Source of the DNA: Gemmatimonadaceae bacterium
GTDB lineage: Bacteria; Gemmatimonadota; Gemmatimonadetes; Gemmatimonadales; Gemmatimonadaceae
Length of the DNA: 64,000 nt
Assembly: GCA_035533015.1 (NCBI GenBank)
Contig: DATLUQ010000019.1
Span: 1-64,000, forward strand
Reading direction: 5' to 3'
This document shows positions 1 to 64,000 of this stretch, piece after piece. Position 1 is the first letter of the stretch. Each line of letters begins with the position of its first letter. Both the position numbers and the translations under genes were made by a program. The notes under the pieces were generated by a model that made no database searches, was not told the DNA's origin, and was given only the letters and a program-made list of their open reading frames with translations.

Positions 1-1
1 T

Positions 2-181
2 CAGCCGATCGACTTCGTGGCGTTCGACCTCTGGCATTACTACGGGCGCACCACCAAGCACGGGGCGTTCATGGGCGGAGCCGATTTCGCGCAGTGGCAC
101 GGCAACTACGAACTCCTGGCAAAGAGCGTCGAACTTCGCGCGATGGCGCAGGAACTGCGCGCGGCGCACCGGCGTCGATGA
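2..181 (+). CDS. Multihaem c-type cytochrome, C-terminal fragment (tentative)
   Basis: Only the last 59 codons are inside the window; the gene continues upstream. The readable tail contains WHYYGRTTKHGAFMGGADF and QWHGNYELL followed by a charged helix. I associate this pattern with the end of octahaem hydroxylamine-oxidoreductase/tetrathionate-reductase-like cytochromes, where such His residues serve as distal haem ligands. No CxxCH motif lies in the visible part, so the call rests on family resemblance only. The TGA stop (179-181) overlaps the ATG of the next gene by 2 nt, indicating translational coupling, so the two products may work together in respiratory electron transfer at the periplasmic face. 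It could be another His-rich secreted protein. Confidence 0.45.
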   Translation, partial: QPIDFVAFDLWHYYGRTTKHGAFMGGADFAQWHGNYELLAKSVELRAMAQELRAAHRRR

Positions 182-984
182 AGATCCCGATGGTCCGCGA
201 CCGCCGGTTGATGGTCGAACTGTTCGTCTGCGCCAACCTGGCCTTTCTCGTGCTCGACGTGGCGATCGCGCACGCGGTCAACCGGTTCGGCCACCCGGCG
301 GAATGGATTCCCGTGGGGTTCGCGGCCGTCGGAGCCGCGGCGCTCGTTCCGGGCATCGTCCGAACGTGGCGCAGTGGCGCGCGGTTCGGCCGCGCGGGGA
401 CGCTCGTGGGCTGGACCTCGGTGGCGGTGGGCGTGGCGGGACTGGTGTTCCACCTCCGCAGCCAGTTCTTCGCCGCCACCACGCTGCACAGCCTCGTCTA
501 CTCGGCGCCGTTCGCGGCGCCCCTCTCGTTTGCCGGTCTGGGGCTGCTGCTCCTGGCCAACCGGATGATCGCGCCCGATTCGCCCGAATGGCCGCAGTGG
601 GTGATGTTCCTGGCGCTCGGCGGGTTCGTGGGGAATTTCGTGTTGTCGCTCACCGACCATGCGCAGAACGGGTTCTTCAACCGGATGGAGTGGATTCCCG
701 TGTTCGCCAGCGCGCTCGCGGTAGGGTTCCTGTGCACGGCGCTGCTGCGGCCGCTCACGCCGGGGTTCGCGCGCGCGTGCTGGGCGGTGCTCGCGTTGCA
801 GGTGGTCACGGGCATGGCGGGGTTCGCGCTGCACGTGTGGGCCGATTGGCACGGACCCACGCGCCATGCGGCGCAGGACTTTCTCTACGGGGCGCCGGCC
901 TTCGCCCCGATGCTGTTCGCCGATCTGGCCGTGCTGGCGGGCATCGCGCTCATGAGTCTTCCCATCACCGAGTCGCAGCCATGA
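178..984 (+). CDS. Polytopic membrane protein with internal two-fold repeat, coupled to cytochrome
   Basis: A 268-residue, very hydrophobic protein with roughly eight predicted membrane helices. The ATG at 178 is chosen because it overlaps the upstream stop (ATGA); an in-frame codon at 94 lies inside the upstream gene. The two halves resemble each other: EWIPV occurs in both (about residues 41 and 178), each followed by an H-x(9-12)-H segment leading into SAPFAAPLSFA in the first copy and GAPAFAPMLFA in the second. This points to an ancient duplication with conserved His residues. I do not recognise the family. Position directly behind a probable multihaem cytochrome suggests a membrane anchor or quinol-linked partner, which is inference. 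The next gene starts inside its stop codon (981). Confidence 0.75.
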   Translation: MKIPMVRDRRLMVELFVCANLAFLVLDVAIAHAVNRFGHPAEWIPVGFAAVGAAALVPGIVRTWRSGARFGRAGTLVGWTSVAVGVAGLVFHLRSQFFAATTLHSLVYSAPFAAPLSFAGLGLLLLANRMIAPDSPEWPQWVMFLALGGFVGNFVLSLTDHAQNGFFNRMEWIPVFASALAVGFLCTALLRPLTPGFARACWAVLALQVVTGMAGFALHVWADWHGPTRHAAQDFLYGAPAFAPMLFADLAVLAGIALMSLPITESQP

Positions 985-1673
985 CCATCGCCGGCCTCGT
1001 GGGTGGACTGGGACCCGAGTCCACCATCGACTATTACCGCCGCATTCTGGACGCGTGGGGGCAGGCGGCGCCGGGCTCGTTGCCGTCGCTGGTGATCGAC
1101 AGTCTCGATTTCAATCGGGCGCTCCGCCTCGTCGGCAGCGACATGCCGGGGCTCACCGAATACCTGCTGGCGTCGGTGCGCCGGCTGGCCGGCGCCGGCG
1201 TGGACTTCGTCGCCATCACGGCGAACACGCCGCACATCGTGTTCGACGACCTCGCGGCGCGGTCGCCGGTGCCGCTGCTGAGTATCGTCGAGGTCTGCGC
1301 GCAGGAGGCCAAGCGCCGCGGGATGCGCCGCGTGGGACTGCTGGGCACGCGATTCACCATGGAAGCGCCGTTCTATCCCGGCGTGTTCGCGCGGGATGGC
1401 GTGACGGTGGTGACGCCCGACGCGGCCGAGCGGAGCTGGATCCACGAGCGGTACGTGCGCGAACTGCTTCCGGGCGAGTTCCGCGACGACACCCGCGCGC
1501 GGTTCGTCGGGATCGTGGAGCGGCTGCGAACGGACGAGCAGCTCGACGGAATCGTCCTTGGCGGCACCGAGATCCCGCTGCTCCTGCAGTCACCCGTGGT
1601 GGCCGGCCTGCCGGCGCTGGACACCACGGCGCTGCACGTGGCCGCGATCGTCGCGCGACTGCGGCAGGAATGA
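981..1673 (+). CDS. Aspartate/glutamate racemase family protein lacking both usual catalytic cysteines
   Basis: A 230-residue cytosolic protein of the Asp/Glu/hydantoin racemase superfamily: GLVGGLGPESTIDYY at the N-terminus, ANTPHIVFDDL near residue 78, LLGTRFTME near 125 and VLGGTEIPLLL near 190. Classical members use two cysteines, one before NT (CNT) and one in GCTE; here the positions read ANT and GGT, so neither thiol is present. Related amino-acid racemases tolerate loss of the first cysteine; loss of the second is more unusual. It may have altered chemistry or be inactive as a cofactor-independent racemase. The ATG overlaps the previous stop by 4 nt, so it belongs to the same transcription unit. 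It converges on the M20 peptidase gene with 7 nt between the stops. Confidence 0.8.
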   Translation: MTIAGLVGGLGPESTIDYYRRILDAWGQAAPGSLPSLVIDSLDFNRALRLVGSDMPGLTEYLLASVRRLAGAGVDFVAITANTPHIVFDDLAARSPVPLLSIVEVCAQEAKRRGMRRVGLLGTRFTMEAPFYPGVFARDGVTVVTPDAAERSWIHERYVRELLPGEFRDDTRARFVGIVERLRTDEQLDGIVLGGTEIPLLLQSPVVAGLPALDTTALHVAAIVARLRQE

Positions 1674-1680
1674 CTGCGCG

Positions 1681-3063
1681 CTAGCGCTTGGCGGTTCCCA
1701 GCAGCTCCCACACGCGCGCCCACGCCTCCAACCCCTCGTGCAGCCGGTGCACGCGGAAGAACTCGTTGGGCGCGTGATAGTCCTCGTCGGCCGTGGAGAA
1801 GGAGAAGAACACGGTGTCCAGCCCCATGTGGCGCTGGAACAGCTCGGAGATCGGCACCGTGCCGCCCATGCGCACCACCAGCGGCTCGACGCCGTACACG
1901 GCGCGCAGCGACTCGCCGGCCGCCCGGAGCGCAAAGTGGTCGGCGCCGATGTGCGCCGGACGCGCGCCGTGCTCAGGATCCACGACCGACAGGCGCGTGC
2001 CCGGCGGCACGTGACGCTCCAGGTGGCGCGCGACGAGGGCGACGATCTCTTCGGGATCCTGATCGGGCACCAGCCGGCAGGTGATCTTGGCGTGGGCCTC
2101 GGACGGGATCACGGTCTTCTGCCCCGGCCCCTGGTACCCGCCCCACATGCCGTTCACCTCGAGCGTCGGCCGCGTCCACTGGCGCTCCAGCGTGGAGTAT
2201 CCCGGCTCACCGAATGCGGCGGGCGCGCCCACTTGCTTCAGATACGTGGCCTCATCGAAGGGCAGAGCCGCGATGTCCGCGCGCTCGCCCGCGGTCAGTT
2301 CGACCACCCGGTCGTAGAAACCGGCGACGGCCACACGGCCGTCGGCGTCGTGCAGCGTCGCGATGAGCTGCGCCAGCGCGTGCAACGGATTCGCCACGCT
2401 GCCGCCATGCCGGCCTGAGTGCAGGTCCTTGGATGCGGCGGTGACGGTGAGTTCGAGGCCGGCGAGCCCGCGGCTGGCCACGGTGAGCGACGGCTCGTCG
2501 ATGCGCCACATCGCGCCGTCCGCCGAGAGCACGACGTCGGCGGCGAGCAACTCCTGGTGATCGTAAATGAACGCATCGAGGCTGGGGCTGCCGATCTCCT
2601 CCTCGCCCTCGAATATGCACTTCACATTCACCGGCAGCGCGCCGGCCACGGCGAAGAACGCTTCGGCCACTTTGATCGGGATCAGCATCGGTCCCTTGTC
2701 GTCGGACACGCCGCGCGCATAGAGGCGTCCGTCGCGGACCGTGGGCGTGAAGGGCGGACTATACCACTTGTCTACAGGGTCCTCCGGCTGCACATCGTAG
2801 TGACCGTACACCAGCACGGTAGGCTTGCCGGGCGCGCCCAGCCACTCGCCGTACACCACGGGATTGCCGCCGGTGGCGATGGTGCGCACGGTGAACGGTC
2901 CGGCGGCGGCGAGTTTGGCGGCCACCCACCGCGACGCCGCGGCGACGTCGGCGGCGTGCGCGGGATCGGTGCTCACGCTCGGGATGGCGGCGAACTCGAT
3001 CAGCTCGGCGAGGATGCGATCGTGGTTCGCCTTCAGATGGGTCAGCACGCGCTGGCTGGTCAT
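1681..3063 (-). CDS. M20 family metallopeptidase (dipeptidase)
   Basis: 460 residues, full length for the M20 dipeptidase/CNDP-like group. The di-zinc site is visible: VYGHYDVQP, then YARGVSDDKGP, FEGEEEIGSP with the catalytic and ligand glutamates, and DEDYHAPNE near the C-terminus supplying the last His. The lid/dimerisation domain lies between, with SKDLHSGRHGG containing the His reached from the partner subunit in this family. No signal peptide, so cytosolic hydrolysis of di- or tripeptides is expected. The ATG (3061-3063) overlaps by one base the stop of a short SDR remnant (TGATG). It sits downstream of the creatininase-family gene on the same strand and is probably co-transcribed with it. 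Confidence 0.9.
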   Translation of the reverse strand: MTSQRVLTHLKANHDRILAELIEFAAIPSVSTDPAHAADVAAASRWVAAKLAAAGPFTVRTIATGGNPVVYGEWLGAPGKPTVLVYGHYDVQPEDPVDKWYSPPFTPTVRDGRLYARGVSDDKGPMLIPIKVAEAFFAVAGALPVNVKCIFEGEEEIGSPSLDAFIYDHQELLAADVVLSADGAMWRIDEPSLTVASRGLAGLELTVTAASKDLHSGRHGGSVANPLHALAQLIATLHDADGRVAVAGFYDRVVELTAGERADIAALPFDEATYLKQVGAPAAFGEPGYSTLERQWTRPTLEVNGMWGGYQGPGQKTVIPSEAHAKITCRLVPDQDPEEIVALVARHLERHVPPGTRLSVVDPEHGARPAHIGADHFALRAAGESLRAVYGVEPLVVRMGGTVPISELFQRHMGLDTVFFSFSTADEDYHAPNEFFRVHRLHEGLEAWARVWELLGTAKR

Positions 3064-3131
3064 CACTTGCCGCCGTCGATCGAGAGTACCTGCCCGACGA
3101 TCCAGACGGCCTGGTCCGAGGCGTAGGTCAT
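3063..3131 (-). pseudogene. Stub: C-terminal tail of a short-chain dehydrogenase (SDR)
   Basis: 22 codons between the creatininase stop and the M20 start read MTYA then SDQAVWIVGQVLSIDGGK and a stop. This is the near-universal C-terminal signature of classical SDR oxidoreductases (ASD-x-A-x-W-x-TGQ-x-L-x-DGG). Nothing of the Rossmann fold or the YxxxK motif is present: reading the same frame further upstream gives only antisense-like sequence of the creatininase gene. The simplest reading is a deletion that removed nearly the whole SDR gene and fused its last codons to the neighbouring unit. The stop still overlaps the peptidase ATG, so translation through the stub might help couple the downstream gene; that part is speculation. 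Confidence 0.6.
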
Positions 3132-3136
3132 GACCG

Positions 3137-3847
3137 CTACGACGCGTCGCCCCACGCGCCCGTGAGCAGCGCCCGCGTTTCCTCGACGGCCACCTGCCAG
3201 AGTGCGAGCATCTCCTCGTCCGGGCGCTGATACACGCCGCCGTAATTGCCGTCGCCGAGGTAGGCGCGCAGGGCCACCGGATCGAGCGCGCGCACGCGGG
3301 CGAGATCCACCATCGGCCGCTGGGCATCCGGCAGCGCGACGCCCGGCAGCCGCGTCCACGGAAAGTTCTCCATCCATGACGCGTGCGAGGCGACGGGATC
3401 GATGGCCTGGACCTTGGCCCAAGTTGCCGGGGCGTTCCACCAGTTGTGGAACAGCACTCGACAGTCGGCGTGATCGGCGGCCCATTCCTGCGCGAATTGT
3501 GCGACGGCGGCGTTGCCGCCGTGGCCGTTCACCACCAGGATGCGGCGGAAACCGCTGTGCGCCATGCTGTCGAGGATATCGCGCACCACGCGCAGGTGTG
3601 TCTCGACGCGGAGCGAGATGGAGCCCGGGAAGGCGCGAAAGTACGGGGTGACGCCGTACGCCACCACGGGGAACACGGGGATGCCGAGTGGTTCGGCGGC
3701 GTCGGAGGCCACGCGTTCGGGGAGGATGCAGTCCACCGTGAGGCGCAGGTGGCTGTGCTGCTCCGTGCTGCCGAGGGGCAGCACGGCGCGGTCGTCGTGT
3801 TGCAGGTATTCCTCCACCTGCATCCAGTTCATGTCGCTGATGCGCAC
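3137..3847 (-). CDS. Creatininase family amidohydrolase
   Basis: 236 residues. PLGSTEQHSHL and the following D supply the metal ligands of the creatininase fold, and VNGHGGN is the second signature; the family hydrolyses cyclic or exocyclic amides with two divalent metals (creatininase, MftE, formamidopyrimidine hydrolases). I place the start at a GTG (3845-3847), giving an N-terminus beginning RISDMNWMQVEEYL, because this matches the usual family beginning and is preceded by GGAG five bases upstream; an internal ATG at 3832 is the alternative. The substrate is not predictable, although the peptidase next door fits a general amide or peptide catabolism setting. Apart from the SDR stub it is directly followed by the M20 gene. 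Confidence 0.82.
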   Translation of the reverse strand: MRISDMNWMQVEEYLQHDDRAVLPLGSTEQHSHLRLTVDCILPERVASDAAEPLGIPVFPVVAYGVTPYFRAFPGSISLRVETHLRVVRDILDSMAHSGFRRILVVNGHGGNAAVAQFAQEWAADHADCRVLFHNWWNAPATWAKVQAIDPVASHASWMENFPWTRLPGVALPDAQRPMVDLARVRALDPVALRAYLGDGNYGGVYQRPDEEMLALWQVAVEETRALLTGAWGDAS

Positions 3848-4007
3848 GGGATCTCCGATTGCGTTGGCAGGCCGTGGGAAGTTACGCGACGGCAACGGGC
3901 TGGGGGAGGATGGGGACGGCCCGAGGGTCCGCTGGCGTGCGCCGGGTATGGCGCGCATTTTCTTGAGGTTCAACCACTCGTTCACCAGACACCGGGATGA
4001 TTCACCA

Positions 4008-4646
4008 ATGAAGAGACTACTCGTGCTGGCGGCGTGTGTCGCGCTGGCCGGCTGCGGCACCAAGAAGTCCCCGCCCCCGTCCTCGTCGGCGACCGCGCCG
4101 TCCACGGCTCCCGACTCGTTCCGCGTGGCCTTCACGACCAGCCGCGGCCCATTCACGGTAGAGGTCACGCGGGCCCTCGCGCCACGCGGGGCTGATCGGT
4201 TCTATCATCTGGTGTCCATTGGGTACTTCACCAACGTGCGCTTCTTTCGCGTGGTACCCGGCTTCATCGTCCAGTTTGGCTTGAGCGGCGATCCGGCCCT
4301 GAACGTGCAGTGGGCCTCGAACACCATCCCCGACGATTCCGTGAAGGAGACGAACGCGAGAGGCACGCTCGTGTTCGCCAAGGCCGGGCCGAACACGCGG
4401 TCCAACCAGTTCTTCATCAACCTCGCCGATAATTCGCGGCTCGATGCGATGGGGTTTGCGCCCTTCGGTCGTGTGGTGGACGGCATGGCCGTGGTGGACT
4501 CGATCTACGCTGGGTACGGCGAGCAACCAGACCAGACGCGGATCACCGCTGAGGGCAATGCGTATCTATCGGCTGCATTTCCGAAGCTCGATTATATCAC
4601 GAGCGCGACGATCGTCGGCGGCGCGGCGGAGACGAAGGCGCCCTGA
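4008..4646 (+). CDS. Lipoprotein cyclophilin-type peptidyl-prolyl cis-trans isomerase
   Basis: 212 residues. A lipobox (VALAGC, Cys about residue 16) follows a short hydrophobic stretch, so the protein is probably lipid-anchored on the periplasmic side. The cyclophilin domain starts near residue 40: FFRVVPGFIVQ contains the catalytic Arg position, ARGTLVFAKAGPNTRSNQFF is the substrate groove and FAPFGRVVDGM the C-terminal strand. The usual GGDP after the groove is replaced by FGLSGDP. It should help fold secreted proteins. The ATG at 4008 is used because it gives the signal sequence directly; coding upstream of it is antisense to the creatininase gene. A strong hairpin at 4694-4721 follows. 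Confidence 0.88.
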   Translation: MKRLLVLAACVALAGCGTKKSPPPSSSATAPSTAPDSFRVAFTTSRGPFTVEVTRALAPRGADRFYHLVSIGYFTNVRFFRVVPGFIVQFGLSGDPALNVQWASNTIPDDSVKETNARGTLVFAKAGPNTRSNQFFINLADNSRLDAMGFAPFGRVVDGMAVVDSIYAGYGEQPDQTRITAEGNAYLSAAFPKLDYITSATIVGGAAETKAP

Positions 4647-4693
4647 TCACGGCGCCCACGGGCGCCGGACGGCATTCGACAGGTGGAAACGAC

Positions 4694-4721
4694 GAGCGGG
4701 CCGCGGTTGCGCGGCCCGCTC
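4694..4721. terminator. Perfect 12-bp hairpin between convergent genes
   Basis: GAGCGGGCCGCG and its exact complement are separated by a 4-base loop. It lies between the stop of the cyclophilin gene (+) and the stop of the lipoprotein gene (-), where a bidirectional terminator is expected. There is no T-tract, so this is a structural call only. Confidence 0.55.
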
Positions 4722-4749
4722 GGGACACCCGGAGCGTTGCTGCTCACCC

Positions 4750-5604
4750 CTAGTGCTTCGTCGCCGTTCCGGTGGCGAGATCGAGCGTATACGCCGTATT
4801 CCCGACCATCATGGGCACGAACTCGGTGCCGTTGAATGTGATCGTGACCGTCCGCGTGACCGTGAGGGACCTGGTCGTGCCGTTCCTGGTTACCGTCGCC
4901 GCACCACTCACCATGCGGGTGATGGTGCCGGAGGCCGGATACGGGTTACTGGCGCGGGGGAGGTCCACCACGATGTTCGTGAACGTCGCATTGTCGATGA
5001 CGTGGGCCGTGCGGGTGGCGATGCTGTCCGACCAGTAGCCGCCGTCATTCCGCGTGCCGGTGCCGTTCCAGATGCGCGTGGTATTGTGTCCCAGCAGTCC
5101 ACTTGCCGTCAGGTCGCGGACGCGCGATATCGTATCGGCTCCCGTCGCCGACGAGCGCACGCCGGTCTCGGTCGCGACGATGTGCACCGAAGCGGTGGTC
5201 GCGCCGTTGAACGCGAGCATCGGCGCGCCGGTCGAGTCGAAGAATTCGAACGTGCGCACGAGCGTGAGCCCGTTGGACGTCGTGGGCGGACAGGTGAAGA
5301 TGCTCGTGGCGGAATCGAGCGTGCAGCCGGCGGCGGCCGCGTAGCCCGCGTCGTACGCCAATTCGGCGTTGGCGCTCGAGACGGGCGGCGCCGCCACCTG
5401 GAAGTTGAGCGTGGCAGCGCTCGAGTTCAGCACGTCGAGGTCGCCTGCCGTGGCCTGGCCCACCGAGTGCACCACGGCCTGAAGACTGTCGTCAGGCGTC
5501 AATTGGAACGCCGCCGTGCTGGTGACCGAGTCGGAGTTCGAGCTGCAGGCGGCGAGCCCGAGGGCCAGCGCGCAGGCGCCGGTGATGATGGCATGACGGT
5601 TCAT
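4750..5604 (-). CDS. Hypothetical lipoprotein
   Basis: 284 residues starting at an ATG with GAGGAAG about eight bases upstream. A short hydrophobic N-terminus ends in LGLAACSSN, a lipobox, so the mature protein should be lipid-anchored. The rest is Ser/Thr/Ala/Asn-rich with alternating short strands (for example RTVTITFNGTEFVPM near the end) and two cysteines in AGCTLDSA and FTCPP that could form a disulfide. No conserved enzymatic motif is visible and I do not recognise a family. It is probably a secreted beta-sheet protein of the envelope. It stands alone, converging on the cyclophilin gene. Confidence 0.7.
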   Translation of the reverse strand: MNRHAIITGACALALGLAACSSNSDSVTSTAAFQLTPDDSLQAVVHSVGQATAGDLDVLNSSAATLNFQVAAPPVSSANAELAYDAGYAAAAGCTLDSATSIFTCPPTTSNGLTLVRTFEFFDSTGAPMLAFNGATTASVHIVATETGVRSSATGADTISRVRDLTASGLLGHNTTRIWNGTGTRNDGGYWSDSIATRTAHVIDNATFTNIVVDLPRASNPYPASGTITRMVSGAATVTRNGTTRSLTVTRTVTITFNGTEFVPMMVGNTAYTLDLATGTATKH

Positions 5605-5714
5605 GATTCGACTTCCTCGCGTCGTGGTTTCGGAATGGCCGGCGCGGGCATGATCGCCGCTCCGGTGCACCGTGTTGCCTCGTGCTCCGATTGACGCCAG
5701 GGACGGGGACTTGT

Positions 5715-5737
5715 TTAGTGACCTCGCTCACAACTAA
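5715..5737. promoter_or_regulatory. Imperfect inverted repeat upstream of the lipoprotein gene
   Basis: TTAGTGA and TCACAACTAA flank a 6-base centre in an AT-richer patch about 110 bp upstream of the lipoprotein start. It could be an operator or part of a promoter for the minus-strand lipoprotein gene. No clear -35/-10 pair was found. Confidence 0.2.
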
Positions 5738-5781
5738 GGAACTCTTGCGCGCGGGGGTTCGACCGGGCTCCCATCCGGTCG

Positions 5782-5868
5782 TCACCCGATGCGATCGCGC
5801 GGCGCGTTGAAGACGCGTTCGATACGGATCTCGCGATCGGTGGGGGAATAGATGGGGCAAATTGTCAA
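5782..5868 (-). pseudogene. Stub: N-terminal head of an SRPBCC/AHSA1-type protein
   Basis: From a possible TTG start at 5868 the minus strand reads into PTDREIRIERVFNAPRD and stops two to three codons later (IG, stop at 5782). The consensus N-terminus of AHSA1/START-like SRPBCC proteins is D-R-E-I-x-I-x-R-x-F-x-A-P-x-x-x-V-W, so the match stops exactly where the first helix should continue. The remaining ~130 codons of the family are absent. I read it as the surviving 5' end of a deleted gene. It overlaps the beginning of a small plus-strand reading frame (5852-6001), so one of the two may not be expressed. Confidence 0.5.
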
Positions 5869-6001
5869 CGGGGCCCAATGGCGGTCGCCGGCGTCGGATC
5901 CGGGGTTCGTCGCCGCCCTGGTCCTGATCGTCATCGCGAGCGGGGTCCTCGCGCTCCGGGCCGCCCGCCTCGTGAAGGCGATGGGGCAGCCAGCCGATTG
6001 A
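5852..6001 (+). CDS. Possible 49-residue single-pass membrane protein
   Basis: A short reading frame with ATG at 5852, preceded by a purine-rich GGTGGGGGAATAG that would serve as ribosome binding site. The product has a polar 18-residue N-terminus, one strongly hydrophobic segment (FVAALVLIVIASGVLAL) and a basic C-terminal end (RAARLVKAM), so it would insert as a single helix with positive residues on the cytoplasmic side. No homologue is recognised. It precedes the DUF5916 gene by 127 bases on the same strand. It competes with an SRPBCC-like stub on the other strand for the first few codons; evidence is RBS plus hydrophobicity only. Confidence 0.4.
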   Translation: MGQIVNGAQWRSPASDPGFVAALVLIVIASGVLALRAARLVKAMGQPAD

Positions 6002-6045
6002 CCGGGCGACCGCGCCGGACAACGCGGGCCGCCAGAATCTGAAAC

Positions 6046-6078
6046 TGTCCAACCAACTGCCATCGTAGGGTGTCCAAC
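6046..6078. repeat. Short direct repeat TGTCCAAC x2
   Basis: Two copies of TGTCCAAC begin 25 bases apart (6046 and 6071), roughly 80 and 50 bases before the DUF5916 start. The spacing is close to two and a half helical turns. They might be half-sites for a regulator of that gene; chance is also possible. Confidence 0.25.
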
Positions 6079-6128
6079 TCGCACTGAGTTCGTGGTTCCA
6101 GATCCCCCTTCTCCCTTCGAGCGGCGTG

Positions 6129-8705
6129 ATGATCGCTGTGGCGGCAGTTCTTGGATTCGCGCTGAGCCTGCAATATCCCGAGAACCCTCGAGTCCCCGAG
6201 CCGGGGCCCCCGCCGCATACCTACTCCGTTCCGATGCCGACGGACAGCAGCGCCGTTGCCGTTCGCGCCATGGCCCCGCCGGTCATCGACGGCAACGACG
6301 ACGACGAGGTCTGGCGCACCGCGCCGCCCATCACGGCGTTCACGGAGTGGAATCCCACGGAGGGAAAGACCCCGCGCTTCCGCACCGAGGCGAAGGTGGC
6401 GTACGACGCCGCGAACCTCTACGTCTTCGTCCGCGCCTACGATCCGCACCCCGACAGCATCATCCGGATTCTCGAGCGGCGCGACACGTTCACGCCGTCG
6501 GACATGATCTGGCTGTTCGTCGATTCGTACCACGACCGGCGCACGGGCTACGAATTCGGCGTCAACGCCGCCGGCGTCAAGATCGACCAGGCGATCTACG
6601 ACGACGGCCAGGAGGACGGCGCGTGGGACGCGGTTTGGGACGTGGCTACGCGCATTGACTCGCTGGGCTGGACCGCCGAGTTCCGGATTCCGCTCTCGCA
6701 GTTGCGGTACAGCACCGACGCCGCGCACACATTCGGGTTCACGATCGATCGTGACATCTATAGATACGCGGAGCGCGTGAGCTGGCCGCTGTTCCGCCAA
6801 TCGAAAGCGGGCTTGGTCTCGCAGTTCGGCACGCTCAGTGGACTGGATCACCTGGAGGCCCCGCGGCAGCTCGAGGCCCTGCCGTACCTGGTGACCAAGA
6901 ATGAGTCCGTGATCAGGCACAACGCCTTCGGGGATCGGTCTGCCATGACCGTCGGCGGCGACCTGAAGTACCGGGTGGCGTCGAACCTGACGCTGGACGC
7001 GACCATCAATCCGGATTTTGGACAGGTCGAAGCGGATCCCGCCGTGCTGAACCTCTCCGCCTACGAATCGTTCTTCGACGAACACCGGCCGTTCTTCGTT
7101 GCCGGGCGCGGGCTGTTTCAATTCGACGTGAACTGCAGCGACGTCAACTGCGACAACGAGGGACTGTACTACAGCCGCCGCATCGGGCGGACCCCCGAAC
7201 TGGCGGCGACCTACGGGGACACGGTCCCATTGGAGCCGACGACGATTCTCGGAGCGGGGAAGCTGCTCGGCCGCTTCCCGGGCGGGTTGACGCTCGGCGT
7301 GCTCGACGCGACGACGCAGCGCGCGTCGGGTCCGGCCGACACCACGTTCGAGCCGCTGACCAACTTCGCGGTGGCGCGCGTGACCCAGGACCTGCGCCAC
7401 GGCAACAGCACCATCGGCGCCATCCTCACGGCCGTGAACCGCAACAGCGACCAGTGGACGGCCTCCTATCTGGCCTCCAGCGCATATGCAGCCGGCATCG
7501 ACTTTCGCCACCGGTTCCTGAACAACAACTATCAGATCTCCGGATCGTTCGACCAGAGCCGGGTGCAGGGGAGCCGGGCCGCCATTCTCGGCGTGCAGAC
7601 CGACGCGGTACACTACTACCAGCGTCCCGATGGCGGGCTGCCGCTCGATTCCAACCGGACGGCGCTCGGCGGCGACGCCGAGGAGTTCAAGTTCGCCAAG
7701 GTGGGCGGCCAGCATCTGATGTTCGAGTCCGCGTACCAGCGGCGGTCGGCCGGGTTCGAGATCAACGACCTGGGCTATCTGCGGCGGGCCGACCAGGAGT
7801 CGTGGAGCACGTGGGTCGGATACTTCGACCGCCACCAGCGTGCGTGGTACAACCGCCTTCAGTGGAACAACAACTGGTGGCAGTACTGGACCACGAGCGG
7901 GCTGCCGCTGGAGGCCGCCTACAACACGAATGTGCACGTCACGTTCCGGAACAACTGGTCGTGGAACATGGGCGGGACGCTGGGTCAGTTGGGCACCACG
8001 TACAATGATCGCGCCGCGCGCGGCGGGCCGGCCGTCCGACAGGATCCGTACGTCAGCCCATGGCTCTCGATTGGCGGAGACGATCGTCGTGCGGCGGTGC
8101 CGTTTCTGAACTTCAACTATTTTCGCGGCGACGCGTGGCACAACTCATCGTGGGGGTTCGGTCCCGAACTCGACTACAAGGTGATGGGGCGGTTCAGCAC
8201 CGCGTTCCAGGTCAACTGGGAGCGGAACGTGGCCGACGACCAGTGGTTCGGCAATTTCGCGGATTCGGCGGGCACGCACTACACGTTCGCACACCTGAAT
8301 CAGACGACGACGTCGGCGACCGTGCGGCTGAACTACACCTTCACGCCGACGGTCTCGCTCCAGGCGTACGTGCAGCCGTTCGTGTCCAAGGGCGAGTATT
8401 CCGACGTGCGGCAGCTGTCGGCCACGCCGCGCGCGGCGCGCTACGACGACCGCTATGCGCCTTACGACAATCCGTCGGTCACGTCGAACCCCGGAGGATT
8501 CAACTTCAAGGAGTTTCAGTCCAACCTGGTATTCCGGTGGGAGTACCGGCCGGGATCCACGCTGTTCGTGGTCTGGAACGAGGGTCGGCAGGGGTACGTA
8601 CCGGCGCAGGGGAATACCAACTTCGGCGGGGATGTGCGCGAGCTGTTCACCCTCCACCCCGCGAACACCCTCCTCGTGAAGATGTCGTACTGGCTGAACC
8701 GTTGA
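6129..8705 (+). CDS. Outer-membrane DUF5916 protein with N-terminal CBM9-like domain
   Basis: 858 residues; a GTG directly before the ATG is an equally possible start. A short hydrophobic signal segment is followed by a carbohydrate-binding-family-9-like module (about residues 40-240; AVRAMAPPVIDGNDDDEVW, then a ligand-type region ending in TAEFRIPLSQLRY). The remainder is DUF5916, an aromatic-rich beta barrel with many alternating strands and an aromatic final strand (LLVKMSYWLNR) typical of outer-membrane insertion. NPDFGQVEADPAVLNLSAYE and FFDEHRPFFVAG are family signatures. Such proteins are common in Bacteroidota and Gemmatimonadota and are presumed to handle glycans or other ligands at the surface; the exact substrate is unknown. 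It converges on the ADOP permease gene. Confidence 0.85.
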   Translation: MIAVAAVLGFALSLQYPENPRVPEPGPPPHTYSVPMPTDSSAVAVRAMAPPVIDGNDDDEVWRTAPPITAFTEWNPTEGKTPRFRTEAKVAYDAANLYVFVRAYDPHPDSIIRILERRDTFTPSDMIWLFVDSYHDRRTGYEFGVNAAGVKIDQAIYDDGQEDGAWDAVWDVATRIDSLGWTAEFRIPLSQLRYSTDAAHTFGFTIDRDIYRYAERVSWPLFRQSKAGLVSQFGTLSGLDHLEAPRQLEALPYLVTKNESVIRHNAFGDRSAMTVGGDLKYRVASNLTLDATINPDFGQVEADPAVLNLSAYESFFDEHRPFFVAGRGLFQFDVNCSDVNCDNEGLYYSRRIGRTPELAATYGDTVPLEPTTILGAGKLLGRFPGGLTLGVLDATTQRASGPADTTFEPLTNFAVARVTQDLRHGNSTIGAILTAVNRNSDQWTASYLASSAYAAGIDFRHRFLNNNYQISGSFDQSRVQGSRAAILGVQTDAVHYYQRPDGGLPLDSNRTALGGDAEEFKFAKVGGQHLMFESAYQRRSAGFEINDLGYLRRADQESWSTWVGYFDRHQRAWYNRLQWNNNWWQYWTTSGLPLEAAYNTNVHVTFRNNWSWNMGGTLGQLGTTYNDRAARGGPAVRQDPYVSPWLSIGGDDRRAAVPFLNFNYFRGDAWHNSSWGFGPELDYKVMGRFSTAFQVNWERNVADDQWFGNFADSAGTHYTFAHLNQTTTSATVRLNYTFTPTVSLQAYVQPFVSKGEYSDVRQLSATPRAARYDDRYAPYDNPSVTSNPGGFNFKEFQSNLVFRWEYRPGSTLFVVWNEGRQGYVPAQGNTNFGGDVRELFTLHPANTLLVKMSYWLNR

Positions 8706-8729
8706 GCCGGGCCGGCCGCTCGTCGGCCG

Positions 8730-11243
8730 TCAATCGCCGCGTAGCGAAATGGCGGGATCGAGGCGCGCCGCCCGCCGCGCCGGCAGCCAACTGGCAGCGA
8801 TCGCCGTCATGAGCAGCAGCGTCGACGCCAGGACGAGCGCGGCCGGGTCCGATGGACGCACCTTGAACAGCACCGTCGCCACCGCGCGCGTGAGAACGAC
8901 CGTGCCGGCGATTCCCACCGCCACGCCGATCGCGGCGTCGCCGAGCGCGTGCCGCACCACCATCCGGCGAACGTCCGCGGCCTGCGCGCCCAGCGCCAGG
9001 CGCACGCCGATCTCGCGGTTGCGCAACGCCACGAGGTAGGCGATCACGCCATAAATGCCCATGGCGCCGATCGCCATGGCCACGACGGCTGCGATCCCGA
9101 GCAGCAGCAGCGTGAACGTCGTACGCGCTACGGCTTGCGAGAGCAGATCGCGCACGGCAATCAGACGGTACATGGGCAGCGACGGGGCGGCGGCTCTCAC
9201 GGCGTTCCGGACGCCCGCCGTTACGTCCGTCGCGCCGCCGGCCGACCGCACCACGAACGCGACGTCGCGCGGGGTCCAGGGTCGACCGCTCGCGGCGCTC
9301 GTGACGAGCTGGTTGTACACCAGCTCGGCCGGCGGCTTCTCCAATCCGTCGTCGTGCGTGCTGCCCACCACGCCGACGATCGTCGACCAGGGATCGAGGA
9401 AGTTCATCTTGATCTGCTTGCCGATTGCCGTGGCCGGCGTCCAATACCGGCGAGCGAACGCCTCGCTGACCACCACTTCGCGCGGGGCGTGCGCCGGATC
9501 GAGCGAGCGGTCCGGCGGCGCGAACAGCCGGCCGGCCACGAGCGGGATGCCCATGGCCCGGAAGTAGTCCGGCGTGGCGAACACCATTGGGTGGATGTCG
9601 GGAATCTTGCCGGGTGGGGTGGGATGATCCTGCACGTACACGGCGCTGTCTTCCGTCGCCTCCTCGTCCAGCGGCAGTCGCGTGGTCACGCCGGCGCTCT
9701 GGACGCCGGGCACGGCCCGCAGCGCGCGCAGCGTGTTGACGATGGCGCGCGCGGCCTCGCCCGCGGTCGGGTACGCGGCCGCCGGGAGCGCGAGTCGAAA
9801 CGCGAACGCATGGTCGGCGTCGAATCCCGGGGCCACGGCGCTCAGCTGTTGGAAACTGCGCGCGAACAGGGCCGCGCCGGCCACGAGCACGAGCGCCAGC
9901 GCCACTTGCGAGACGACGAGCGCGCGGCGCACGCGGTGGCGCACACGGGTGCCAGTGGCCGTCCGTCCGTCGGCCACCAGCAGCGACGCCAGCGAGGCGC
10001 GGCCCGAGCGCAACGCGGGCACCGCGCTGACGACCAGTGCGGCGAGCGACGAGATGGCGGCGGTGAACGCGACGACGTATCCGTCGACGTGCACCTCGCC
10101 AAGCCGCGGAATGCTCCCCGCCATCGGGAGCCGCTGCAGCAATCCGACGCCGGCGGCGGAGCACGCGATGCCGAGCGCGCCACCGGCGGCCGACAGGATG
10201 ACCGCCTCGCCGAGTGAGTCCTGGAGGAGCAACCCCCGTCCTGCGCCCAGGGCGCGCCGCACGGCAAACTCGCGCTGCCGTCCTTCGGCGCGCGCAAGGA
10301 ACAGATTCGAGACATTCGCGCAGGCAATGAGGAGCAGCATGCCCACCGCACCGAGTACGATCCAGAGGGTGTGCGCCACGCTGCCGACCATCTCGTCGCG
10401 CAACGGCTGGACCACCGCCTGCATCTTCGTGACGGTGATCGCGGCGGCGGAGAGGCGCCCCGGGTACGCCACCGGGACCTGAGGGAGCAGGCGCTGCAGG
10501 TCCGTGGCCGCGACGGCGGTGGTGACGCCGTCGCGCAGGCGTGCGACGCCGGAATAGTCGAACGCCGCCGAATTGGTGTGCGCGGGATCCAACTGCAGGG
10601 GGAGCCACAGCGCGGTCTGCTCGGCGGGGAAGCGGAATCCGATGGGCATGACGCCCACGATTTCGCGGTCCGTCCCGTCCACGTCGATGTGGCGCCCAAC
10701 GATGGCCGGGTCGGAACCGAAGGTGGCCTTCCACAGCCCCTGCGATATGAGCGCGACGGCCGGGGCGCCGGGTTGGGCGTCGGCATCGGTGAATCCGCGT
10801 CCGCGCGACGACGCGGCGCCGAGCACGCGGAACAGGCTGGGGGTGGCGACCGCGCCGGACACGCGTTGCGGGGCGCCGCCCTGCCCGGACGAAGCGGACG
10901 GCACCTGAAGGTTGACCGAAATGGCACGGAACAGGCCGACGTCGGTGAAGACGTGGTTGTCGCGGCGGTAGAGCAGGTAGGTCGCGTCGGATTGGTCCAC
11001 GCGCGTAATGCCGGAGAGCGCGATACTGTGCGAGATGCTCACCAGCCGGTCGGCGTGTGGGTACGGGAGCGGTTGCAGAAGGACGCCGTTGACCACGGTG
11101 AACACGGCCGCCGCGCCGCCGATACCGAGAACCAGGGTGAGCGTAGCGGCCGCGGTGAACGAGGGGGCGCGGGAGAGCCGGCGCGCGGCGTGGCGGATGG
11201 CGGTGGGCATGGGCATCGGGGTGTGGGACCGGGTGCGAGGCAT
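8730..11243 (-). CDS. ADOP-type ABC permease (MacB/FtsX duplicated orphan permease)
   Basis: About 837 residues with the architecture TM - MacB periplasmic core - 3 TM - TM - periplasmic core - 3 TM. The first half opens with RHAARRLSRAPSFTAAATLT and GVLLQPLPYP; the four-helix FtsX domains contain ACANVSNLFLARAEGRQREF in the middle and NREIGVRLALGA near the end. These acidobacterial-type duplicated orphan permeases normally lack an adjacent ATPase, as here. They may act in mechanotransmission or export of peptides or lipids; function is inferred. Start is uncertain: ATG at 11243 lies about 8 nt after the predicted transcription start (near-leaderless), while ATGs at 11216 and 11210 begin closer to the conserved region. 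Confidence 0.85.
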   Translation of the reverse strand: MPRTRSHTPMPMPTAIRHAARRLSRAPSFTAAATLTLVLGIGGAAAVFTVVNGVLLQPLPYPHADRLVSISHSIALSGITRVDQSDATYLLYRRDNHVFTDVGLFRAISVNLQVPSASSGQGGAPQRVSGAVATPSLFRVLGAASSRGRGFTDADAQPGAPAVALISQGLWKATFGSDPAIVGRHIDVDGTDREIVGVMPIGFRFPAEQTALWLPLQLDPAHTNSAAFDYSGVARLRDGVTTAVAATDLQRLLPQVPVAYPGRLSAAAITVTKMQAVVQPLRDEMVGSVAHTLWIVLGAVGMLLLIACANVSNLFLARAEGRQREFAVRRALGAGRGLLLQDSLGEAVILSAAGGALGIACSAAGVGLLQRLPMAGSIPRLGEVHVDGYVVAFTAAISSLAALVVSAVPALRSGRASLASLLVADGRTATGTRVRHRVRRALVVSQVALALVLVAGAALFARSFQQLSAVAPGFDADHAFAFRLALPAAAYPTAGEAARAIVNTLRALRAVPGVQSAGVTTRLPLDEEATEDSAVYVQDHPTPPGKIPDIHPMVFATPDYFRAMGIPLVAGRLFAPPDRSLDPAHAPREVVVSEAFARRYWTPATAIGKQIKMNFLDPWSTIVGVVGSTHDDGLEKPPAELVYNQLVTSAASGRPWTPRDVAFVVRSAGGATDVTAGVRNAVRAAAPSLPMYRLIAVRDLLSQAVARTTFTLLLLGIAAVVAMAIGAMGIYGVIAYLVALRNREIGVRLALGAQAADVRRMVVRHALGDAAIGVAVGIAGTVVLTRAVATVLFKVRPSDPAALVLASTLLLMTAIAASWLPARRAARLDPAISLRGD

Positions 11244-11257
11244 GGGCCGACCGGGCC

Positions 11258-11285
11258 AATATATGGCACACACTTTTGTATGCAA
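11258..11285 (-). promoter_or_regulatory. Sigma-70-like promoter of the ADOP permease
   Basis: On the minus strand TTGCAT (11285-11280) and TATATT (11263-11258) are separated by 16 bases in an AT-rich island that stands out from the GC-rich surroundings. The expected transcription start is around 11251, just before the first ATG of the permease at 11243. Confidence 0.5.
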
Positions 11286-11337
11286 TATCCGGTTCCGGCC
11301 GGGACCGCCTTCGGCCCGTTCGCCCCGGGGAGAGCAA

Positions 11338-11372
11338 AACGGCGGGCGCCGAGACCCTCGGCGCCCGCCGTT
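11338..11372 (-). terminator. Rho-independent terminator of the DUF305-LVIVD operon
   Basis: A perfect 15-bp stem (AACGGCGGGCGCCGA and complement) with a 5-base loop; read on the minus strand it is followed by TTTT. It starts 26 bases after the stop of the LVIVD gene at 11398 and clearly serves that strand. Confidence 0.85.
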
Positions 11373-11397
11373 CCATTCCCGGTGTTGCGGAACCGGT

Positions 11398-13353
11398 TCA
11401 GGCCTTCTTCGCGATTCCCCGCACGACGCCGGCCAGATCCTTCACGCGGGTCGCGTCCCTCGCGCCGCGGATATCGCGATCGAGTTCGGCGGCCAGCTTG
11501 TCGAGCGCGGCGGCGCGCTTGGCGCCGGTCGTTGCTTGGGCGCCATCGAGGGCGGTTTTGATGGCCGACGTTCGCGCGGCCGGCAGGCCGTGGTCGCGGA
11601 CGATCTGGTCGAGGTAGGCCCGCGCGACGGGGAACGCCGCCGGCCAGACCAGCTTCGGCTGCATCTGCGGATTGTACTGGTCGAAGTGGACGAGCGCCGC
11701 GGCGTCGATCTCGTTCTGCGAGAGGTCGGCCGTCGGGGTGAGCTTGAACACGTCGAAGCCGCGTGCGATTTCCGAGCCGTAGATGTACCCGTTGTAATAG
11801 TAGCCGGCCCAGAAGCCACCGAGCACGAGCTTGGTCGCATCGTTCGGCCCGCGGTCGAAGTAGGCGATTTCCTTGGGGTGCGCGGGATTAGTAAAGTCAA
11901 ATACCGACACGCCGCCCTGGTACCAGCCCTGGACCATGATGTCGCGGCCCGGCACGGGCACGAGCCCTCCGTTGTGGGCCACGCAGTTCTCTTGCGGGGT
12001 CTGCGCCGCCGGCATCTTGAAGTAGCCGACGTGGGTGAGATGGTCGTGCTTGAGCGTGAAGAGCGCATCGGCGCCCCAGTCGATGGGATCGGTGGCGCGG
12101 CACTTGGCCTGCGTACCGCCGCCCCACTCGTCGGTGAAGATCAGCTTCGACCCGTCGTTGCTGAACGTGGCCGAATGCCAGAACGAGAAGTTGGAATCGG
12201 CCACGGCCTGGAGGCGCACGGGGTGGAGCGGATCCCGGATGTTGAGCAACAGCCCGTACCCGGAGCAGGCGCCGCCGGCGAGCCCCATGGCTGGATAGAC
12301 GGTGATGTCGTGGCACTGCGACGGTCCGCCGAGCCCGCGCGGCATGGCGGGCGGCAGTCGGACCTCCACGCCCAGGTGGCCAAGGGAGTCGGTGAGCATG
12401 CGCGCCATCATCGTATCGTTCCGCTGGGCGAGCAATTCGGTGAACAGGTTCATGATGTGCGCCGAGTCCGCGGGCGTGGCGTTGGCGGGCATGCGCGGGG
12501 CGAAGCGATTGCGGGCCCGCAGCGCGGCTCCGTTGGCCGTGTCGGCGTACGCCAACCCATGGGTCGGAGGTGCGGTGAGATCGTTGAAGATCCGCGCCGA
12601 GCTGACGATCTTCGCCTGCTCGGGATGGGCGAGCGGCACTCTGATGACTTCGATGCGGAACAGTGCCGAGTTGGGATCGGTGATGTCGCCGACCTCGCAC
12701 CCGGGCATCTCGCTGCTCGACCGCACGCGCGCGAGGCCCGACACGTAGACGTAGACGATGCCCGAGTCGTTGGGATCGGGCACCAGCGTGTGGGTATGCG
12801 AGCCACGGCAGGTCTGCACGTCGGCCACCTGATTGGGGTGCGCGGGATCGGACACGTCGAAGATGCGGATGCCGACCATGCGCTCCTTGCTCACCGTGTC
12901 CCGTATGCCCTGCGTGCCGCAGTCCAACCGGCTGCCCGTGTTCTCCGCCGAGACGAACAGCAAGTGGCCGTACACGGAGACATCGCCCTGCTCGGTGAAG
13001 CAGACGGGGGACGAGGTCAACGTGGGATTGGCCGGGTCGGCGATGTTCCAGACCTGGATGCCACTGAAGTTGCCCTGGTACGCGTAATGCCCGCCAAAGG
13101 CGAGATCGGAATTCGCATATGTCAGGCCGCCGGGATCATTGGGATGGAAGACGTCGGGCTTGTTGCGATGCGCGACCAGTTCGAGGCCCTTGGCGGCGAC
13201 GCCGGCGTCGTACAGGCCGGCCTTGAGGTGGGCACGCGGATCGGTGGTGTCGGACTGGGCACGGACCGTCGAGGCCAGGACGAACGGCCCGGCGGCGAAC
13301 AGGAGGGCCCACGCGGCGCGCAGTGCGCGGGAAGTGGCGGATCGGGGTGTCAT
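11398..13353 (-). CDS. Secreted LVIVD-repeat beta-propeller protein
   Basis: 651 residues with a signal peptide (ALLFAAGPFVLASTVRAQ). Repeats of the LVIVD type follow from about residue 90: short blades of the form x-I-x-V-W/F-D-I-x-x-P-x-x-P, for example GIQVWNIADPANPTL, GIRIFDVSDPAHPNQ and GVSVFDFTNPAHPKE. The C-terminal 90 residues form a charged helical tail. Such propellers are extracytoplasmic and probably bind proteins or ligands; enzymatic activity is not evident. Two cysteine-containing stretches (VCFTEQG, LDCGTQG) could be oxidised. The ATG overlaps the stop of the upstream DUF305 gene (ATGA), so the two are coupled. A strong terminator follows. Confidence 0.82.
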   Translation of the reverse strand: MTPRSATSRALRAAWALLFAAGPFVLASTVRAQSDTTDPRAHLKAGLYDAGVAAKGLELVAHRNKPDVFHPNDPGGLTYANSDLAFGGHYAYQGNFSGIQVWNIADPANPTLTSSPVCFTEQGDVSVYGHLLFVSAENTGSRLDCGTQGIRDTVSKERMVGIRIFDVSDPAHPNQVADVQTCRGSHTHTLVPDPNDSGIVYVYVSGLARVRSSSEMPGCEVGDITDPNSALFRIEVIRVPLAHPEQAKIVSSARIFNDLTAPPTHGLAYADTANGAALRARNRFAPRMPANATPADSAHIMNLFTELLAQRNDTMMARMLTDSLGHLGVEVRLPPAMPRGLGGPSQCHDITVYPAMGLAGGACSGYGLLLNIRDPLHPVRLQAVADSNFSFWHSATFSNDGSKLIFTDEWGGGTQAKCRATDPIDWGADALFTLKHDHLTHVGYFKMPAAQTPQENCVAHNGGLVPVPGRDIMVQGWYQGGVSVFDFTNPAHPKEIAYFDRGPNDATKLVLGGFWAGYYYNGYIYGSEIARGFDVFKLTPTADLSQNEIDAAALVHFDQYNPQMQPKLVWPAAFPVARAYLDQIVRDHGLPAARTSAIKTALDGAQATTGAKRAAALDKLAAELDRDIRGARDATRVKDLAGVVRGIAKKA

Positions 13354-14027
13354 CGCGTCGGACTCGGGGTGGCGGGGAGGGTCTTCAACATGGCCTGCAT
13401 GCGGGTGATTTCCGCGCGCTGGCCGGCATCAATATCCGTGGCGTAGCCGAACAGTTCGGGCTGCTGGCCGCCACCAGGGGTGGCGAACAGGGCGGCGACC
13501 ATGTCGATCGCGCCCCGATGGTGCTTGATCATGCCGGTCAGGTAGAGGCGGTCGAAGGCGATGCCATGGGCGGCGTCGAGCTGGCGCATCTCCTGGGGGG
13601 AGAGCATGCCCGACATCATCATCGGATGGCTGCCCATGTCCATGCCCGGCATGTCCATGGGGCTCGTATCGTGCACCGGTCCGCGGTGCGGGGTCAGCAT
13701 ATGGAGCGGATCGGGCGCCGTCAGGTGACGGGCCGCCAGCCAGCGTTGCATCAGCCCGATCTCGTCGTACTGCGACAGGGCGATGCGCTTGCAGAGCGTG
13801 AGCAGGTCGGGGCGGGCGCCGTGACTCTCGGCCCAATTGGACATCACTACGGCCTGGGCATGATGGATGATCATGCCCTGCATGAAATCGACGTCGGCCG
13901 CCGTGTAGTCCGGCTTGGCAGATGCGTTGGCCTGGGCCGGCAGCCTGGCGGCCAGGAGGCCGAGCAGCGCCAGCGCGACGAAAATCGGATGTGTGAACGC
14001 GGCGCGCCGGATCGGCGTGGTTGTCAT
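13350..14027 (-). CDS. DUF305 (duplicated) secreted protein with Met/His-rich linker
   Basis: 225 residues. The ATG at 14027 has GGGGGAA five bases upstream; a GTG at 14039 lies in the same run and is less likely. A signal peptide (LALLGLLAARLPAQA) precedes two DUF305 four-helix units, recognised by DFMQGMIIHHAQAVVM (about residue 50) and LTGMIKHHRGAIDMV (about 165). Between them is a Met/His-rich segment, MDMPGMDMGSHPMMM, of the kind found in periplasmic copper-binding proteins. DUF305 members are ferritin-like and often sit with copper or metal-stress genes. A periplasmic metal-binding or redox role is therefore likely, but not shown. It is the first gene of the operon with the LVIVD propeller. 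Confidence 0.85.
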   Translation of the reverse strand: MTTTPIRRAAFTHPIFVALALLGLLAARLPAQANASAKPDYTAADVDFMQGMIIHHAQAVVMSNWAESHGARPDLLTLCKRIALSQYDEIGLMQRWLAARHLTAPDPLHMLTPHRGPVHDTSPMDMPGMDMGSHPMMMSGMLSPQEMRQLDAAHGIAFDRLYLTGMIKHHRGAIDMVAALFATPGGGQQPELFGYATDIDAGQRAEITRMQAMLKTLPATPSPTR

Positions 14028-14045
14028 CGGTTCCCCCACAAATGC

Positions 14046-14057
14046 TAAGGCGCCTTA
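14046..14057. promoter_or_regulatory. Perfect 12-bp palindrome upstream of DUF305 operon
   Basis: TAAGGCGCCTTA lies 19 bases before the DUF305 ATG and overlaps a -10-like GATAAG stretch on the minus strand. Placement at the promoter/start of a metal-related operon makes it a candidate repressor site. Confidence 0.35.
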
Positions 14058-14149
14058 TCCTACTCTCCGGGACCACGGTCCGCCACCGGTGCCCCGGGGC
14101 GCTCCTCGAGCACGTGGTCGAGAAGGTGATGGGCACCGTCTCAGGGGGC

Positions 14150-14283
14150 TCAGGCGAGCGATTTGGCCTTGGTGCGCGTCTGCACCTCGATGATGCGCGA
14201 CCGGGGAGACTGCGGGCGTGCCATCAACACCACGCCCGCGACATCCTCGGGCTCGAGCATCTCCGATTCGGCGACCGTGAATC
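14150..14283 (-). pseudogene. Stub: C-terminal tail of a second SDR
   Basis: Directly behind the last phnE stop, the minus strand reads SEMLEPEDVAGVVLMA, then RPQSP and SRIIEVQTRTKAKSLA before a stop at 14150. This is the characteristic end of the SDR subgroup ending in M-L-x-P-x-D-V-A-x-x-V-x-F-A-x-x-x-P-x-x-x-R-I-x-E-x-x-x-R. Upstream in this frame is antisense-like phnE sequence; no start codon with RBS and no cofactor or catalytic motifs exist. It is another gene end left by a deletion, of a different SDR subgroup than the stub at 3063. Confidence 0.6.
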
Positions 14284-14289
14284 CGCTCG

Positions 14290-15435
14290 TTACGTGAACC
14301 GTTTGCGCACTTCGGAACTCAGGAAGTCCATCGCCCAGACCACGAGCACGATCGCCCAGATCGCCGTGCCGGCCTTCTGGTATTCCAGCACGTTGATCCG
14401 CTGGCTGAGGTAGTAGCCGATCCCGCCGCCGCCCACGAATCCCAGGATCGTGCTGATGCGCACGTTGATGTCCCAGTGGTAGATGATGAACGAGACGAAA
14501 TCCGGGACGATCTGCGGGATGACGGCATAGCGGACCACCTCGGCTCTCGTGGCGCCGGCCGCCGACACGGCCTCCAGCGGTCCGGCGTCGATGCCCTCCA
14601 CGGCTTCGGAGAACATCTTGCCGAGCGACGCCACCGTCACCACGGTGAGCGCGAGCACGCCGGCGAAGGCGCCGAACCCCACCCAGAGCGCGAACACCGT
14701 GGCCAGCACCAGCGAGTCGTACGAGCGCGTGACGTTGAGGAACGCCCGTACGCCGGTGTACGTCGCGGTTCCCACCCGTCCGTGGCGCGTGATGTTGCGC
14801 GCGGCGAGAAAGCTGATCGGCCCCGCGATGATCGTTCCGGCGGTGGTGGCGAGGAGGGCCATGAAGACCGTCACCATGATGTTGTTCACCACGTCCTTCA
14901 GCGACTGGCTCGGAACCAGGGCACCGACCGCCACGGACGTCTCCGCCCGCAGTCGGCTGGGCACGCCGTTCTGTGTGACGTTGGCCGGCCGCACGTCCAC
15001 CTGCGCTGTGAACGTTCCCCGCGCGTCGGTCCGGGCCAGCGTGGAGAACAGTCCGTTGCCGTTTGGCAGCACCCATTCGAGCTTCACGTCGGCGTCGGGT
15101 TGCAGCCCCGCACCGTTCACCGTGACGAGGTCGCCCGGATTGCCGCAGGCCACGCTCGGCGCGAGGCGCGGTCCGCTCGATGGCGCCGCCGCTGCGGCCG
15201 CGGAGCCGCAGGGCACCGGGAACGCGAGGTCGAGCGTGGCGGTGCGGCTCGCGCGCGTGAAGAGATCGGGGTGGATCAGGTCGCTCAGGATCGTCCGGCT
15301 CTTGGGCAGCGACGTGAACAGCTTGACCGGATCGATCTGTGTCTCGCGATAACCGGCCACGTACACCGCCGCAACCAGCACGACGAGCAGGCCCGTGATG
15401 AAACGGCGGCGCAGCGGCAGGTCGCGTGCCTTCAT
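14290..15435 (-). CDS. phnE: Phosphonate-type ABC permease with extracytoplasmic insert
   Basis: 381 residues, versus about 270 for ordinary PhnE. One N-terminal membrane helix (FITGLLVVLVAAVYVAG) is followed by an extracytoplasmic insert of about 140 residues (roughly 60-200) containing PVPCGSA and SVACGNPGD, two cysteines that may pair, and an Ig/TIG-like stretch GDLVTVNGAGLQPDADVKLE. The BPD_transp_1 domain follows, with the EAA loop EAVSAAGATRAEVVRYAVIP and GFVGGGGIGYYL. It forms the membrane channel with the neighbouring PhnE and is energised by PhnC. It starts one base after the stop of the other permease and is the last gene of the operon. The insert is not part of known PhnE proteins I am aware of. 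Confidence 0.87.
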   Translation of the reverse strand: MKARDLPLRRRFITGLLVVLVAAVYVAGYRETQIDPVKLFTSLPKSRTILSDLIHPDLFTRASRTATLDLAFPVPCGSAAAAAAPSSGPRLAPSVACGNPGDLVTVNGAGLQPDADVKLEWVLPNGNGLFSTLARTDARGTFTAQVDVRPANVTQNGVPSRLRAETSVAVGALVPSQSLKDVVNNIMVTVFMALLATTAGTIIAGPISFLAARNITRHGRVGTATYTGVRAFLNVTRSYDSLVLATVFALWVGFGAFAGVLALTVVTVASLGKMFSEAVEGIDAGPLEAVSAAGATRAEVVRYAVIPQIVPDFVSFIIYHWDINVRISTILGFVGGGGIGYYLSQRINVLEYQKAGTAIWAIVLVVWAMDFLSSEVRKRFT

Positions 15436-15436
15436 G

Positions 15437-16798
15437 CTAGACCAGCCGCGTCCGGACGCGCGCGCTCACGAAGTCGAGCACGATGACGATGGCGGCAATG
15501 GCGATGAACGACGACCCCACGGCGCGGAAGTCGCCCTTGAGGATCCACTGATAGAGGAAGAATCCGATTCCCCCGCCACCCACGAAGCCGATGATCGTGG
15601 ACGTGCGGACGTTGATGTCCCACCGGAAGAGGGTGAACGACGCGAACGCCGGCACGATCTGCGGAAACACCGCGTAACGCACCATCTGGGCCCAATTCCC
15701 ACCCACGGCACGGACGGCCTCCAGCGGCCCCGGGTCGATGCCCTCGATGGCTTCGGAGTACAGCTTGCCCAGCGCGGCGATCGTGTGCAGGGTGATCGCG
15801 ATGACGCCGGCGAACGGGCCCAGCCCCACGATCACCACGAACACGATGGCGATGATCAGCGCCTCGATGGACCGGACGATATTGAGCACCGTGCGCGTGA
15901 GCACGTAGAGCGCGAACGTGAACCGGTTGGCGCTCATCAGATTCCGGGCGGCGAGGAACGCGAACGGCACGGCGCCGAGCGCACCGAAGGTCGTGGCCAT
16001 GAGCGCCAGGAACAGCGTCTCGAGGATCCCCTGCAACACGTAGTGACCGTTCTCCGACAGCCGGAACCCCGGCAGCGGGCGGGCCTGCGTGAGGTAGACG
16101 CGATGCTCCAGCGGCAGCGTGGGATCGGGCGCGGCGGCCAGCGCGGTTGGCGGTACGTGGATGACGGCGTGCAGCGTGCCGGCGGGACCGGTCGACACGT
16201 ACAGGGGGGTGGCGAACTCGGCACCCAGCGCGAGGCGGTTGCCGATGGGGGTTGCCCACTGAATCTCGGTGGGAGTGCGGGACCACAAGCCGGTCGCATC
16301 CACGGTCAGGCTGTCGTTCACCGCGGTGCAGGCGGGGGAGATGGTCACCTGCACTCCGCGCATCGCGTTCGTCGCGGCCGGTGGATGCGCGCTACACGGT
16401 ACCTCCACCGGTGCCCATGCCGATTTGAGCGTTTGACGCCGCACCACGAAGTCCGGGTGAAGCATCGGACCGACGATGGACGCCGCACGCGCGGAATCCT
16501 TGGTGAGCTTCGAGAGGTCGATGTCGGTGACCTGCCAGCCGATACCGTACGCCATGACGAGCATCGCGGCGGCCGGCACGAACGCCGAGCGTTGCCTCCC
16601 GGCCGCGATGCCGGCCGCGTCCCAGACGTTCCACGCCCAGATGACCGCCGGAGCCGCGTACCACCCGGTCACGCCGTACCAGAGCGATACGAGCACGGAG
16701 ATGACCACACTCGCGAACACCACCGCGCCGCGGTAGCGCTGGCGGGCGTGGAACTGCCCCAGCCCCGGCAGGATCAGGGAGAGCAGGGCATCGATCAC
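15437..16798 (-). CDS. phnE: Phosphonate-type ABC permease with N-terminal TM2-like segment and extracytoplasmic insert
   Basis: 453 residues from a GTG that overlaps the PhnC stop (GTGA). The N-terminus LLSLILPGLGQFHARQRY resembles the TM2/DUF5683 hairpin and is followed by two further hydrophobic segments. An extracytoplasmic region of about 160 residues (roughly 110-265) carries EVPCSAHPP and ISPACTA, matching the cysteine spacing of the partner permease. The BPD_transp_1 domain contains EAVRAVGGNWAQMVRYAVFP and GFVGGGGIGFFLYQ. It should pair with the downstream PhnE as a heterodimeric channel. The additions are probably a related domain acquired before the permeases duplicated; this is inference from the shared cysteine pattern. 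Confidence 0.87.
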   Translation of the reverse strand: MIDALLSLILPGLGQFHARQRYRGAVVFASVVISVLVSLWYGVTGWYAAPAVIWAWNVWDAAGIAAGRQRSAFVPAAAMLVMAYGIGWQVTDIDLSKLTKDSARAASIVGPMLHPDFVVRRQTLKSAWAPVEVPCSAHPPAATNAMRGVQVTISPACTAVNDSLTVDATGLWSRTPTEIQWATPIGNRLALGAEFATPLYVSTGPAGTLHAVIHVPPTALAAAPDPTLPLEHRVYLTQARPLPGFRLSENGHYVLQGILETLFLALMATTFGALGAVPFAFLAARNLMSANRFTFALYVLTRTVLNIVRSIEALIIAIVFVVIVGLGPFAGVIAITLHTIAALGKLYSEAIEGIDPGPLEAVRAVGGNWAQMVRYAVFPQIVPAFASFTLFRWDINVRTSTIIGFVGGGGIGFFLYQWILKGDFRAVGSSFIAIAAIVIVLDFVSARVRTRLV

Positions 16799-17571
16799 GC
16801 CTGGGCCGGTTCCACCGTCGAGGCGCGTACCTCCTGCGCCTCCTCGCCGTAGATCTCCTTGAACTTCGCGCGGTCGATCTCGTTGGGCAGTCCCTCGAAC
16901 ACCTTCACGCCGTCCTTGAGCGCGATGACCCGCGTGGCGTAGCGATGCACGAGGTCGAGGAAGTGCAGGCTGCAGAGCACGGTCATCCCATCCTTGTTCA
17001 GCTGCTCGAGGCGGCGGAGAATGGAGTGCGAGAGCACGGGGTCGAGCGACGCGACCGGCTCGTCGGCCAGGATGAGCTTGGGCTCCTGCATCAACGTGCG
17101 GGCGATGCCCACCCGCTGCTGCTGTCCCCCGGACAGGGAATCGGCACGGCGGTCCGCCTTGTCGGCGATGCCCATGCGCGCGAGCGCGTCCATGGCGCGT
17201 TGGCGATCGGCGTGGGACCAGATGCCGAGCAGGCTGCGCAGCGGATTGACGTACCCGAGGCGCCCCGCCAGCACATTGGTGATCACTCGACTGCGTTTGA
17301 CCAGATTGAAATGTTGGAACACCATGCCGATCTGGCGCCGCAGCCGCCGCAGTTCACGCGGCGGGGCGGCCGTGATGTCCGCGCCGTCGAGCAGTACGCG
17401 GCCTTCCGTCGGGTCGATCAGACGGTTGATGCAGCGCAGGAGCGTGGACTTGCCCGATCCGGACAGCCCGATGATGACCAGGAATTCCCCGTCCTCGACC
17501 GTGAAGCTCACGTCCTTGAGCGCGACGGTCCCGTTCGGGTAGACCTTCGTGAGATGTTCGACGCGGAGCAC
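16795..17571 (-). CDS. phnC: Phosphonate/phosphite ABC transporter ATPase
   Basis: 258 residues starting at GTG 17571, 11 bases after the phnD stop; no ATG is available in frame. Walker A is GLSGSGKSTLL (about residue 35), the Q-loop MVFQHFNLV, signature LSGGQQQRVGIART, Walker B LILADEPVASLD and the switch His in LCSLHFLDL. RSRVITNVLAGRLGY is typical of PhnC and separates it from amino-acid importers. It powers uptake of phosphonates, phosphite or a related phosphorus compound. Its stop overlaps the start of the first permease. No C-P lyase or phosphonatase genes occur in the window, so the substrate cannot be narrowed. Confidence 0.92.
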   Translation of the reverse strand: MLRVEHLTKVYPNGTVALKDVSFTVEDGEFLVIIGLSGSGKSTLLRCINRLIDPTEGRVLLDGADITAAPPRELRRLRRQIGMVFQHFNLVKRSRVITNVLAGRLGYVNPLRSLLGIWSHADRQRAMDALARMGIADKADRRADSLSGGQQQRVGIARTLMQEPKLILADEPVASLDPVLSHSILRRLEQLNKDGMTVLCSLHFLDLVHRYATRVIALKDGVKVFEGLPNEIDRAKFKEIYGEEAQEVRASTVEPAQA

Positions 17572-17582
17572 GGCCGGCGGCG

Positions 17583-18527
17583 CTACTTGACGTACTGGCT
17601 GAGATCCACGCCCGACGCCTGGAGGTACGACCGGAATTCGTCGTACACCGTGTCGTTGGCCTTCACGAGCCCGCCGATCTGGTACAGCTCGTTGAGCGCC
17701 TTCTTGCCGGCCTCGGTGCCGGCAATCTCGAGCATGGCGGCCGTGATCGTGTCGCGCAGGGCCTGCGGCATGTCCGGCGCGTACGACATGTTGTCGTTGG
17801 GGATGATCGGCTTGGTCTCGAACACCACCACGACCTTGTTGTCCACGTCCGGATGGTCGGGGGCGATGTTCGAGCGCGCGTCCACGAACACCGTGCCGTA
17901 ATCGCAGATGCCGCCGTCGTACAGCGCCTCGACCACCTGCGTGTGGCCGCCGGCGTACACGGGCGTAGGGATGTCGGCGTCGGTGAGCCCCGCCTTCTTC
18001 ATGAAGATGAGCGGGACCACGTGCCCCGATGTGGACTGCTCGTCGGAGAAGCACACGCGTTTGCCCTTGAACTGCAGCAGAGTGGGCAGATCGGCGTCGG
18101 CGGCAGGGATCTGCGGCGCGGGTTTGAACCCGGACGCCACGTTGGCCAGGAACTCGGCGCCGTAGTTCTCGGTGCCGAAGCGCTTGGTGATGAGCGCGAC
18201 GTCGGCGTAGCCCTTCTCGTGGGCGAGGATGTAATTGAAGGTGGCCATCCATCCGATCTGCGCGTTGCCCGAGCCCATGGCTTCGGTGAGCGCGGCGTAG
18301 GAGGTGGGGACCACGCCCTTGAACGTGAGGCCCGTGGCCTTGGAGAGGAGGTCGAGCAGCGACTGCCCGCTTGCGGTGATCTGCTGCGACGTGCCGGCCG
18401 GTTCGAAGGCGACGATGATCGGATTGCTGGGGCTGCCCAGAGTGGCCGGCTTGGACGAACAGGAGACGAGCGTCAGGGCGGACGCGAGGGCCAGCATCGG
18501 CAACACGAACGAATGGCGCTTACTCAC
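17583..18527 (-). CDS. phnD: Phosphonate/phosphite-binding lipoprotein
   Basis: 314 residues. GTG start at 18527 with GGAGGAGCA immediately upstream. A lipobox (LTLVSCSSK) shows it is lipid-anchored, as expected for a binding protein. Conserved features of PhnD/PtxB are present: VPTSYAALTEAMGSGNAQIGW, then KGKRVCFSDEQSTSGHVVPL in the hinge and ligand region, and GICDYGTVFVDAR. It captures the ligand and delivers it to the PhnE/PhnE channel. First gene of the phnDCEE operon. Its leader contains a GC hairpin at 18571-18590. Phosphate-starvation control would be usual for such operons, but I did not find a convincing Pho box. Confidence 0.9.
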   Translation of the reverse strand: MSKRHSFVLPMLALASALTLVSCSSKPATLGSPSNPIIVAFEPAGTSQQITASGQSLLDLLSKATGLTFKGVVPTSYAALTEAMGSGNAQIGWMATFNYILAHEKGYADVALITKRFGTENYGAEFLANVASGFKPAPQIPAADADLPTLLQFKGKRVCFSDEQSTSGHVVPLIFMKKAGLTDADIPTPVYAGGHTQVVEALYDGGICDYGTVFVDARSNIAPDHPDVDNKVVVVFETKPIIPNDNMSYAPDMPQALRDTITAAMLEIAGTEAGKKALNELYQIGGLVKANDTVYDEFRSYLQASGVDLSQYVK

Positions 18528-18570
18528 TGCTCCTCCGAGGGTGCCAGGTCATGACACGTGGAACGGGACC

Positions 18571-18590
18571 CGGGCGGGGAGGTCCGCCCG
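18571..18590 (-). promoter_or_regulatory. Leader hairpin upstream of phnD
   Basis: CGGGCGG and CCGCCCG enclose a 6-base loop about 45 bases before the phnD GTG. It may be an attenuator-like or ribosome-standby structure; no riboswitch class was recognised in the surrounding 18528-18774 region, which otherwise shows no gene. Confidence 0.25.
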
Positions 18591-18774
18591 GCTGGACGAG
18601 ACTCATGGCGTAACGAAGAATCGCCTTGGGCACCCAGGGCTGCGTCCCAAATCTGTATCGATTGGCGGTCCCGGCGCTATGGAGTTCTCCACCTGGAGCG
18701 AAACGCAGGCCTCGCCCCCATGTCGGGACGTCGGGCAACAGACGGGACTCCGTTGGGGCTGGGCGCGCCGTGGA

Positions 18775-18907
18775 CTAGACGTGCTGGTCCACCAGGATGG
18801 GATTGCCGTCGGGATCCACGGCCATGAAATATGCCGGACCCGCGGTCGTCTCATCGGCCTCTGCGGTCAGGCACGGCCAGGCTGATGGAGATGGCGGCGA
18901 GTTGCAT
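18775..18907 (-). pseudogene. Stub: VOC/glyoxalase-family gene reduced to its two ends
   Basis: An ATG at 18907, with GGAG seven bases upstream, opens MQLAAISISLAVPD, the standard N-terminus of VOC (vicinal oxygen chelate) proteins. Within 40 bases the frame breaks, and in a second frame the sequence resumes as YFMAVDPDGNPILVDQHV and a stop at 18775, the standard VOC C-terminus. The middle ~90 codons are gone and the junction is out of frame (133 bp total). Both original start and stop are therefore preserved around an internal deletion. It lies between the amidohydrolase stop and the phn operon leader. Confidence 0.7.
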
Positions 18908-18948
18908 GGTGGCTCCTGCGGTTCGGGGTGTGCGCGCTCCTCGACTGC

Positions 18949-20724
18949 CTACCGATCCGGCGCTTTCGCTCCGCCGCTCTGCGACGAATCCGTGCCGGTG
19001 TACACCACCTTCCCGCCCACGATCGTGTACAGGACCTTGGTGCCGAGGATCGAGTCGGGCGGCACGGTCATGATGTCGCGCGACAGCACGGTGATGTCCG
19101 CGTATTTCCCGGGGGTGAGCGACCCCTTCTCGTGCCGCTGGAACGCCACGTACGCGCCGTTCATGGTATAGGTCTGGAGCGCCTGTTGGCGCGTGAGTGT
19201 CTGATCGGGGAAGAACGCCGAATCGGTACCCACGGCCCAGCGCGTGACGCTGCACTGGAACGAGGCGATGGGGCTGATCTTCTCCACCGGCACGTCGGTG
19301 CCGTTGGTCACGACGGCGCCCGTCTTCCAGAGCGACCGCCAGACGTACGCGCCCTCCTCGGCACGCTGCATGCCGAGCCGGGGCAGGACGTACGGCGCGT
19401 CGGAGCAGGCGTGGATTCCCTGCATGGACGCCACGACGCCCATCTGCGCGAAGCGGGGGATGTCGCTCGGGTTCAGGTGCTGGGCGTGCTCGATGCGCCA
19501 GCGCAGCGTGTCGCTCTTGACGTGGTGCTCCTTGAAGACGGCCTCATACGTGTCGAGCGTCTCGCGGTTGGCGCGGTCGCCGATGGCGTGCACCGAGATC
19601 TGGAATCCGTGCGCGATACCGATCTCGGCGATCTCCTTGATCCGCGACATCTTCGTGACGTTCAGTCCCGTGTTGGTCGGATCGTCGTCGTACGGCTTGA
19701 GCATCCACGCGCTGCGGGAGCCGAGGGCGCCGTCGGAGGTGATCTCGCCGATGGCGCGCACTGTGAGGTGGCCGTTCCCGTAGTCGATCATCCGGTGGGC
19801 GACGAGCGAGTCCACGTCGTCGGGGCGCACCTCGTTCTGGCTCACGAGGATGTAGAGGCGGAGGGGCATGTCGCCCTCGTCCACCATCCTCTTGATGAAG
19901 TCGATGGTCTTGAACGACTCGCCCATGTCCTGGAACGACGTCACGCCGTTGGCGAGCGCGTTCTGCGTGGCGAGGTGGATCTCGTTGCGGAAGTCGGAGT
20001 CGGCTTGAGCCGGCGTGCGCTTGGCGAGCTCCCTGGCCAGCGCGGCGCGCATCAGGCCCTGCGCGCCGTCCACGAGGATGCCCGTGGGACGTCCGCGCGA
20101 GTCCTTGATGATCCGGCCGCCGGGCGGGTTCGGCGTGTTGGGACCGATGCCCGCGAGGCGGAGCGCCGCGTCGTTGGCGATCAGGGCGTGTCCGCTGGCG
20201 TGCTCGAGGATGACCGGGTTGTTCGGCGCCGCGGCGTTGATCAAATCGTTGGTCTGGAACCCCTCGACCACGCGTCCAGGCGACTGCTTCCATTTTTCCT
20301 GATGCCAGCCGTGCCCCTGGATCCAGGCGCCCGGCTTGGCCTGCTTCGCGGCATCGGCCACCATCGAGGCGATCTGCTGCCAGGTGGGTACGCCCATGAG
20401 GTCCAGTTCGGTGAGGTCCTGGCCCAGCCCGGTGAAGTGGCCGTGCGATTCGATGAAGCCCGGAATCGCGAGGTGGCCCTGCAGGTCGATGACCTTGGTG
20501 TTGGGTCCGACGTAGCGCTGGATGTCGGCGTCCGATCCCACGGCGGTGATCCGGTCGCCGGTGACGGCGACAGCCTGGGCGTTGGCGATGGTCGAGTCCA
20601 TCGTGACTACCGTGCCGTTGCGGAGGACCATATCGGCGGGGGCGACGTGCTTGGCGCACCCGGCGGCGAAGAACGGCAGGAGCGCGACCAACGAAACGAG
20701 CGCGGGAAAGGAACGGCGATGCAT
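18949..20724 (-). CDS. Lipoprotein amidohydrolase (YtcJ-like)
   Basis: 591 residues. A lipobox (LLPFFAAGCAKH) marks it as an envelope lipoprotein. The amidohydrolase-3/YtcJ family is recognised by VLRNGTVVTMDS at the start, the metal-binding FIESHGHFTG (HxH, about residue 93), HAIGDRANRETLD, RIEHAQHL and GTDVPVEKISP with the catalytic Asp. The metal-dependent hydrolase barrel would act on amide or ester substrates outside the cytoplasm; the substrate is unknown for most of this family. The ATG at 20724 is the one that yields the signal peptide. Divergent from the DinB gene, with 120 bp between starts. Confidence 0.87.
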   Translation of the reverse strand: MHRRSFPALVSLVALLPFFAAGCAKHVAPADMVLRNGTVVTMDSTIANAQAVAVTGDRITAVGSDADIQRYVGPNTKVIDLQGHLAIPGFIESHGHFTGLGQDLTELDLMGVPTWQQIASMVADAAKQAKPGAWIQGHGWHQEKWKQSPGRVVEGFQTNDLINAAAPNNPVILEHASGHALIANDAALRLAGIGPNTPNPPGGRIIKDSRGRPTGILVDGAQGLMRAALARELAKRTPAQADSDFRNEIHLATQNALANGVTSFQDMGESFKTIDFIKRMVDEGDMPLRLYILVSQNEVRPDDVDSLVAHRMIDYGNGHLTVRAIGEITSDGALGSRSAWMLKPYDDDPTNTGLNVTKMSRIKEIAEIGIAHGFQISVHAIGDRANRETLDTYEAVFKEHHVKSDTLRWRIEHAQHLNPSDIPRFAQMGVVASMQGIHACSDAPYVLPRLGMQRAEEGAYVWRSLWKTGAVVTNGTDVPVEKISPIASFQCSVTRWAVGTDSAFFPDQTLTRQQALQTYTMNGAYVAFQRHEKGSLTPGKYADITVLSRDIMTVPPDSILGTKVLYTIVGGKVVYTGTDSSQSGGAKAPDR

Positions 20725-20844
20725 GGGAGTCGAGGGCTCGGGGAACGAATGGAAGCTGACACTTCCCGAACATCGGAAGGGGCGCGGCGGCGCGCCAGGG
20801 GGCACAAGTTTGTGCGGCCAAGGATCCCCCACCCCGGAGGACGT

Positions 20845-21426
20845 ATGAAGACCCCGTCCGTTGCCGTACTCGCCCTCGCACTGGCGGCCGGCCTCGGCGC
20901 CCAGCAGCCCGCCGCCCCCGCCAACCCGATCACCGCCGCGTTTCGCGGCCGGATAACCGGGCTGTCCCGGAACGTCGTCCAAGCGTTCGATTCGATTCCC
21001 GAATCCAGGTTCGGCTACAAACCCACGCCGGCGCAGCTCACGATTGGGTACATCGCCCAGCATGTGGCGGAGGACAATTACCTCTTCTGCAATGCGTTCG
21101 GCGACCTGAAGGCGACCATTCCGGACGACGAGCGGACCACGCCCGACTCGGTGAAGGCCGGGTGGCCCAAGGAAAAGCTCATGACGCAGCTCCGGGCGTC
21201 GTTCGAGTTCTGCGGCAGGGCACTGGACCAGGTCACCGACGCGAGCCTGGCCGGGGAAACGACGCTGACCTACGGCGGCCGGTCGCGGAGCGTGTCGCGC
21301 GCGGCGATGGTGCTGGGGCACGCGCTCGATCTCGCAGATCACTACAGTCAGCTCGCGAACTATATGCGGCTGAACGGCATTCTGCCCCCGACGGCGCTGC
21401 CGCGGCCGGCGCGCGGAGGGGAGTAG
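20845..21426 (+). CDS. Secreted DinB family protein
   Basis: 193 residues with GGAGG four bases before the ATG. A cleavable signal peptide (VAVLALALAAGLGAQQ) precedes a four-helix DinB domain. The three metal-binding histidines of the fold are visible: GYIAQHVAEDN (about residue 77) and VLGHALDLADHYSQL (about 160-166). The DinB/YfiT fold binds Ni or Zn and includes thiol-dependent transferases, but exported versions have unknown roles. Pro/Arg-rich C-terminus. It is transcribed divergently from the amidohydrolase and converges on the DUF2164 gene. Confidence 0.83.
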   Translation: MKTPSVAVLALALAAGLGAQQPAAPANPITAAFRGRITGLSRNVVQAFDSIPESRFGYKPTPAQLTIGYIAQHVAEDNYLFCNAFGDLKATIPDDERTTPDSVKAGWPKEKLMTQLRASFEFCGRALDQVTDASLAGETTLTYGGRSRSVSRAAMVLGHALDLADHYSQLANYMRLNGILPPTALPRPARGGE

Positions 21427-21451
21427 CGGGCGCAAATGAGGCTGGGTTGCG

Positions 21452-21736
21452 TCATGCGGGCGGTCTCGGCTTGCGGAAAGGCGAGGGCGACGCAGCCCAG
21501 TACGTCAGTTCCTTCTCGTAACAGACGCCTTCGAGGTCGCCGAGTCGATCCTGGAGGTACGCGCGAGCGTCGGTGACGGCCTGGTTGTACACCGACGGGC
21601 CGATTTCCTCGAGACAGTAGTCGAGCAGCAGGCCGGCTTTGAGATCGCCGACGTCCTGGTCGAGGTTCTCGGCGAAGTAGCGCTTGATCGAAGCGATGAG
21701 CTTCTGTCTCGTATCGGCCGGAAGCGTGATGGCCAT
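21452..21736 (-). CDS. DUF2164 family protein
   Basis: 94 residues. MAITLPADTRQKLIASIKRY followed by FAENLDQDVGDLKAGLLLDY and EIGPSVYNQAVTDA is the DUF2164 signature, a small helical family of unknown function widespread in proteobacteria and Firmicutes. The C-terminal tail is about ten residues longer than most and Pro/Arg-rich. No clear ribosome binding site precedes the ATG; the upstream sequence is the tail of an unidentified stub. Last gene of a same-strand block HigB-HigA-GNAT-DUF2164. Confidence 0.82.
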   Translation of the reverse strand: MAITLPADTRQKLIASIKRYFAENLDQDVGDLKAGLLLDYCLEEIGPSVYNQAVTDARAYLQDRLGDLEGVCYEKELTYWAASPSPFRKPRPPA

Positions 21737-21755
21737 GGCGGGGCTGGGTGGTTGG

Positions 21756-21860
21756 CTACTTGGCGTGCAACGACATGCCGGGAACGCTGGGCGGTGGAGC
21801 CGCCACCATCAACGGCTCGCCGGTCAGCTTCAGCGTTCGTTCGCCTGCAGCCACTAGGAT
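21756..21860 (-). pseudogene. Possible stub: unidentified protein tail between GNAT and DUF2164
   Basis: Between the GNAT stop and the DUF2164 start the minus strand has a 34-codon open stretch ending at a TAG (21756-21758). It reads LVAAGERTLKL, then TGEPLMVAAPPPSVPGM and SLHAK. The hydrophobic strand/turn pattern with a Pro-rich end looks like a real protein C-terminus rather than random translation, yet no start or RBS exists and it runs into the GNAT gene in another frame. I cannot name the family. By analogy with the other stubs here it may be a remnant. Confidence 0.3.
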
Positions 21861-22411
21861 AGCTGAATCCGGAACCGCATGCCTTCCGCGCCCCCGTGAG
21901 ACGCGGGCTTCGTGAAGTACTCGACGAACGTGCCGCCATTACGAGCAATGACGCGCTGCGACGCCAGGTTGGTGGCGTCGGTGGTAAGCTCGACGAACGG
22001 GAGACCAGATTGCCGCGCGAGCGGGAGCAGCAGGCCGAGCGCTCGAGTCGCATATCCGCGCTGACGCTTCCATGGTACGACGCTGTACCCGATGTGGCCA
22101 AGGCAATGAGGCGGGAGCGCCGTCGTTCCCGGTTGCCAGCGCAAGCCGATGCTTCCGGCAAAGCTCCCATCCCACATCCACAGCCGATATCCCGGCAGGC
22201 GCGCTACGACCGAGCCATCCGGAAGCGTGATTGGCGGACCGTTGCCCTCAGGGTCGACCTGCGCTGCGAGGAAGGCGGCCGAGTCGGCCTCGATGCGCGC
22301 CAGCTCGTCGGCCGCCGCTTCCTGCCGTTGCGTGTCAGCGGACCACCCACGGCGCAGCGCGTCTGCATAGCTGGCAAGGTGCTCCACACTTGGCCACACG
22401 AGATCCATCAT
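21854..22411 (-). CDS. GNAT family N-acetyltransferase
   Basis: 185 residues, starting at the first of two adjacent ATGs (22411). The acetyl-CoA-binding core is visible: GHIGYSVVPWKRQRGYATRA contains the R-x-x-G-x-A loop that binds the pyrophosphate, followed by FVELTTDATNLASQRVIARN, the beta5-alpha4 region typical of RimJ/ribosomal-type or small-molecule GNATs. The N-terminal 70 residues include a charged helix (RRGWSADTQRQEAAADELAR). The substrate is unknown. A 16-bp inverted repeat sits just before the start codon. Related to the GNATs found next to toxin-antitoxin loci in accessory regions. Confidence 0.85.
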   Translation of the reverse strand: MMDLVWPSVEHLASYADALRRGWSADTQRQEAAADELARIEADSAAFLAAQVDPEGNGPPITLPDGSVVARLPGYRLWMWDGSFAGSIGLRWQPGTTALPPHCLGHIGYSVVPWKRQRGYATRALGLLLPLARQSGLPFVELTTDATNLASQRVIARNGGTFVEYFTKPASHGGAEGMRFRIQLS

Positions 22412-22413
22412 CG

Positions 22414-22429
22414 GTATCTTTAGAGATAC
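22414..22429. promoter_or_regulatory. Inverted repeat immediately upstream of the GNAT start
   Basis: GTATCT and AGATAC flank a 4-base loop, ending 2 bases before the GNAT ATG. It could occlude the ribosome site as RNA or be an operator. The element replaces the place where a Shine-Dalgarno sequence would be expected. Confidence 0.3.
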
Positions 22430-22443
22430 GTGATTGCAGGCTA

Positions 22444-22468
22444 ACGCCGCGGCGCTCTGCCGCGGCGT
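22444..22468 (-). terminator. GC hairpin between higA and the GNAT gene
   Basis: A perfect 10-bp stem (ACGCCGCGGC and complement) with a 5-base loop, lying 115 bases downstream of the higA stop and 33 bases upstream of the GNAT start on the minus strand. No T-tract follows, so it may be a weak terminator or a processing/stability element. Confidence 0.4.
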
Positions 22469-22582
22469 CCTATCATCTTCCACAGCCCACGCCGACGGCA
22501 CCAGCGCCTCGTTGGCAATTCCTGCGTGATCATGGGAGGAGCTAATCCACAATCAGGCTGGAGGGCCAGCCCGTCATATTTT

Positions 22583-22888
22583 CTAGCTGGCCGGGGCGAG
22601 AACGGCGACCTCGCGCTCGAGGCGCTTCCCCAGCAGATCGCGTTGGATTTCGAGGTCAAAGCGCGCCTGAAGATTCAGCCAGAAACGGTCACTCGTCCCA
22701 AAGTAGCGCGCCAGCCGCAACGCCGTATCGGCCGACACCGCGCGCTTCCCATGAACGATCTCGTTCACGCGGCGCGCCGGGACGTTGATGTCGTGAGCCA
22801 GGCGATACTGCGAAAGCCCGAACGGCTCGATGAAGTCGTGCAAGAGCACTTCACCCGGATGAATCGGAGCCAGTTTGCGCATCGTCAT
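22583..22888 (-). CDS. higA: HigA family antitoxin (HTH)
   Basis: 101 residues. KLAPIHPGEVLLHDFIEPFG leads into an XRE-type helix-turn-helix (LSQYRLAHDINVPARRVNEI) and the HigA/VapI signature RAVSADTALRLARYFGTSDRFW. The ATG (22888) has GAGGAGAGGGA directly upstream. It lies 9 bases behind the higB stop, the toxin-first order typical of higBA. The antitoxin should neutralise HigB and repress the operon by binding the palindrome in its promoter. Confidence 0.92.
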   Translation of the reverse strand: MTMRKLAPIHPGEVLLHDFIEPFGLSQYRLAHDINVPARRVNEIVHGKRAVSADTALRLARYFGTSDRFWLNLQARFDLEIQRDLLGKRLEREVAVLAPAS

Positions 22889-22897
22889 TCCCTCTCC

Positions 22898-23179
22898 TCA
22901 GTGATAATCGACGATCTCGACTTCGTACGCATTCCCCGACTGCCATCGAAAGCAGACCCGCCATTGATCGTTGATGCGGACGCTGTGCTGGCCGGCTCGG
23001 TCCCCGTGTAGCTTCTCCAGACGATTCCCCGGCGGGACCCGTAAGTCCTCCAGCCGCTCAGCAGCGTCCACGGCGACGAGCTTCCGCAACATGATCCGGT
23101 GCCGTTGCGCGGGGAACCGCCGCACGCGGTCGCGGGCGAACAGGCGTTCCGCTTCCGGACTCGCGAAGTCCTTGATCAC
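22898..23179 (-). CDS. higB: HigB family toxin (RelE-type mRNA interferase)
   Basis: 93 residues from a GTG at 23179, supported by the family beginning (I-K-x-F). The RelE fold of the Kler/PemK-like HigB group is recognised by HRIMLRKLVAVDAAERLEDL, PPGNRLEKLHGDRAGQHSVR, then INDQWRVCFRW and the end VEIVDYH. Conserved basic residues and the terminal His would cut mRNA on the ribosome when HigA is depleted. First gene of the operon. The predicted -10 ends 5 bases before the GTG, so the transcript is probably leaderless. Confidence 0.92.
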   Translation of the reverse strand: MIKDFASPEAERLFARDRVRRFPAQRHRIMLRKLVAVDAAERLEDLRVPPGNRLEKLHGDRAGQHSVRINDQWRVCFRWQSGNAYEVEIVDYH

Positions 23180-23184
23180 TCGGG

Positions 23185-23213
23185 ATAATAACGCGCCGCG
23201 TTACTAGTGTCTA
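23185..23213 (-). promoter_or_regulatory. higBA promoter with embedded operator palindrome
   Basis: On the minus strand TAGACA (23213-23208) and TATTAT (23190-23185) are spaced 17 bases. The spacer and the -10 edge contain TAACGC-GGC-GCGTTA, an exact inverted repeat (23189-23203), positioned where bound HigA would block RNA polymerase. Strong for both elements by inspection. Confidence 0.65.
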
Positions 23214-23581
23214 GAGACCATCTGTAGCCCAGCTAACTACGAAACGTGCAGTCATAATATGCTGCAAGGCCGCGTGAATCCTTGCGGCCCTCCGCTGTCT
23301 ATCGTGTGGGGCTGACCGCCGGCAGGCAAGGCACGTCGCGGCGGCGTCTCATATTAGAGAGGTTAGAACGCCACGGCGGTGCACGACATGCTGCAGCGCC
23401 ACGCCGCCTAATGTGCACGGGCGAGCTCTCAGGACAGAGCATTCCCCGGGGGACCACTCGGGGACTCCGCCGCCCTGCCAGCGCCCCGGTAGCCTCGGCG
23501 ACGGACCAAATCCTCCCCTACACGCCGTCCACCCTCCCCTGATACCGCCATACCTCCGCTCGACGGACATTCCGAATAGAA
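23214..23581. other. Intergenic stretch without a recognisable gene
   Basis: Between the divergent higBA promoter and the first L,D-transpeptidase no reading frame carries a family signature. A hairpin (GGCCGC/GCGGCC, 23268-23289) and an AT-richer patch near 23250 are the only structures seen. It must hold the promoter for the transpeptidase gene, but no good -35/-10 pair stands out. Confidence 0.5.
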
Positions 23582-24865
23582 ATGTCGCCAACACGCGCGC
23601 GGCCACTGGCGGCCTTGCTGCTCCTGGTGTTCGCGACGACCTGCCAACCGGCGGCGCGGACCACTCCCGCGCCGGCGCCCGCACCGGCCGCCGCTGGCCC
23701 CGTGCATACCATCGCCACGCGCGATCCACGCCCGCCCACGGCCCGCTCATCCGCTGCACGGATCGTGGACACGCTTGCCGGCCGCCGCCCCGACTACCGC
23801 GCGCTGCTGCACGCCCTCGCCCGCTATCGCATGCTGGCCGCTGACTCGGGCGTCCCCACGGTCCCGATCCCCGACCACCTGCCGGTCCACCCGGGCGACT
23901 CGCTCGACATCATCCCCGCGCTCCGCGGCCGGCTTGCCGCTCTCGGCGACCTGGACCGCTCGGCGGCCATGAGCGATACCGTATACGAAGGCGCGCTGGT
24001 CGAAGGGGTCCGCCACTACCAGCGCCGCCACGGACTGCCCGACGACGGCGTCATAGGCCGCGAAACGCTGCTCGCCCTCCAGACCCCGATCGCCACGCGG
24101 GTCGCCCAGATCGAGGCCGCGCTCGCCGCCCTGCGCCGCGAACCGCGGGTGGACAGCGGCCCGTTCGTCATCGTCAACGTGCCCGCGTTCCGCCTGTTCG
24201 CCTGGGATGGCCTGCCCGACGACACGGCCCCGGCCCTCGAATCGCGCGTCATCGTGGGCCAAGCGGTCAAACGCGAAACGCCATCGCTCGCCAATCAGCT
24301 CCGCTACCTGGACTTCGGGCCCTACTGGGAGGTGCCGCGCAGCATCATCGTCGCCGAGATGATCCCCGCCATGCAGCACGACTCGCTCTACCTGCGCCGC
24401 CAGAACATGGAGCTGGTCGCGCGCGGCGACGTCGCGGTGGGCGATACGATTACCCCGGGAGCGCTCGACTCCCTGCGGTCGGGGATGCTGCGCGTGCGCC
24501 AACGCCCGGGCCCCAGCAACGCGCTGGGCCGCGTGAAGTTCGTCATCCCCAACGACAGCAACATCTACCTGCACGACACGCCCGACAAATCACTGTTCGC
24601 CCGTCCTCGGCGCGACTTCAGCCACGGATGCATCCGCGTGGAGCAGGCGCGCTCCCTCGCCATCTGGGCCGCCCGCGAGATCCCGACATGGACCGCCGAC
24701 AGCGTGGACACGGCACTCGCCGGCCCCGACTCGCGCCGAGTGGCGCTGCCCAGGCCCATCCCGGTGATCATCGAATACGTCACCGTGATGGCGGCCCAGG
24801 ATGGAACGGTGTGGTTCCTGCCGGATATATATGGTAGGACGGCGGACCCGCTAAACAGTTGGTGA
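23582..24865 (+). CDS. L,D-transpeptidase with peptidoglycan-binding domain
   Basis: 427 residues. A hydrophobic N-terminus with a cysteine (FATTCQPAA) suggests a lipoprotein; an Ala/Pro-rich linker follows. A PG_binding_1-like repeat is at about residues 140-165 (VRHYQRRHGLPDDGVIGRET), and the YkuD catalytic domain spans about 195-380, starting VNVPAFRLFAWD, with active-site FSHGCIRVEQ (Cys about residue 350). Domain order resembles the YcbB/LdtD type. It would form 3-3 cross-links or attach proteins to peptidoglycan in the periplasm. A second transpeptidase of another subfamily follows 29 bases downstream. Confidence 0.88.
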   Translation: MSPTRARPLAALLLLVFATTCQPAARTTPAPAPAPAAAGPVHTIATRDPRPPTARSSAARIVDTLAGRRPDYRALLHALARYRMLAADSGVPTVPIPDHLPVHPGDSLDIIPALRGRLAALGDLDRSAAMSDTVYEGALVEGVRHYQRRHGLPDDGVIGRETLLALQTPIATRVAQIEAALAALRREPRVDSGPFVIVNVPAFRLFAWDGLPDDTAPALESRVIVGQAVKRETPSLANQLRYLDFGPYWEVPRSIIVAEMIPAMQHDSLYLRRQNMELVARGDVAVGDTITPGALDSLRSGMLRVRQRPGPSNALGRVKFVIPNDSNIYLHDTPDKSLFARPRRDFSHGCIRVEQARSLAIWAAREIPTWTADSVDTALAGPDSRRVALPRPIPVIIEYVTVMAAQDGTVWFLPDIYGRTADPLNSW

Positions 24866-24893
24866 GGAATGCCGGGCGTTTCGCAGCCCGTGA

Positions 24894-25664
24894 TTGCTCG
24901 ACCGGCCGCGACCCGCTAGCCTGAGTAGTCTCCCGTTCAATTCGGAGTCCCACCTGCCTCGTGCGTCAACCCGCCTGAGGGCGGCGCTCGTATCAGTCGC
25001 CCTGTGCGTCCCGCTCTCCGGTGCTTTCGCCGCGGGGCTTTCGCGCATACCCGCGATGTTGCGCGCTCCGTACGTTCCCGACTCGGTCGCCACGGCGTCC
25101 ATCGCCGCCGCGGCGCGAGGCACGGGGCTTCGGCTTTCCGTCCTCCGCTCGGCGCTGGCCGGATACAGCAAGGCCGTGGCCGCGGGCGCCGTGCAGCGGG
25201 CGCTGCTCACGGTGATCGACTACTCGCTGCCCAGCCACGTCCGGCGGCTCTGGGTGCTGGACCTGGAGCACGGGAAGGTGCTGGCCCGCGAGTTCGTGGC
25301 CCACGGCCGCGGGAGCGGCGCCGACTCGGCATACCGTTTCTCAAATCGACCGAACAGCTACGCGTCCAGCCTGGGGACGTTCGTCACCGAGAACACGTAC
25401 CAGGGCGCCAACGGCCTCTCGCTTCGCCTGGACGGGCTCGACGCGGGACTCAACGACCACGCGCTGGACCGCGGTATCGTGATGCACGGCGCGTGGTACG
25501 TAAGCCAGCAGATGATCGCGCAGTACGGCCGGCTGGGTCGCAGCGAGGGATGCCCCGCGCTGAGCGAGCGCGCCGCGCGCAAGGTGATCCCGATGATCGC
25601 CGACGGGTCGGTGCTGTACGCGTACTACCCGACGCTGGCCAAGGGGCGGGGCGGGGGCGCGTAG
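24894..25664 (+). CDS. Murein L,D-transpeptidase catalytic domain protein (YkuD_2 type)
   Basis: 256 residues from a TTG; no ATG or GTG is usefully placed, so the start is uncertain. A signal-like segment (ALVSVALCVPLSGAFAAG) is followed by the YkuD_2 domain: YSLPSHVRRLWVLDLEHG, AHGRGSG, FSNRPNSYASSLGTFVTENT, HALDRGIVMHGAWYV and the active-site GRSEGCPAL (Cys about residue 220). This subfamily differs from the upstream gene and lacks a separate binding domain. Role in peptidoglycan remodelling is expected. The pair may act sequentially on the same substrate. It converges on a small lipoprotein gene with only 10 bases between stops. Confidence 0.85.
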   Translation: MLDRPRPASLSSLPFNSESHLPRASTRLRAALVSVALCVPLSGAFAAGLSRIPAMLRAPYVPDSVATASIAAAARGTGLRLSVLRSALAGYSKAVAAGAVQRALLTVIDYSLPSHVRRLWVLDLEHGKVLAREFVAHGRGSGADSAYRFSNRPNSYASSLGTFVTENTYQGANGLSLRLDGLDAGLNDHALDRGIVMHGAWYVSQQMIAQYGRLGRSEGCPALSERAARKVIPMIADGSVLYAYYPTLAKGRGGGA

Positions 25665-25674
25665 GCGAGAGCGA

Positions 25675-26112
25675 TCAGGGAGTGGAGTCGGGGCGAGCCC
25701 CGGTCGTGTCCACCTTGACGATCGGATCCTCGCGGTCGGCGATGGCGTTCAGGGAGTCGCAGAGGGGACCTCCGAACTCGAACGAGTGGCCGGCACGGGC
25801 GGCCCTGATCCGTTGGCGCTGCGCTTGCGCCTCCGGCTTAGCATAGATGGAGTCGTGAACCCCCTCGATACGGAGCACGGCTTCCCTGGATCCCAGTGCG
25901 CGTTCCATACGCACGGTCTCGCAGGTCAGCTGCTGCTCCAGGTCGAGCGGATTCGAATCGGTGAGCTGCTGGCGCAGGAGACGCGCGTACCGGTCGGCCG
26001 CATGCGGAAACGTCCTGAGCGTCGTGGGCGTACCCCGCGGCGGAGGCTCCGCGCAGCCGAGCAGGAGCGCGGCGACCACGAGCGTTCGGATCGAAACGGG
26101 AAGGTGCGGCAT
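25675..26112 (-). CDS. Small hypothetical lipoprotein
   Basis: 145 residues, ATG at 26112 with GGGAG six bases upstream. A hydrophobic segment ends at a lipobox (VAALLLGCAEP, Cys about residue 20). The mature part is short, charged and helical (ADRYARLLRQQLTDSNPLDL, QAQRQRIRAARAG) with two cysteines (LTCETV, PLCDSL). No family is recognised. It probably sits on the periplasmic leaflet of a membrane. It is divergent from the GT39 gene. Confidence 0.7.
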   Translation of the reverse strand: MPHLPVSIRTLVVAALLLGCAEPPPRGTPTTLRTFPHAADRYARLLRQQLTDSNPLDLEQQLTCETVRMERALGSREAVLRIEGVHDSIYAKPEAQAQRQRIRAARAGHSFEFGGPLCDSLNAIADREDPIVKVDTTGARPDSTP

Positions 26113-26266
26113 GGGGGGCTCCCGGGTGGATTCCGTGTCTCGTGATGATCCCCCGTGCATTGCCCATCCGCCACCGCCGCGCTAGGCTGGTGGAGTCTCC
26201 TGATCATCCGCGAGGTCCCCTCTGGCTGGTGCGTCGAACAGCTCGGCGGCGGCGCACGGGCGTGGC

Positions 26267-27796
26267 CTGTCGCGCGAAGCGAAAGCCGTCCTCCTCTTCA
26301 TCGCCGTCGGCATCGCCGCCCGCCTCGCCCTGGCTGCGGTGCTCGGGCTGGGCGTGGACGAATCATATGAAGTGGTGGTCTCCCGACTCCTGAGCTGGGG
26401 ATACCTCGACCACCCGCCGCTCTCGTTCTGGATGGCCCGCGTCGTGGCCGACCTCGCCCACAGCGAGAACCGCGTCCTGCTCCGGCTGCCGTTCATCCTC
26501 ACCTTTGCCGGCACCACGTGGCTGATGTTCAAGCTCGGCGCCCGCCTATTCGGCGAGCGCGCCGGGATGTACGCCGCGCTCCTGCTCAACCTCGCGCCGG
26601 TGTTCAGCCTCAGCACCGGCGGATGGATCCTTCCCGACGGCCCGCTCGACTTCGCGATGGTCGCTACCGCGCTCCTGCTCGTGCCGATCCTCGTCGAGAA
26701 CGACGAGGCGCATGCCTGGAAGTGGTGGCTGGCCGCCGGCGTCATGACGGGCGTGGCGATGCTCTCCAAGTACCACTCGGCGTTCTTGCTGCTCGGCACG
26801 GTGGCGTTCGTGGTCACGCGGCGCGAGGCGCGGAAGTGGCTCGCACGCCCGCACGCGTATGCGGCGGTGCTGATCGCGTTCGCGTTCTTCGCGCCGGTGG
26901 TGATCTGGAACGCGCACCACGGCTGGGTGTCGTTCAGGTTCCAGGGCGCCCGCGCCGAGCCCACACACGGGCACCACCTGCAGTCGCTGCTGCAGAACCT
27001 TGCGGGGCAGGCGGGCTACCTGCTGCCGTGGATCTGGGTGCCGCTCGTGATCGCGCTCTATCGCGGATTGCGCACGGGGCCGCGCGACGCGGGCAGATGG
27101 CTGCTCGTGTGCCTGGGCGCTGGACCGGTGTTCGTGTTCACGCTCGTCTCGCTGGGCGGCAATCCCGGACTCCCGCACTGGCCGGGGCCCGGATACCTGC
27201 TGCTGTTGCCGCTGGTGGGCGACGCGGCGGCGCGGTGGGAAGCGCGCGGCACGCCGCATCGCATCCGGATGCAGCGGTGGATCGCGGCCGCGGGCGTGGC
27301 GTTCGTGGGGCTCACGGCGATCGCGGCGAGCGACGTCGCCACGGGCTGGGCGGCGCGCGCAAGGCCCCAATGGTTCACGCGCGGCGATCCGTCGCTCGAA
27401 GCGTACGACTGGGCGGGACTGCGCACGGCGCTTGCGGCGCGCGGACTGCTGGCCGACACGAACCAGGTGATCGCCGCCACGCGGTGGATCGAAGGCGCCA
27501 AGATCGGCTACGCGATGGGGCCCGACTACCCGATCGTCTGCCTGAGCGACGACCCGCGCAGCTTCTTCTACCTGAATCCACCGGCGAGCTTCATTGGCCG
27601 CGACGCGCTGATCCTGGTGCAGGTGCCGCCCAAGGGGCTCACGCGCGACATCGTGAAGGAGTACGCGCCCTACTTCGCGTCGATCGTGCCCGCGGGCATG
27701 GTGCCCATCGAGCGCGGGGGCCGAGTGGCGTTCGAGGTCGCGGCGTACCGGGCGTGGGACATGCAGAAGCCCTATCCGGTGCCGCTGCCTCCGTAG
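26267..27796 (+). CDS. GT39-family membrane glycosyltransferase (ArnT/PMT-like)
   Basis: A GT-C fold enzyme that moves sugars from polyprenyl-phosphate donors on the outer side of the inner membrane. The first helix (AVLLFIAVGIAARLALAAVL) is followed by the catalytic GVDESYEV and DHPPLSFW of the family, then about ten further helices and a soluble C-terminal part. The start is a problem: the conserved first helix is coded from about 26270, but the first GTG in that frame is 26339 and there is no ATG, GTG or TTG upstream before a stop. I use a CTG at 26267 as the least bad choice; a sequence error or a rare start are alternatives. The acceptor substrate is unknown. Confidence 0.8.
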   Translation: MSREAKAVLLFIAVGIAARLALAAVLGLGVDESYEVVVSRLLSWGYLDHPPLSFWMARVVADLAHSENRVLLRLPFILTFAGTTWLMFKLGARLFGERAGMYAALLLNLAPVFSLSTGGWILPDGPLDFAMVATALLLVPILVENDEAHAWKWWLAAGVMTGVAMLSKYHSAFLLLGTVAFVVTRREARKWLARPHAYAAVLIAFAFFAPVVIWNAHHGWVSFRFQGARAEPTHGHHLQSLLQNLAGQAGYLLPWIWVPLVIALYRGLRTGPRDAGRWLLVCLGAGPVFVFTLVSLGGNPGLPHWPGPGYLLLLPLVGDAAARWEARGTPHRIRMQRWIAAAGVAFVGLTAIAASDVATGWAARARPQWFTRGDPSLEAYDWAGLRTALAARGLLADTNQVIAATRWIEGAKIGYAMGPDYPIVCLSDDPRSFFYLNPPASFIGRDALILVQVPPKGLTRDIVKEYAPYFASIVPAGMVPIERGGRVAFEVAAYRAWDMQKPYPVPLPP

Positions 27797-27878
27797 CGGG
27801 AACGAGAAGTCCGCCGACTCGACAGGCGAGAACGGACCGGCGAGATTGTGCGCAGCACTCTCCACCTTTCCCGCCAAC

Positions 27879-30656
27879 ATGATCTCCGACATCGTTCGCT
27901 CCCGCGCCGCCCTCGTCCTGGGCGCGCTGTGCGTCGCCGTTCCCGCCGCGTCGCAGCAGGTCAAGCCGCCACCCCGGGCGCCGGGTGCGCCGCCGGCAAT
28001 CGCCAAGCCCGTCTTCGACACCACGCAGACGACGATTCCCTTCTTTCCGCTTGGCAGTTCGCCACTCGCGCTCACCGGCGACGCACGCCGTGGGATGTTC
28101 ATCTCCGCCGTGGGCCGCAAGGCGATCGCCATGGGCACCGAGGACGGCACGCTGGAACTCTGGTCGTGGCCCATCAAGTGGCTGCACGACTTCAAGCTCT
28201 CGTTCCGCGTGCCCAAGTACACGGCGCCGATCCCCGGCGCCGAGGTCGCCGAGCGCGTGGAGGAGCGCCCCGAAGGCGTGACGATCACCTACGCGTACGA
28301 GCAGTTCACGGTCAAGGAGCACGTGTTCGTGCCGCTGGACAAGCCGGCGATCGTGATCCTGCTCGAGGTGGACGCGATAAGGCCGCTGGACATCATTGCG
28401 ACGTTCACGCCGGACATCCAGTACGCGTGGCCGGCAGGGCTGGGCGGTCAGTACCTGATCTGGGAACAGAACGCGCGCGCTTTCCTCTTTTCCGAGGGCA
28501 AGCGGCAGATCAACGCGTTCCTGGGGTCGCCCGCGGTGACCATGGCGTCGGACGTGCCGGCGCACATGCTTGCCGCCGCGCCGCCCGAGCTCGTGCTGGG
28601 CGTGGGGAGCGCGGCCGACCGGTACACGGCGCCGAAGCTCGGCGAGCCGCCGGGGCACAACGTCAACCTGCACGAGGCGTACATCCCGATCGTGCTCGCC
28701 GGCGGCGAGATGTCGCACGACTCGGCGCTGACCATGTACCGCGAACTCATCGTGCCCGGAGCGGCCGAGCGTGAGTGGAAGCGGGTCGTGGCGCACGAGG
28801 ACTCGATACGCAACACGATGTTCTCGCTCCACTCGCCCGACGCGATGTTGAACGAAGCCGTGGAGTACGCCAAGGTGAATCTCGACCAGGCGTACGTGTG
28901 CAATCCCGACATGGGGTGCGGGCTCGTGGCCGGGTACGGGTTGAGCGGCGCGGCCAGCGACCGGCCCGGGTTCGGCTGGTTCTTCGGGGGCGATGCGGCG
29001 ATCAACTCGTTCGCCATGGACGGGGCGGGGGAGGCGCTGCTCGTGCGCCAGGGAGCGCTGAAATTCTTCGCCAAATACCAGCGCGCCGACGGGAAGATCA
29101 CGCACGAACTGTCGCAGGGTGCGGGGCATGTGGACTGGTTCGACTATCCGTACCCGTATTACCACGGCGATACGACGCCCTTCTGGGTGCTGGCGTTCGG
29201 CGAATACTGGCGGCAGACCGCCGACACGGCGCTGGTCAAGGAGCTGTGGCCCAACCTCCACAAGGCCTACGAGTGGTCCAGGAACACCGACACCAACGGC
29301 GACGGGCTGATGGAAACGCCCACGGCGGGCGCCGGCGCGCTGGAGGTGGGCGACCTGCAGATCGGGATCCTGTCCGACGTCTACATGAACGGAGTGTGGA
29401 TCGCGTCGCTTGACCGGTTCGCGCAGATGGCGCGGGCGATGGGGCAGGGGGCGCTGGCCGACAGCGCGCTGGCCATCCGCGCCAGGGCGCTGCACACGAT
29501 GGAGTCCAAGTTCTGGCTGCCCAGGCTGGGGCAGTACGGGTTCGCGCTGCTGCAGGACGGGAGCGTGAACGAGAATCTCACCGCGTGGGCGGCCACCGCG
29601 ATGGGATTCAGCGTGTTCGACCAGGCGCACGGCGCCGAAATGGCGGCCAAGCTCGCGTCGAGCGACATCATGACCGACTGGGGCGCTCGGCCGCTCTCGG
29701 CGACGAGCCCGCTGTTCGACCCATTACACTACAATAATGGCGCCGTCTGGCCGTTCGTGACGGGATGGGTGTCGCTGGCCGAGTACAACTATCACAACCC
29801 CGCGGCGGGGTGGTTCGCGCTGGATGCCATTGCGCACACCACCTTCGACCAGTCGCTGGGGCACAACCCCGAGGTGATCTCGGGGCGGCTGTACAAGCCG
29901 CTCGACACGGCGGTACCGCAGCAATTCTTCGCGACCTCGATGGTGCTCACGCCGCTCATTCGCGGGCTGCTGGGCATCACGGTGGATGCGCCGGCACATC
30001 GCGTGACGCTCGCGCCGCACCTTCCGCCGGGGTGGGACTCGGTGGGCGTGGACAACGTACCGGTGGGCGCCGACAGACTCTCACTCATGATTCGCCGTTC
30101 GGCGGGCGAGATTTCCGTGGCCGCTCGTCGCTCGGGTGACGATCACACGCCGCTACAGGTGGTCTTCTCACCGGCGCTGCCGCTGGGCGCGCACGTGTCC
30201 GGTTCCGGTGTGGCGGCCGAGGTCACGCCGGGCGACGTGCACGCCACGGTGAGCGCCATGGTCGCGGCGTCGGCCACGCTGCGCGTGGCGTACAGTGGGG
30301 GTTGGAGCATTGTGCCGCCGGAGATGCCGGCGGTGATCGGCGAGCGGTCGCACGCGCCGCGGGTGCTGAGCGAGCGGTTGGTGCCGCGTGTAGCGGGATC
30401 GCCGCCGGCGTCGGAGCAGTACGAAGTCGCGTTGGAGGGACTGGCCGGGCAGACCTATACGTTTCGCATTGTCGCGCCCAGCCCTGGCGCGGCGCGCAAT
30501 CTGTCGGTCGCCGTCACTGCGGGCGCGGCGGCCAGGCTCGGTACGTGGGCCGGCGCTGACGGGCGAACGCTGCTGGTCACGTTCCCGACGGATGGCGCGA
30601 ATGCCGACGGCTACACGGCCGCCACGGTGACGATGCGCGGTCAGGGACGCCTGTAG
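27879..30656 (+). CDS. Secreted (alpha/alpha)6-barrel glycoside hydrolase
   Basis: 925 residues with a signal peptide ending PAASQQ. An N-terminal beta domain (about 40-290) precedes an (alpha/alpha)6 barrel, shown by YGLSGAASDRPGFGWFFGGD, KITHELSQGAGHVDW, TDTNGDGLMETP, GILSDVYMNGVWIASL and HYNNGAVWPFVTGWVSLAEY, motifs shared by amylo-1,6-glucosidase/GH15/GH63-like enzymes. Acidic residues in D-G-K-I-T-H-E and the later E of SLAEY are candidate catalysts. A C-terminal beta-sandwich ends the protein. It probably hydrolyses alpha-glucans or related oligosaccharides outside the cell. It follows the GT39 gene by 82 bases. Confidence 0.8.
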   Translation: MISDIVRSRAALVLGALCVAVPAASQQVKPPPRAPGAPPAIAKPVFDTTQTTIPFFPLGSSPLALTGDARRGMFISAVGRKAIAMGTEDGTLELWSWPIKWLHDFKLSFRVPKYTAPIPGAEVAERVEERPEGVTITYAYEQFTVKEHVFVPLDKPAIVILLEVDAIRPLDIIATFTPDIQYAWPAGLGGQYLIWEQNARAFLFSEGKRQINAFLGSPAVTMASDVPAHMLAAAPPELVLGVGSAADRYTAPKLGEPPGHNVNLHEAYIPIVLAGGEMSHDSALTMYRELIVPGAAEREWKRVVAHEDSIRNTMFSLHSPDAMLNEAVEYAKVNLDQAYVCNPDMGCGLVAGYGLSGAASDRPGFGWFFGGDAAINSFAMDGAGEALLVRQGALKFFAKYQRADGKITHELSQGAGHVDWFDYPYPYYHGDTTPFWVLAFGEYWRQTADTALVKELWPNLHKAYEWSRNTDTNGDGLMETPTAGAGALEVGDLQIGILSDVYMNGVWIASLDRFAQMARAMGQGALADSALAIRARALHTMESKFWLPRLGQYGFALLQDGSVNENLTAWAATAMGFSVFDQAHGAEMAAKLASSDIMTDWGARPLSATSPLFDPLHYNNGAVWPFVTGWVSLAEYNYHNPAAGWFALDAIAHTTFDQSLGHNPEVISGRLYKPLDTAVPQQFFATSMVLTPLIRGLLGITVDAPAHRVTLAPHLPPGWDSVGVDNVPVGADRLSLMIRRSAGEISVAARRSGDDHTPLQVVFSPALPLGAHVSGSGVAAEVTPGDVHATVSAMVAASATLRVAYSGGWSIVPPEMPAVIGERSHAPRVLSERLVPRVAGSPPASEQYEVALEGLAGQTYTFRIVAPSPGAARNLSVAVTAGAAARLGTWAGADGRTLLVTFPTDGANADGYTAATVTMRGQGRL

Positions 30657-30690
30657 CATCGCCGTCGGATTTCCGGAACCAAACTCGAAA

Positions 30691-30763
30691 CTGGGGCGGG
30701 TGGACTCGAACCACCAACTTCCTGATTAACAGTCAGGCGGTCTGCCAGTTGACCTACGCCCCA
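30691..30763 (-). tRNA. tRNA-Asn (GTT)
   Basis: Read on the minus strand, a 73-nt cloverleaf: 7-bp acceptor stem TGGGGCG/CGCCCCA, D arm GGTC...GACC, anticodon arm CCTGA-CTGTTAA-TCAGG with anticodon GTT, T arm with TTCGAGT, and discriminator G. CCA is not encoded. Confidence 0.97.
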
Positions 30764-30785
30764 TCAATGCTCCACGTGCACCGAC

Positions 30786-30943
30786 GAAAAAGCGCCCGCC
30801 GGGAGATCTGGCGGGCGCTGTGCATGCTCGGAACGTTGCGTGCGCGCTAGCCAGACCTCGGGAACGAGGTCCAATTGGGGCAATTATTGGAATTGCTGAA
30901 GGCGTGCGGCATCGTCGTTCGGATTCGTGAGTGAAAACTGTGG
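30786..30943 (-). ncRNA. Candidate small transcript (sRNA or micro-peptide mRNA)
   Basis: A predicted transcript of about 155 nt runs from a near-consensus promoter (30979-30951) to an intrinsic terminator (30819-30791 plus T-tract). Inside are a possible CAATT-loop-AATTG hairpin and a 7-bp stem with a TTCC tetraloop (GACCTCG/CGAGGTC, 30871-30854). A 21-codon frame, ATG at 30912 and stop at 30847, encodes a polar peptide ending SNSNNCPNWTSFPRSG but has no Shine-Dalgarno sequence. The unit lies between the CocE-type gene and tRNA-Asn. No known RNA family was recognised. Confidence 0.45.
30791..30819 (-). terminator. Intrinsic terminator of the small transcript
   Basis: Perfect 10-bp stem (AGCGCCCGCC/GGCGGGCGCT), 9-base loop, followed on the minus strand by a run of five to six T. 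Could also end transcripts reading through from the CocE-type gene at 31001. Confidence 0.85.
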
Positions 30944-30950
30944 GGACGGG

Positions 30951-30979
30951 AGGATACGCCGGAACTGGGAACCTGTCAA
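30951..30979 (-). promoter_or_regulatory. Near-consensus sigma-70 promoter of the small transcript
   Basis: TTGACA (30979-30974), 17-base spacer, TATCCT (30956-30951) on the minus strand, beginning 22 bases downstream of the CocE-type stop. It is the best -35/-10 pair noticed in the window. Transcription would start near 30943. Confidence 0.65.
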
Positions 30980-31000
30980 CCCGCCCGCCCCCTCGCACGC

Positions 31001-32923
31001 CTACCGCCCACCCGGCAGCACCTCCACTTCGAGCCCGCTGGCGTGTCCCGGCTCGTGGAAGATCCGCTCCGTGGCCTTCACGAAGTCGGTCGCCTTGGCG
31101 TCGTAGATGTTGGGCACGTAATGCTGCGGGTTCCGGTCGAACGCCGGGAACCACGAGCTCTGCACCTGGATCATGATGCGGTGTCCCGTCTTGAACGTGT
31201 GCAGGACGTCCTGCAGCCGGAATTGCACCTGGGTCACGCGGCCTGGCACGAACGGCGCCGGCCGGTCGAACCCGTCGCGATAGCGGCCGCGCATGATCTC
31301 GCCCCGCACGAGCTGCTGATAACCGGCGTAGTGCACGGTGGTGTCGGGCCGGTACGGACTGTCGGCCTCGCCCATCGGATACACGTCGATCAGCTTCACG
31401 ACATAGTCGGCGTCGGTGCCGCTGGTGCTCACGAACAGCCGCGCCGTCATCTCGCCCCCCAGAGTCACGTCCTGCGGGAGGCTGTCGGTCTCGTACGTGA
31501 CGACGTCGCGGCGGTCGTCGAAGCACCGCTGATCGTCGCTCATGTACTGGTACATCGTCAGACCCTGGATGGTGGGAATGCGGCACCGACTCGGCACGGG
31601 CTGGGCGGGGTCGCTCACGTATTCATCGAACGCACTCCCCCCGGGCGGCGCGGTGAACGACAGCCGGCCGCCGGGCTCGAAATAGAGCTCGCGGTGGATC
31701 GCCGACTTGACCGGCCACGAATCGAACGAGCGCCAGACCTTGTCGCCCGTGTCGAAGATGAGCGCGTTCGGCAGCCCCACGGGGCCCTTGCCGTCATCCT
31801 TCAGGAAGTGATGGAAGAACTTGGCCTCGACGTCGCGTTGGAACTTCGTCTCCAGCGAGTCGCCGAAGTAGATGTCGCCGTGCACGGTGTGCACGATCCC
31901 CGTCCGCGACCATCCGCCGTGGCGGAACGGTCCCTCGACGATGGCGTTGTAGTTGGTCGGGTGGTGCGCCTGGATGGTCTTGTAGACGGTGAGCGGTCCG
32001 TACAGATCCTCGGCGTCGAACCAGCCGCCCACGGTGAGCATCGCGGGCATGTGCCCGTTGAGATACGGAGCCACGGCGCGCGCCTTCCAGAACGCGTCGT
32101 AGTCGGGGTGCTGGATGATCTCCTGCCAGAAGAAGTTGTTCTTGTAGTAGCGGTTCGTCGTCGTCGAGAGCGGGCCGAGCCCGAGTTGGAAGTCGTAATC
32201 GTCGGGCAGGCCGTCCTTCACCATGCTCGGCTGCCACCAGGCATCGGGGGTCGGCGCCGGATGCTGGATGCCGAACAGCGGATACGTATAGAAGTAGGCC
32301 TGCGTGAGCGCGCCGTTGTGGTGGAAGTCTTCGAAGTAGAAGTTGGTGACCGGTGCCTGCGGCGACGCGGCGACGAGCGCCGGATGCCCCGACAGCGCCC
32401 CCATGGTCGTGTAGAAGCCGGGATACGAGATGCCCCACTGGCCCACGCGCCCATTGTTGTCGGGGACGTTCTTGAGCAGCCAGTCGATGGTGTCGTAGGT
32501 ATCGGACGCTTCGTCGGTCTTCGTATGGTCCCGGGCCTTGATGGAATCGGGAATGAACGGGCGCACGTTGACGAACGTGCCCTCGGACATGTATCGGCCC
32601 CGGACGTCCTGATACACGAAGATGTACTTGTCGTGCATCATGAACGGGTCGGGGCCGAGGTGCGCCGGATACTGGTCGGGACCATACGGCGCCACCGAAT
32701 AGCAGGTCCGCTGCATCACCATCGGGTAGGGGTGCGCCGGCGACGCATCTTTGGGGACATACACGATGGTGAACAGCTGGACGCCGTCGCGCATCGCGAT
32801 GCGATACTCGTGCTTGGTGTACTCGGCGCGGATGAACGCCGAATCGGACTGCTGGGCGGAGGCCGTGGCGGCGCACACGAGGGCCAGGCATGCGGCGTGG
32901 GTGAGGGAGCGGAGTCTCGTCAT
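31001..32923 (-). CDS. Secreted CocE/NonD family hydrolase (S15-like)
   Basis: 640 residues with a signal peptide (LALVCAATASAQQ). The alpha/beta-hydrolase core has the nucleophile in GQWGISYPGFY (Ser about residue 166), the HxGG-type His in VEGPFRHGGWSR, and the acid near GGWFDAED. A C-terminal jelly-roll domain of the X-Pro dipeptidyl-peptidase type follows (FRLQDVLHTFKTGHRIMIQV). It is an acyl-transfer/hydrolase enzyme acting on esters or X-Pro peptides outside the cytoplasm; family members include cocaine esterase and glutaryl-7-ACA acylase. The ATG at 32923 is chosen for its signal peptide. It stands alone on the minus strand, behind the DUF5117 protease. Confidence 0.9.
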   Translation of the reverse strand: MTRLRSLTHAACLALVCAATASAQQSDSAFIRAEYTKHEYRIAMRDGVQLFTIVYVPKDASPAHPYPMVMQRTCYSVAPYGPDQYPAHLGPDPFMMHDKYIFVYQDVRGRYMSEGTFVNVRPFIPDSIKARDHTKTDEASDTYDTIDWLLKNVPDNNGRVGQWGISYPGFYTTMGALSGHPALVAASPQAPVTNFYFEDFHHNGALTQAYFYTYPLFGIQHPAPTPDAWWQPSMVKDGLPDDYDFQLGLGPLSTTTNRYYKNNFFWQEIIQHPDYDAFWKARAVAPYLNGHMPAMLTVGGWFDAEDLYGPLTVYKTIQAHHPTNYNAIVEGPFRHGGWSRTGIVHTVHGDIYFGDSLETKFQRDVEAKFFHHFLKDDGKGPVGLPNALIFDTGDKVWRSFDSWPVKSAIHRELYFEPGGRLSFTAPPGGSAFDEYVSDPAQPVPSRCRIPTIQGLTMYQYMSDDQRCFDDRRDVVTYETDSLPQDVTLGGEMTARLFVSTSGTDADYVVKLIDVYPMGEADSPYRPDTTVHYAGYQQLVRGEIMRGRYRDGFDRPAPFVPGRVTQVQFRLQDVLHTFKTGHRIMIQVQSSWFPAFDRNPQHYVPNIYDAKATDFVKATERIFHEPGHASGLEVEVLPGGR

Positions 32924-32997
32924 GGGGCTAACATGCACGTGGAGGTGCGGTCGACGCCAGACTGCGGCACGGCGTACCGGACGGGTATCCCTAATGC

Positions 32998-33034
32998 ATC
33001 AAGCGGGGCCGCGCATGGCGCGACCCCGCTTGAT
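32998..33034 (-). terminator. Long hairpin behind the zinc protease gene
   Basis: ATCAAGCGGGG pairs with CCCCGCTTGAT, extended inward by CGCGC/GCGCG around a 3-base loop. It begins 21 bases downstream of the protease stop on the minus strand. No T-tract. Confidence 0.6.
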
Positions 33035-33054
33035 GGTACCGAGCCGAGGCCCGG

Positions 33055-35628
33055 CTACTTCTTAGGATTCAGGATCTCGTCGATCCGGTGATTGGCGGCT
33101 TGGAGATGGCGCAGGGTCTCGACGTCGGTCGTCTTACCCACTGCGCTTCGGATCTCGGCCTGCAGCGCCGAGAGGTCGCCGCGCAGCTGCGCCTTGGCCT
33201 CGTCCGACAGCGGCTGTGCGCCGCCGCCGCCCCCGCGCCCGCCCGCCGGCGCCGCCTCCGCGGCCGGGTTCAACTTATGGTCGATGAGGGTCAGGTAGTC
33301 GTTCTGCAGCGTCCGCCGGTATATATCAATTGTCGGATGGGCTTCGGCGAGTTCGCTCCAGATCCCGTGGCGGACGTCGGCCAGGAAGCCGGGCAGCGGG
33401 TAGGCGTCGGCGGGGTGCGTGGCCTCGATCTCGAGCAGGCGATCCATGCGCTGGTCATTGAGCAGCGACGTGAGCACGCGGTTCTGCGCGTTGCCGATGC
33501 GCGTGACCATGCCCGTGGGCTCGATGCGCGCCTGGATCTGCGTGTTGATCAGGTACGTCGGCGTCCGGAAGACGCTGTCGTTCAGGAACTTCACCGCGGC
33601 CTGCTGCTTGGCGCGGGAGTTCACGGTGTACACCGGTCCGGGCTGGCTGCCCGACTTGTACCACACGGGGCCGGCGCCGATGACCGTGGTGGGGTGCGTG
33701 GCCTCGGTGGCCCACTGGCCCACGGTGCGGTCATACAGCGCTTCGAGCAGGCTGTTGTCCTCCATGGGGCGCGTGCCGGCGCTGGCCACGTAGCCCATCA
33801 CGCGGGCGATGTTCTTGAAGCCGAGCCCGGTGGCCCACACCGAATTGGCATCGGCTACGGCCTCGCTCATCGTGCCGTACTGCCCGAACTCGTTGTTGAC
33901 CGAGAAGCGGAGCCAGGGCACGGTGTCCTGCACCGCGATCCATTTCTCGAGCGTGGGCTTCTCCTCATCGGGCGTCTTGGCGCCGGGGATCGGGCGGTAG
34001 CCCCAGCCAATGGTGTACTTGTCCCACGGGCCGATGCGCGGCACGAGCGTCCAGAGCGGGATGTGATCGCCGGGCTGCGCCACGTAGTTGAACCGCGAGT
34101 AGTCCATGATGCTCGGGCTCGAGCCCATCTTTTCCACCCAGGTCGGGCTGCGGACGCTGTCGGGCGGATATTCGGAGCTACCGATCTGGTCGTGCTGCAG
34201 GCCGATGGTGTGGCCGATTTCGTGGGCGACGCCGAATTCGAGCAGCCGGCCCATCAGCGAGTCGGGCATGGGGATCGTGCGGGCGCGCGGATCGAGTTGC
34301 GCGGCCTGCGAGAAGTACCAGTACTGCATGAGCTCGATCAGGTTGTGGAAGATGCGCGGCGAGCCGTTGAGGATCTCGCCCGTGCGCGGGTCGCTCACGT
34401 GCGGTCCCACGGAGTTCTCGATCGTGGAGGGGAGCCACCGGATGACCGTGTGGCGGATGTCCTCCATGGACCAACTCGGATCGTTGGTGGGCGCTTCCTT
34501 GGCGATGATCGCGTCTTTGAATCCGGCGGCCTCGAATGCGGGCTCCCAGCTCTCGATGGCCTTCTCGATCCACGGCTTCCACTTGTCGGGGGTGCCGGGA
34601 TCCACGTAGTACACGATGGGCTGCTTGGGATAGCACAGGTTGCCGTCCATGCGGTCGGAGCACTCGAGGCGCCACCGCGTGATGAACTGCTTGGGCACGG
34701 CCACCTGCTGGTCGGTGCCGAAGTCCACGGTGCGCACGGTGAAGAAGCCCATGCGCTGGTCGGCGTAGCGCACCGGCATCGGATGGTCGGGAAGCTTGAT
34801 CATGCTCCAGTGCGCGAGCACGCTCTGCGCCATCTGCGCGCCGCCCCGTCCGCCCGCCGGCGCGCCGCCGCGGCCGTTGGCCGCCTCAGTGCCCGTCTGC
34901 GCCGCCTGGATCTCGATGTTCTCCGGGAACGCCTCGACGCTCTCGACGTACGACCGCGTGGCGTCGATGTTGCCGCGGATGGCCGCGATCTCGGGCACGT
35001 TCGTGGTGAACAGCCGCGTCACGTCGATCACCGGCGCGCTGTCGGGGCCGAACGACTCGATCGGGAACATCATGATGATCGGCGGATAGTTCGACGACTC
35101 CACCGACTGCCACACCGCCTTCGTGCTGTCGGCCGTGATGTTGAACGAGGGCGAGCGCAGCACGATATGGTCGCCCACGCGGTCCCAGCGGAGCGTGCGC
35201 TCCATGAACTCGTCGCCGCCGTAGTCGCCGAACCCGCCGCCCGCCGCGCCGCCCCGTCCCTGCGGGGCGGGCGCCGGGGCGCGATCGAACCGGCCCACGA
35301 CGAGCAGGTCCTTGCCCAGCTCGTGCGTCGGGATCTCGAAATAGAGCTTGTCACCCACGCGGTGCGTGATGAACAGCCCGCGCTTGGTCTCGGCGCTGGC
35401 CGGAATGACGCGGCGATAAGGCTGCGGTACGGTGGTCGCCTCGGCGCCACCGCGGCCGGCGCCGCGGCCGCCGGCCCGTCCCGGGCCGCCCGCCTGCGGG
35501 ACCATGGAGGATTCGGGGGCGGCGGCGGGAGCCGGCGCCGGAGCGGGCGGCGTTGCGGCGGGCGTCGAGGATCCGGCGCATCCCGCCACGCACGCGGCCG
35601 CGAGGAGGCAGGCGATGCGATTGGACAT
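33055..35628 (-). CDS. Zinc-dependent metalloprotease lipoprotein (DUF5117/DUF5118)
   Basis: 857 residues. The signal sequence ends at a lipobox ([10 protein letters not shown]), followed by a Pro/Ala- and Gly/Arg-rich linker. DUF5118 and DUF5117 regions (about 85-420) precede a metzincin-like catalytic domain with [12 protein letters not shown] (about residue 470), the extended HExxHxxGxxHD zinc site, followed by the S-I-M-D-Y Met-turn. The remaining C-terminal part is helical with low-complexity Gly segments. Such proteases are common in Bacteroidota and Gemmatimonadota and are thought to degrade extracellular proteins. Divergent from the S9 peptidase gene, possibly sharing its intergenic promoter region. 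Confidence 0.88.
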
Positions 35629-35694
35629 GGGGACGAAGGGGAAGAGGGTTTTGGGAAGGCGCGCGAGGGGAAGGACGCGCCCGTGGGGCGCTGC

Positions 35695-35700
35695 TATAAT
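35695..35700 (+). promoter_or_regulatory. -10 element TATAAT of the S9 peptidase
   Basis: A perfect TATAAT in otherwise GC-rich DNA, 92 bases before the S9 peptidase ATG. At 17-base spacing the -35 position reads AGGACG, poor, so the promoter may be of extended or activator-dependent type. Confidence 0.5.
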
Positions 35701-35792
35701 GACGTGGGGACCGCGGCCGCAACAGGGCCCAGCGACGACATGGCCGACGCCCCCTCCCAAGCCCCTGCCGGCGCGCGGCGCCGAGGACATCC

Positions 35793-38051
35793 ATGCCGAG
35801 ACTTCTGAGCGCGGCCCTCGCGGCCCTTCCCCTCCTGGTGACGGTCGGCCCGCCCGCCCGCGCCCAGCAGATTCCCGCGCCCGTGGACTCGGCGCTCCAC
35901 CGCATCTTTGCCTCCGGCACGTACGCGAGCGAGCGGTTCGGGCCGGCGCGGTGGGCCGACGGCGGCAACAGCTACCTGACCCTCGAACCCTCGCCGGCCG
36001 TGCAGGGGTACGATCTCGTGGAATACGACGCCGCGACCGGCATGCGGACCGTCAAGGTGCCGGCCACCGAGCTGATTCCCGCCGGCCGTCGAGAGCCCCT
36101 CATTCCGCAGGACTACGCGTTCTCGGCGCACGGACGGCAACTGCTCGTGTTCACCAACACGCGGCGCGTGTGGCGCGAGAACACCCGCGGTGACTACTGG
36201 ATATTGGACCTCGACACGAAGCGCCTGCACCAGGTGGGTGGGGCCGGAGTGCCCGAGTCGCGGCTCATGTTCGCCAAATTCTCCCCCGATGGGTCACGCG
36301 TGGCCTACGTGCTGAATGGCGACCTGTTCGTGGAGCCGTCGGCGGGCGGCGCGGTCACGCGCCTCACACACGACGCGTCCCACACGCTCGTCAACGGCAT
36401 GAGCGACTGGGTATACGAAGAGGAGTTCGGTCTGCGCGACGGATTCCGCTGGTCTCCCGACGGCAAGTACATCGCCTTCTGGCAATTCGATATGTCCGGC
36501 ATCCGGGACTTCCTGATGCTCGACGTCACCGACTCGCTGTATCCGTTCACGGTGCCGGTGCAGTATCCCAAGGCCGGCACCACCAACTCGGCGGTGCGTG
36601 TGGGCGTCGTGGCCGCGACGGGCGGGAAGGTGAGGTGGATTGGACTGCCGGGGGATCCGCGCAACAACTACGTCCCGTGGATGGAATGGGCGGGTTCCAA
36701 CGAAGTGATGATCCAACACATGAACCGCGCACAGAACCGCGACGCCGTGATCCTGGCCGACGTGCGCACGGGTACGCCCCGCACCGTGTTCACCGAGACC
36801 GACAGCGCCTGGGTGGACCTCGTGGAGGACGTGCACTGGATGCCCGGCAGCCGGTCCTTCCTGTGGCCGAGTGAGCGCGACGGATGGCGCCACGTCTACG
36901 AGGTGTCGCGCGACGGGACCACGCAGCGGCTGCTCACCCCGGGCGACTACGACGTGGAGAGCGTGGCAGCGGTCGACGACGCGGGCGGGTGGCTGTACGT
37001 GATCGCCTCGCCGCAGAACGCCACGCAGCGGTACCTGTACCGTGTGTCGCTCGCCCACCCCGGCGCGCCCGAGCGGATCTCCCCTGCGGCGGAGGCCGGC
37101 GTGCACGCCTACGACTTCTCACCCAACGCGCACTGGGCGTTCCATACGTACTCCAATTTCGACACGCCGCCGGTGATGGACCTCGTGCAATTCCCCGCCG
37201 CCGTACCGGTGCGCACCCTGCTGGCGAACGATCGCCTGCGCGCCGCGGCGGCCGATGCGATTCGCACGCCCGTGCAGTTCTTCCACGTGACGGTGACCGA
37301 CGGCGCGACGCTGGACGGCTACATGATCCGTCCCAACGATTTCGATCCGTCCAAGCGGTATCCGATCCTGGTGAACGTGTACGGTGAACCGGCGGCGCAG
37401 ACGGTGATGGACCGGTGGGGCGGGGCCGGCATGCTCTGGCATCAGATGCTCGCCGATCAGGGATACCTGGTCGTGAGCTTCGACAACCGCGGCACGCCTG
37501 CCCCCAAGGGACGCGCCTGGCGCAAGGTCATCTACGGCTCGATCGGCCCCCTCGCCAGCAAGGAGCAGGCCGACGCGGTGCTTGCCTTCGCGCGGTCGCG
37601 GCCGTACGCCGACAGCACGCACATCGCGATCTGGGGCTGGAGCGGCGGCGGATCGAGCACCCTGAACGCGATGTTCCGCTATCCGGACGTGTACTCGCTC
37701 GGCATGGCCGTGGCGCCGGTGGCCGACCAGCGCCTGTACGACACCATCTATCAGGAGCGGTACATGGGCACCCCTGAGGAGAACCCCGAGGGGTACCGCA
37801 CCGGGTCCCCTATCAATTTCGCTGACGGGTTGAAGGGGAAACTCCTGATTGTCCATGGGACCGGAGACGACAACGTGCACTATCAGGGTACGGCCCGGCT
37901 CATCAACCGGCTGGTGACCCTGGACAAGCAATTCGACCTCATGATCTATCCCAACCGGACGCACTGCATCTGCGAAGGAGCGGGCACCACGCTGCAACTA
38001 TATTCCACGCTCACGCGATACCTACTCACCAACATGCCGCCCGCGCGGTAG
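35793..38051 (+). CDS. S9B family peptidase (dipeptidyl-peptidase IV-like)
   Basis: 752 residues with signal peptide ([11 protein letters not shown]). DPPIV_N beta-propeller at about 90-480, with the substrate-N-terminus-binding Glu pair in [13 protein letters not shown]; alpha/beta hydrolase at about 500-752 with [13 protein letters not shown] (Ser about 617), [11 protein letters not shown] (Asp about 692) and YPNRTHCI (His about 724). It should remove X-Pro or X-Ala dipeptides from extracellular peptides. The Gly-rich nucleophile elbow replaces the GWSYGG of classical DPP IV, a known variation in this bacterial group. It is followed after 22 bases by a nickel/cobalt permease gene and probably co-transcribed. 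Confidence 0.92.
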
Positions 38052-38073
38052 GCGTTCCATCGATCCGCAATCC

Positions 38074-39138
38074 ATGACCGAGCCGCCTCCCGCCGTTCAC
38101 GCGGTCCGCGCGTCGGACGTCCGCGCGCGCGTGGTCGGGCTGTACGCGCTGCTGCTGGCCGCGAATCTGGGCGCGTGGGCGTGGGCCCTGGTAGCGTTCC
38201 GTCACTATCCGCTGCTCCTTGGTACCGCGCTCCTGGCCTACGGGCTGGGGCTGCGCCATGCCATCGATGCCGACCACATCGCGGCCATCGACAACGTCAC
38301 CCGCAAGTTGATGCAGGAGGGAAAACGGCCGGTGGGGGCGGGGTTCTTCTTCTCGCTGGGCCACTCCACCGTGGTCGTGCTGGCGTCGGTGGCCATCGCC
38401 GCCACGGCGATGGCGCTGCGCACGCGCCTCGAAACATTCCGGTCGCTGGGCGGCATGATCGGCACGATCGTGTCGGCGGTGTTCCTGCTGGCGATCGCGG
38501 TGATGAATCTGTTCATTCTGGCCGCCGTGTATCGGACCTTCCACCGTGTACGCCGCGGCGGCGCCTACGTCGAAGAGGATCTGGACGCTCTGATGGCGGG
38601 TGGCGGCTTCCTGTCCCGCATCTTCAAGCCGTTGTTCGGCATGATCCGGTCGAGCTGGCACATGTATCCGCTGGGCTTGCTGTTTGGCCTGGGCTTCGAC
38701 ACGGCCACGGAGATCGGCCTGCTCGGCATCTCGGCGGCCGAGGCGGGCAAGGGGATGCCGATCTGGTCGATCCTCGTCTTCCCGGCGTTGTTCACCGCCG
38801 GCATGTCGCTCATCGACACCACCGACAGCGTGTTGATGGTGGGCGCGTACCAGTGGGCGTTCGCCAAACCGATGAGAAAACTCTACTATAACATGACCAT
38901 CACCTTCGTCTCCGTGCTGGTGGCCCTGCTCGTGGGCAGCATCGAGGCGCTGGGGCTGATCGGCGACAAGTGGCAGTTCCACGGCTGGATATGGAGCGCG
39001 GTGGCGCGGTTGAACGGCAACTTCGGCAGCATCGGCTACCTGATCATCGGCGTCTTCCTGGGCAGTTGGGTCATCTCGGCGGCCGTGTATCGGTTCAAGG
39101 GCTACGACCGGGCCGAAGCGCCGACGCTGGCCGAGTAG
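38074..39138 (+). CDS. NiCoT family nickel/cobalt permease
   Basis: 354 residues, eight predicted helices. The family signature in helix II is exact: LRHAIDADHIAAIDN, followed by FFFSLGHSTVVV in helix III, and LGFDTATEIGLLGI and FTAGMSLIDTTDSVLM in the later conserved helices. It imports Ni2+ or Co2+ across the inner membrane (HoxN/NixA/NicT type), driven by the membrane potential. Which metal cannot be told from sequence here: no urease, hydrogenase or cobalamin gene is adjacent, and no B12 riboswitch precedes it. Its only neighbour in the unit is the S9 peptidase. Confidence 0.93.
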   Translation: MTEPPPAVHAVRASDVRARVVGLYALLLAANLGAWAWALVAFRHYPLLLGTALLAYGLGLRHAIDADHIAAIDNVTRKLMQEGKRPVGAGFFFSLGHSTVVVLASVAIAATAMALRTRLETFRSLGGMIGTIVSAVFLLAIAVMNLFILAAVYRTFHRVRRGGAYVEEDLDALMAGGGFLSRIFKPLFGMIRSSWHMYPLGLLFGLGFDTATEIGLLGISAAEAGKGMPIWSILVFPALFTAGMSLIDTTDSVLMVGAYQWAFAKPMRKLYYNMTITFVSVLVALLVGSIEALGLIGDKWQFHGWIWSAVARLNGNFGSIGYLIIGVFLGSWVISAAVYRFKGYDRAEAPTLAE

Positions 39139-39154
39139 CCGCGCCGCGCGCGGC

Positions 39155-40237
39155 TCATGTCGCGGGCGCGGAGGGGGCTGCGCCACGCGGCCGCATGGGC
39201 GCTTCGTCGGCCACCCGCAGCACGCGTGATCCCCGGATGGCCTCACCCGATCGGAGCCACGCCAGCGCGTCGTTCGCCTCCGACAGAGGAACCTCCGACA
39301 CCGTGGGCCGGAGCTCCATGCGCACCGCGGCGTCGAGAAATTCGCGCACGTCGGCGCGCGTCACGTTGGCCACGCTCTTCACGTCGCGCTCGTGCCAGAG
39401 GTGCGTGGCGTACTCCAGGCGCAGCAGTTCGGGCTGGTCGCGCGACTCCTTTCGAATGGCGTTGATCACCAGCCGGCCGCCGGGGGCCAGGTGGCCCAGG
39501 GCCTCGACCACCGGTTTCCAGGCCGGTGTCGTGTCCACGATCGCCATCATCGGCTGCGGCGGCCGGTCGGTCGTGTCGCCGGCCCAGTCGGCCCCCAATT
39601 CGAGGGCGAAAGCGCGCTCCCCAGCGCTGCGTGCAAACACGTACACCGGCGAATGCGGGTAGCGGTGGCGCGCCGTCTGCAGCATGAGGTGTCCCGACGC
39701 GCCGAACCCGGTGAGGCCGAGCGGCTGGCCGTCGGCCAGATCGGTGAGGCGCAGCGACCGCCAGCCGATTGCGCCGGCGCAGAGCAGCGGGGCCGCCGAC
39801 GTGTCGGCCAGTCCGTCGGGAATCGCGTGCGCGAACGCTTCGGGCACCACGAGATACTCCGCGTATCCGCCATTCACGTCGCAGCCGGTGGCGCAAAACT
39901 CGGGACAGAGATTCTCCGTGCCCGACAGACACCAGCGGCAACGTCCGCACGCCGAATGGATCCAGGCCACACCCACCCGGTCTCCCTCATGGAACGCGAC
40001 GGCGCCGGCCCCGCGCGCGACGACCCGCCCCACGACCTGATGGCCGGGGATCACAGGATATGCGGGCGCGACCAGCCGGCCTTCGGCCAGGTCGAGGTCC
40101 GTGCGGCACACGCCGCACGCCGACACGCGTACCAGCAGCTCGCGCGCCGCGGGCGAAGGGGCAGGGACCTCAGCCGCTTCGAGAGCGAGCGGATGGTCGG
40201 CGAGTGGAGCCGGATTCCGGAGCAGCATGGCGCGCAT
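39155..40237 (-). CDS. Zinc-dependent alcohol dehydrogenase family protein
   Basis: 360 residues from ATG 40237. GroES-like domain with the catalytic zinc site in SACGVCRTDLDLAEG and IPGHQVVGRVV, the structural zinc cysteines in SACGRCRWCLSGTENLC, then a Rossmann domain whose loop LTGFGASGHLMLQTARHRY replaces the usual GxGxxG with GFGASG. The sequence fits the subgroup of Zn-dependent alcohol dehydrogenases related to AdhA/AdhP, cytosolic and NAD(P)-dependent. Substrate alcohol unknown. It converges on the nickel/cobalt permease gene and is divergent from the rhomboid gene. Confidence 0.88.
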   Translation of the reverse strand: MRAMLLRNPAPLADHPLALEAAEVPAPSPAARELLVRVSACGVCRTDLDLAEGRLVAPAYPVIPGHQVVGRVVARGAGAVAFHEGDRVGVAWIHSACGRCRWCLSGTENLCPEFCATGCDVNGGYAEYLVVPEAFAHAIPDGLADTSAAPLLCAGAIGWRSLRLTDLADGQPLGLTGFGASGHLMLQTARHRYPHSPVYVFARSAGERAFALELGADWAGDTTDRPPQPMMAIVDTTPAWKPVVEALGHLAPGGRLVINAIRKESRDQPELLRLEYATHLWHERDVKSVANVTRADVREFLDAAVRMELRPTVSEVPLSEANDALAWLRSGEAIRGSRVLRVADEAPMRPRGAAPSAPAT

Positions 40238-40365
40238 GCATGAACGATGAGGTGTAGAGCGGCTCGCGGGAACCCCGAGCGTCTCGGGGGCCAGGACGCG
40301 CACCGGCCGCGCTGGGACGTTATCTTCGAAACCGGTTCTATCGCCGCCAACGTGGAGGAATTGCC

Positions 40366-41136
40366 GTGACCCCATGGGTCAAGCGGCTGCTGGCCGCCAA
40401 CATCATCGTCTTCTTCATCCAGCAGACCATGCCCAACGTCACGGACGCGTTCGCGTTCGTGCCGGCCATGATCTTCGTCCGCCCGTGGACCGTGGTCACG
40501 TACATGTTTCTCCACGGCGGATGGATGCACATCATCTTCAACATGATCGTGCTGTTCTTCTTCGGGCCGCGGGTGGAGCAGCGGTTGGGGTCGAAACGAT
40601 TCATCACGCTGTACTTCGTGGCCGGGATTTCGGGAGCCCTCCTATCGTTCGTGCTCGCGCCGGGCGCGGCGATCATCGGCGCGTCGGCGGCGGTGTTTGG
40701 TGTGGAGACCGCGTTCGCCAAGTACTGGCCGCGCGAGTTGATCTATATCTGGGGCGTGCTCCCCATCCAGGCCATCTGGCTCATCGCCCTCACGGTGGCC
40801 TACTCCATCTGGAGCGGCATGAACGGGTCGACGAGCGGCGTGGCCGACTATGCACACCTGGGCGGCATAGCCGGCGCGTTCCTGTATCTCTTCTGGATCG
40901 ACCGCCACTACGGCGCGCGGAAGTTCCGCGCCAAGGCCGTGCCCAAGGTGCCGATGGGCAAGGTGTTGGAGTGGAAGCGGGTGGATCCGACGGTGATCCA
41001 CGAGGTCAATCGCGACGAGGTCAATCGCATCCTCGACAAGATCAGCGATCGCGGGATCGACAGCCTGACGCCCGAGGAGCGCGTGTTCCTGTCGAATTTC
41101 GTGCCCCCCGACGACCGGAAGCCGCCGGTATCCTGA
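40366..41136 (+). CDS. Rhomboid family intramembrane serine protease
   Basis: 256 residues from GTG 40366, with GTGGAGGAA upstream. Six membrane helices; L1 loop HGGWMHIIFNM contains the conserved WR-equivalent and His/Asn region, helix 4 has the nucleophile in IIGASAAVFG (Ser about residue 106) and helix 6 the catalytic His in YAHLGGIAGAFLY (about 163). A charged cytoplasmic tail of about 75 residues (VNRDEVNRILDKISDRGIDS, then LTPEERVFL) is the DUF6576-type segment often found on these rhomboids. It cleaves membrane-embedded substrates. Confidence 0.92.
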   Translation: MTPWVKRLLAANIIVFFIQQTMPNVTDAFAFVPAMIFVRPWTVVTYMFLHGGWMHIIFNMIVLFFFGPRVEQRLGSKRFITLYFVAGISGALLSFVLAPGAAIIGASAAVFGVETAFAKYWPRELIYIWGVLPIQAIWLIALTVAYSIWSGMNGSTSGVADYAHLGGIAGAFLYLFWIDRHYGARKFRAKAVPKVPMGKVLEWKRVDPTVIHEVNRDEVNRILDKISDRGIDSLTPEERVFLSNFVPPDDRKPPVS

Positions 41137-41186
41137 TGTAACGGGCGGTCATCCGCGCTCGCCCGGCGGTCGCTGCTCATGCGGCG

Positions 41187-41927
41187 TCATCGCGGCATCC
41201 GGAACCGCGACGGGTCGATGGGTACGTTCACTTCGGCTCGTTCGACCATGATGTGTTGGCCGCCGGGGCGGCCGCGTGTGTCGCTGTCGATGCGGAAGGC
41301 GATCATCACGCCGCCGATGCGCCGGTAGTCGCGGAAGTACGACTCGAACACGACCGTGTCGCCATTCACCACGCGCTCTCCGGTCCATTTGGTCTGGAGG
41401 TGCGACTGCATATCGATGAAGTACCGGTCGTGCAGCCCGTCGGCGGTGACAACGTTCAGCGCCCAGGCGGGCCGCCCATCGGCCGTGTCCACGCCGGCGG
41501 TCGTCACGTGGTTGCCTTTGGCGGCGTAGTCCACCAGCGGCCCGTCGAAATCGGCGCCCGCTTCCACGTTCCGGGCTTGGTCGGCATCCATGAGGTGGGC
41601 TACCGAATCGCCCGCGAACGGGTTGATCGTCCACGTCGTGCGTCCGTCGGATGCCTGCACCAGTGCGCGATCCCCCAGGTGGATGGACGTGCGAACGTGC
41701 AGTGGGCGTTCGAGCTCTACGGTGTCGTTTCCGGCGAGGCCGGGGCCAAGCTCGATGCGGCCGACGAGCCGTTCCGTTCGGATCGCGCGCAGGGCTGCCG
41801 GGCCGCCTCGGGCGGCGACGTTGAGCGCGATGATCGAGTCGGCGCTCTGGGCCGCGGCCCCCCGTGAGAAGACGGCTGCTGCAATGACCGCACCCAGGTG
41901 GGCGCGTCGAATGAGAGGCGACGGCAT
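41187..41927 (-). CDS. Hypothetical periplasmic LolA-like protein
   Basis: 246 residues with signal peptide (AVIAAAVFSRGAAAQS). The pattern of strands and the segments TIHLGDRALVQASDGRTTW-type (about residues 80-100) and RYFIDMQSHLQTKWTGER (about 165-185) resemble the outer-membrane lipoprotein-sorting (LolA/DUF4292-like) half-barrel that binds lipids or lipoproteins in the periplasm. No catalytic motif. The resemblance is structural and weak, so the function is open. It is divergent from the beta-helix gene, 130 bp between starts. Confidence 0.65.
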   Translation of the reverse strand: MPSPLIRRAHLGAVIAAAVFSRGAAAQSADSIIALNVAARGGPAALRAIRTERLVGRIELGPGLAGNDTVELERPLHVRTSIHLGDRALVQASDGRTTWTINPFAGDSVAHLMDADQARNVEAGADFDGPLVDYAAKGNHVTTAGVDTADGRPAWALNVVTADGLHDRYFIDMQSHLQTKWTGERVVNGDTVVFESYFRDYRRIGGVMIAFRIDSDTRGRPGGQHIMVERAEVNVPIDPSRFRMPR

Positions 41928-42057
41928 AGGCGGAATATGCGCGCCCGCCCGGTCCGATGCACGGCTGTGCCGGCGCCGTTCGGCTGGTGAATTGGCGCCG
42001 CCCTGCGCAGGTTTCCCCTCGTCCCCCCTGGCTCGCGCATTCTCCAACGGTCTCCGA

Positions 42058-44310
42058 ATGAACCGCCTGCTTGCTGTGTCGATGCTCGCCCTGTTCGCTC
42101 CAGCCGCCGCTCGCGGGCAGCGCGCTGCGCGCCTTCCGTCCATCGAGCTTCACACTGGGCTCGTGATCACGCGGTCGGCGCGGGTCGTGCCGCGCACGTA
42201 CCGCCTCGCGGCGCCCGCGTCGCTCGACTCGGCCGCGATCACGATTCGCGGTGACGACGTGACGGTGGACTTCGCCGGTGCCCGGCTCGAAGGCACGGAC
42301 CCGAACGGCGACCCCGACCTCGCCATCGGCGTGGCGGTGCGCGTCGAAGGTGGACGCAACGTCCGCATCCTCCACGCGCACATCCGCGGGTACAAGGTGG
42401 CGGTCCTGGCCCGTGGCACGCACGGGCTGACGCTCACCGGCAATGACCTGAGCTACAACTGGAAGCCGCGCCTGTACAGTCTCGTAGAGCATGAGAGCCT
42501 GCTCGACTGGCTCGACTTCCACCACAATGACAAGGACGAGTGGCTGCGCTACGGCGCGGGGGCGTACCTGGCCGACGTGAGCGGCGGTGAGTTGAGCGGC
42601 AATACCGCCGAGCAGGAGATGAACGGTGTGATGCTCGTGCGCAGCGACCACCTGCGCATCCACGACAACTCCTTTTCCTACAACTCCGGGCTCGGGCTCG
42701 GGTTGTACCGCTCGTCGCACAACACCGTGCTGCACAACCGCATCGACTTCGACGTACGCGGGTACAGCCACGGGTTCTACCGTCGCGGGCAGGACTCGGC
42801 GGGGCTGCTGCTCTACGAGCAGAGCGACAGCAATGTGGTGGCGTACAATTCCGTGACGCACGGCGGTGACGGGCTTTTCCTGTGGGCCGGCCAGAGCACG
42901 ATGGACACCGGCGCCGGGGGCGCCAACGACAATCTCTTTTTCGGGAACGATTTCAGCTTTGCGCCCACGAATGGCATGGAGGCGACGTTCAGCCGCAACG
43001 CCTTCATCGGCAACCGTGTGGCGGGCAGCGACTATGGGCTGTGGGGTGGCTACAGCCACGACTCCAAGGTCGTGGGCAACTGTCTGCTCGGGAACCGCAA
43101 CGGCATCGCCATCGAGCACGGGCAGAACAATGTCGTCGCCGACAATCACATCGTCGGCGGTACCACCGGGCTTTGGCTGTGGGCAAACTTTCCCGAAGCG
43201 GCCGACTGGGGCTATCCCAAGCATCGCGATACGCACAGCCGCGACTATGGCGTGACCGGCAACGTGTTCGCCGGGCAGCGCGTGGCACTCCGGTTGGCGA
43301 ACACGGCCAACGTCGTGGCTACCGGCGACACGTTCGTGGGCGTCGACACGACCGCGGTGCTGACGGACACCAGTAACTACCGGTTCGCCGGCAACACCGA
43401 GACACCGGGGGGCGCCAAGCTGGCCGATGCCGAGCGGGCGGTGTGCGATCCGCGGGATCTGGTTTCCGGGGAGTACGCGCGGTTGGCGCCCGCCGCGCCG
43501 GCCGCGCAGCGATCGGTGCCGCGATCGACTCTCACGCGCCGCGACCGCGCGGCCATCGTGGTGGGCCAGTGGGGGCCGTACGACTGGCGGTCGCCCAAGC
43601 TGTGGCCGGTGGACAGCGCGCACGCGGCGCCGCTGCGGCTCGCCGTGCTCGGCCCCGCCGGTCGCTGGAAGCTCGTCTCTTCCAGCGGCGTGGCGCAGCT
43701 GTCCAGGAACAGCGGGCGCACCGGGGACACGCTGACCGTGACGCCGACGGCGGATTCGGGCGCGGATTGGGACGTGACGCTCGAGTACCGGGGCGCCGCC
43801 ACGGTCTCGCCCCGCGGCCTGCGCCGCGCGGCCGGTCAGCCATATCAGTTCAGTTATGGCCGCTACGAGCCGGTCGCCGACTGGACCGCCCGCTTCTTCA
43901 CCTGGAGCGACAGCACCGATCCGCGGAGCAAGCCCGAGGCCTTCGCGGCGCTGCTCCGGTCGGCTCCGCTGCTCACGCGCCACGAATCGCGGCTGGATTA
44001 CGAGTGGTACGGGCCGGCGATCAAGGCGCTCCCGGTGGAACGGTGGGCGCTGGAGGCGACCGCGGCCGTCGCGCTCCCGCCCGGCCGGTACACGCTGCGC
44101 ACGATCAGCGACGACGCCGTTCGGGTGTGGGTGGACGACTCGCTCGCCATCGACCACTGGCAGCCGCACGAGTCCGCCCTCGACGCCGCGCCGCTCGCGG
44201 GCGGCCGGCACACGATCCGGGTGCAGTACTATCAGGTCGATGGGTGGACGGAGTTCCGGCTCGACATCCTGCGCGGCTCGCTGGCTTTCGCGCCGCCGCC
44301 GGGGGAGTAG
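42058..44310 (+). CDS. Secreted right-handed beta-helix protein with C-terminal PA14-like domain
   Basis: 750 residues with a signal peptide (MLALFAPAAARGQ). From about 90 to 430 a parallel beta-helix is evident from successive short N-rich coils (LRIHDNSFSYNSGLGLGLY, SNVVAYNSVTHGGDGLFLW, NNVVADNHIVGGTTGLWLW), the NosD/pectate-lyase-like architecture. After a linker a PA14-type carbohydrate-binding domain lies at about 610-740, ending with TLRTISDDAVRVWVDD and IRVQYYQVDGW. It probably binds or cleaves polysaccharide at the surface. Catalytic residues cannot be assigned. It converges on the membrane-fused spermidine synthase gene. Confidence 0.82.
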   Translation: MNRLLAVSMLALFAPAAARGQRAARLPSIELHTGLVITRSARVVPRTYRLAAPASLDSAAITIRGDDVTVDFAGARLEGTDPNGDPDLAIGVAVRVEGGRNVRILHAHIRGYKVAVLARGTHGLTLTGNDLSYNWKPRLYSLVEHESLLDWLDFHHNDKDEWLRYGAGAYLADVSGGELSGNTAEQEMNGVMLVRSDHLRIHDNSFSYNSGLGLGLYRSSHNTVLHNRIDFDVRGYSHGFYRRGQDSAGLLLYEQSDSNVVAYNSVTHGGDGLFLWAGQSTMDTGAGGANDNLFFGNDFSFAPTNGMEATFSRNAFIGNRVAGSDYGLWGGYSHDSKVVGNCLLGNRNGIAIEHGQNNVVADNHIVGGTTGLWLWANFPEAADWGYPKHRDTHSRDYGVTGNVFAGQRVALRLANTANVVATGDTFVGVDTTAVLTDTSNYRFAGNTETPGGAKLADAERAVCDPRDLVSGEYARLAPAAPAAQRSVPRSTLTRRDRAAIVVGQWGPYDWRSPKLWPVDSAHAAPLRLAVLGPAGRWKLVSSSGVAQLSRNSGRTGDTLTVTPTADSGADWDVTLEYRGAATVSPRGLRRAAGQPYQFSYGRYEPVADWTARFFTWSDSTDPRSKPEAFAALLRSAPLLTRHESRLDYEWYGPAIKALPVERWALEATAAVALPPGRYTLRTISDDAVRVWVDDSLAIDHWQPHESALDAAPLAGGRHTIRVQYYQVDGWTEFRLDILRGSLAFAPPPGE

Positions 44311-44345
44311 ACGAGCCAGCGCGGAGCCGCCCGCCGGAACACGCT

Positions 44346-44362
44346 CCCGCCGCCTTGGCGGG
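44346..44362. terminator. Short hairpin between convergent genes
   Basis: CCCGCC and GGCGGG enclose a 5-base loop between the beta-helix stop (+) and the spermidine-synthase-like stop (-). Plausible bidirectional terminator; no T-tract. Confidence 0.4.
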
Positions 44363-44372
44363 GGCGCGCCGG

Positions 44373-46781
44373 TCAGGGGCCGGGGTACGTCGTCAGCGCC
44401 GCCCGGAGCGGCGCGAGCGTGGCCGGCGCTCCCGTGATCAGCCCCGCCGGGAATCGCCGGTAGCTGAGGATGTCCTTGTAGATCGGGTCCCCCTTGTACC
44501 AGTCGGGGGTCATGCCGGCCAGATATTGCAGCCGCAGGTTCCGGTCGAGATTGATCTGCGCGTCCGCGAGCCACGGTCTGAGGTCGGCAGCATTTCCGGC
44601 GTAGGTCTCGAGCAGGTCCTCCACCGTGTAGAACCCCACATCGGCGAGCGACGCGGCGACGAATTGCATGTCGGGGCGGCTGAGGCGCGCCTGCAGCGAA
44701 TCGACGTTCAACTGCAGGGGCCCTGCCTGCCCCAACAGCACCAGGTCGTAGCCCCGGCCCTGGTCGGTGTTCCCCCAGATGGTGCCGTTGGGGAATACCC
44801 GGAAGAAGGTGGCGATCTCACTCTTCACCGCGGCTTCGTTGCTCTCGTACAGCGGCACCCATTGCGTGACGAGGCCGCCCGGGTTCAGGTGCTGCTTCAC
44901 CAGCTCGAAGTACTGCTGCGTGTAGAGCGTGGCCGCCCCCTTCACCCACGGGTGAATGGGGTCGGACGTGATGATGTCGTATTTCGCGTCGGTGGTCAGG
45001 ATGAAGTGCCGCGCGTCGTCGTAGGTGATCGTCACGCGCGGGTCGTGGAGCACGTTGAAATTCTGCTGCGCGAAGTACGGCCCGATGTTCGGGGGAATGA
45101 GCGCTTCGATTTCGCAGATCCGTTCGGTGGCCACGCTCGGGAAGGGCAGCAGAGAACCGGCGGTGACGCCGGCTCCGAACCCGACCACCAGCACCGATCT
45201 CGGGTCGGGCTGGAACAACGCCGGTAGGCTGCCGAGCATCCGCTGCAGGCGCATGTCCTGCGGTTCGGTCGACGCTTCCACCTTGCCGCTCACGTGGAAG
45301 TTTCGCACGCCGTTGGGTTCCTCGGACACTCCGATCGACGCGTTGCGCCCCTCGCCGCGGTACAGCTCCTTGACTTCGTTCAGCCGCCAGGGCATCTGGC
45401 GCCCGTAGGCGATCAGCTCGAACGGAATGCGCGGCGTGGTCCACACCAGCGCGCCGGCCACGGCCACCGCCCCGCTGAACGCCGCGGTCCTCCCCAATCC
45501 CGCCGCTCGCGGCACGACGAACGGCAGCAGCAGGAGCCCGCCGCCGCCCGCCGCCGCGACCATCAATGCCCGCTGCGCGTTCTGCGTGCCGAGCATCGGC
45601 ACGAGAAAGATGCTGAACGCCAGCGACCCGAGGATCGCGCCCACGGTGTTCGCGGCGTACACGCCGCCCACCAGTCGACCGGGATCTTGCCCGGGCTCGG
45701 CCACCGCACCGAGCGCCAGCGGGAAGCTCGCGCCCCACAGCAACGCGGCCGGGAGTACGGTCCACAGCGCCCGCGCGAAGTCGATCTCGAACGTGAACCG
45801 CGGGCTGGGCGACAGCCCCGGGTCCACCGGCCAGTAGGGAAGCGCGCGGGCGATCATGTAGGCCGACCAGGCCACGCACGCCACGATCAGCACCTGGCAT
45901 ATGCCCAGGGCGACCCTGGCCGAGATCCGGCTCCGTGCCATGGCCGCGCCGGCGCTGCTCCCCACGCCGATCCCGATCAGGAACACCGCGAGTATTATAG
46001 AAAAAGTATAAGTCGTTCCGCCCAGGAGGAGCGACAGCAGCCGCGTCCACACGACCTCGGCGCCGAGCGCCGCGAATCCGCTGAGCCCGATCACCACGTA
46101 CACCGGCCACGCGCGGCGCACGAACGTCGCACCCCCCGCCGGGTCTTCGCCGCTCGGGCCGGCGTCGTGCACCGTGAGACGCGACAGCCCCACCGCCAGC
46201 GCCGCGACCACCAGGTTGATGACCGCCGCCACGTACGTGGCGGTGGGCATGTCGTGCACGCGCAGCAGGTAGAAGCCGGCGAGCAGCGACCCGACCACGG
46301 CCCCGGCCGTATTGCCGCCGTAGAAGAAGCCCAGCCATGCCACGCCCTGGGGCGTGGTCTCGATCCATCGCGCGATCGCCGGGAGCGACGCCCCCATGAG
46401 GATCGTGGGGGGCAGCAGGCACACCGCGCAGAGCAGCGCCCGCGTGATCACCCCCCACACCCCCTGGCCGGCCATCGCGGTGTACACGCCGCCCGCGTAG
46501 GGCAGCACGAACAGCACGAGCACGCCGATCGCGCCGATGCCCAGTTCGAGAGCCGCGTACACGATCAGCGGGTGCCGGCGCGGCGATACGTAGCGCGGCA
46601 GCGCCAGGCTGCCGATGCACATGCCGCCCATGAACGTCCCGAGCAGCACCCCCATCGACACGGCCGTGGACCCGATCACCAACTGTAGCAGCTGGAACCA
46701 GACGATTTCGTAGATCAGCGCCGCGCAGCCGCTGCCCACGAAGAGGACGAGCAGCAGCGGGAGAAACCGGCGGGACTTCAC
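44373..46781 (-). CDS. Fused membrane (MFS-like) / spermidine-synthase-like protein, copy 2
   Basis: 802 residues from a GTG that overlaps the upstream stop (GTGA). The N-terminal ~450 residues hold many membrane helices: GSGCAALIYEIVWFQLLQLV and GVLLGTFMGGMCIGSLAL are the conserved start of this fused family. The C-terminal ~300 residues form a Rossmann methyltransferase fold of the spermidine synthase type: KVEASTEPQDMRLQRMLGSL, VVGFGAGVTAGSL, DDARHFILTTDAKYDI and SDPIHPWVKGAATLYT. It probably transfers aminopropyl groups or binds a related ligand at the membrane; no catalytic data exist for most members. It is a tandem paralogue of the upstream gene. Confidence 0.85.
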   Translation of the reverse strand: MKSRRFLPLLLVLFVGSGCAALIYEIVWFQLLQLVIGSTAVSMGVLLGTFMGGMCIGSLALPRYVSPRRHPLIVYAALELGIGAIGVLVLFVLPYAGGVYTAMAGQGVWGVITRALLCAVCLLPPTILMGASLPAIARWIETTPQGVAWLGFFYGGNTAGAVVGSLLAGFYLLRVHDMPTATYVAAVINLVVAALAVGLSRLTVHDAGPSGEDPAGGATFVRRAWPVYVVIGLSGFAALGAEVVWTRLLSLLLGGTTYTFSIILAVFLIGIGVGSSAGAAMARSRISARVALGICQVLIVACVAWSAYMIARALPYWPVDPGLSPSPRFTFEIDFARALWTVLPAALLWGASFPLALGAVAEPGQDPGRLVGGVYAANTVGAILGSLAFSIFLVPMLGTQNAQRALMVAAAGGGGLLLLPFVVPRAAGLGRTAAFSGAVAVAGALVWTTPRIPFELIAYGRQMPWRLNEVKELYRGEGRNASIGVSEEPNGVRNFHVSGKVEASTEPQDMRLQRMLGSLPALFQPDPRSVLVVGFGAGVTAGSLLPFPSVATERICEIEALIPPNIGPYFAQQNFNVLHDPRVTITYDDARHFILTTDAKYDIITSDPIHPWVKGAATLYTQQYFELVKQHLNPGGLVTQWVPLYESNEAAVKSEIATFFRVFPNGTIWGNTDQGRGYDLVLLGQAGPLQLNVDSLQARLSRPDMQFVAASLADVGFYTVEDLLETYAGNAADLRPWLADAQINLDRNLRLQYLAGMTPDWYKGDPIYKDILSYRRFPAGLITGAPATLAPLRAALTTYPGP

Positions 46782-49240
46782 GGCTGCGCGCCCCCCGCGA
46801 TGACGGACTGCAGGGCCTGCAGCGTGCGCGGCGACCCGACGAACAGATGATCCGGGTACCGGCGGTACCGCAGCATCTGCGCGTAGATCGCTTGCTGATC
46901 GTACTCGTTGAGGCTGAGGCCGGCCAGATACTGCAGGCGAAGATTACGGTCGTGATTGATCTGCGCGTCCTGCAGCCATGGGGCCAGCATTGGCCCGGTC
47001 GCGGCGAACGTCGAGAACAGATCCGTCGCCGAGTAGAAGCCGATCTCACTGAGCGAACGCGCCACGGGCGCAAAGGCCGGCGTCTCCAGCCGCTGCTCGA
47101 TCGCATCCACGTCGATCGTGAGCGGCTCCACCGAGCCCACGAGCACCATGTCGTAGCCGCCGCCGTTGTACGTATTGCCGAAGACGATCCCGTTGGGGAA
47201 CGCCTTCATGAACGTCGCCACCTCGCTCTTCACCGCGTCGACGTTGCTCTCGTACAGCTGCACGAACAGCGTCACCACGCCGCCGGGATTGAGATGCTGC
47301 TTCACGACGTTGAAGAATTCTTCCGTGTAGAGTGTGGCCGCACCCTTCACCCACGGATCCAGCGGGTCGGAGGTCACGGCGTCGAACTTCTGATCGGTGG
47401 TGAGGATGAAGTGGCGGGCGTCGTCGATCACCACGTTGACCTTCGGGTTGGCCACGACGTTGAAGTTGTACGCCGCGAAGTACTTCGACACGACCTTGGG
47501 CACCAGCGGCTCGATCTCGGCGATCGTCTCGTGCTGCACGCGCGGATCTACGGACACCGCCCCCGCCGTGACCCCGGCGCCACACCCGATCACCAGCACC
47601 GACGCGGGATTGGCCGGCAGCAGCGTGGTCAGATGGCCGAGCATGCGTTGCAGCCGCATGTCCTGCGGCTCGCTGGACGCCTGCACCTTGCCGGCATTGT
47701 GATAGTTGAGCACGCCGTCGGGCATCCGCGATACCGCGACCGACGAATTCATCCCCTCGCCCACGTACAGGATCTGTCCGTCGAACGGCAGCCAGGTCAC
47801 CATCCACCGGCCGTATGCCACGAGCAGCCCGGGCTCGGGCGACACGGTGAACGCCAGCCAGATGGAGACCGCCACCACGCCGGCGCCGGCCAGGGCGCCC
47901 GACCGGCGCATCCGGAGCCGAGCCGGAACGCCGGACAGCACGGGTACGAGCATCAGCAGCGCGCTCATCGCCGCTACCGCGATCATCACGCGCTGCGAAT
48001 TCTCCGTGCCGATCCACGCGATGAGCAGCAGACTCGACGCCAGCGCTCCGACGATCGCGCCCACGGTGTTGGCCGCGTACACGCGGCCCACGAGCCGGCC
48101 GCCGTCGCGCTCGCCCGATCCCACGCCCGCCAGCGCCAGGGGAAAGCTCGCCCCCCACAGCAGCGCCGCGGGGAGCACCACCCACAGGCAACGCACGAGG
48201 TCGATCTCGAACGTGAACCGCGGACTGCTCGCCAACCCGGGATTCACCGGCCAGTAGGGCAGCATGCGGGTCAACGCGTACGCCGCCCACGCGATCGCCG
48301 CCACCAGCAGCGCCTGGCACCACCCGAGCGCGGCCCTGGCGTTCGCCGTGGAGCGCGCCATCACGGCGCCCACGCTGCTGCCGATGCCAATGCCCACCAG
48401 GAACGCGGCGACAATTAGGGAAAACGTATAGGTCGTGGCGCCCAGGAGCAGCGTCAGGATGCGCGTCCACACCACCTCGGCGGCGAGCGCCGTGGCCCCC
48501 GATAGCCCGATGGTCAGGTACACGAGCCCGGCGCCCGGCACGGCGGCGGGCGCCGCCTGGTCCGTCGGCTCGGCCGGCGGGGAGTGCGGGGTGACCATGG
48601 AGAGCGCGAACCCCGACATCGCCACGAAGGCGTTGATCGCCACCGCCACGTACGTCGCCGTCGCCATGTCGTACACGCGCAACAGATAGAAGCCGGCCAG
48701 GAGACTGCCGAACACGGCGCCCGCCGTGTTGCCGCCATAGAAGAATCCCAGCCACGAGACCCCGACCGGCGTCGTCTCCACCCAACGCGCGATGGCCGGC
48801 AGCGTCGCTCCCATCAACAGCGTGGGCGGCAGCAGGCAGATCGCGCTCACCACCCCCCGCAGGAACAGGCCCGACATGCCGTGGGCCGCGATCGACGTAT
48901 AGATGCCGCCAGCGTACGGAAGCCCGTACAGGATGAGAATGCCGAACACGCCGATCGCCGCCTCGAGGGCCGCATATACCCGCAGCGGATGGCGCCGGGT
49001 CGAGATCACACGCGACAGACCGAGACTGCCGATGCACATACCGCCCATGAACGTCCCGAGCAGCACGCCCAGCGACACGGCCGACGATCCGATGTTGAGC
49101 GACAGCATCTGGAACCAGACGATCTCGTAGATCAGCGCCGCGCACCCGCTGCCGACGAACAGGACGAGCAGCAACGGGAGGTTGCGTGGCGCTGAAGCGG
49201 CTGGCGCACGGGCGTCGAGCGGTTGCGCGCGCGGGGACAT
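46778..49240 (-). CDS. Fused membrane (MFS-like) / spermidine-synthase-like protein, copy 1
   Basis: 820 residues, ATG at 49240 with GAGG five bases upstream. Same layout as its downstream paralogue: a short Ala/Pro-rich N-terminus, about 12 or more membrane helices (GTFMGGMCIGSLGLS, GFFYGGNTAGAVFGSLLAGF), then the spermidine-synthase-like domain (KVQASSEPQDMRLQRMLGHL, VIGCGAGVTAGAV, SDPLDPWVKGAATLYTEEFF). The two copies align over their whole lengths, so the pair arose by gene duplication. Proteins of this type are frequent in Bacteroidota, Acidobacteriota and Gemmatimonadota. Function inferred from fold only. First gene of a two-gene unit; divergent from the FMN oxidase gene. Confidence 0.85.
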   Translation of the reverse strand: MSPRAQPLDARAPAASAPRNLPLLLVLFVGSGCAALIYEIVWFQMLSLNIGSSAVSLGVLLGTFMGGMCIGSLGLSRVISTRRHPLRVYAALEAAIGVFGILILYGLPYAGGIYTSIAAHGMSGLFLRGVVSAICLLPPTLLMGATLPAIARWVETTPVGVSWLGFFYGGNTAGAVFGSLLAGFYLLRVYDMATATYVAVAINAFVAMSGFALSMVTPHSPPAEPTDQAAPAAVPGAGLVYLTIGLSGATALAAEVVWTRILTLLLGATTYTFSLIVAAFLVGIGIGSSVGAVMARSTANARAALGWCQALLVAAIAWAAYALTRMLPYWPVNPGLASSPRFTFEIDLVRCLWVVLPAALLWGASFPLALAGVGSGERDGGRLVGRVYAANTVGAIVGALASSLLLIAWIGTENSQRVMIAVAAMSALLMLVPVLSGVPARLRMRRSGALAGAGVVAVSIWLAFTVSPEPGLLVAYGRWMVTWLPFDGQILYVGEGMNSSVAVSRMPDGVLNYHNAGKVQASSEPQDMRLQRMLGHLTTLLPANPASVLVIGCGAGVTAGAVSVDPRVQHETIAEIEPLVPKVVSKYFAAYNFNVVANPKVNVVIDDARHFILTTDQKFDAVTSDPLDPWVKGAATLYTEEFFNVVKQHLNPGGVVTLFVQLYESNVDAVKSEVATFMKAFPNGIVFGNTYNGGGYDMVLVGSVEPLTIDVDAIEQRLETPAFAPVARSLSEIGFYSATDLFSTFAATGPMLAPWLQDAQINHDRNLRLQYLAGLSLNEYDQQAIYAQMLRYRRYPDHLFVGSPRTLQALQSVIAGGAQP

Positions 49241-49428
49241 GGAAGCCTCGGGACGGGGAGCGGGCGGGAGCGGGGCGGGAAACCGATTCGCGTGGGAAAA
49301 GCTGCTGGTCATACGCGCCCGCGTCCAGCGGCGTTGGCGCGCGGAACGTCGAATTCGCGCCCGGCGGGTTCCGCAGGCCGTTCGCCGGAGATACTGTGCA
49401 GCGTCCCCAATCTCGATCGAGGTACGGC

Positions 49429-50505
49429 ATGCCCGCGCCGGTCAACCTGCAGGAACTCGAGGCCCTCGCCCGCGAGCGGCTCCCCCAGATGGTGTACGAC
49501 TACTACGCGGGCGGCGCGAACGACGAGCTGACCATCGACGACAACCGGCGCGCTTGGGAGGCCATCCGTCTTCGGCCGCGGGTGCTGGTGGACGTGAGCA
49601 ACGTCGATCCGTCCACCACGATCCTCGGCCGGCACGTCGCGATGCCGCTCCTCACGGCGCCCTGCGGCTTCAACGGCCTGGCCCATCCCGAGGGCGAACG
49701 GGCCGTGGCCCGCGCGGCCGCCGGCGCCGGCGTGATCCAGGTGGTGAGCACGGTCGCGACCACCTCGCTGGAGGATGTGGCCGCGGCGGTGGCCGGGCCG
49801 CGTTGGTTCCAGCTCTATTGCTACCGTGACCGCGAGGTCACGCGTTCGCTCGTCCAGCGGGCCGAGGCGGCGGGCTACGAGGCACTCTGCGTGACGGTGG
49901 ACGTGCCGTATCTGGGCCGCCGCGAGCGCGAGGTCCGCGACGGCTTTCGCCTTCCACCCGGCGTGACGCTCACCAACCTGGAACCCTACGCGGTGGCCGA
50001 GATGGCGGTTGCCGAGCGCGATTCGGCGCTGCGGAAATACGTGAATGCGCTCTGGGATCCGGGCCTGAACTGGACGGCGATCGAGTGGCTGCGGTCCATC
50101 ACCACGCTGCCGCTGGTGTTGAAGGGAATCCTGGCGGGCGACGATGCGCGGTTGGCGGCTGACCATGGCGCCGCGGGTTTGATCGTGTCGAACCATGGCG
50201 GACGCCAGCTCGACGGCTCGGTGTCCACCGTGTACGCGCTGCGCGACGTGGTGGAGGCCGCCGGCGACCGGCTCGAGGTGCTGGTGGACGGCGGGATCCG
50301 CCGCGGGTCACACGTGGTGGCCGCGTTGGCCATGGGAGCGCGCGCGGTGCTCATCGGGCGGCCGTACCTGTGGGGGCTGGCGGTGAACGGCGAGGACGGC
50401 GTGCGCCGCGTGCTCGACGACTTCCGCAATGAGATCGTGCTGGCCATGGCGCTGTGCGGGCGAGCGACCGTGGCGGACATCGACCGCTCGCTGATCGCAG
50501 GGTAG
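49429..50505 (+). CDS. FMN-dependent alpha-hydroxy-acid oxidase/dehydrogenase
   Basis: 358 residues; ATG at 49429. The TIM-barrel family signature is complete: VYDYYAGGANDELT near the N-terminus, the FMN-binding LTAPCGFNGLAHPEGE, QLYCYRDREV, the catalytic ISNHGGRQLDG-type segment (VSNHGGRQLDG, His about residue 256) and VLVDGGIRRGSHVVAALAMG. It oxidises L-lactate, glycolate or a related 2-hydroxy acid, passing electrons to O2 or an acceptor. No signal peptide; probably cytosolic. The gene stands alone, divergent from the spermidine-synthase-like genes; the following ABC genes start 58 bases later. Confidence 0.9.
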   Translation: MPAPVNLQELEALARERLPQMVYDYYAGGANDELTIDDNRRAWEAIRLRPRVLVDVSNVDPSTTILGRHVAMPLLTAPCGFNGLAHPEGERAVARAAAGAGVIQVVSTVATTSLEDVAAAVAGPRWFQLYCYRDREVTRSLVQRAEAAGYEALCVTVDVPYLGRREREVRDGFRLPPGVTLTNLEPYAVAEMAVAERDSALRKYVNALWDPGLNWTAIEWLRSITTLPLVLKGILAGDDARLAADHGAAGLIVSNHGGRQLDGSVSTVYALRDVVEAAGDRLEVLVDGGIRRGSHVVAALAMGARAVLIGRPYLWGLAVNGEDGVRRVLDDFRNEIVLAMALCGRATVADIDRSLIAG

Positions 50506-50563
50506 CCCGACCGCATCGCGCACGCTTTCGCGCCGTTGACGGCCAGGGTAACGTTCAGGCCGC

Positions 50564-51280
50564 ATGTCCACCGCACTCGAGGTTCAGGGTCTCTCCGTCG
50601 GCTTCGGCCAGGAGCGCGTGCTCAGGGACCTGAGCTTCACGGTCACGGCCGGGAGCACACTCGCCATCATCGGGCCCAACGGGGCGGGCAAGACGGTGCT
50701 GTTCCGCGCGCTCATCGGCACGGTTCCCTACGAGGGGACCGTGCGGTGGGCGCCGGACACGCGCATCGGCTACGTGCCGCAGAAGCTGGACATCGAGCGC
50801 GATCTCCCGCTCACCGGTCGGGATTTTCTCCGGGCCAAGGCCAAAGTCGCCGGCGTACCGCGGGATGAGATCGCCCGGGTGCTCTCGGCGGTGAGTCTGG
50901 ACGGCGGGGCCGCGGACCGCCCGATCGGGACGCTGTCAGGCGGGCAGTTCCAACGCCTGCTCGTGGCTTTTGCGCTCATGGGCCGTCCCACGGTGTTGCT
51001 TTTCGACGAGCCGACGGCGGGAGTCGATCCGCCCGGCGAGGAGAGCATCTACGCGCTGTTCCGCCAGCTGCAGCGCAAACACGGGTTCACGCTGCTTCTC
51101 ATCTCGCACGAACTGAACCTCGTATATCGGTACGCCGATCAGGTGCTCTGCCTCTCGCAGCGCGAAGCGTGCGTGGGTCCGCCGATCGAGGTGCTGACCA
51201 CCGAGCGGCTGCAGGCGATGTACGGGGCACAGATGAAATTTCACGTGCACGAACACCACGAAGGCCGTGCCGACACCTAG
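50564..51280 (+). CDS. Metal (Zn/Mn-type) ABC transporter ATPase
   Basis: 238 residues. Walker A GPNGAGKTVLF, Q-loop GYVPQKLDI, signature LSGGQFQRLLVA, Walker B VLLFDEPTAGVD and switch LISHELNLVYRYAD, the sequence pattern of the ZnuC/MntB/SitB group. The C-terminal end is His-rich (KFHVHEHHEG), which could bind metal as a regulatory or buffering tail. The -10-like TAACGT lies 9 bases before the ATG, so the mRNA may be leaderless. The permease starts inside this gene (14-nt overlap). A binding protein, normally encoded beside, is missing from the window. Confidence 0.88.
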   Translation: MSTALEVQGLSVGFGQERVLRDLSFTVTAGSTLAIIGPNGAGKTVLFRALIGTVPYEGTVRWAPDTRIGYVPQKLDIERDLPLTGRDFLRAKAKVAGVPRDEIARVLSAVSLDGGAADRPIGTLSGGQFQRLLVAFALMGRPTVLLFDEPTAGVDPPGEESIYALFRQLQRKHGFTLLLISHELNLVYRYADQVLCLSQREACVGPPIEVLTTERLQAMYGAQMKFHVHEHHEGRADT

Positions 51281-52031
51281 CGAACTCGTCCTTCCGCTCA
51301 GCATGGCGGTCGCCGCGGGCCTCGTCGGGTCGGTGGCGGTGATGCGCCGGATGACGCTGGCTGCCGACGCCATCTCGCACATCGCGCTCCCCGGGGTCGG
51401 TCTGGCGCTCCTGCTGCGCTTCGACCCGGTGTTGGGTGCGCTTGGGGCACTGCTCGTCGGCGCGTTCCTCGTGTGGGGGGTGGAACGTCAGACGCGCATT
51501 CCGACGGAAGCGATCATCGGGGTGGTGTTCTCGCTTGCGCTCGCGATCGGCAGCATGATGGCATCGGGCGAGCAGCTGATCGATGCGCTGTTCGGCGCCC
51601 CGCAAAGCTTGGGGCAAACCGAACTCGTCCTGGGGGGCGTCGCGGCGGTACTCGTGATCGCCTTCATGCTGTGGGCGCGCAGCGAGCTCGTGATCGCACT
51701 GGTCTCGCCCGATCTGGCGCGGACCGCCGGGGTGCGGGTGGCGCGCGTGGAACTGATGTTCCTGATGGCGTTCGCGCTCACGGTGGCATTGGGGCTCCGC
51801 TATCTCGGCGTCCTCCTTATGGGGTCGCTCATAATCATCCCGGCCGCCACCGCCAAGCAGCTCGCCCGGAGCCTGGACGGCATGCAGTGGTGGTCGGTGG
51901 GACTGGCCGTGTTCGCCATGCTTGCCGGGTCGCTGGGCGGCCCTCTGCTCGGGGTCGCGACGGGCCCGCTGACCATCGTCGTGGCGGCGGCCGTGTTCTT
52001 CATGAGCCTGGTGACGCGCCGGGCCGGTTGA
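51267..52031 (+). CDS. Metal ABC transporter permease (ZnuB/MntC type)
   Basis: 254 residues from GTG 51267, overlapping the ATPase gene by 14 nt. Eight to nine membrane helices with ABC-3 family motifs: MRRMTLAADAISHIALPGVG at the N-terminus, GVVFSLALAIGSMMASGEQL and VSPDLARTAGVRVARVELMF with the coupling helix, and RYLGVLLMGSLIIIPAATAK. It forms the channel for Zn2+ or Mn2+ uptake with the ATPase. A short hypothetical gene follows on the same strand. Confidence 0.9.
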   Translation: MPTPSELVLPLSMAVAAGLVGSVAVMRRMTLAADAISHIALPGVGLALLLRFDPVLGALGALLVGAFLVWGVERQTRIPTEAIIGVVFSLALAIGSMMASGEQLIDALFGAPQSLGQTELVLGGVAAVLVIAFMLWARSELVIALVSPDLARTAGVRVARVELMFLMAFALTVALGLRYLGVLLMGSLIIIPAATAKQLARSLDGMQWWSVGLAVFAMLAGSLGGPLLGVATGPLTIVVAAAVFFMSLVTRRAG

Positions 52032-52159
52032 GGCGCGGCGACGTTCGGCGAAAAATGGATTAGATTCCAAGGGTGCAGGCGCTCCTCCACACGGCTGATG
52101 GGGCGCCCTGCCCGCGCCGCCCCCGGGCGGCCGCCGTTCCCAGCCGCGGACAACCCCCA

Positions 52160-52429
52160 GTGAGCAGCTTCAAAGTCGAGCAACGCCGCATACTCCACCG
52201 CGGCCGCCAGTTCCACTTCGTGTCGTACGACGCCGTCCCGGCCAACGAACGGAAGGGCGAGGCCGCCGTGCCCGCCCAGTGGTACCTGATGAGCGAGGGC
52301 AAGCGCTACCAGGCGATCCCCGTCGAGAAGGGCCAGGATCCCGAGGAACTCGACCGCGAGCTCGTTCGCTGGCTGGGGCGCGAGATCTTCGATGCGGTCG
52401 ACGCCGAGAACCGGGCGCGATTGCATTAG
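52160..52429 (+). CDS. Small hypothetical cytosolic protein
   Basis: 89 residues from a GTG (52160). The sequence is charged and compact (QRRILHRGRQFHFVSYDAVP, WYLMSEGKRYQAI, ELDRELVRWLGREIFD), consistent with a small folded soluble protein, but no family is recognised. An alternative GTG at 52073 would add 29 low-complexity residues; it lies 6 bases after a TAGATT -10-like element, so a leaderless longer form is possible. A perfect hairpin (52448-52477) follows the stop and separates it from the convergent BNR gene. Confidence 0.6.
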   Translation: MSSFKVEQRRILHRGRQFHFVSYDAVPANERKGEAAVPAQWYLMSEGKRYQAIPVEKGQDPEELDRELVRWLGREIFDAVDAENRARLH

Positions 52430-52447
52430 GTATCATGCCTGATGGCC

Positions 52448-52477
52448 GAAGCGGCGCGCCCTCGGGCGCGCCGCTTC
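52448..52477. terminator. Perfect 14-bp hairpin between convergent genes
   Basis: GAAGCGGCGCGCCC pairs with GGGCGCGCCGCTTC around a tight loop. It lies 18 bases after the small hypothetical gene (+) and 27 bases beyond the BNR gene stop (-), a bidirectional position. Confidence 0.7.
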
Positions 52478-52504
52478 GCCTATCTACGCATCGAATCCCG
52501 GCGC

Positions 52505-55500
52505 CTATCCGTTGGGATCCCAGGTCGGAATCCGTCCCGGTGTCCAGGGCGCGCCTGCCGCCTCGGCCGCGGCTTCGAGCCGCGCGAGATCGACGTTGAT
52601 GAACTGCCGAAGCCGGGCGAGGATGGCTCCGAACTGCGCCGCCACGACATCGTACTGGTGCTTCTGCGTATTGGTCGCATCCTCGAGCGTCGAATACCAG
52701 ATGCCGTCGGTGGCATCGCTCAACCGGTCGAGGAGCGACGGCGGCGTCGGCTCGCTGTAGCGGGCCTTGGTGTTGTCGCCGCCCAGCGATTCCTGGATCG
52801 CGCGCAGCGTATCCTCGAGCGCCCGGGCACGACCCATGAGTGAATCCGTGGGCGCCGACGTCCGCGCCAGCGCCCGCTGCAGCGCCTGCAGCCGGTTGGC
52901 CGCCTCGCCCGCGGCCGCATTGGCGCCCAGCACGGCGCGTTGGAGTCTGGCGGTCTTCTCCTGGAACGCGACGACGGCCGCCGAACGCGGTGTGTCCTGA
53001 CCGTCGAGCATGTACACATCGAAGCTCTGCGCGGTGGCGAGCGGCGTCTCCACGCCGTCCACGAGTTTGGCCATGGCCACGTGGTAGGTGCCAGGGGCCA
53101 CGAATGGCCCGGTGCCACCGCCGTTCCCCGTTCCGCCCGCGGTCACCGGCAGCACGCTGGGATACCGGAGGTCCCACGCCACGCGCTGCACCCCCGCCTT
53201 GGGCGCCTCCATGAGCCGCCGCACCACGCGCCCTTCGGCGTCGGTGATCGTGAAGATCAACTGCGGCGGCTGCTCCTCGTTCTCCGCCTTGAGGGAATCC
53301 CACGGTGGGTAGAACACATCCTCACTCTTCTTCGCGGCGGCCTTCTCGGCGGCCTGGCGAATCTCCTTCCGCGTCTTGATCGCATCCTTGAGATAGTACG
53401 TGAACACCGCGCCGAAGGGCGGGTTGGGCGCGCGATAGAAGTTGCCGCCGCGCGAATCGCCGAGCGGGCTGGTCTGCATGTACAGCGGCGCACGCTTCAC
53501 GGGCAGCAGCGCGGCGTCCGATGCGAGCACGGCCGGCGTGAGTTCGCGCAGCGGCGCGATGTCGTCCAGGATGTAGTAGCCGCGCCCGAACGTGGCCGCG
53601 ACCAGATCGTCTTCCCGCTTCTGGACCACCAGGTCGCGGACGGGGATCGTGGGCAGGCCATCTTTCAAGCGCGTCCAGTGCTGCCCGCCATTCGCGGTGT
53701 AAAACAGGCCGAATTCGGTCCCGACGAAGAGCAGCTGTGGATCCTTCGTGTCTTCGATGATCGTGTACGCCGTTCCCCGCTCGGGCAAGTCACCTGTGAT
53801 CGACGTCCAGGTCTTGCCCAGGTCGGTGCTCTTGAGCAGATACGGCTTGTAGTCGCCCGCCTTGTGATTGTCGAACGCGGCGTACACGGTATTCACGTCG
53901 AACGCCGACGGCGTGAGGCGCGAGACGAACGTCGTGTCGGGCACGCCGGGAAAGTGATCGAGCTTCCGCCACGTCCCGCCGTCGTCCTCGCTCACCTGAA
54001 TGAGCCCGTCGTCCGTGCCCACCCAGAGCAGGCCGGCCTTGATCGGCGACTCGCCGATCGTCACGATGCTGCCGTAGAACGACGTCGACGTGTTCTTGTC
54101 CAGCGCGTCCACGCCCCATACGCGTCCCATCATCTTGAGCTTGTTGCGATCGATCTGCCGCGACAGGTCGGGGCTTACCGGCCGCCAGGTGTCGCCGCGG
54201 TCGTCGCTCTGCCAGAGGATCTGAGAGCCGAAATAGAGCCTGGTGTGTGAATGCGGACTGATGATCAACGGCGCGTCCCAGAACCAGCGGAGCGCCGGCT
54301 GTCCCGGCTCCGGTTGCGGGATGATGTCGACGTTCTCCCCCGTCTTGAGATTGAACCGCGACAGCCCGCCGTTCTGGTACTGGGCGTATACCGTGTTCGG
54401 ATCTTCGGGGTCGACTTGCGATTGGAAGCCGTCGCCACCCTGCGTGAAGAACCAGTCGGAATTGACGATGCCGTACGACGCCTGTGTTCGCGACGGTCCG
54501 CCAACGGACGCGTTGTCCTGCGTACCGCCGTACACGTGGTAGAAGGGCAGCGCGTTGTCCACCGCCACCCGGTAGAACTGGGCCAGCGGCAAGTTGCCGA
54601 AGAACTTGTACGTGCGCCCGCGGTCGAAGCTCTCGTACAGCCCGCCGTCGCAGCCGATGAGCAGGTGGTCGGAGTTGGCCGGATCGATCCACACGACGTG
54701 GTTGTCCACGTGCTTGTCCTTCTCCCCAACGGCGCGGAACGTGCGGCCGGCGTCGTCGGTCACCTGCGTCATGAAATCTCCGGCATACACGCGGTCCACG
54801 TCGTTGGGATCGGGGTAGATGCGGCCGTAGTACAGCCCCACCGAATTGTACCCGCTCATCTTGGTCCAGCTCACGCCGTCGTCGGTGGAACGATAGAATC
54901 CGCCTCCCTCGCCCGCCTCGACCATCGCGTACACGATGTCCGGATCCTGCGGGGCCACGGCGAGCCCGTAGCGCCCCACGTCGTCGCCGGACGGAAGCCC
55001 CGCGGTGATCTTCTTCCACGTCTCGCCGCCATCGGCGCTGCGCCAGAGCGCCGACTCCGGGCCGCCGGCGATGTAGCCCCATTGCCGGCGATATCGTTGC
55101 CAGGTGGCCGCGATGAGCAAGTCAGGATTGCGCGGGTCGAGGGCAACATCGGCCACGCCCGCCCACTCGCCGTTGCCCAGGATCTTCTTCCACGTCTTGC
55201 CGCCATCGGTGGTCTTGTACAATCCGCGGTCGCCGCCGGCACTGTACAGCGGTCCCTGGGCCGCCACGTACACCACGTCCGAATTTCGTGGATCGATGAG
55301 GATGCGTCCGATGTGCTCGGAGTTCTTGAGCCCGACGTTCGTCCACGTGCGGCCGCCGTCGTCCGATTTGTACACGCCGTCGCCGTAGGCCACCGACCGC
55401 TGCGCGTTGTACTCGCCCGTGCCCACCCATACCACGTTGGGATTCTTGGGATCGAGCGTCACCACACCGATCGAGTACACGGGCTCGTCGTCGAAGATCG

Positions 55501-55801
55501 GGGTCCACGTCGTGCCCGCGTTCTCGGTCTTCCAGAGACCGCCCGACGCGGTCCCGATATACCACATCGACTTGTCGCGCGGATTGACGGCGATGTCGGT
55601 GATGCGACCCGAGATCATCGCCGGCCCGATCGAGCGCAGCTTGAGACCTGCCAACGACGGGCCGGCGTGCGCCGAGTCGGGGGCGGCGTCCGCGGTCTTG
55701 CCGGCGCGCTGCGCGGCGGCCTGATGCAGGGGCAGGAGGGAGGCCGCAGCGAGGCCGGCGGCGGCGAGAAAGCGCGAAGTGCGTTGATGGATATTGAGCA
55801 T
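52505..55801 (-). CDS. Secreted BNR/VPS10 (sortilin-like) beta-propeller protein
   Basis: 1098 residues with a signal peptide (GLAAASLLPLHQAAAQ). Two or more propeller domains made of BNR/Asp-box repeats: S-x-D-x-G-x-T-W occurs repeatedly (KSDDGGRTWTNV, KTTDGGKTWKKI, RSADGGETWKKI, QSDDRGDTWRPV), the sortilin/VPS10 and xyloglucanase-like pattern. A beta-sandwich region and a long helical C-terminal segment (QALQRALARTSAPTDS) follow. These proteins are among the commonest secreted proteins of Gemmatimonadota; roles in protein or glycan binding are assumed, not known. It stands alone, divergent from a membrane protein gene. Confidence 0.87.
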   Translation of the reverse strand: MLNIHQRTSRFLAAAGLAAASLLPLHQAAAQRAGKTADAAPDSAHAGPSLAGLKLRSIGPAMISGRITDIAVNPRDKSMWYIGTASGGLWKTENAGTTWTPIFDDEPVYSIGVVTLDPKNPNVVWVGTGEYNAQRSVAYGDGVYKSDDGGRTWTNVGLKNSEHIGRILIDPRNSDVVYVAAQGPLYSAGGDRGLYKTTDGGKTWKKILGNGEWAGVADVALDPRNPDLLIAATWQRYRRQWGYIAGGPESALWRSADGGETWKKITAGLPSGDDVGRYGLAVAPQDPDIVYAMVEAGEGGGFYRSTDDGVSWTKMSGYNSVGLYYGRIYPDPNDVDRVYAGDFMTQVTDDAGRTFRAVGEKDKHVDNHVVWIDPANSDHLLIGCDGGLYESFDRGRTYKFFGNLPLAQFYRVAVDNALPFYHVYGGTQDNASVGGPSRTQASYGIVNSDWFFTQGGDGFQSQVDPEDPNTVYAQYQNGGLSRFNLKTGENVDIIPQPEPGQPALRWFWDAPLIISPHSHTRLYFGSQILWQSDDRGDTWRPVSPDLSRQIDRNKLKMMGRVWGVDALDKNTSTSFYGSIVTIGESPIKAGLLWVGTDDGLIQVSEDDGGTWRKLDHFPGVPDTTFVSRLTPSAFDVNTVYAAFDNHKAGDYKPYLLKSTDLGKTWTSITGDLPERGTAYTIIEDTKDPQLLFVGTEFGLFYTANGGQHWTRLKDGLPTIPVRDLVVQKREDDLVAATFGRGYYILDDIAPLRELTPAVLASDAALLPVKRAPLYMQTSPLGDSRGGNFYRAPNPPFGAVFTYYLKDAIKTRKEIRQAAEKAAAKKSEDVFYPPWDSLKAENEEQPPQLIFTITDAEGRVVRRLMEAPKAGVQRVAWDLRYPSVLPVTAGGTGNGGGTGPFVAPGTYHVAMAKLVDGVETPLATAQSFDVYMLDGQDTPRSAAVVAFQEKTARLQRAVLGANAAAGEAANRLQALQRALARTSAPTDSLMGRARALEDTLRAIQESLGGDNTKARYSEPTPPSLLDRLSDATDGIWYSTLEDATNTQKHQYDVVAAQFGAILARLRQFINVDLARLEAAAEAAGAPWTPGRIPTWDPNG

Positions 55802-55951
55802 GTCCGTGCGAAGTGAAGGTCGGGCTGAAGTTACCCCGCGCCGCGGGGATGGAAAGGAGGCGACTGGGGCGGGTGCCGTCGCGCGGGCGCCGCTATGGCG
55901 CGGCGACCCGTGGGGGCTAACTTTTCGAGAAGATATCCACCGCGAGCCGTC

Positions 55952-57016
55952 ATGCCGGACACGCACGCTCCCACAGTCGGGGCACCGTCGAGCACTCCGC
56001 GCGGATTCCCGAAGGCCTTCGCCGCGGTCGCGCTCGTGATCTACACCGTCGACTTCCTCGTCGCGCGCTCACCGGCGGCGCCGCGGCACGGCATCATACT
56101 GGGCATTCCGCTCGGAGTGACCCTCGACCTGACGCTCGTCGTTTCCGCGCTGTATTGGCTGCTCGTGATCCGGCCCGCCGGCGCGTCGGCCGCGCGCGTG
56201 ATCGCGGCGTTCATGCTCAGCCTGCTCGGCGCGCGCCTCGTGTTGCGCCCCGACCAGCGGGAGTATCTGCTCTACGCGCGATTCCTGGTGGCGCCCTTCG
56301 AACTGGCGCTGATCGCGTACGTGGTCGTGAAGGTACGGCGCGCCACGCATGGCTTCCGCGGCACTGCGCCGGACGCCGACGTTCCGGAACGCATCGTCGC
56401 GGCACTCAGCAGTGCGTTTCCCTATCGCGTGGTGGGCCAGATCCTCGCCACCGAATTGACGATCGGCTTTTATGCGCTGTGTTCATGGCGCCGCCGGCCG
56501 CACGCGCCCGCCGGCTCGCAGGGATTCTCGTTTCACCGGAAGACGGGACTCCTCGCGCTCTATTGGGCCGTGATCGGGGTGTGCGTCGTCGAACTGTTCG
56601 TGGTGCACCTGGTCGTCCGCGCGTTCAGCCCGCGGACGGCGTGGATTCTGTCCGCGTTCAGCGCGCTCGGCGTGATCTGGCTGGTCGGCTTCGTCCGCGC
56701 CATGGTGCTGCGCCCGGTGCTGGTGACCGCGAGCGGCATTGTCGTGCGCAGCGGCGTTCAGTGGACGCTCGACGTTCCATTCTCCGCCATCCAGCGCTTG
56801 GATGCCGGGCGCGTGACGGCCCCCGTGCGCCACGCACCGGCGTGTCTCCGGGTGGGCGGTGCCGCCCCGCCGAGCGTGCGGATCGACCTCGGCGAGCCAC
56901 TCGTCGCCGCCGGCGCGTACGGACGGACGAAGCGGGTGAAGACGATCACCCTCACGCTGGACGACGCCCCGGCCTTCGCCAAGGCCGTCCACGCACGACG
57001 CGGGGCAGAGGCATGA
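55952..57016 (+). CDS. Hypothetical membrane protein with C-terminal PH-like domain
   Basis: 354 residues, about seven to eight membrane helices in the first 270 (ILGIPLGVTLDLTLVVSALY, LLALYWAVIGVCVVELFVVH, ILSAFSALGVIWLVGFVRAM). The last ~90 residues look like a small bacterial PH-like fold (VTASGIVVRSGVQWTLDVP, FSAIQRLDAG), the kind that follows membrane helices in several envelope proteins. No catalytic motif and no known family. A TAACTT -10-like element lies 28 bases upstream of the ATG. It converges on the aldo/keto reductase gene. Confidence 0.72.
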   Translation: MPDTHAPTVGAPSSTPRGFPKAFAAVALVIYTVDFLVARSPAAPRHGIILGIPLGVTLDLTLVVSALYWLLVIRPAGASAARVIAAFMLSLLGARLVLRPDQREYLLYARFLVAPFELALIAYVVVKVRRATHGFRGTAPDADVPERIVAALSSAFPYRVVGQILATELTIGFYALCSWRRRPHAPAGSQGFSFHRKTGLLALYWAVIGVCVVELFVVHLVVRAFSPRTAWILSAFSALGVIWLVGFVRAMVLRPVLVTASGIVVRSGVQWTLDVPFSAIQRLDAGRVTAPVRHAPACLRVGGAAPPSVRIDLGEPLVAAGAYGRTKRVKTITLTLDDAPAFAKAVHARRGAEA

Positions 57017-57074
57017 TACGTTCGGCGCGCCACCTGCTGCGGCCCGCCGCGTGCGATCCGCTCCCCCACCCGGC

Positions 57075-57096
57075 CTGAGCGCCGGGCGGCGCTCAG
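57075..57096. terminator. 9-bp hairpin between convergent genes
   Basis: CTGAGCGCC pairs with GGCGCTCAG around a GGGC loop, overlapping the stop codon of the aldo/keto reductase gene on the minus strand. Plausible shared terminator. Confidence 0.5.
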
Positions 57097-58076
57097 CGGT
57101 TGAGCGCCGCCATGGCCGTGGTTTGATACCGCTCGCCCGCCACCGCATGCCGCGGGAACGCGGACTCGATCGCTGCGAGATCGGCCGGCGTGAGCACGAG
57201 GTCCACCGCGGCCACGTTTTGCTCCAGATACTTCACGCGCTTGGTGCCCGGGATGGGCACGATGTCGTCGCCCTGCGCCAGGACCCAGGCCAGTGCGAGT
57301 TGCGCCGCCGTGCATGCCTTGGCCCGGGCCATCGTCTGCACACGCGCCACGAGCGCCAGATTCTGCTGGAAGTTCTCGCCCTGGAACCGCGGCTGGATGC
57401 GCCGGAAGTCGTCGGCCGCGAAATCGTCGGGACTCTTGATCTCGCCACTCAGGAAGCCGCGGCCCAGCGGGCTGTACGGTACGAAGCCCACGCCCAGCGC
57501 GCGACAGACCGCGAACAAGCCGTCCTCGGGGTCGCGGGTCCACAGGCTGTACTCGCTCTGCAGTGCCGTGATGGGATGTACGGCGTGCGCGCGGCGCAGC
57601 GTGTCGGCCGATACTTCGGACAGGCCAACGTGTCGCACCTTGCCCGCCTCGACCAACCGCTTCATCGCGCCCACCGTGTCCTCGATGGGCGTCTTGGTGT
57701 CCGAGCGGTGCAGATAGTAAAGGTCGATGTAGTCGGTATTCAGCCGTTTGAGGCTCGCGTCGCAGGCCCGCTGGCAGTATGCAGGAGAGGCGTCGAATCC
57801 GCGGTATGCCGGATTGGCGGCGTCGCGAACGATCCCGAATTTGGTGGCGACGACCACCGACCGGCGGCGCGCCCCGAGCGCGCGCCCGAGCAATTTCTCG
57901 TTCGCGCCCGACCCGTACATGTCGGCCGTGTCGAAGAACGTGATGCCCAGGTCGAGCGCTCGCTCGATCGTGGCGAGCGACTCCGCTTCGTCGCGCGGTC
58001 CATAGAAGTCGCTCATCCCCATGCATCCGAGTCCGATCGCGGACACGTCGAGCTGGGCCAGTTTCCGGCGTTGCAT
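57093..58076 (-). CDS. Aldo/keto reductase
   Basis: 327 residues. The catalytic tetrad is visible: Asp and Tyr in [14 protein letters not shown], Lys in VVVATKFGI, His in [12 protein letters not shown]. The NADP-binding end is [20 protein letters not shown]-like ([15 protein letters not shown]). The sequence fits the AKR subgroup with [10 protein letters not shown]-type N-terminus ([13 protein letters not shown]). It reduces aldehydes or ketones with NADPH in the cytosol; substrate unknown. GGGGAG lies 8 bases before the ATG. Divergent from the small secreted protein gene at 58260. Confidence 0.93.
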
Positions 58077-58259
58077 CGGTCACTCCCCGTCTGGTCTCCG
58101 GATCAAGCTAACGAGCGGGTGGCGGCTGGGGCGGCCGTCCGCCCGGTTCAACGATCCGGCGTCGTCGCGTGTATACAGGTCGAACCCCAATTCCAGTGCG
58201 ATCGCGGTCCGGATTCGTCCCATTTCCGTTGACCAGTTCGTTCTTCGTCGGAGGATCTC

Positions 58260-58802
58260 ATGCGTCGATTCATGCTGGCGATCGCCATCCTGGCCATCGT
58301 TCCGAGCCTCAGCGTTGCCCAGCGGGGGGGCGGCCGGAGCGGAGGCGGTCGCCGCACCACGGATCGGTTCGGCAGCGGCGAAGCGGCGACCGTTCCTGCC
58401 ATCTCGCGCCAGGAACTGGCCGACCTCGACCCCCTCGCGATCCTGCTGGACAAACGCCGCGATCTGAAATTGACGGACGACCAGACGGCGAAGCTCGAGG
58501 CGATGAACGGACAGCTGATCGACGCACAGCGACCGCCGTTCCACGCCCTCGACTCGCTGAACGTCGAGTTGGCGAACCTGGGTTCCGACCTCTCGTCCGA
58601 CGACCAGGCCCACGCGCGCACGCTCAATGTGCTGTCGCGGATGATTGCCAGCGCCACCCGGCAGCGGTACGACTCGGTGGAGACCGTGGCGCGCGCCCTG
58701 ATGACGGACGATCAGAAGAAGGCGGCGGACGACGTGCTCAAGGATTCGCACGACCGAATGGAGCGATTGGTCCAGCGGGGGCGGAGCACCGGAAACGAGT
58801 GA
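58260..58802 (+). CDS. Small secreted helical protein (Spy-like), copy 1
   Basis: 180 residues; ATG with GGAGGA five bases upstream. Signal peptide ending SLSVAQ, then a Gly/Arg-rich linker (RGGGRSGGGRRTT) and a helical part. DPLAILLDKRRDLKLTDDQT and LMTDDQKKAADDVLKD resemble the LTxxQ repeats of Spy/CpxP-like periplasmic proteins, which bind unfolded proteins or metals. A related protein with the same layout is encoded at 60619, on the other side of the tyrosine phenol-lyase gene. Function is inferred from pattern only. Confidence 0.75.
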   Translation: MRRFMLAIAILAIVPSLSVAQRGGGRSGGGRRTTDRFGSGEAATVPAISRQELADLDPLAILLDKRRDLKLTDDQTAKLEAMNGQLIDAQRPPFHALDSLNVELANLGSDLSSDDQAHARTLNVLSRMIASATRQRYDSVETVARALMTDDQKKAADDVLKDSHDRMERLVQRGRSTGNE

Positions 58803-58987
58803 CGCGGACCGCCCCGCGAGGACGGCGAGGCGGCGGCTCGGCATCTGACCCGGCCGATGTCGGGCGCGACCCGACGCCCCTGTTCACTTTCCCTGACTGA
58901 CGGACGGGGGTTCCCTGTCGAGGTTGCGCAGAGCGGCCGCGCGTCGTTCGGCGCGCAGCCTGCGCCCATTCGTTCAGAGGACTGTCC

Positions 58988-60424
58988 ATGACCACGCGCA
59001 GCTGGGCCGAGCCCTGGAAGATCAAGGTCGTCGAGCCCATCAAGATGACCGACCGTCGCGACCGCGAGCGCGCCATCCGCGATGCCGGCTACAACACGTT
59101 TCTCCTCCGCTCCGAAGACGTCTACATCGATCTGCTCACCGACTCGGGCACGAGCGCGATGTCGGACCGCCAGTGGGCGGGGATGATGCTGGGTGACGAA
59201 GCGTACGCGGGCTCGCGCAATTTCTACCATCTTGAGCGCGCCGTGCGCGACTATTACGGCTACGAACACATCATTCCCACGCACCAGGGCCGGGGCGCGG
59301 AGCACATTCTGTCCCGCGTGCTCATCAAGCCTGGCGATCACGTGGCGGGCAACATGTACTTCACCACCACGCGGGCGCACCAGGAGCTCGCCGGCGCGAC
59401 CTTCCACGACGTGATCATCGCCGAGGCCCATGACCCGCGGTCGGAACATCCGTTCAAGGGCGACATCGACCTCACCAAGCTGGCGGCCCTCGTCGATGAG
59501 GTCGGGGCCGCCCGCATGCCGTATGTGTCGGTGGCGGCCACGGTCAACATGGCGGGTGGGCAGCCGATCAGCCTCTCCAATCTGAAAGCGGTCTTTGAAT
59601 TTGCTCATGCGCGCGGCATCCTCGTGATCCTCGACGCCACGCGGGCGGTGGAGAACGCCTGGTTCATCCAGCAGCGGGAACCGGGCCAGCGCGACCGCAC
59701 GGTGGCCGAGATCCTGCTCGACCTGTGTCATTATTCCGATGGCGCCACGATGTCGGGCAAGAAGGACAGCCTGGTGAATATCGGGGGCTGGCTGGCACTC
59801 CGCGACGATGGCCTGGCCGAGAAGGCGCGGAACCTGGTTGTCCTGTTCGAGGGACTGCACACGTACGGCGGCCTCGCCGGCCGCGATATGGAAGCCATGG
59901 CGATCGGCATCGAGGAATCGGTGCAGGACGACCACATCCGCAGCCGCATCGGGCAGGTCCTCTACCTCGGGAACAAGCTCATGGAGGCCGGGGTTCCCGT
60001 GGTCCGACCGATCGGCGGCCACGCCGTCTTCCTCGACGCGGCGGCGATCCTGCCGCACGTGCCGCGCGACCAGTTCCCCGCGCAGGCCCTGGCCGCGGCC
60101 CTGTACATCGAATCGGGCATCCGCGCCATGGAGCGCGGCACCGTGTCGTCGGGGCGGGATCCCCAAACCGGAAGCAACCGTACACCCAAGCTCGAACTCG
60201 TGCGCCTGACGATCCCCCGCCGTGTGTACACGCAGGCACACATGGACGTGACCGCGGAGAGCGTGATCGCCGTGTTTGAGAAGCGCGATCGCGTCACCGG
60301 ACTGGCGTTCACATACGAGCCCGAATTCCTGCGTTTCTTCCAGGCCCGGTTCGAGCCGGTGGGTGCCGCGGGCATCTTCCGGGACGCGGAGCCCGCACGC
60401 GCCACGTCTGCCTCCGGCGCGTAG
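58988..60424 (+). CDS. tpl: Tyrosine phenol-lyase (beta-eliminating PLP lyase)
   Basis: 478 residues, full length for the tryptophanase/tyrosine phenol-lyase family. The PLP lysine is in ATMSGKKDSLVNIGG (about residue 259). Comparing from memory with the two characterised enzymes, the positions that separate them read as in tyrosine phenol-lyase: YFTTTRAHQ (Thr, where tryptophanase has Asp), AMERG (Arg, where tryptophanase has a hydrophobic residue) and LRFFQARF (Phe, where tryptophanase has His). It should reversibly split L-tyrosine to phenol, pyruvate and ammonia. No partner transporter gene is adjacent. An intrinsic terminator follows. Confidence 0.85.
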   Translation: MTTRSWAEPWKIKVVEPIKMTDRRDRERAIRDAGYNTFLLRSEDVYIDLLTDSGTSAMSDRQWAGMMLGDEAYAGSRNFYHLERAVRDYYGYEHIIPTHQGRGAEHILSRVLIKPGDHVAGNMYFTTTRAHQELAGATFHDVIIAEAHDPRSEHPFKGDIDLTKLAALVDEVGAARMPYVSVAATVNMAGGQPISLSNLKAVFEFAHARGILVILDATRAVENAWFIQQREPGQRDRTVAEILLDLCHYSDGATMSGKKDSLVNIGGWLALRDDGLAEKARNLVVLFEGLHTYGGLAGRDMEAMAIGIEESVQDDHIRSRIGQVLYLGNKLMEAGVPVVRPIGGHAVFLDAAAILPHVPRDQFPAQALAAALYIESGIRAMERGTVSSGRDPQTGSNRTPKLELVRLTIPRRVYTQAHMDVTAESVIAVFEKRDRVTGLAFTYEPEFLRFFQARFEPVGAAGIFRDAEPARATSASGA

Positions 60425-60456
60425 CGCGAAGCCGGACTGACAGGCGAGTCAGGAAG

Positions 60457-60492
60457 CGCCAATTGGGGCCGAACCCAATTGGCGTCTTCTTT
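60457..60492 (+). terminator. Rho-independent terminator of tyrosine phenol-lyase
   Basis: An exact 11-bp stem (CGCCAATTGGG/CCCAATTGGCG) with a 6-base loop, followed by TCTTCTTT. It begins 33 bases after the stop codon. Confidence 0.88.
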
Positions 60493-60618
60493 GTGCCGTG
60501 GTCAGAAGCCGGGGCGGAGGCGCTGCCGGCCGTGAGCCTGACAACCTTCCCGGCATGCCGTAACTTGGAGTCCTGGCCGAAGTCCGCCGGCCGCCTCGAC
60601 TCCTACCGGACCCCATCC

Positions 60619-61173
60619 ATGAAGCTTCGCCACCTCGCCGTCGTTGCCGTCGTACTGCTGTGCGCGTCGGCCCTCACCGCTCGCGCTCAGGGCGGGGGAG
60701 GCGGGGGAGGCGGAGGAGGCCGCAACGCCGGCCCGCCGAAAGAGAAGCCGCACATCGTCACCTCCGACTCGGTGGAACGGCTCAATCCCATCTCGCCGCT
60801 CATCGAGCATCGCAAGGATATCGGCATTTCCGATACGCTCATCGGCAAGTTCGGCGGGATCCTGGCACGCCTCGACGCCGCCAATGCGCGGATGCTCCAG
60901 CAGGTCGATTCGCTTGCCGCGAACCCAAGCGCGCCGGTGTCGATCTCCGACGATGCGGCGCTGGATGATCGCAACCGTACCGGCCAGCGTCCCGTGAGTC
61001 TGGAATACCTGTTCGCCGATATCTCGAAGAACAACGCCGCCGCGGCCGATCAGGCCCTGGCCATGCTGACGGGCAAGACCGCCGATCGGGCGAAGCGTCT
61101 GATCGACGATCAACGCAAGCGCCTGGATCAGCTTCTGCGCGATAGCCAGGTGGGCCGTGGCCGCGGGCGATGA
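60619..61173 (+). CDS. Small secreted helical protein (Spy-like), copy 2
   Basis: 184 residues with a signal peptide (VVLLCASALTARAQ) followed by a run of ten glycines. The helical part has the same arrangement as the protein at 58260: LNPISPLIEHRKDIGISDTL here against LDPLAILLDKRRDLKLTDDQ there, and a final helix with KRLDQLLRDSQ. A TAACTT -10-like element lies 53 bases upstream. Probably periplasmic, helix-rich; function unknown. The next gene starts within its end (17-nt overlap), so it is coupled to the DUF2339 gene. Confidence 0.72.
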   Translation: MKLRHLAVVAVVLLCASALTARAQGGGGGGGGGGRNAGPPKEKPHIVTSDSVERLNPISPLIEHRKDIGISDTLIGKFGGILARLDAANARMLQQVDSLAANPSAPVSISDDAALDDRNRTGQRPVSLEYLFADISKNNAAAADQALAMLTGKTADRAKRLIDDQRKRLDQLLRDSQVGRGRGR

Positions 61174-63121
61174 CGACCTCCGCGCGCGCGTCGGCAACCT
61201 CGAAGCGGCGGTCGGAGCGCTTCGCGGTGACGTAGCCCGGCTCACGACGCGCCTCGCGACCGCCGACGCGCCCCGCGCGGCGGCGCCGTCCGGAGAACCC
61301 GCTGTCGCGCCGGCCGCCGCCGCCCCGCCGCCCCGGCCTGCCGCCGTAGCCGCCGGGCCAGAGTCGGACATCGAGAGTTTCGTGGGGCGGTACGGCGTGC
61401 TTGCGCTGGGCACCCTCACCACGCTCGCCGCCGTGGGCACGTTCGTGAGTTGGGCGGCAGCGCACGGCCTGCTCGGTCCCACCACCCGGGTCGTCCTCGG
61501 GCTGGCCCTCGCTGCCGCGCTCGCCGGCGCCGGACTTCGGTTGCACGCCCGCGAGCGGTCCTTCAGCTCGGCGCTGCTCGGACTTGCCCTGGCGGTGGTG
61601 CACGTGTGTGCATGGGCCGCGGGTCCAGGCCTCCACCTCGTGCCCGGCGGTCAGGCCTTCGCGCTGGCCACCGTCGCTTCCGCGGCCCTCGCGGCGTTCG
61701 CCCTCCTCGAGCGCGAGGAACCGCTCTGGTGCATCGGCCTCGGCGGCGCGGCGTTGGCGCCGTTCGTGACCAGCGAGCACACCGGGAGCCTGGTGCTGCT
61801 CGCGGGGTACGGTGCCGCGGTGGCCGTCGCCGGCGCCGCCGGTATCGCGACGCGTGGCTGGCGCTACGCTGCGCGCACGCTGGTCACCATCGTCCTGCTC
61901 TACACCGTGGCGCTCACGGTGTCCGGGGCGCCGCTGCACTGGGGGCCACTGCTCGCCGTCGCGCTCCCGGTCGCGGTAGCGCTCGTCGGCATCTCGCCCA
62001 TGACGTCGGCCGATCTTATCCGGCCGCGGCTCCGCGCCCAGGGCGTGATCGCGGCGGCCGCGGCCGGGTGGGTGAGCTGGCAGGCCACGCCGCTAGGCGC
62101 GCAATGGACGGCGGTGGTGCTGGGCGCGTTGGGGGTGGTGTGGTTGGCGATGGCCGACCGGTCGGCCGGCGCGCCTCCCGCCGGCCCGGTGGCCGGAGGC
62201 GTGAACGTGGGATTCGCGCCGTCGTGGACCGACGGGGCGGTCATCCCGCTGGCGTTCGCGGCAGCCGTCGCCTACGCCGGTCCGCGCACGCCATGGTGGT
62301 CGGCGGCTGCGATGGCCGGCGCGGCGCTGGTGCTCGGGATCGCCGTATGGCGCCGTCCCGCTGGGATGTCGCGCGACGCGCTGGCGTTCGCCGCTGCGGC
62401 GACGGCGTTCGCGGCCGCCAACCTCGCGCCGTGGCAATCGCCGATCGCGTATCCGGTTGCCGACGTCGCGCTCGGGCTGGCGTTCGCGGCGGCGCTGCGC
62501 TGGCGGCCGAGCTATTCGTGGCCGGGCATGGCGGGGCTCGCGCTCGTGGTGGCGGGCGCTCATACGTGGTTTCTCATGGACCGCCGGCCCGCGTTCACGT
62601 ACACGCCGTTCGGCACGCGGGAGTCGTTGGCGGCGGCGGCGGTGCTCGCCGCGTGGATGCTGATCGCGGCCCGGGCCGCCGCCTGGACCGGTTCGCTGCG
62701 CGGCGCGTTGGCCGTTGACGCGGCGCGGGCCGAACGTGACGGCGCGAACGTGCGGGCGGCGGCTGGCACCGCGCCCTGGGTGTGGGCGTTCATCTGGGTC
62801 CACCATGAGCTGGCCGCTGCCTGGAGCCCGTCGGTGGCCACGCTGTTGCTCGTGAGCCTCGAGGCTGGCGTGGCCGTCGCCGCCGTCGGCGTCGGGCGGG
62901 CGCGTGGCGTGCGGGCGCTCCGCCAGGTCGGGCTGGCGCTGGCCATCGTGGCGGCGGTGCGCGCGCTGGCGGCGGTCGATTCGGTGAAATCGGTGAGCGT
63001 GCGCATCGCGTCCTATCTCGTGGCGAGCGCGTTCCTGCTCGGGATTGCCTACTGGTATCGCCGCCGCGGAACGGACGCACCGGTGGTTGAGACGGCGGCC
63101 GCTCAGGCGCCGGACGCGTGA
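61157..63121 (+). CDS. DUF2339 polytopic membrane protein
   Basis: 654 residues from GTG 61157. An N-terminal coiled segment (LRARVGNLEAAVGALRGDVA) and a Pro/Ala linker precede about 18 hydrophobic segments; ESFVGRYGVLALGTLTTLAA is the conserved first-helix signature of DUF2339 proteins (usually I-G-x-x-W/Y-L-x-x-I-G). Function unknown; these large proteins are common in Bacteroidota and proteobacteria. The start overlaps the preceding gene by 17 nt. It is followed after 130 bases by the M1 peptidase gene. Confidence 0.83.
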   Translation: MAAGDDDLRARVGNLEAAVGALRGDVARLTTRLATADAPRAAAPSGEPAVAPAAAAPPPRPAAVAAGPESDIESFVGRYGVLALGTLTTLAAVGTFVSWAAAHGLLGPTTRVVLGLALAAALAGAGLRLHARERSFSSALLGLALAVVHVCAWAAGPGLHLVPGGQAFALATVASAALAAFALLEREEPLWCIGLGGAALAPFVTSEHTGSLVLLAGYGAAVAVAGAAGIATRGWRYAARTLVTIVLLYTVALTVSGAPLHWGPLLAVALPVAVALVGISPMTSADLIRPRLRAQGVIAAAAAGWVSWQATPLGAQWTAVVLGALGVVWLAMADRSAGAPPAGPVAGGVNVGFAPSWTDGAVIPLAFAAAVAYAGPRTPWWSAAAMAGAALVLGIAVWRRPAGMSRDALAFAAAATAFAAANLAPWQSPIAYPVADVALGLAFAAALRWRPSYSWPGMAGLALVVAGAHTWFLMDRRPAFTYTPFGTRESLAAAAVLAAWMLIAARAAAWTGSLRGALAVDAARAERDGANVRAAAGTAPWVWAFIWVHHELAAAWSPSVATLLLVSLEAGVAVAAVGVGRARGVRALRQVGLALAIVAAVRALAAVDSVKSVSVRIASYLVASAFLLGIAYWYRRRGTDAPVVETAAAQAPDA

Positions 63122-63251
63122 GGCGGGTGGCGCCCGCGCCCGCAGCGGAACCCGCGTGTGAACACAATCCATACCGTCGATGTGCTGGCACTCGCCACCC
63201 CCGCGAGTGTATCCTCCAGCATCGCGGTCCCCTCTTCTCCTACCTTCTTGG

Positions 63252-64000
63252 GTGACGACTCCCGTGCGTACCTCTCTCAGATTCCTGATCGGCCTCGTGG
63301 CGCTTGGCGGTTTGGCCGCGCCGGCGGCGGCCCAACAGCATTTCGACACCGTCGGTGTCGGCGACACGTCCATCTTCGCGCCGCTCGCGCTGCCCACGCC
63401 CAACGCGTTCCGGCTCGGGTCGGGCGCGCCCGGCCCCGACTACTGGCAGAACCGGGCCGACTACGACATCCACGCCACGCTCGACACGACCACCCGCGTG
63501 CTCAGCGGCACCGAGCGGATCAAGTACACCAACAACTCGCCGGTTACGCTCGACTATGTCTGGGTGCAGGTGGAGCAGGACGCATTCGAGCACGGCTCGC
63601 TGAACTCCTACGTGTACGGGCCGAACACGCGCTTCGGCGCCCGGGGATTCCAGGGCGGCGACGTCATCGAGCGGTTCGAGCAGGTCGTTCCCGGAAAGAA
63701 GAACGCGCCGCTCACGACGCGCGTATCCACCACGGTCATGCGGGCGGATCTTGCCGAACCGCTCGCCCCGGGCAAGAGCACGACGCTGGAGATCGCCTGG
63801 CACTTCGCGATCCCCGAGCACGGCGCCGACCGCATGGGTTACGATGGCTCGCTATTCGAATTCGGGCAGTGGTATCCGCGCATGGTCGTGTACGACGACG
63901 TCAAGGGCTGGAACATCGAGCCCTATCTTGGCCAGGGCGAATTCTACTGCGAATACGGCGATTTCTCGCTCTCGGCGACCGTGCCGGCAGGCTACATCGT
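63252..64000 (+). CDS. M1 family metallopeptidase, N-terminal part (runs off the window)
   Basis: 249 codons are visible. A GTG at 63252 (or 63264) opens a signal peptide (LIGLVALGGLAAPAAAQQ). The mature start YWQNRADYDIHATLDTTTRV, TERIKYTNNSPVTLDYVWVQ and GQWYPRMVVYDDVKGW match the N-terminal beta domain of M1 aminopeptidase-like proteins of this phylum; the zinc-binding HExxH domain would lie beyond the window. A TATCCT -10-like hexamer is at 63210. Presumably a secreted or periplasmic peptidase. Confidence 0.82.
   Translation, partial: MTTPVRTSLRFLIGLVALGGLAAPAAAQQHFDTVGVGDTSIFAPLALPTPNAFRLGSGAPGPDYWQNRADYDIHATLDTTTRVLSGTERIKYTNNSPVTLDYVWVQVEQDAFEHGSLNSYVYGPNTRFGARGFQGGDVIERFEQVVPGKKNAPLTTRVSTTVMRADLAEPLAPGKSTTLEIAWHFAIPEHGADRMGYDGSLFEFGQWYPRMVVYDDVKGWNIEPYLGQGEFYCEYGDFSLSATVPAGYI

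Follow-up and report, generated by a model that had tools for sequence, protein, structure and literature searches.

The window analysed here is a stretch of 64,000 nucleotides from a genome of the Gemmatimonadaceae, and the locus of interest occupies a short interval of its minus strand, in which a promoter, a small open reading frame (ORF) and an intrinsic terminator are positioned between a CocE/X-Pro-peptidase-type gene and a gene for tRNA-Asn (Table 1). An original prediction regarding this locus had listed a TTGACA-N17-TATCCT promoter, a terminator followed by a T-tract, and a frame of 21 codons without a Shine-Dalgarno sequence, and all three elements are indeed present; no Shine-Dalgarno sequence is visible within the approximately 32-nt untranslated stretch that precedes the window's ORF, a stretch that is itself a feature of the window's genus. 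The 159-nt leader transcript folds much better than its shuffles (z = -4.4), and the terminator hairpin was absent from a simple terminator scan because its loop of 9 nt exceeds the limit of 8 used in that scan. The further claim that the promoter is the strongest in the 64 kb was correct with respect to its score (10 of 12), which is the top value in the window, but that score is shared with a promoter-like site at 23213 (-), with the sequence TAGACA-N17-TATTAT. One promoter of that score was found versus 1.3 expected from shuffles of 12 kb, which by itself corresponds to chance level, and the promoter and terminator were therefore accepted as real because of their conservation, rather than because of the promoter score.

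Table 1. Positions of the leader elements, the tRNA gene and the flanking genes within the window
Feature	Position	Strand	Remarks
-35 box TTGACA	30974..30979	(-)	same box in L002 and L004
-10 box TATCCT	30951..30956	(-)	spacer of 17 nt to the -35 box
Predicted transcription start	near 30944	(-)	
Leader peptide ORF MPHAFSNSNNCPNWTSFPRSG	30847..30912	(-)	21 codons and a TAG stop codon
Four Asn codons of the leader ORF	30894-30892, 30888-30886, 30885-30883, 30876-30874	(-)	all AAT
Segment 1 GGACCUCG	30865..30872	(-)	partner of segment 2 in a candidate 1:2 hairpin; weakly supported in relatives
Segment 2 GAGGUCUGGC	30850..30859	(-)	putative antiterminator 5' strand; 3' limit is exactly the stop codon
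GCGC	30844..30847	(-)	possible extension of the antiterminator helix
Segment 3 GCCAGAUCUC	30803..30812	(-)	putative 3' strand of the antiterminator; shares positions with the 5' arm and loop of the terminator
Terminator 5' arm GCGCCCGCC	30810..30818	(-)	
Segment 4 (terminator 3' arm) GGCGGGCGC	30792..30800	(-)	
Terminator T-tract TTTTT	30787..30791	(-)	
Spacer of 23 nt, T-tract to tRNA	30764..30786	(-)	shorter than the length needed for a sigma-70 promoter
Second, divergent tRNA-Asn(GUU)	30691..30763	(-)	putative regulated gene; U1-A72, G73
Convergent gene with glycoside-hydrolase-like domains	27846-30656	(+)	beyond tRNA-Asn
CocE/X-Pro-peptidase-type gene	31001-32938	(-)	upstream; ends 21 nt before the leader promoter

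The description of the unit as 'self-contained' did not survive an examination of its downstream flank, where the tRNA-Asn gene begins on the same strand immediately past the spacer and can be reached by read-through only. That gene is one of two with the anticodon GUU among the 48 tRNA matches in the host genome. The canonical tRNA-Asn (TCCCCAGTAGCTCAGTTGG...; locus L196, G000:C52:19664-19737) is preceded by a promoter-like stretch without a leader, and the copy in the window (TGGGGCGTAGGTCAACTGG...) resembles it at approximately 51 of 73 positions. The window's gene nevertheless displays the hallmarks of a tRNA-Asn, with a GUU anticodon, a cloverleaf and the discriminator base G73, which is a feature of tRNA-Asn (PMC9976931), and its product may be charged with Asn in the cell. 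The possibility that it represents a mutated tRNA-Gln was rejected, because it resembles the tRNA-Gln genes of the genome no more closely than it does other tRNAs. A search for the pattern of this second type over 84,980 species genomes returned 105 stretches, nearly all of which, among the matches listed, belong to Gemmatimonadota. One match, with no Asn leader, is on a contig labelled Myxococcota (L271, JAPKCE010000173.1), which reflects either genuine transfer or mis-binning. Some second-type copies (L020/L026, L085 and L086; for example in G011, G263 and G213) have the anticodon loop CTGTTAC rather than CTGTTAA, with a C at position 38.

When the 321-nt region was used as a query against 60 relatives, homologous leaders joined to tRNA-Asn were found, with 82% identity over 278 nt in the nearest species. 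Regions upstream of the second tRNA-Asn type were gathered from numerous genomes of the phylum, 153 of them distinct, and a leader was called wherever an ORF contained three or more Asn codons and was followed by a terminator. Such an Asn-rich ORF and terminator are found in 55 of the 153 regions, distributed over family f1, to which the window belongs, another family of the same order (f2) and a third one of the same class (f5); a few of these leaders are weak (L093, L094), and the other 98 copies lack a called leader. Locus L293, labelled Chloroflexi, has a leader typical of f2 and is probably a mis-binned contig. The peptides of the relatives (for example MNDMRRNFSNNSNNRNSNRRAG, MLTFAVLGSNRNRSLNSNSGGRAA, MTRRNRNRNHNIGPHRGSV and MTNLHSNPNSNRNPQGDRGDELV) cannot be aligned between families; their recurring feature is Asn, and their most constant part is the C-terminal end (RSG-stop, RAA-stop or LV-stop), which coincides with the antiterminator strand. 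As judged from this comparison across species, it is the Asn codons of the leader ORF, and not the peptide sequence, that matter. The original prediction had held that a lack of conservation of the stems and the peptide would speak against it; conservation is found in the helices, in the richness in Asn, and in the C-terminus that encodes the antiterminator strand. In most relatives (38 of 53) the -10 box ends only 5-9 nt before the start codon, a distance so short that most of their leader messages are probably leaderless.

The enrichment of Asn was assessed against several controls, in counts that are uncorrected for relatedness and that come from regions spanning three families and many genera. 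ATG-initiated ORFs of 15-32 codons with at least five Asn codons were found in 20 of 135 regions, versus a mean of 0.0 in dinucleotide shuffles and none on the other strand, and no other residue gave a comparable contrast in the same ORF test of these 135 regions. When ORFs were instead chosen blind to Asn, by taking every ATG ORF that stops 15-40 nt ahead of the hairpin, which gave 60 ORFs from 59 regions, Asn was the top residue, at 18.8% versus 2.8% in the window's own genes, and at least three Asn codons were present in 53 of the 60.

The end of the ORF also participates in one of two alternative helices. In the window, pairing of segment 2 with segment 3, extended by GCGC/GCGC, is calculated at -28.2 kcal/mol, and the terminator hairpin at -20.2 kcal/mol. 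Across the 55 leaders, the 3' end of each ORF pairs with its own terminator arm at a mean of -23.3 kcal/mol, versus -18.8 kcal/mol when partners are exchanged between leaders (z = -10.2; a mean that low was reached in 0 of 20,000 permutations), a contrast to which differences between families may contribute. Within 22 leaders of the window's type alone, both helices were found to covary: (i) in the antiterminator, six pairs are changed on both sides, in 17 cells versus 7.6 in shuffles (0 of 500); and (ii) in the terminator, four pairs are changed on both sides, in 12 cells versus 3.3 in shuffles (0 of 500). Most of this signal is lost when the partners are slid by 1-3 columns. Because one strand serves both helices, covariation in the two together is a strong sign of a switch, and the antiterminator and terminator, as predicted folds, are mutually exclusive. 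In all 55 leaders, the stop codon lies 19-37 nt ahead of the hairpin. The candidate 1:2 hairpin, which in attenuators of the trp/his type leaves the terminator free to form when nothing is translated, is strong in the window and elsewhere displays no covariation and a mean folding z of -0.84, so that the fold adopted by the leader without a ribosome is uncertain.

Several observations point to the tRNA as the target of this arrangement. In 27 of the 55 loci the distance from hairpin to tRNA is less than 36 nt (minimum 5 nt), which is too short for a sigma-70 promoter, and in those cases, as in the window, the tRNA would be made by read-through only, because no room for a promoter exists after the hairpin. 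In the other 28 the tRNA lies 37-125 nt past the hairpin, and a second promoter could be located between them. Among these, the RAA-type leaders of family f2 (L048-L060, L119, L128, L188 and L308) have 64-125 nt from terminator to tRNA, which leaves room for a further element or promoter. A corresponding survey of other genes in the genome indicated that only one of the 48 tRNAs, that of the window, has a convincing leader with cognate codons; Gly-, Arg- and Ala-rich ORFs at other tRNA genes were discounted because a comparison with shuffles indicated that they are expected by chance in a G+C-rich genome. Leaders were found at none of 11 canonical tRNA-Asn regions, and no convincing Asn leader was found at asnS, asnB, gatB or aspS.

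The leader is very probably a ribosome-mediated transcription attenuator that controls the tRNA-Asn gene by sensing charged tRNA-Asn. Sequence comparison establishes which parts are present and in what order, that Asn is enriched, that the alternative helices co-evolve and that no space for a promoter is left ahead of the tRNA; from these we infer that the leader is translated, that the ribosome stalls, that the polymerase reads through, and in which direction charging is sensed. RNA polymerase would start near position 30944 and a ribosome would translate the 21-codon leader, its position setting the fold of the RNA. With charged tRNA-Asn plentiful, the ribosome would reach the stop codon and cover segment 2, and the terminator would form; with charged tRNA-Asn scarce, the ribosome would stall at the AAT codons and cover segment 1, whereupon segments 2 and 3 would pair, the terminator would not form, and the polymerase would enter the tRNA-Asn gene. 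The RNA of approximately 155 nt would represent the prematurely terminated leader. Since read-through would follow from low charging, the tRNA gene would be under feedback from its own charged product, a response that would make sense for a limiting tRNA, or for one that itself acts as a scaffold for making Asn.

The suggestion that the locus encodes a small RNA or a micro-peptide was right insofar as the leader is probably transcribed, translated and terminated, and wrong insofar as it is not free-standing and precedes a tRNA-Asn gene. A small regulatory RNA that acts in trans and has a promoter and terminator to itself, next to a tRNA that is a mere neighbour with a promoter of its own, would account for a promoter, a stable fold and a terminator within approximately 155 nt, and a terminated leader would look like a small RNA, for which action in trans is conceivable in principle. 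That explanation is nonetheless highly unlikely, given that in every genome examined the leader is joined to tRNA-Asn, that Asn codons are enriched in one frame with a stop codon at a fixed place, and that a promoter does not fit into the 23 nt ahead of the tRNA. The original prediction had recognised no RNA family, and none was matched by the leader in Rfam: its covariance models matched only the tRNA in the window, with no T-box among the weak matches. 6S RNA was rejected, RF00013 having no match in the genome, as was the alpha-proteobacterial sRNA ar14, with 18.6 bits versus a gathering cut-off of 58.8 and a score driven by the terminator. That the frame instead encodes a functional Asn-rich micropeptide, secreted or cytosolic, would fit its being open and Asn-rich in dozens of species, yet is extremely improbable for peptides that cannot be aligned between families and whose most constant end coincides with an antiterminator strand that covaries as RNA.

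Two further alternatives retain the attenuator and change either its output or its signal. The output could be a protein gene co-transcribed with the tRNA, since a serA-like gene (named from its N-terminal sequence) follows the tRNA by 10-22 nt in three sister species (L002, L003 and L004); it is absent from that position in the window, where the next gene is convergent, and apart from the tRNA no downstream gene is common to the 55 loci. A shared downstream gene was accordingly rejected as the real target, the serA-like gene being found after the tRNA only in those three species of the window's genus, and this alternative is considered very improbable. Similarly, the switch might respond to the queuosine state of tRNA-Asn, or to the speed of AAU decoding, instead of to charging. 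Q34 affects the decoding of NAU codons, and AAT is over-used in the leaders (AAT:AAC of 153:103, versus 105:339 in window genes), but 103 of the 256 leader Asn codons are AAC and the other queuosine-related amino acids are not enriched (His 1.7%, Tyr 1.1%, Asp 1.7%), leaving very little likelihood for such a signal.

As a sensor of charging, the leader shares many features with established systems. Ribosome-mediated attenuators are known from amino-acid operons and from synthetase genes, such as pheST and, in Streptomyces, trpS and leuS (PMC1262725). Like the trp, his, leu, thr, phe and synthetase attenuators, the leader has a short ORF rich in one codon family, a stop codon that borders segment 2, and a mutually exclusive antiterminator and terminator; as in those of the trp/his type, the terminator precedes the putative regulated gene. 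It differs from known ribosome-mediated attenuators in its target (a tRNA gene), its codon (Asn), its phylum (Gemmatimonadota) and its probably mostly leaderless messages. A search of the open-access literature returned no leader-peptide attenuator that controls a tRNA gene, and with that scope priority is uncertain; as far as found, the system is classical by mechanism and new by target. The tRNA-dependent Asn/Gln operon of C. acetobutylicum has a two-codon T-box. That element is named in PMC4206432 and PMC4052509, and T-boxes also control synthetases including asnS (PMC2494555). In those systems, as predicted here, charging of tRNA-Asn controls transcription; T-boxes, however, bind uncharged tRNA directly and do not require translation, whereas the present leader matches no T-box and its ORF is presumably translated.

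Control of this kind would be of interest on several grounds. The charging of a tRNA would switch the gene that encodes it, in a feedback loop without a protein regulator and in an environmentally abundant, little-studied phylum; the analysis also brings to light a second tRNA-Asn that is nearly phylum-specific. The prevailing view of bacterial tRNA genes is that they are constitutive or controlled by growth rate; a natural attenuator, often leaderless and open to direct testing in vitro, would make the homeostatic setting of single tRNA levels in bacteria a directly testable question.

The divergent tRNA may also have a role in asparagine synthesis. It is possible, although a tentative suggestion, that the second tRNA-Asn serves as a dedicated, inducible scaffold for tRNA-dependent Asn synthesis, in which it would be charged with Asp and amidated by GatCAB; if so, a tRNA gene would be regulated throughout the phylum as an amino-acid biosynthesis gene is, by classical attenuation. 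Synthesis of this type in organisms that have AsnRS and GatCAB is described for Bdellovibrio, Deinococcus and Thermus in part of PMC4206432, and the window's genus resembles them in having AsnRS, GatB and a U1-A72 tRNA-Asn, with neither AsnA nor AsnB found above the curated cut-off; the second, putatively attenuated tRNA-Asn gene is a feature of the window that the same part of that source does not mention for those systems. AsnRS is split into two pieces at contig ends in the host assembly and is whole in sister species, and GatB is present in the genus except in the 80%-complete G002, where it was not found. By counts taken by hand and uncorrected for relatedness or assembly gaps, AsnB is absent in 7 of 11 leader-bearing genomes versus 6 of 49 others, and by genus in 4 of 8 versus 3 of 39 (p ~0.01). 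GatCAB was rejected as proof of tRNA-dependent Asn synthesis, because the host genome lacks GlnRS and would require GatCAB for Gln-tRNA regardless. Also against the scaffold reading, the single AspRS aligns a Leu with the His of the Pseudomonas Asp/Asn enzyme, at a position that we take to matter for relaxed specificity. In family f3, AsnRS is partial (G041) or below cut-off (G043) and GatB is present, which reflects either gaps in these assemblies or a dependence on the indirect route to Asn-tRNA.
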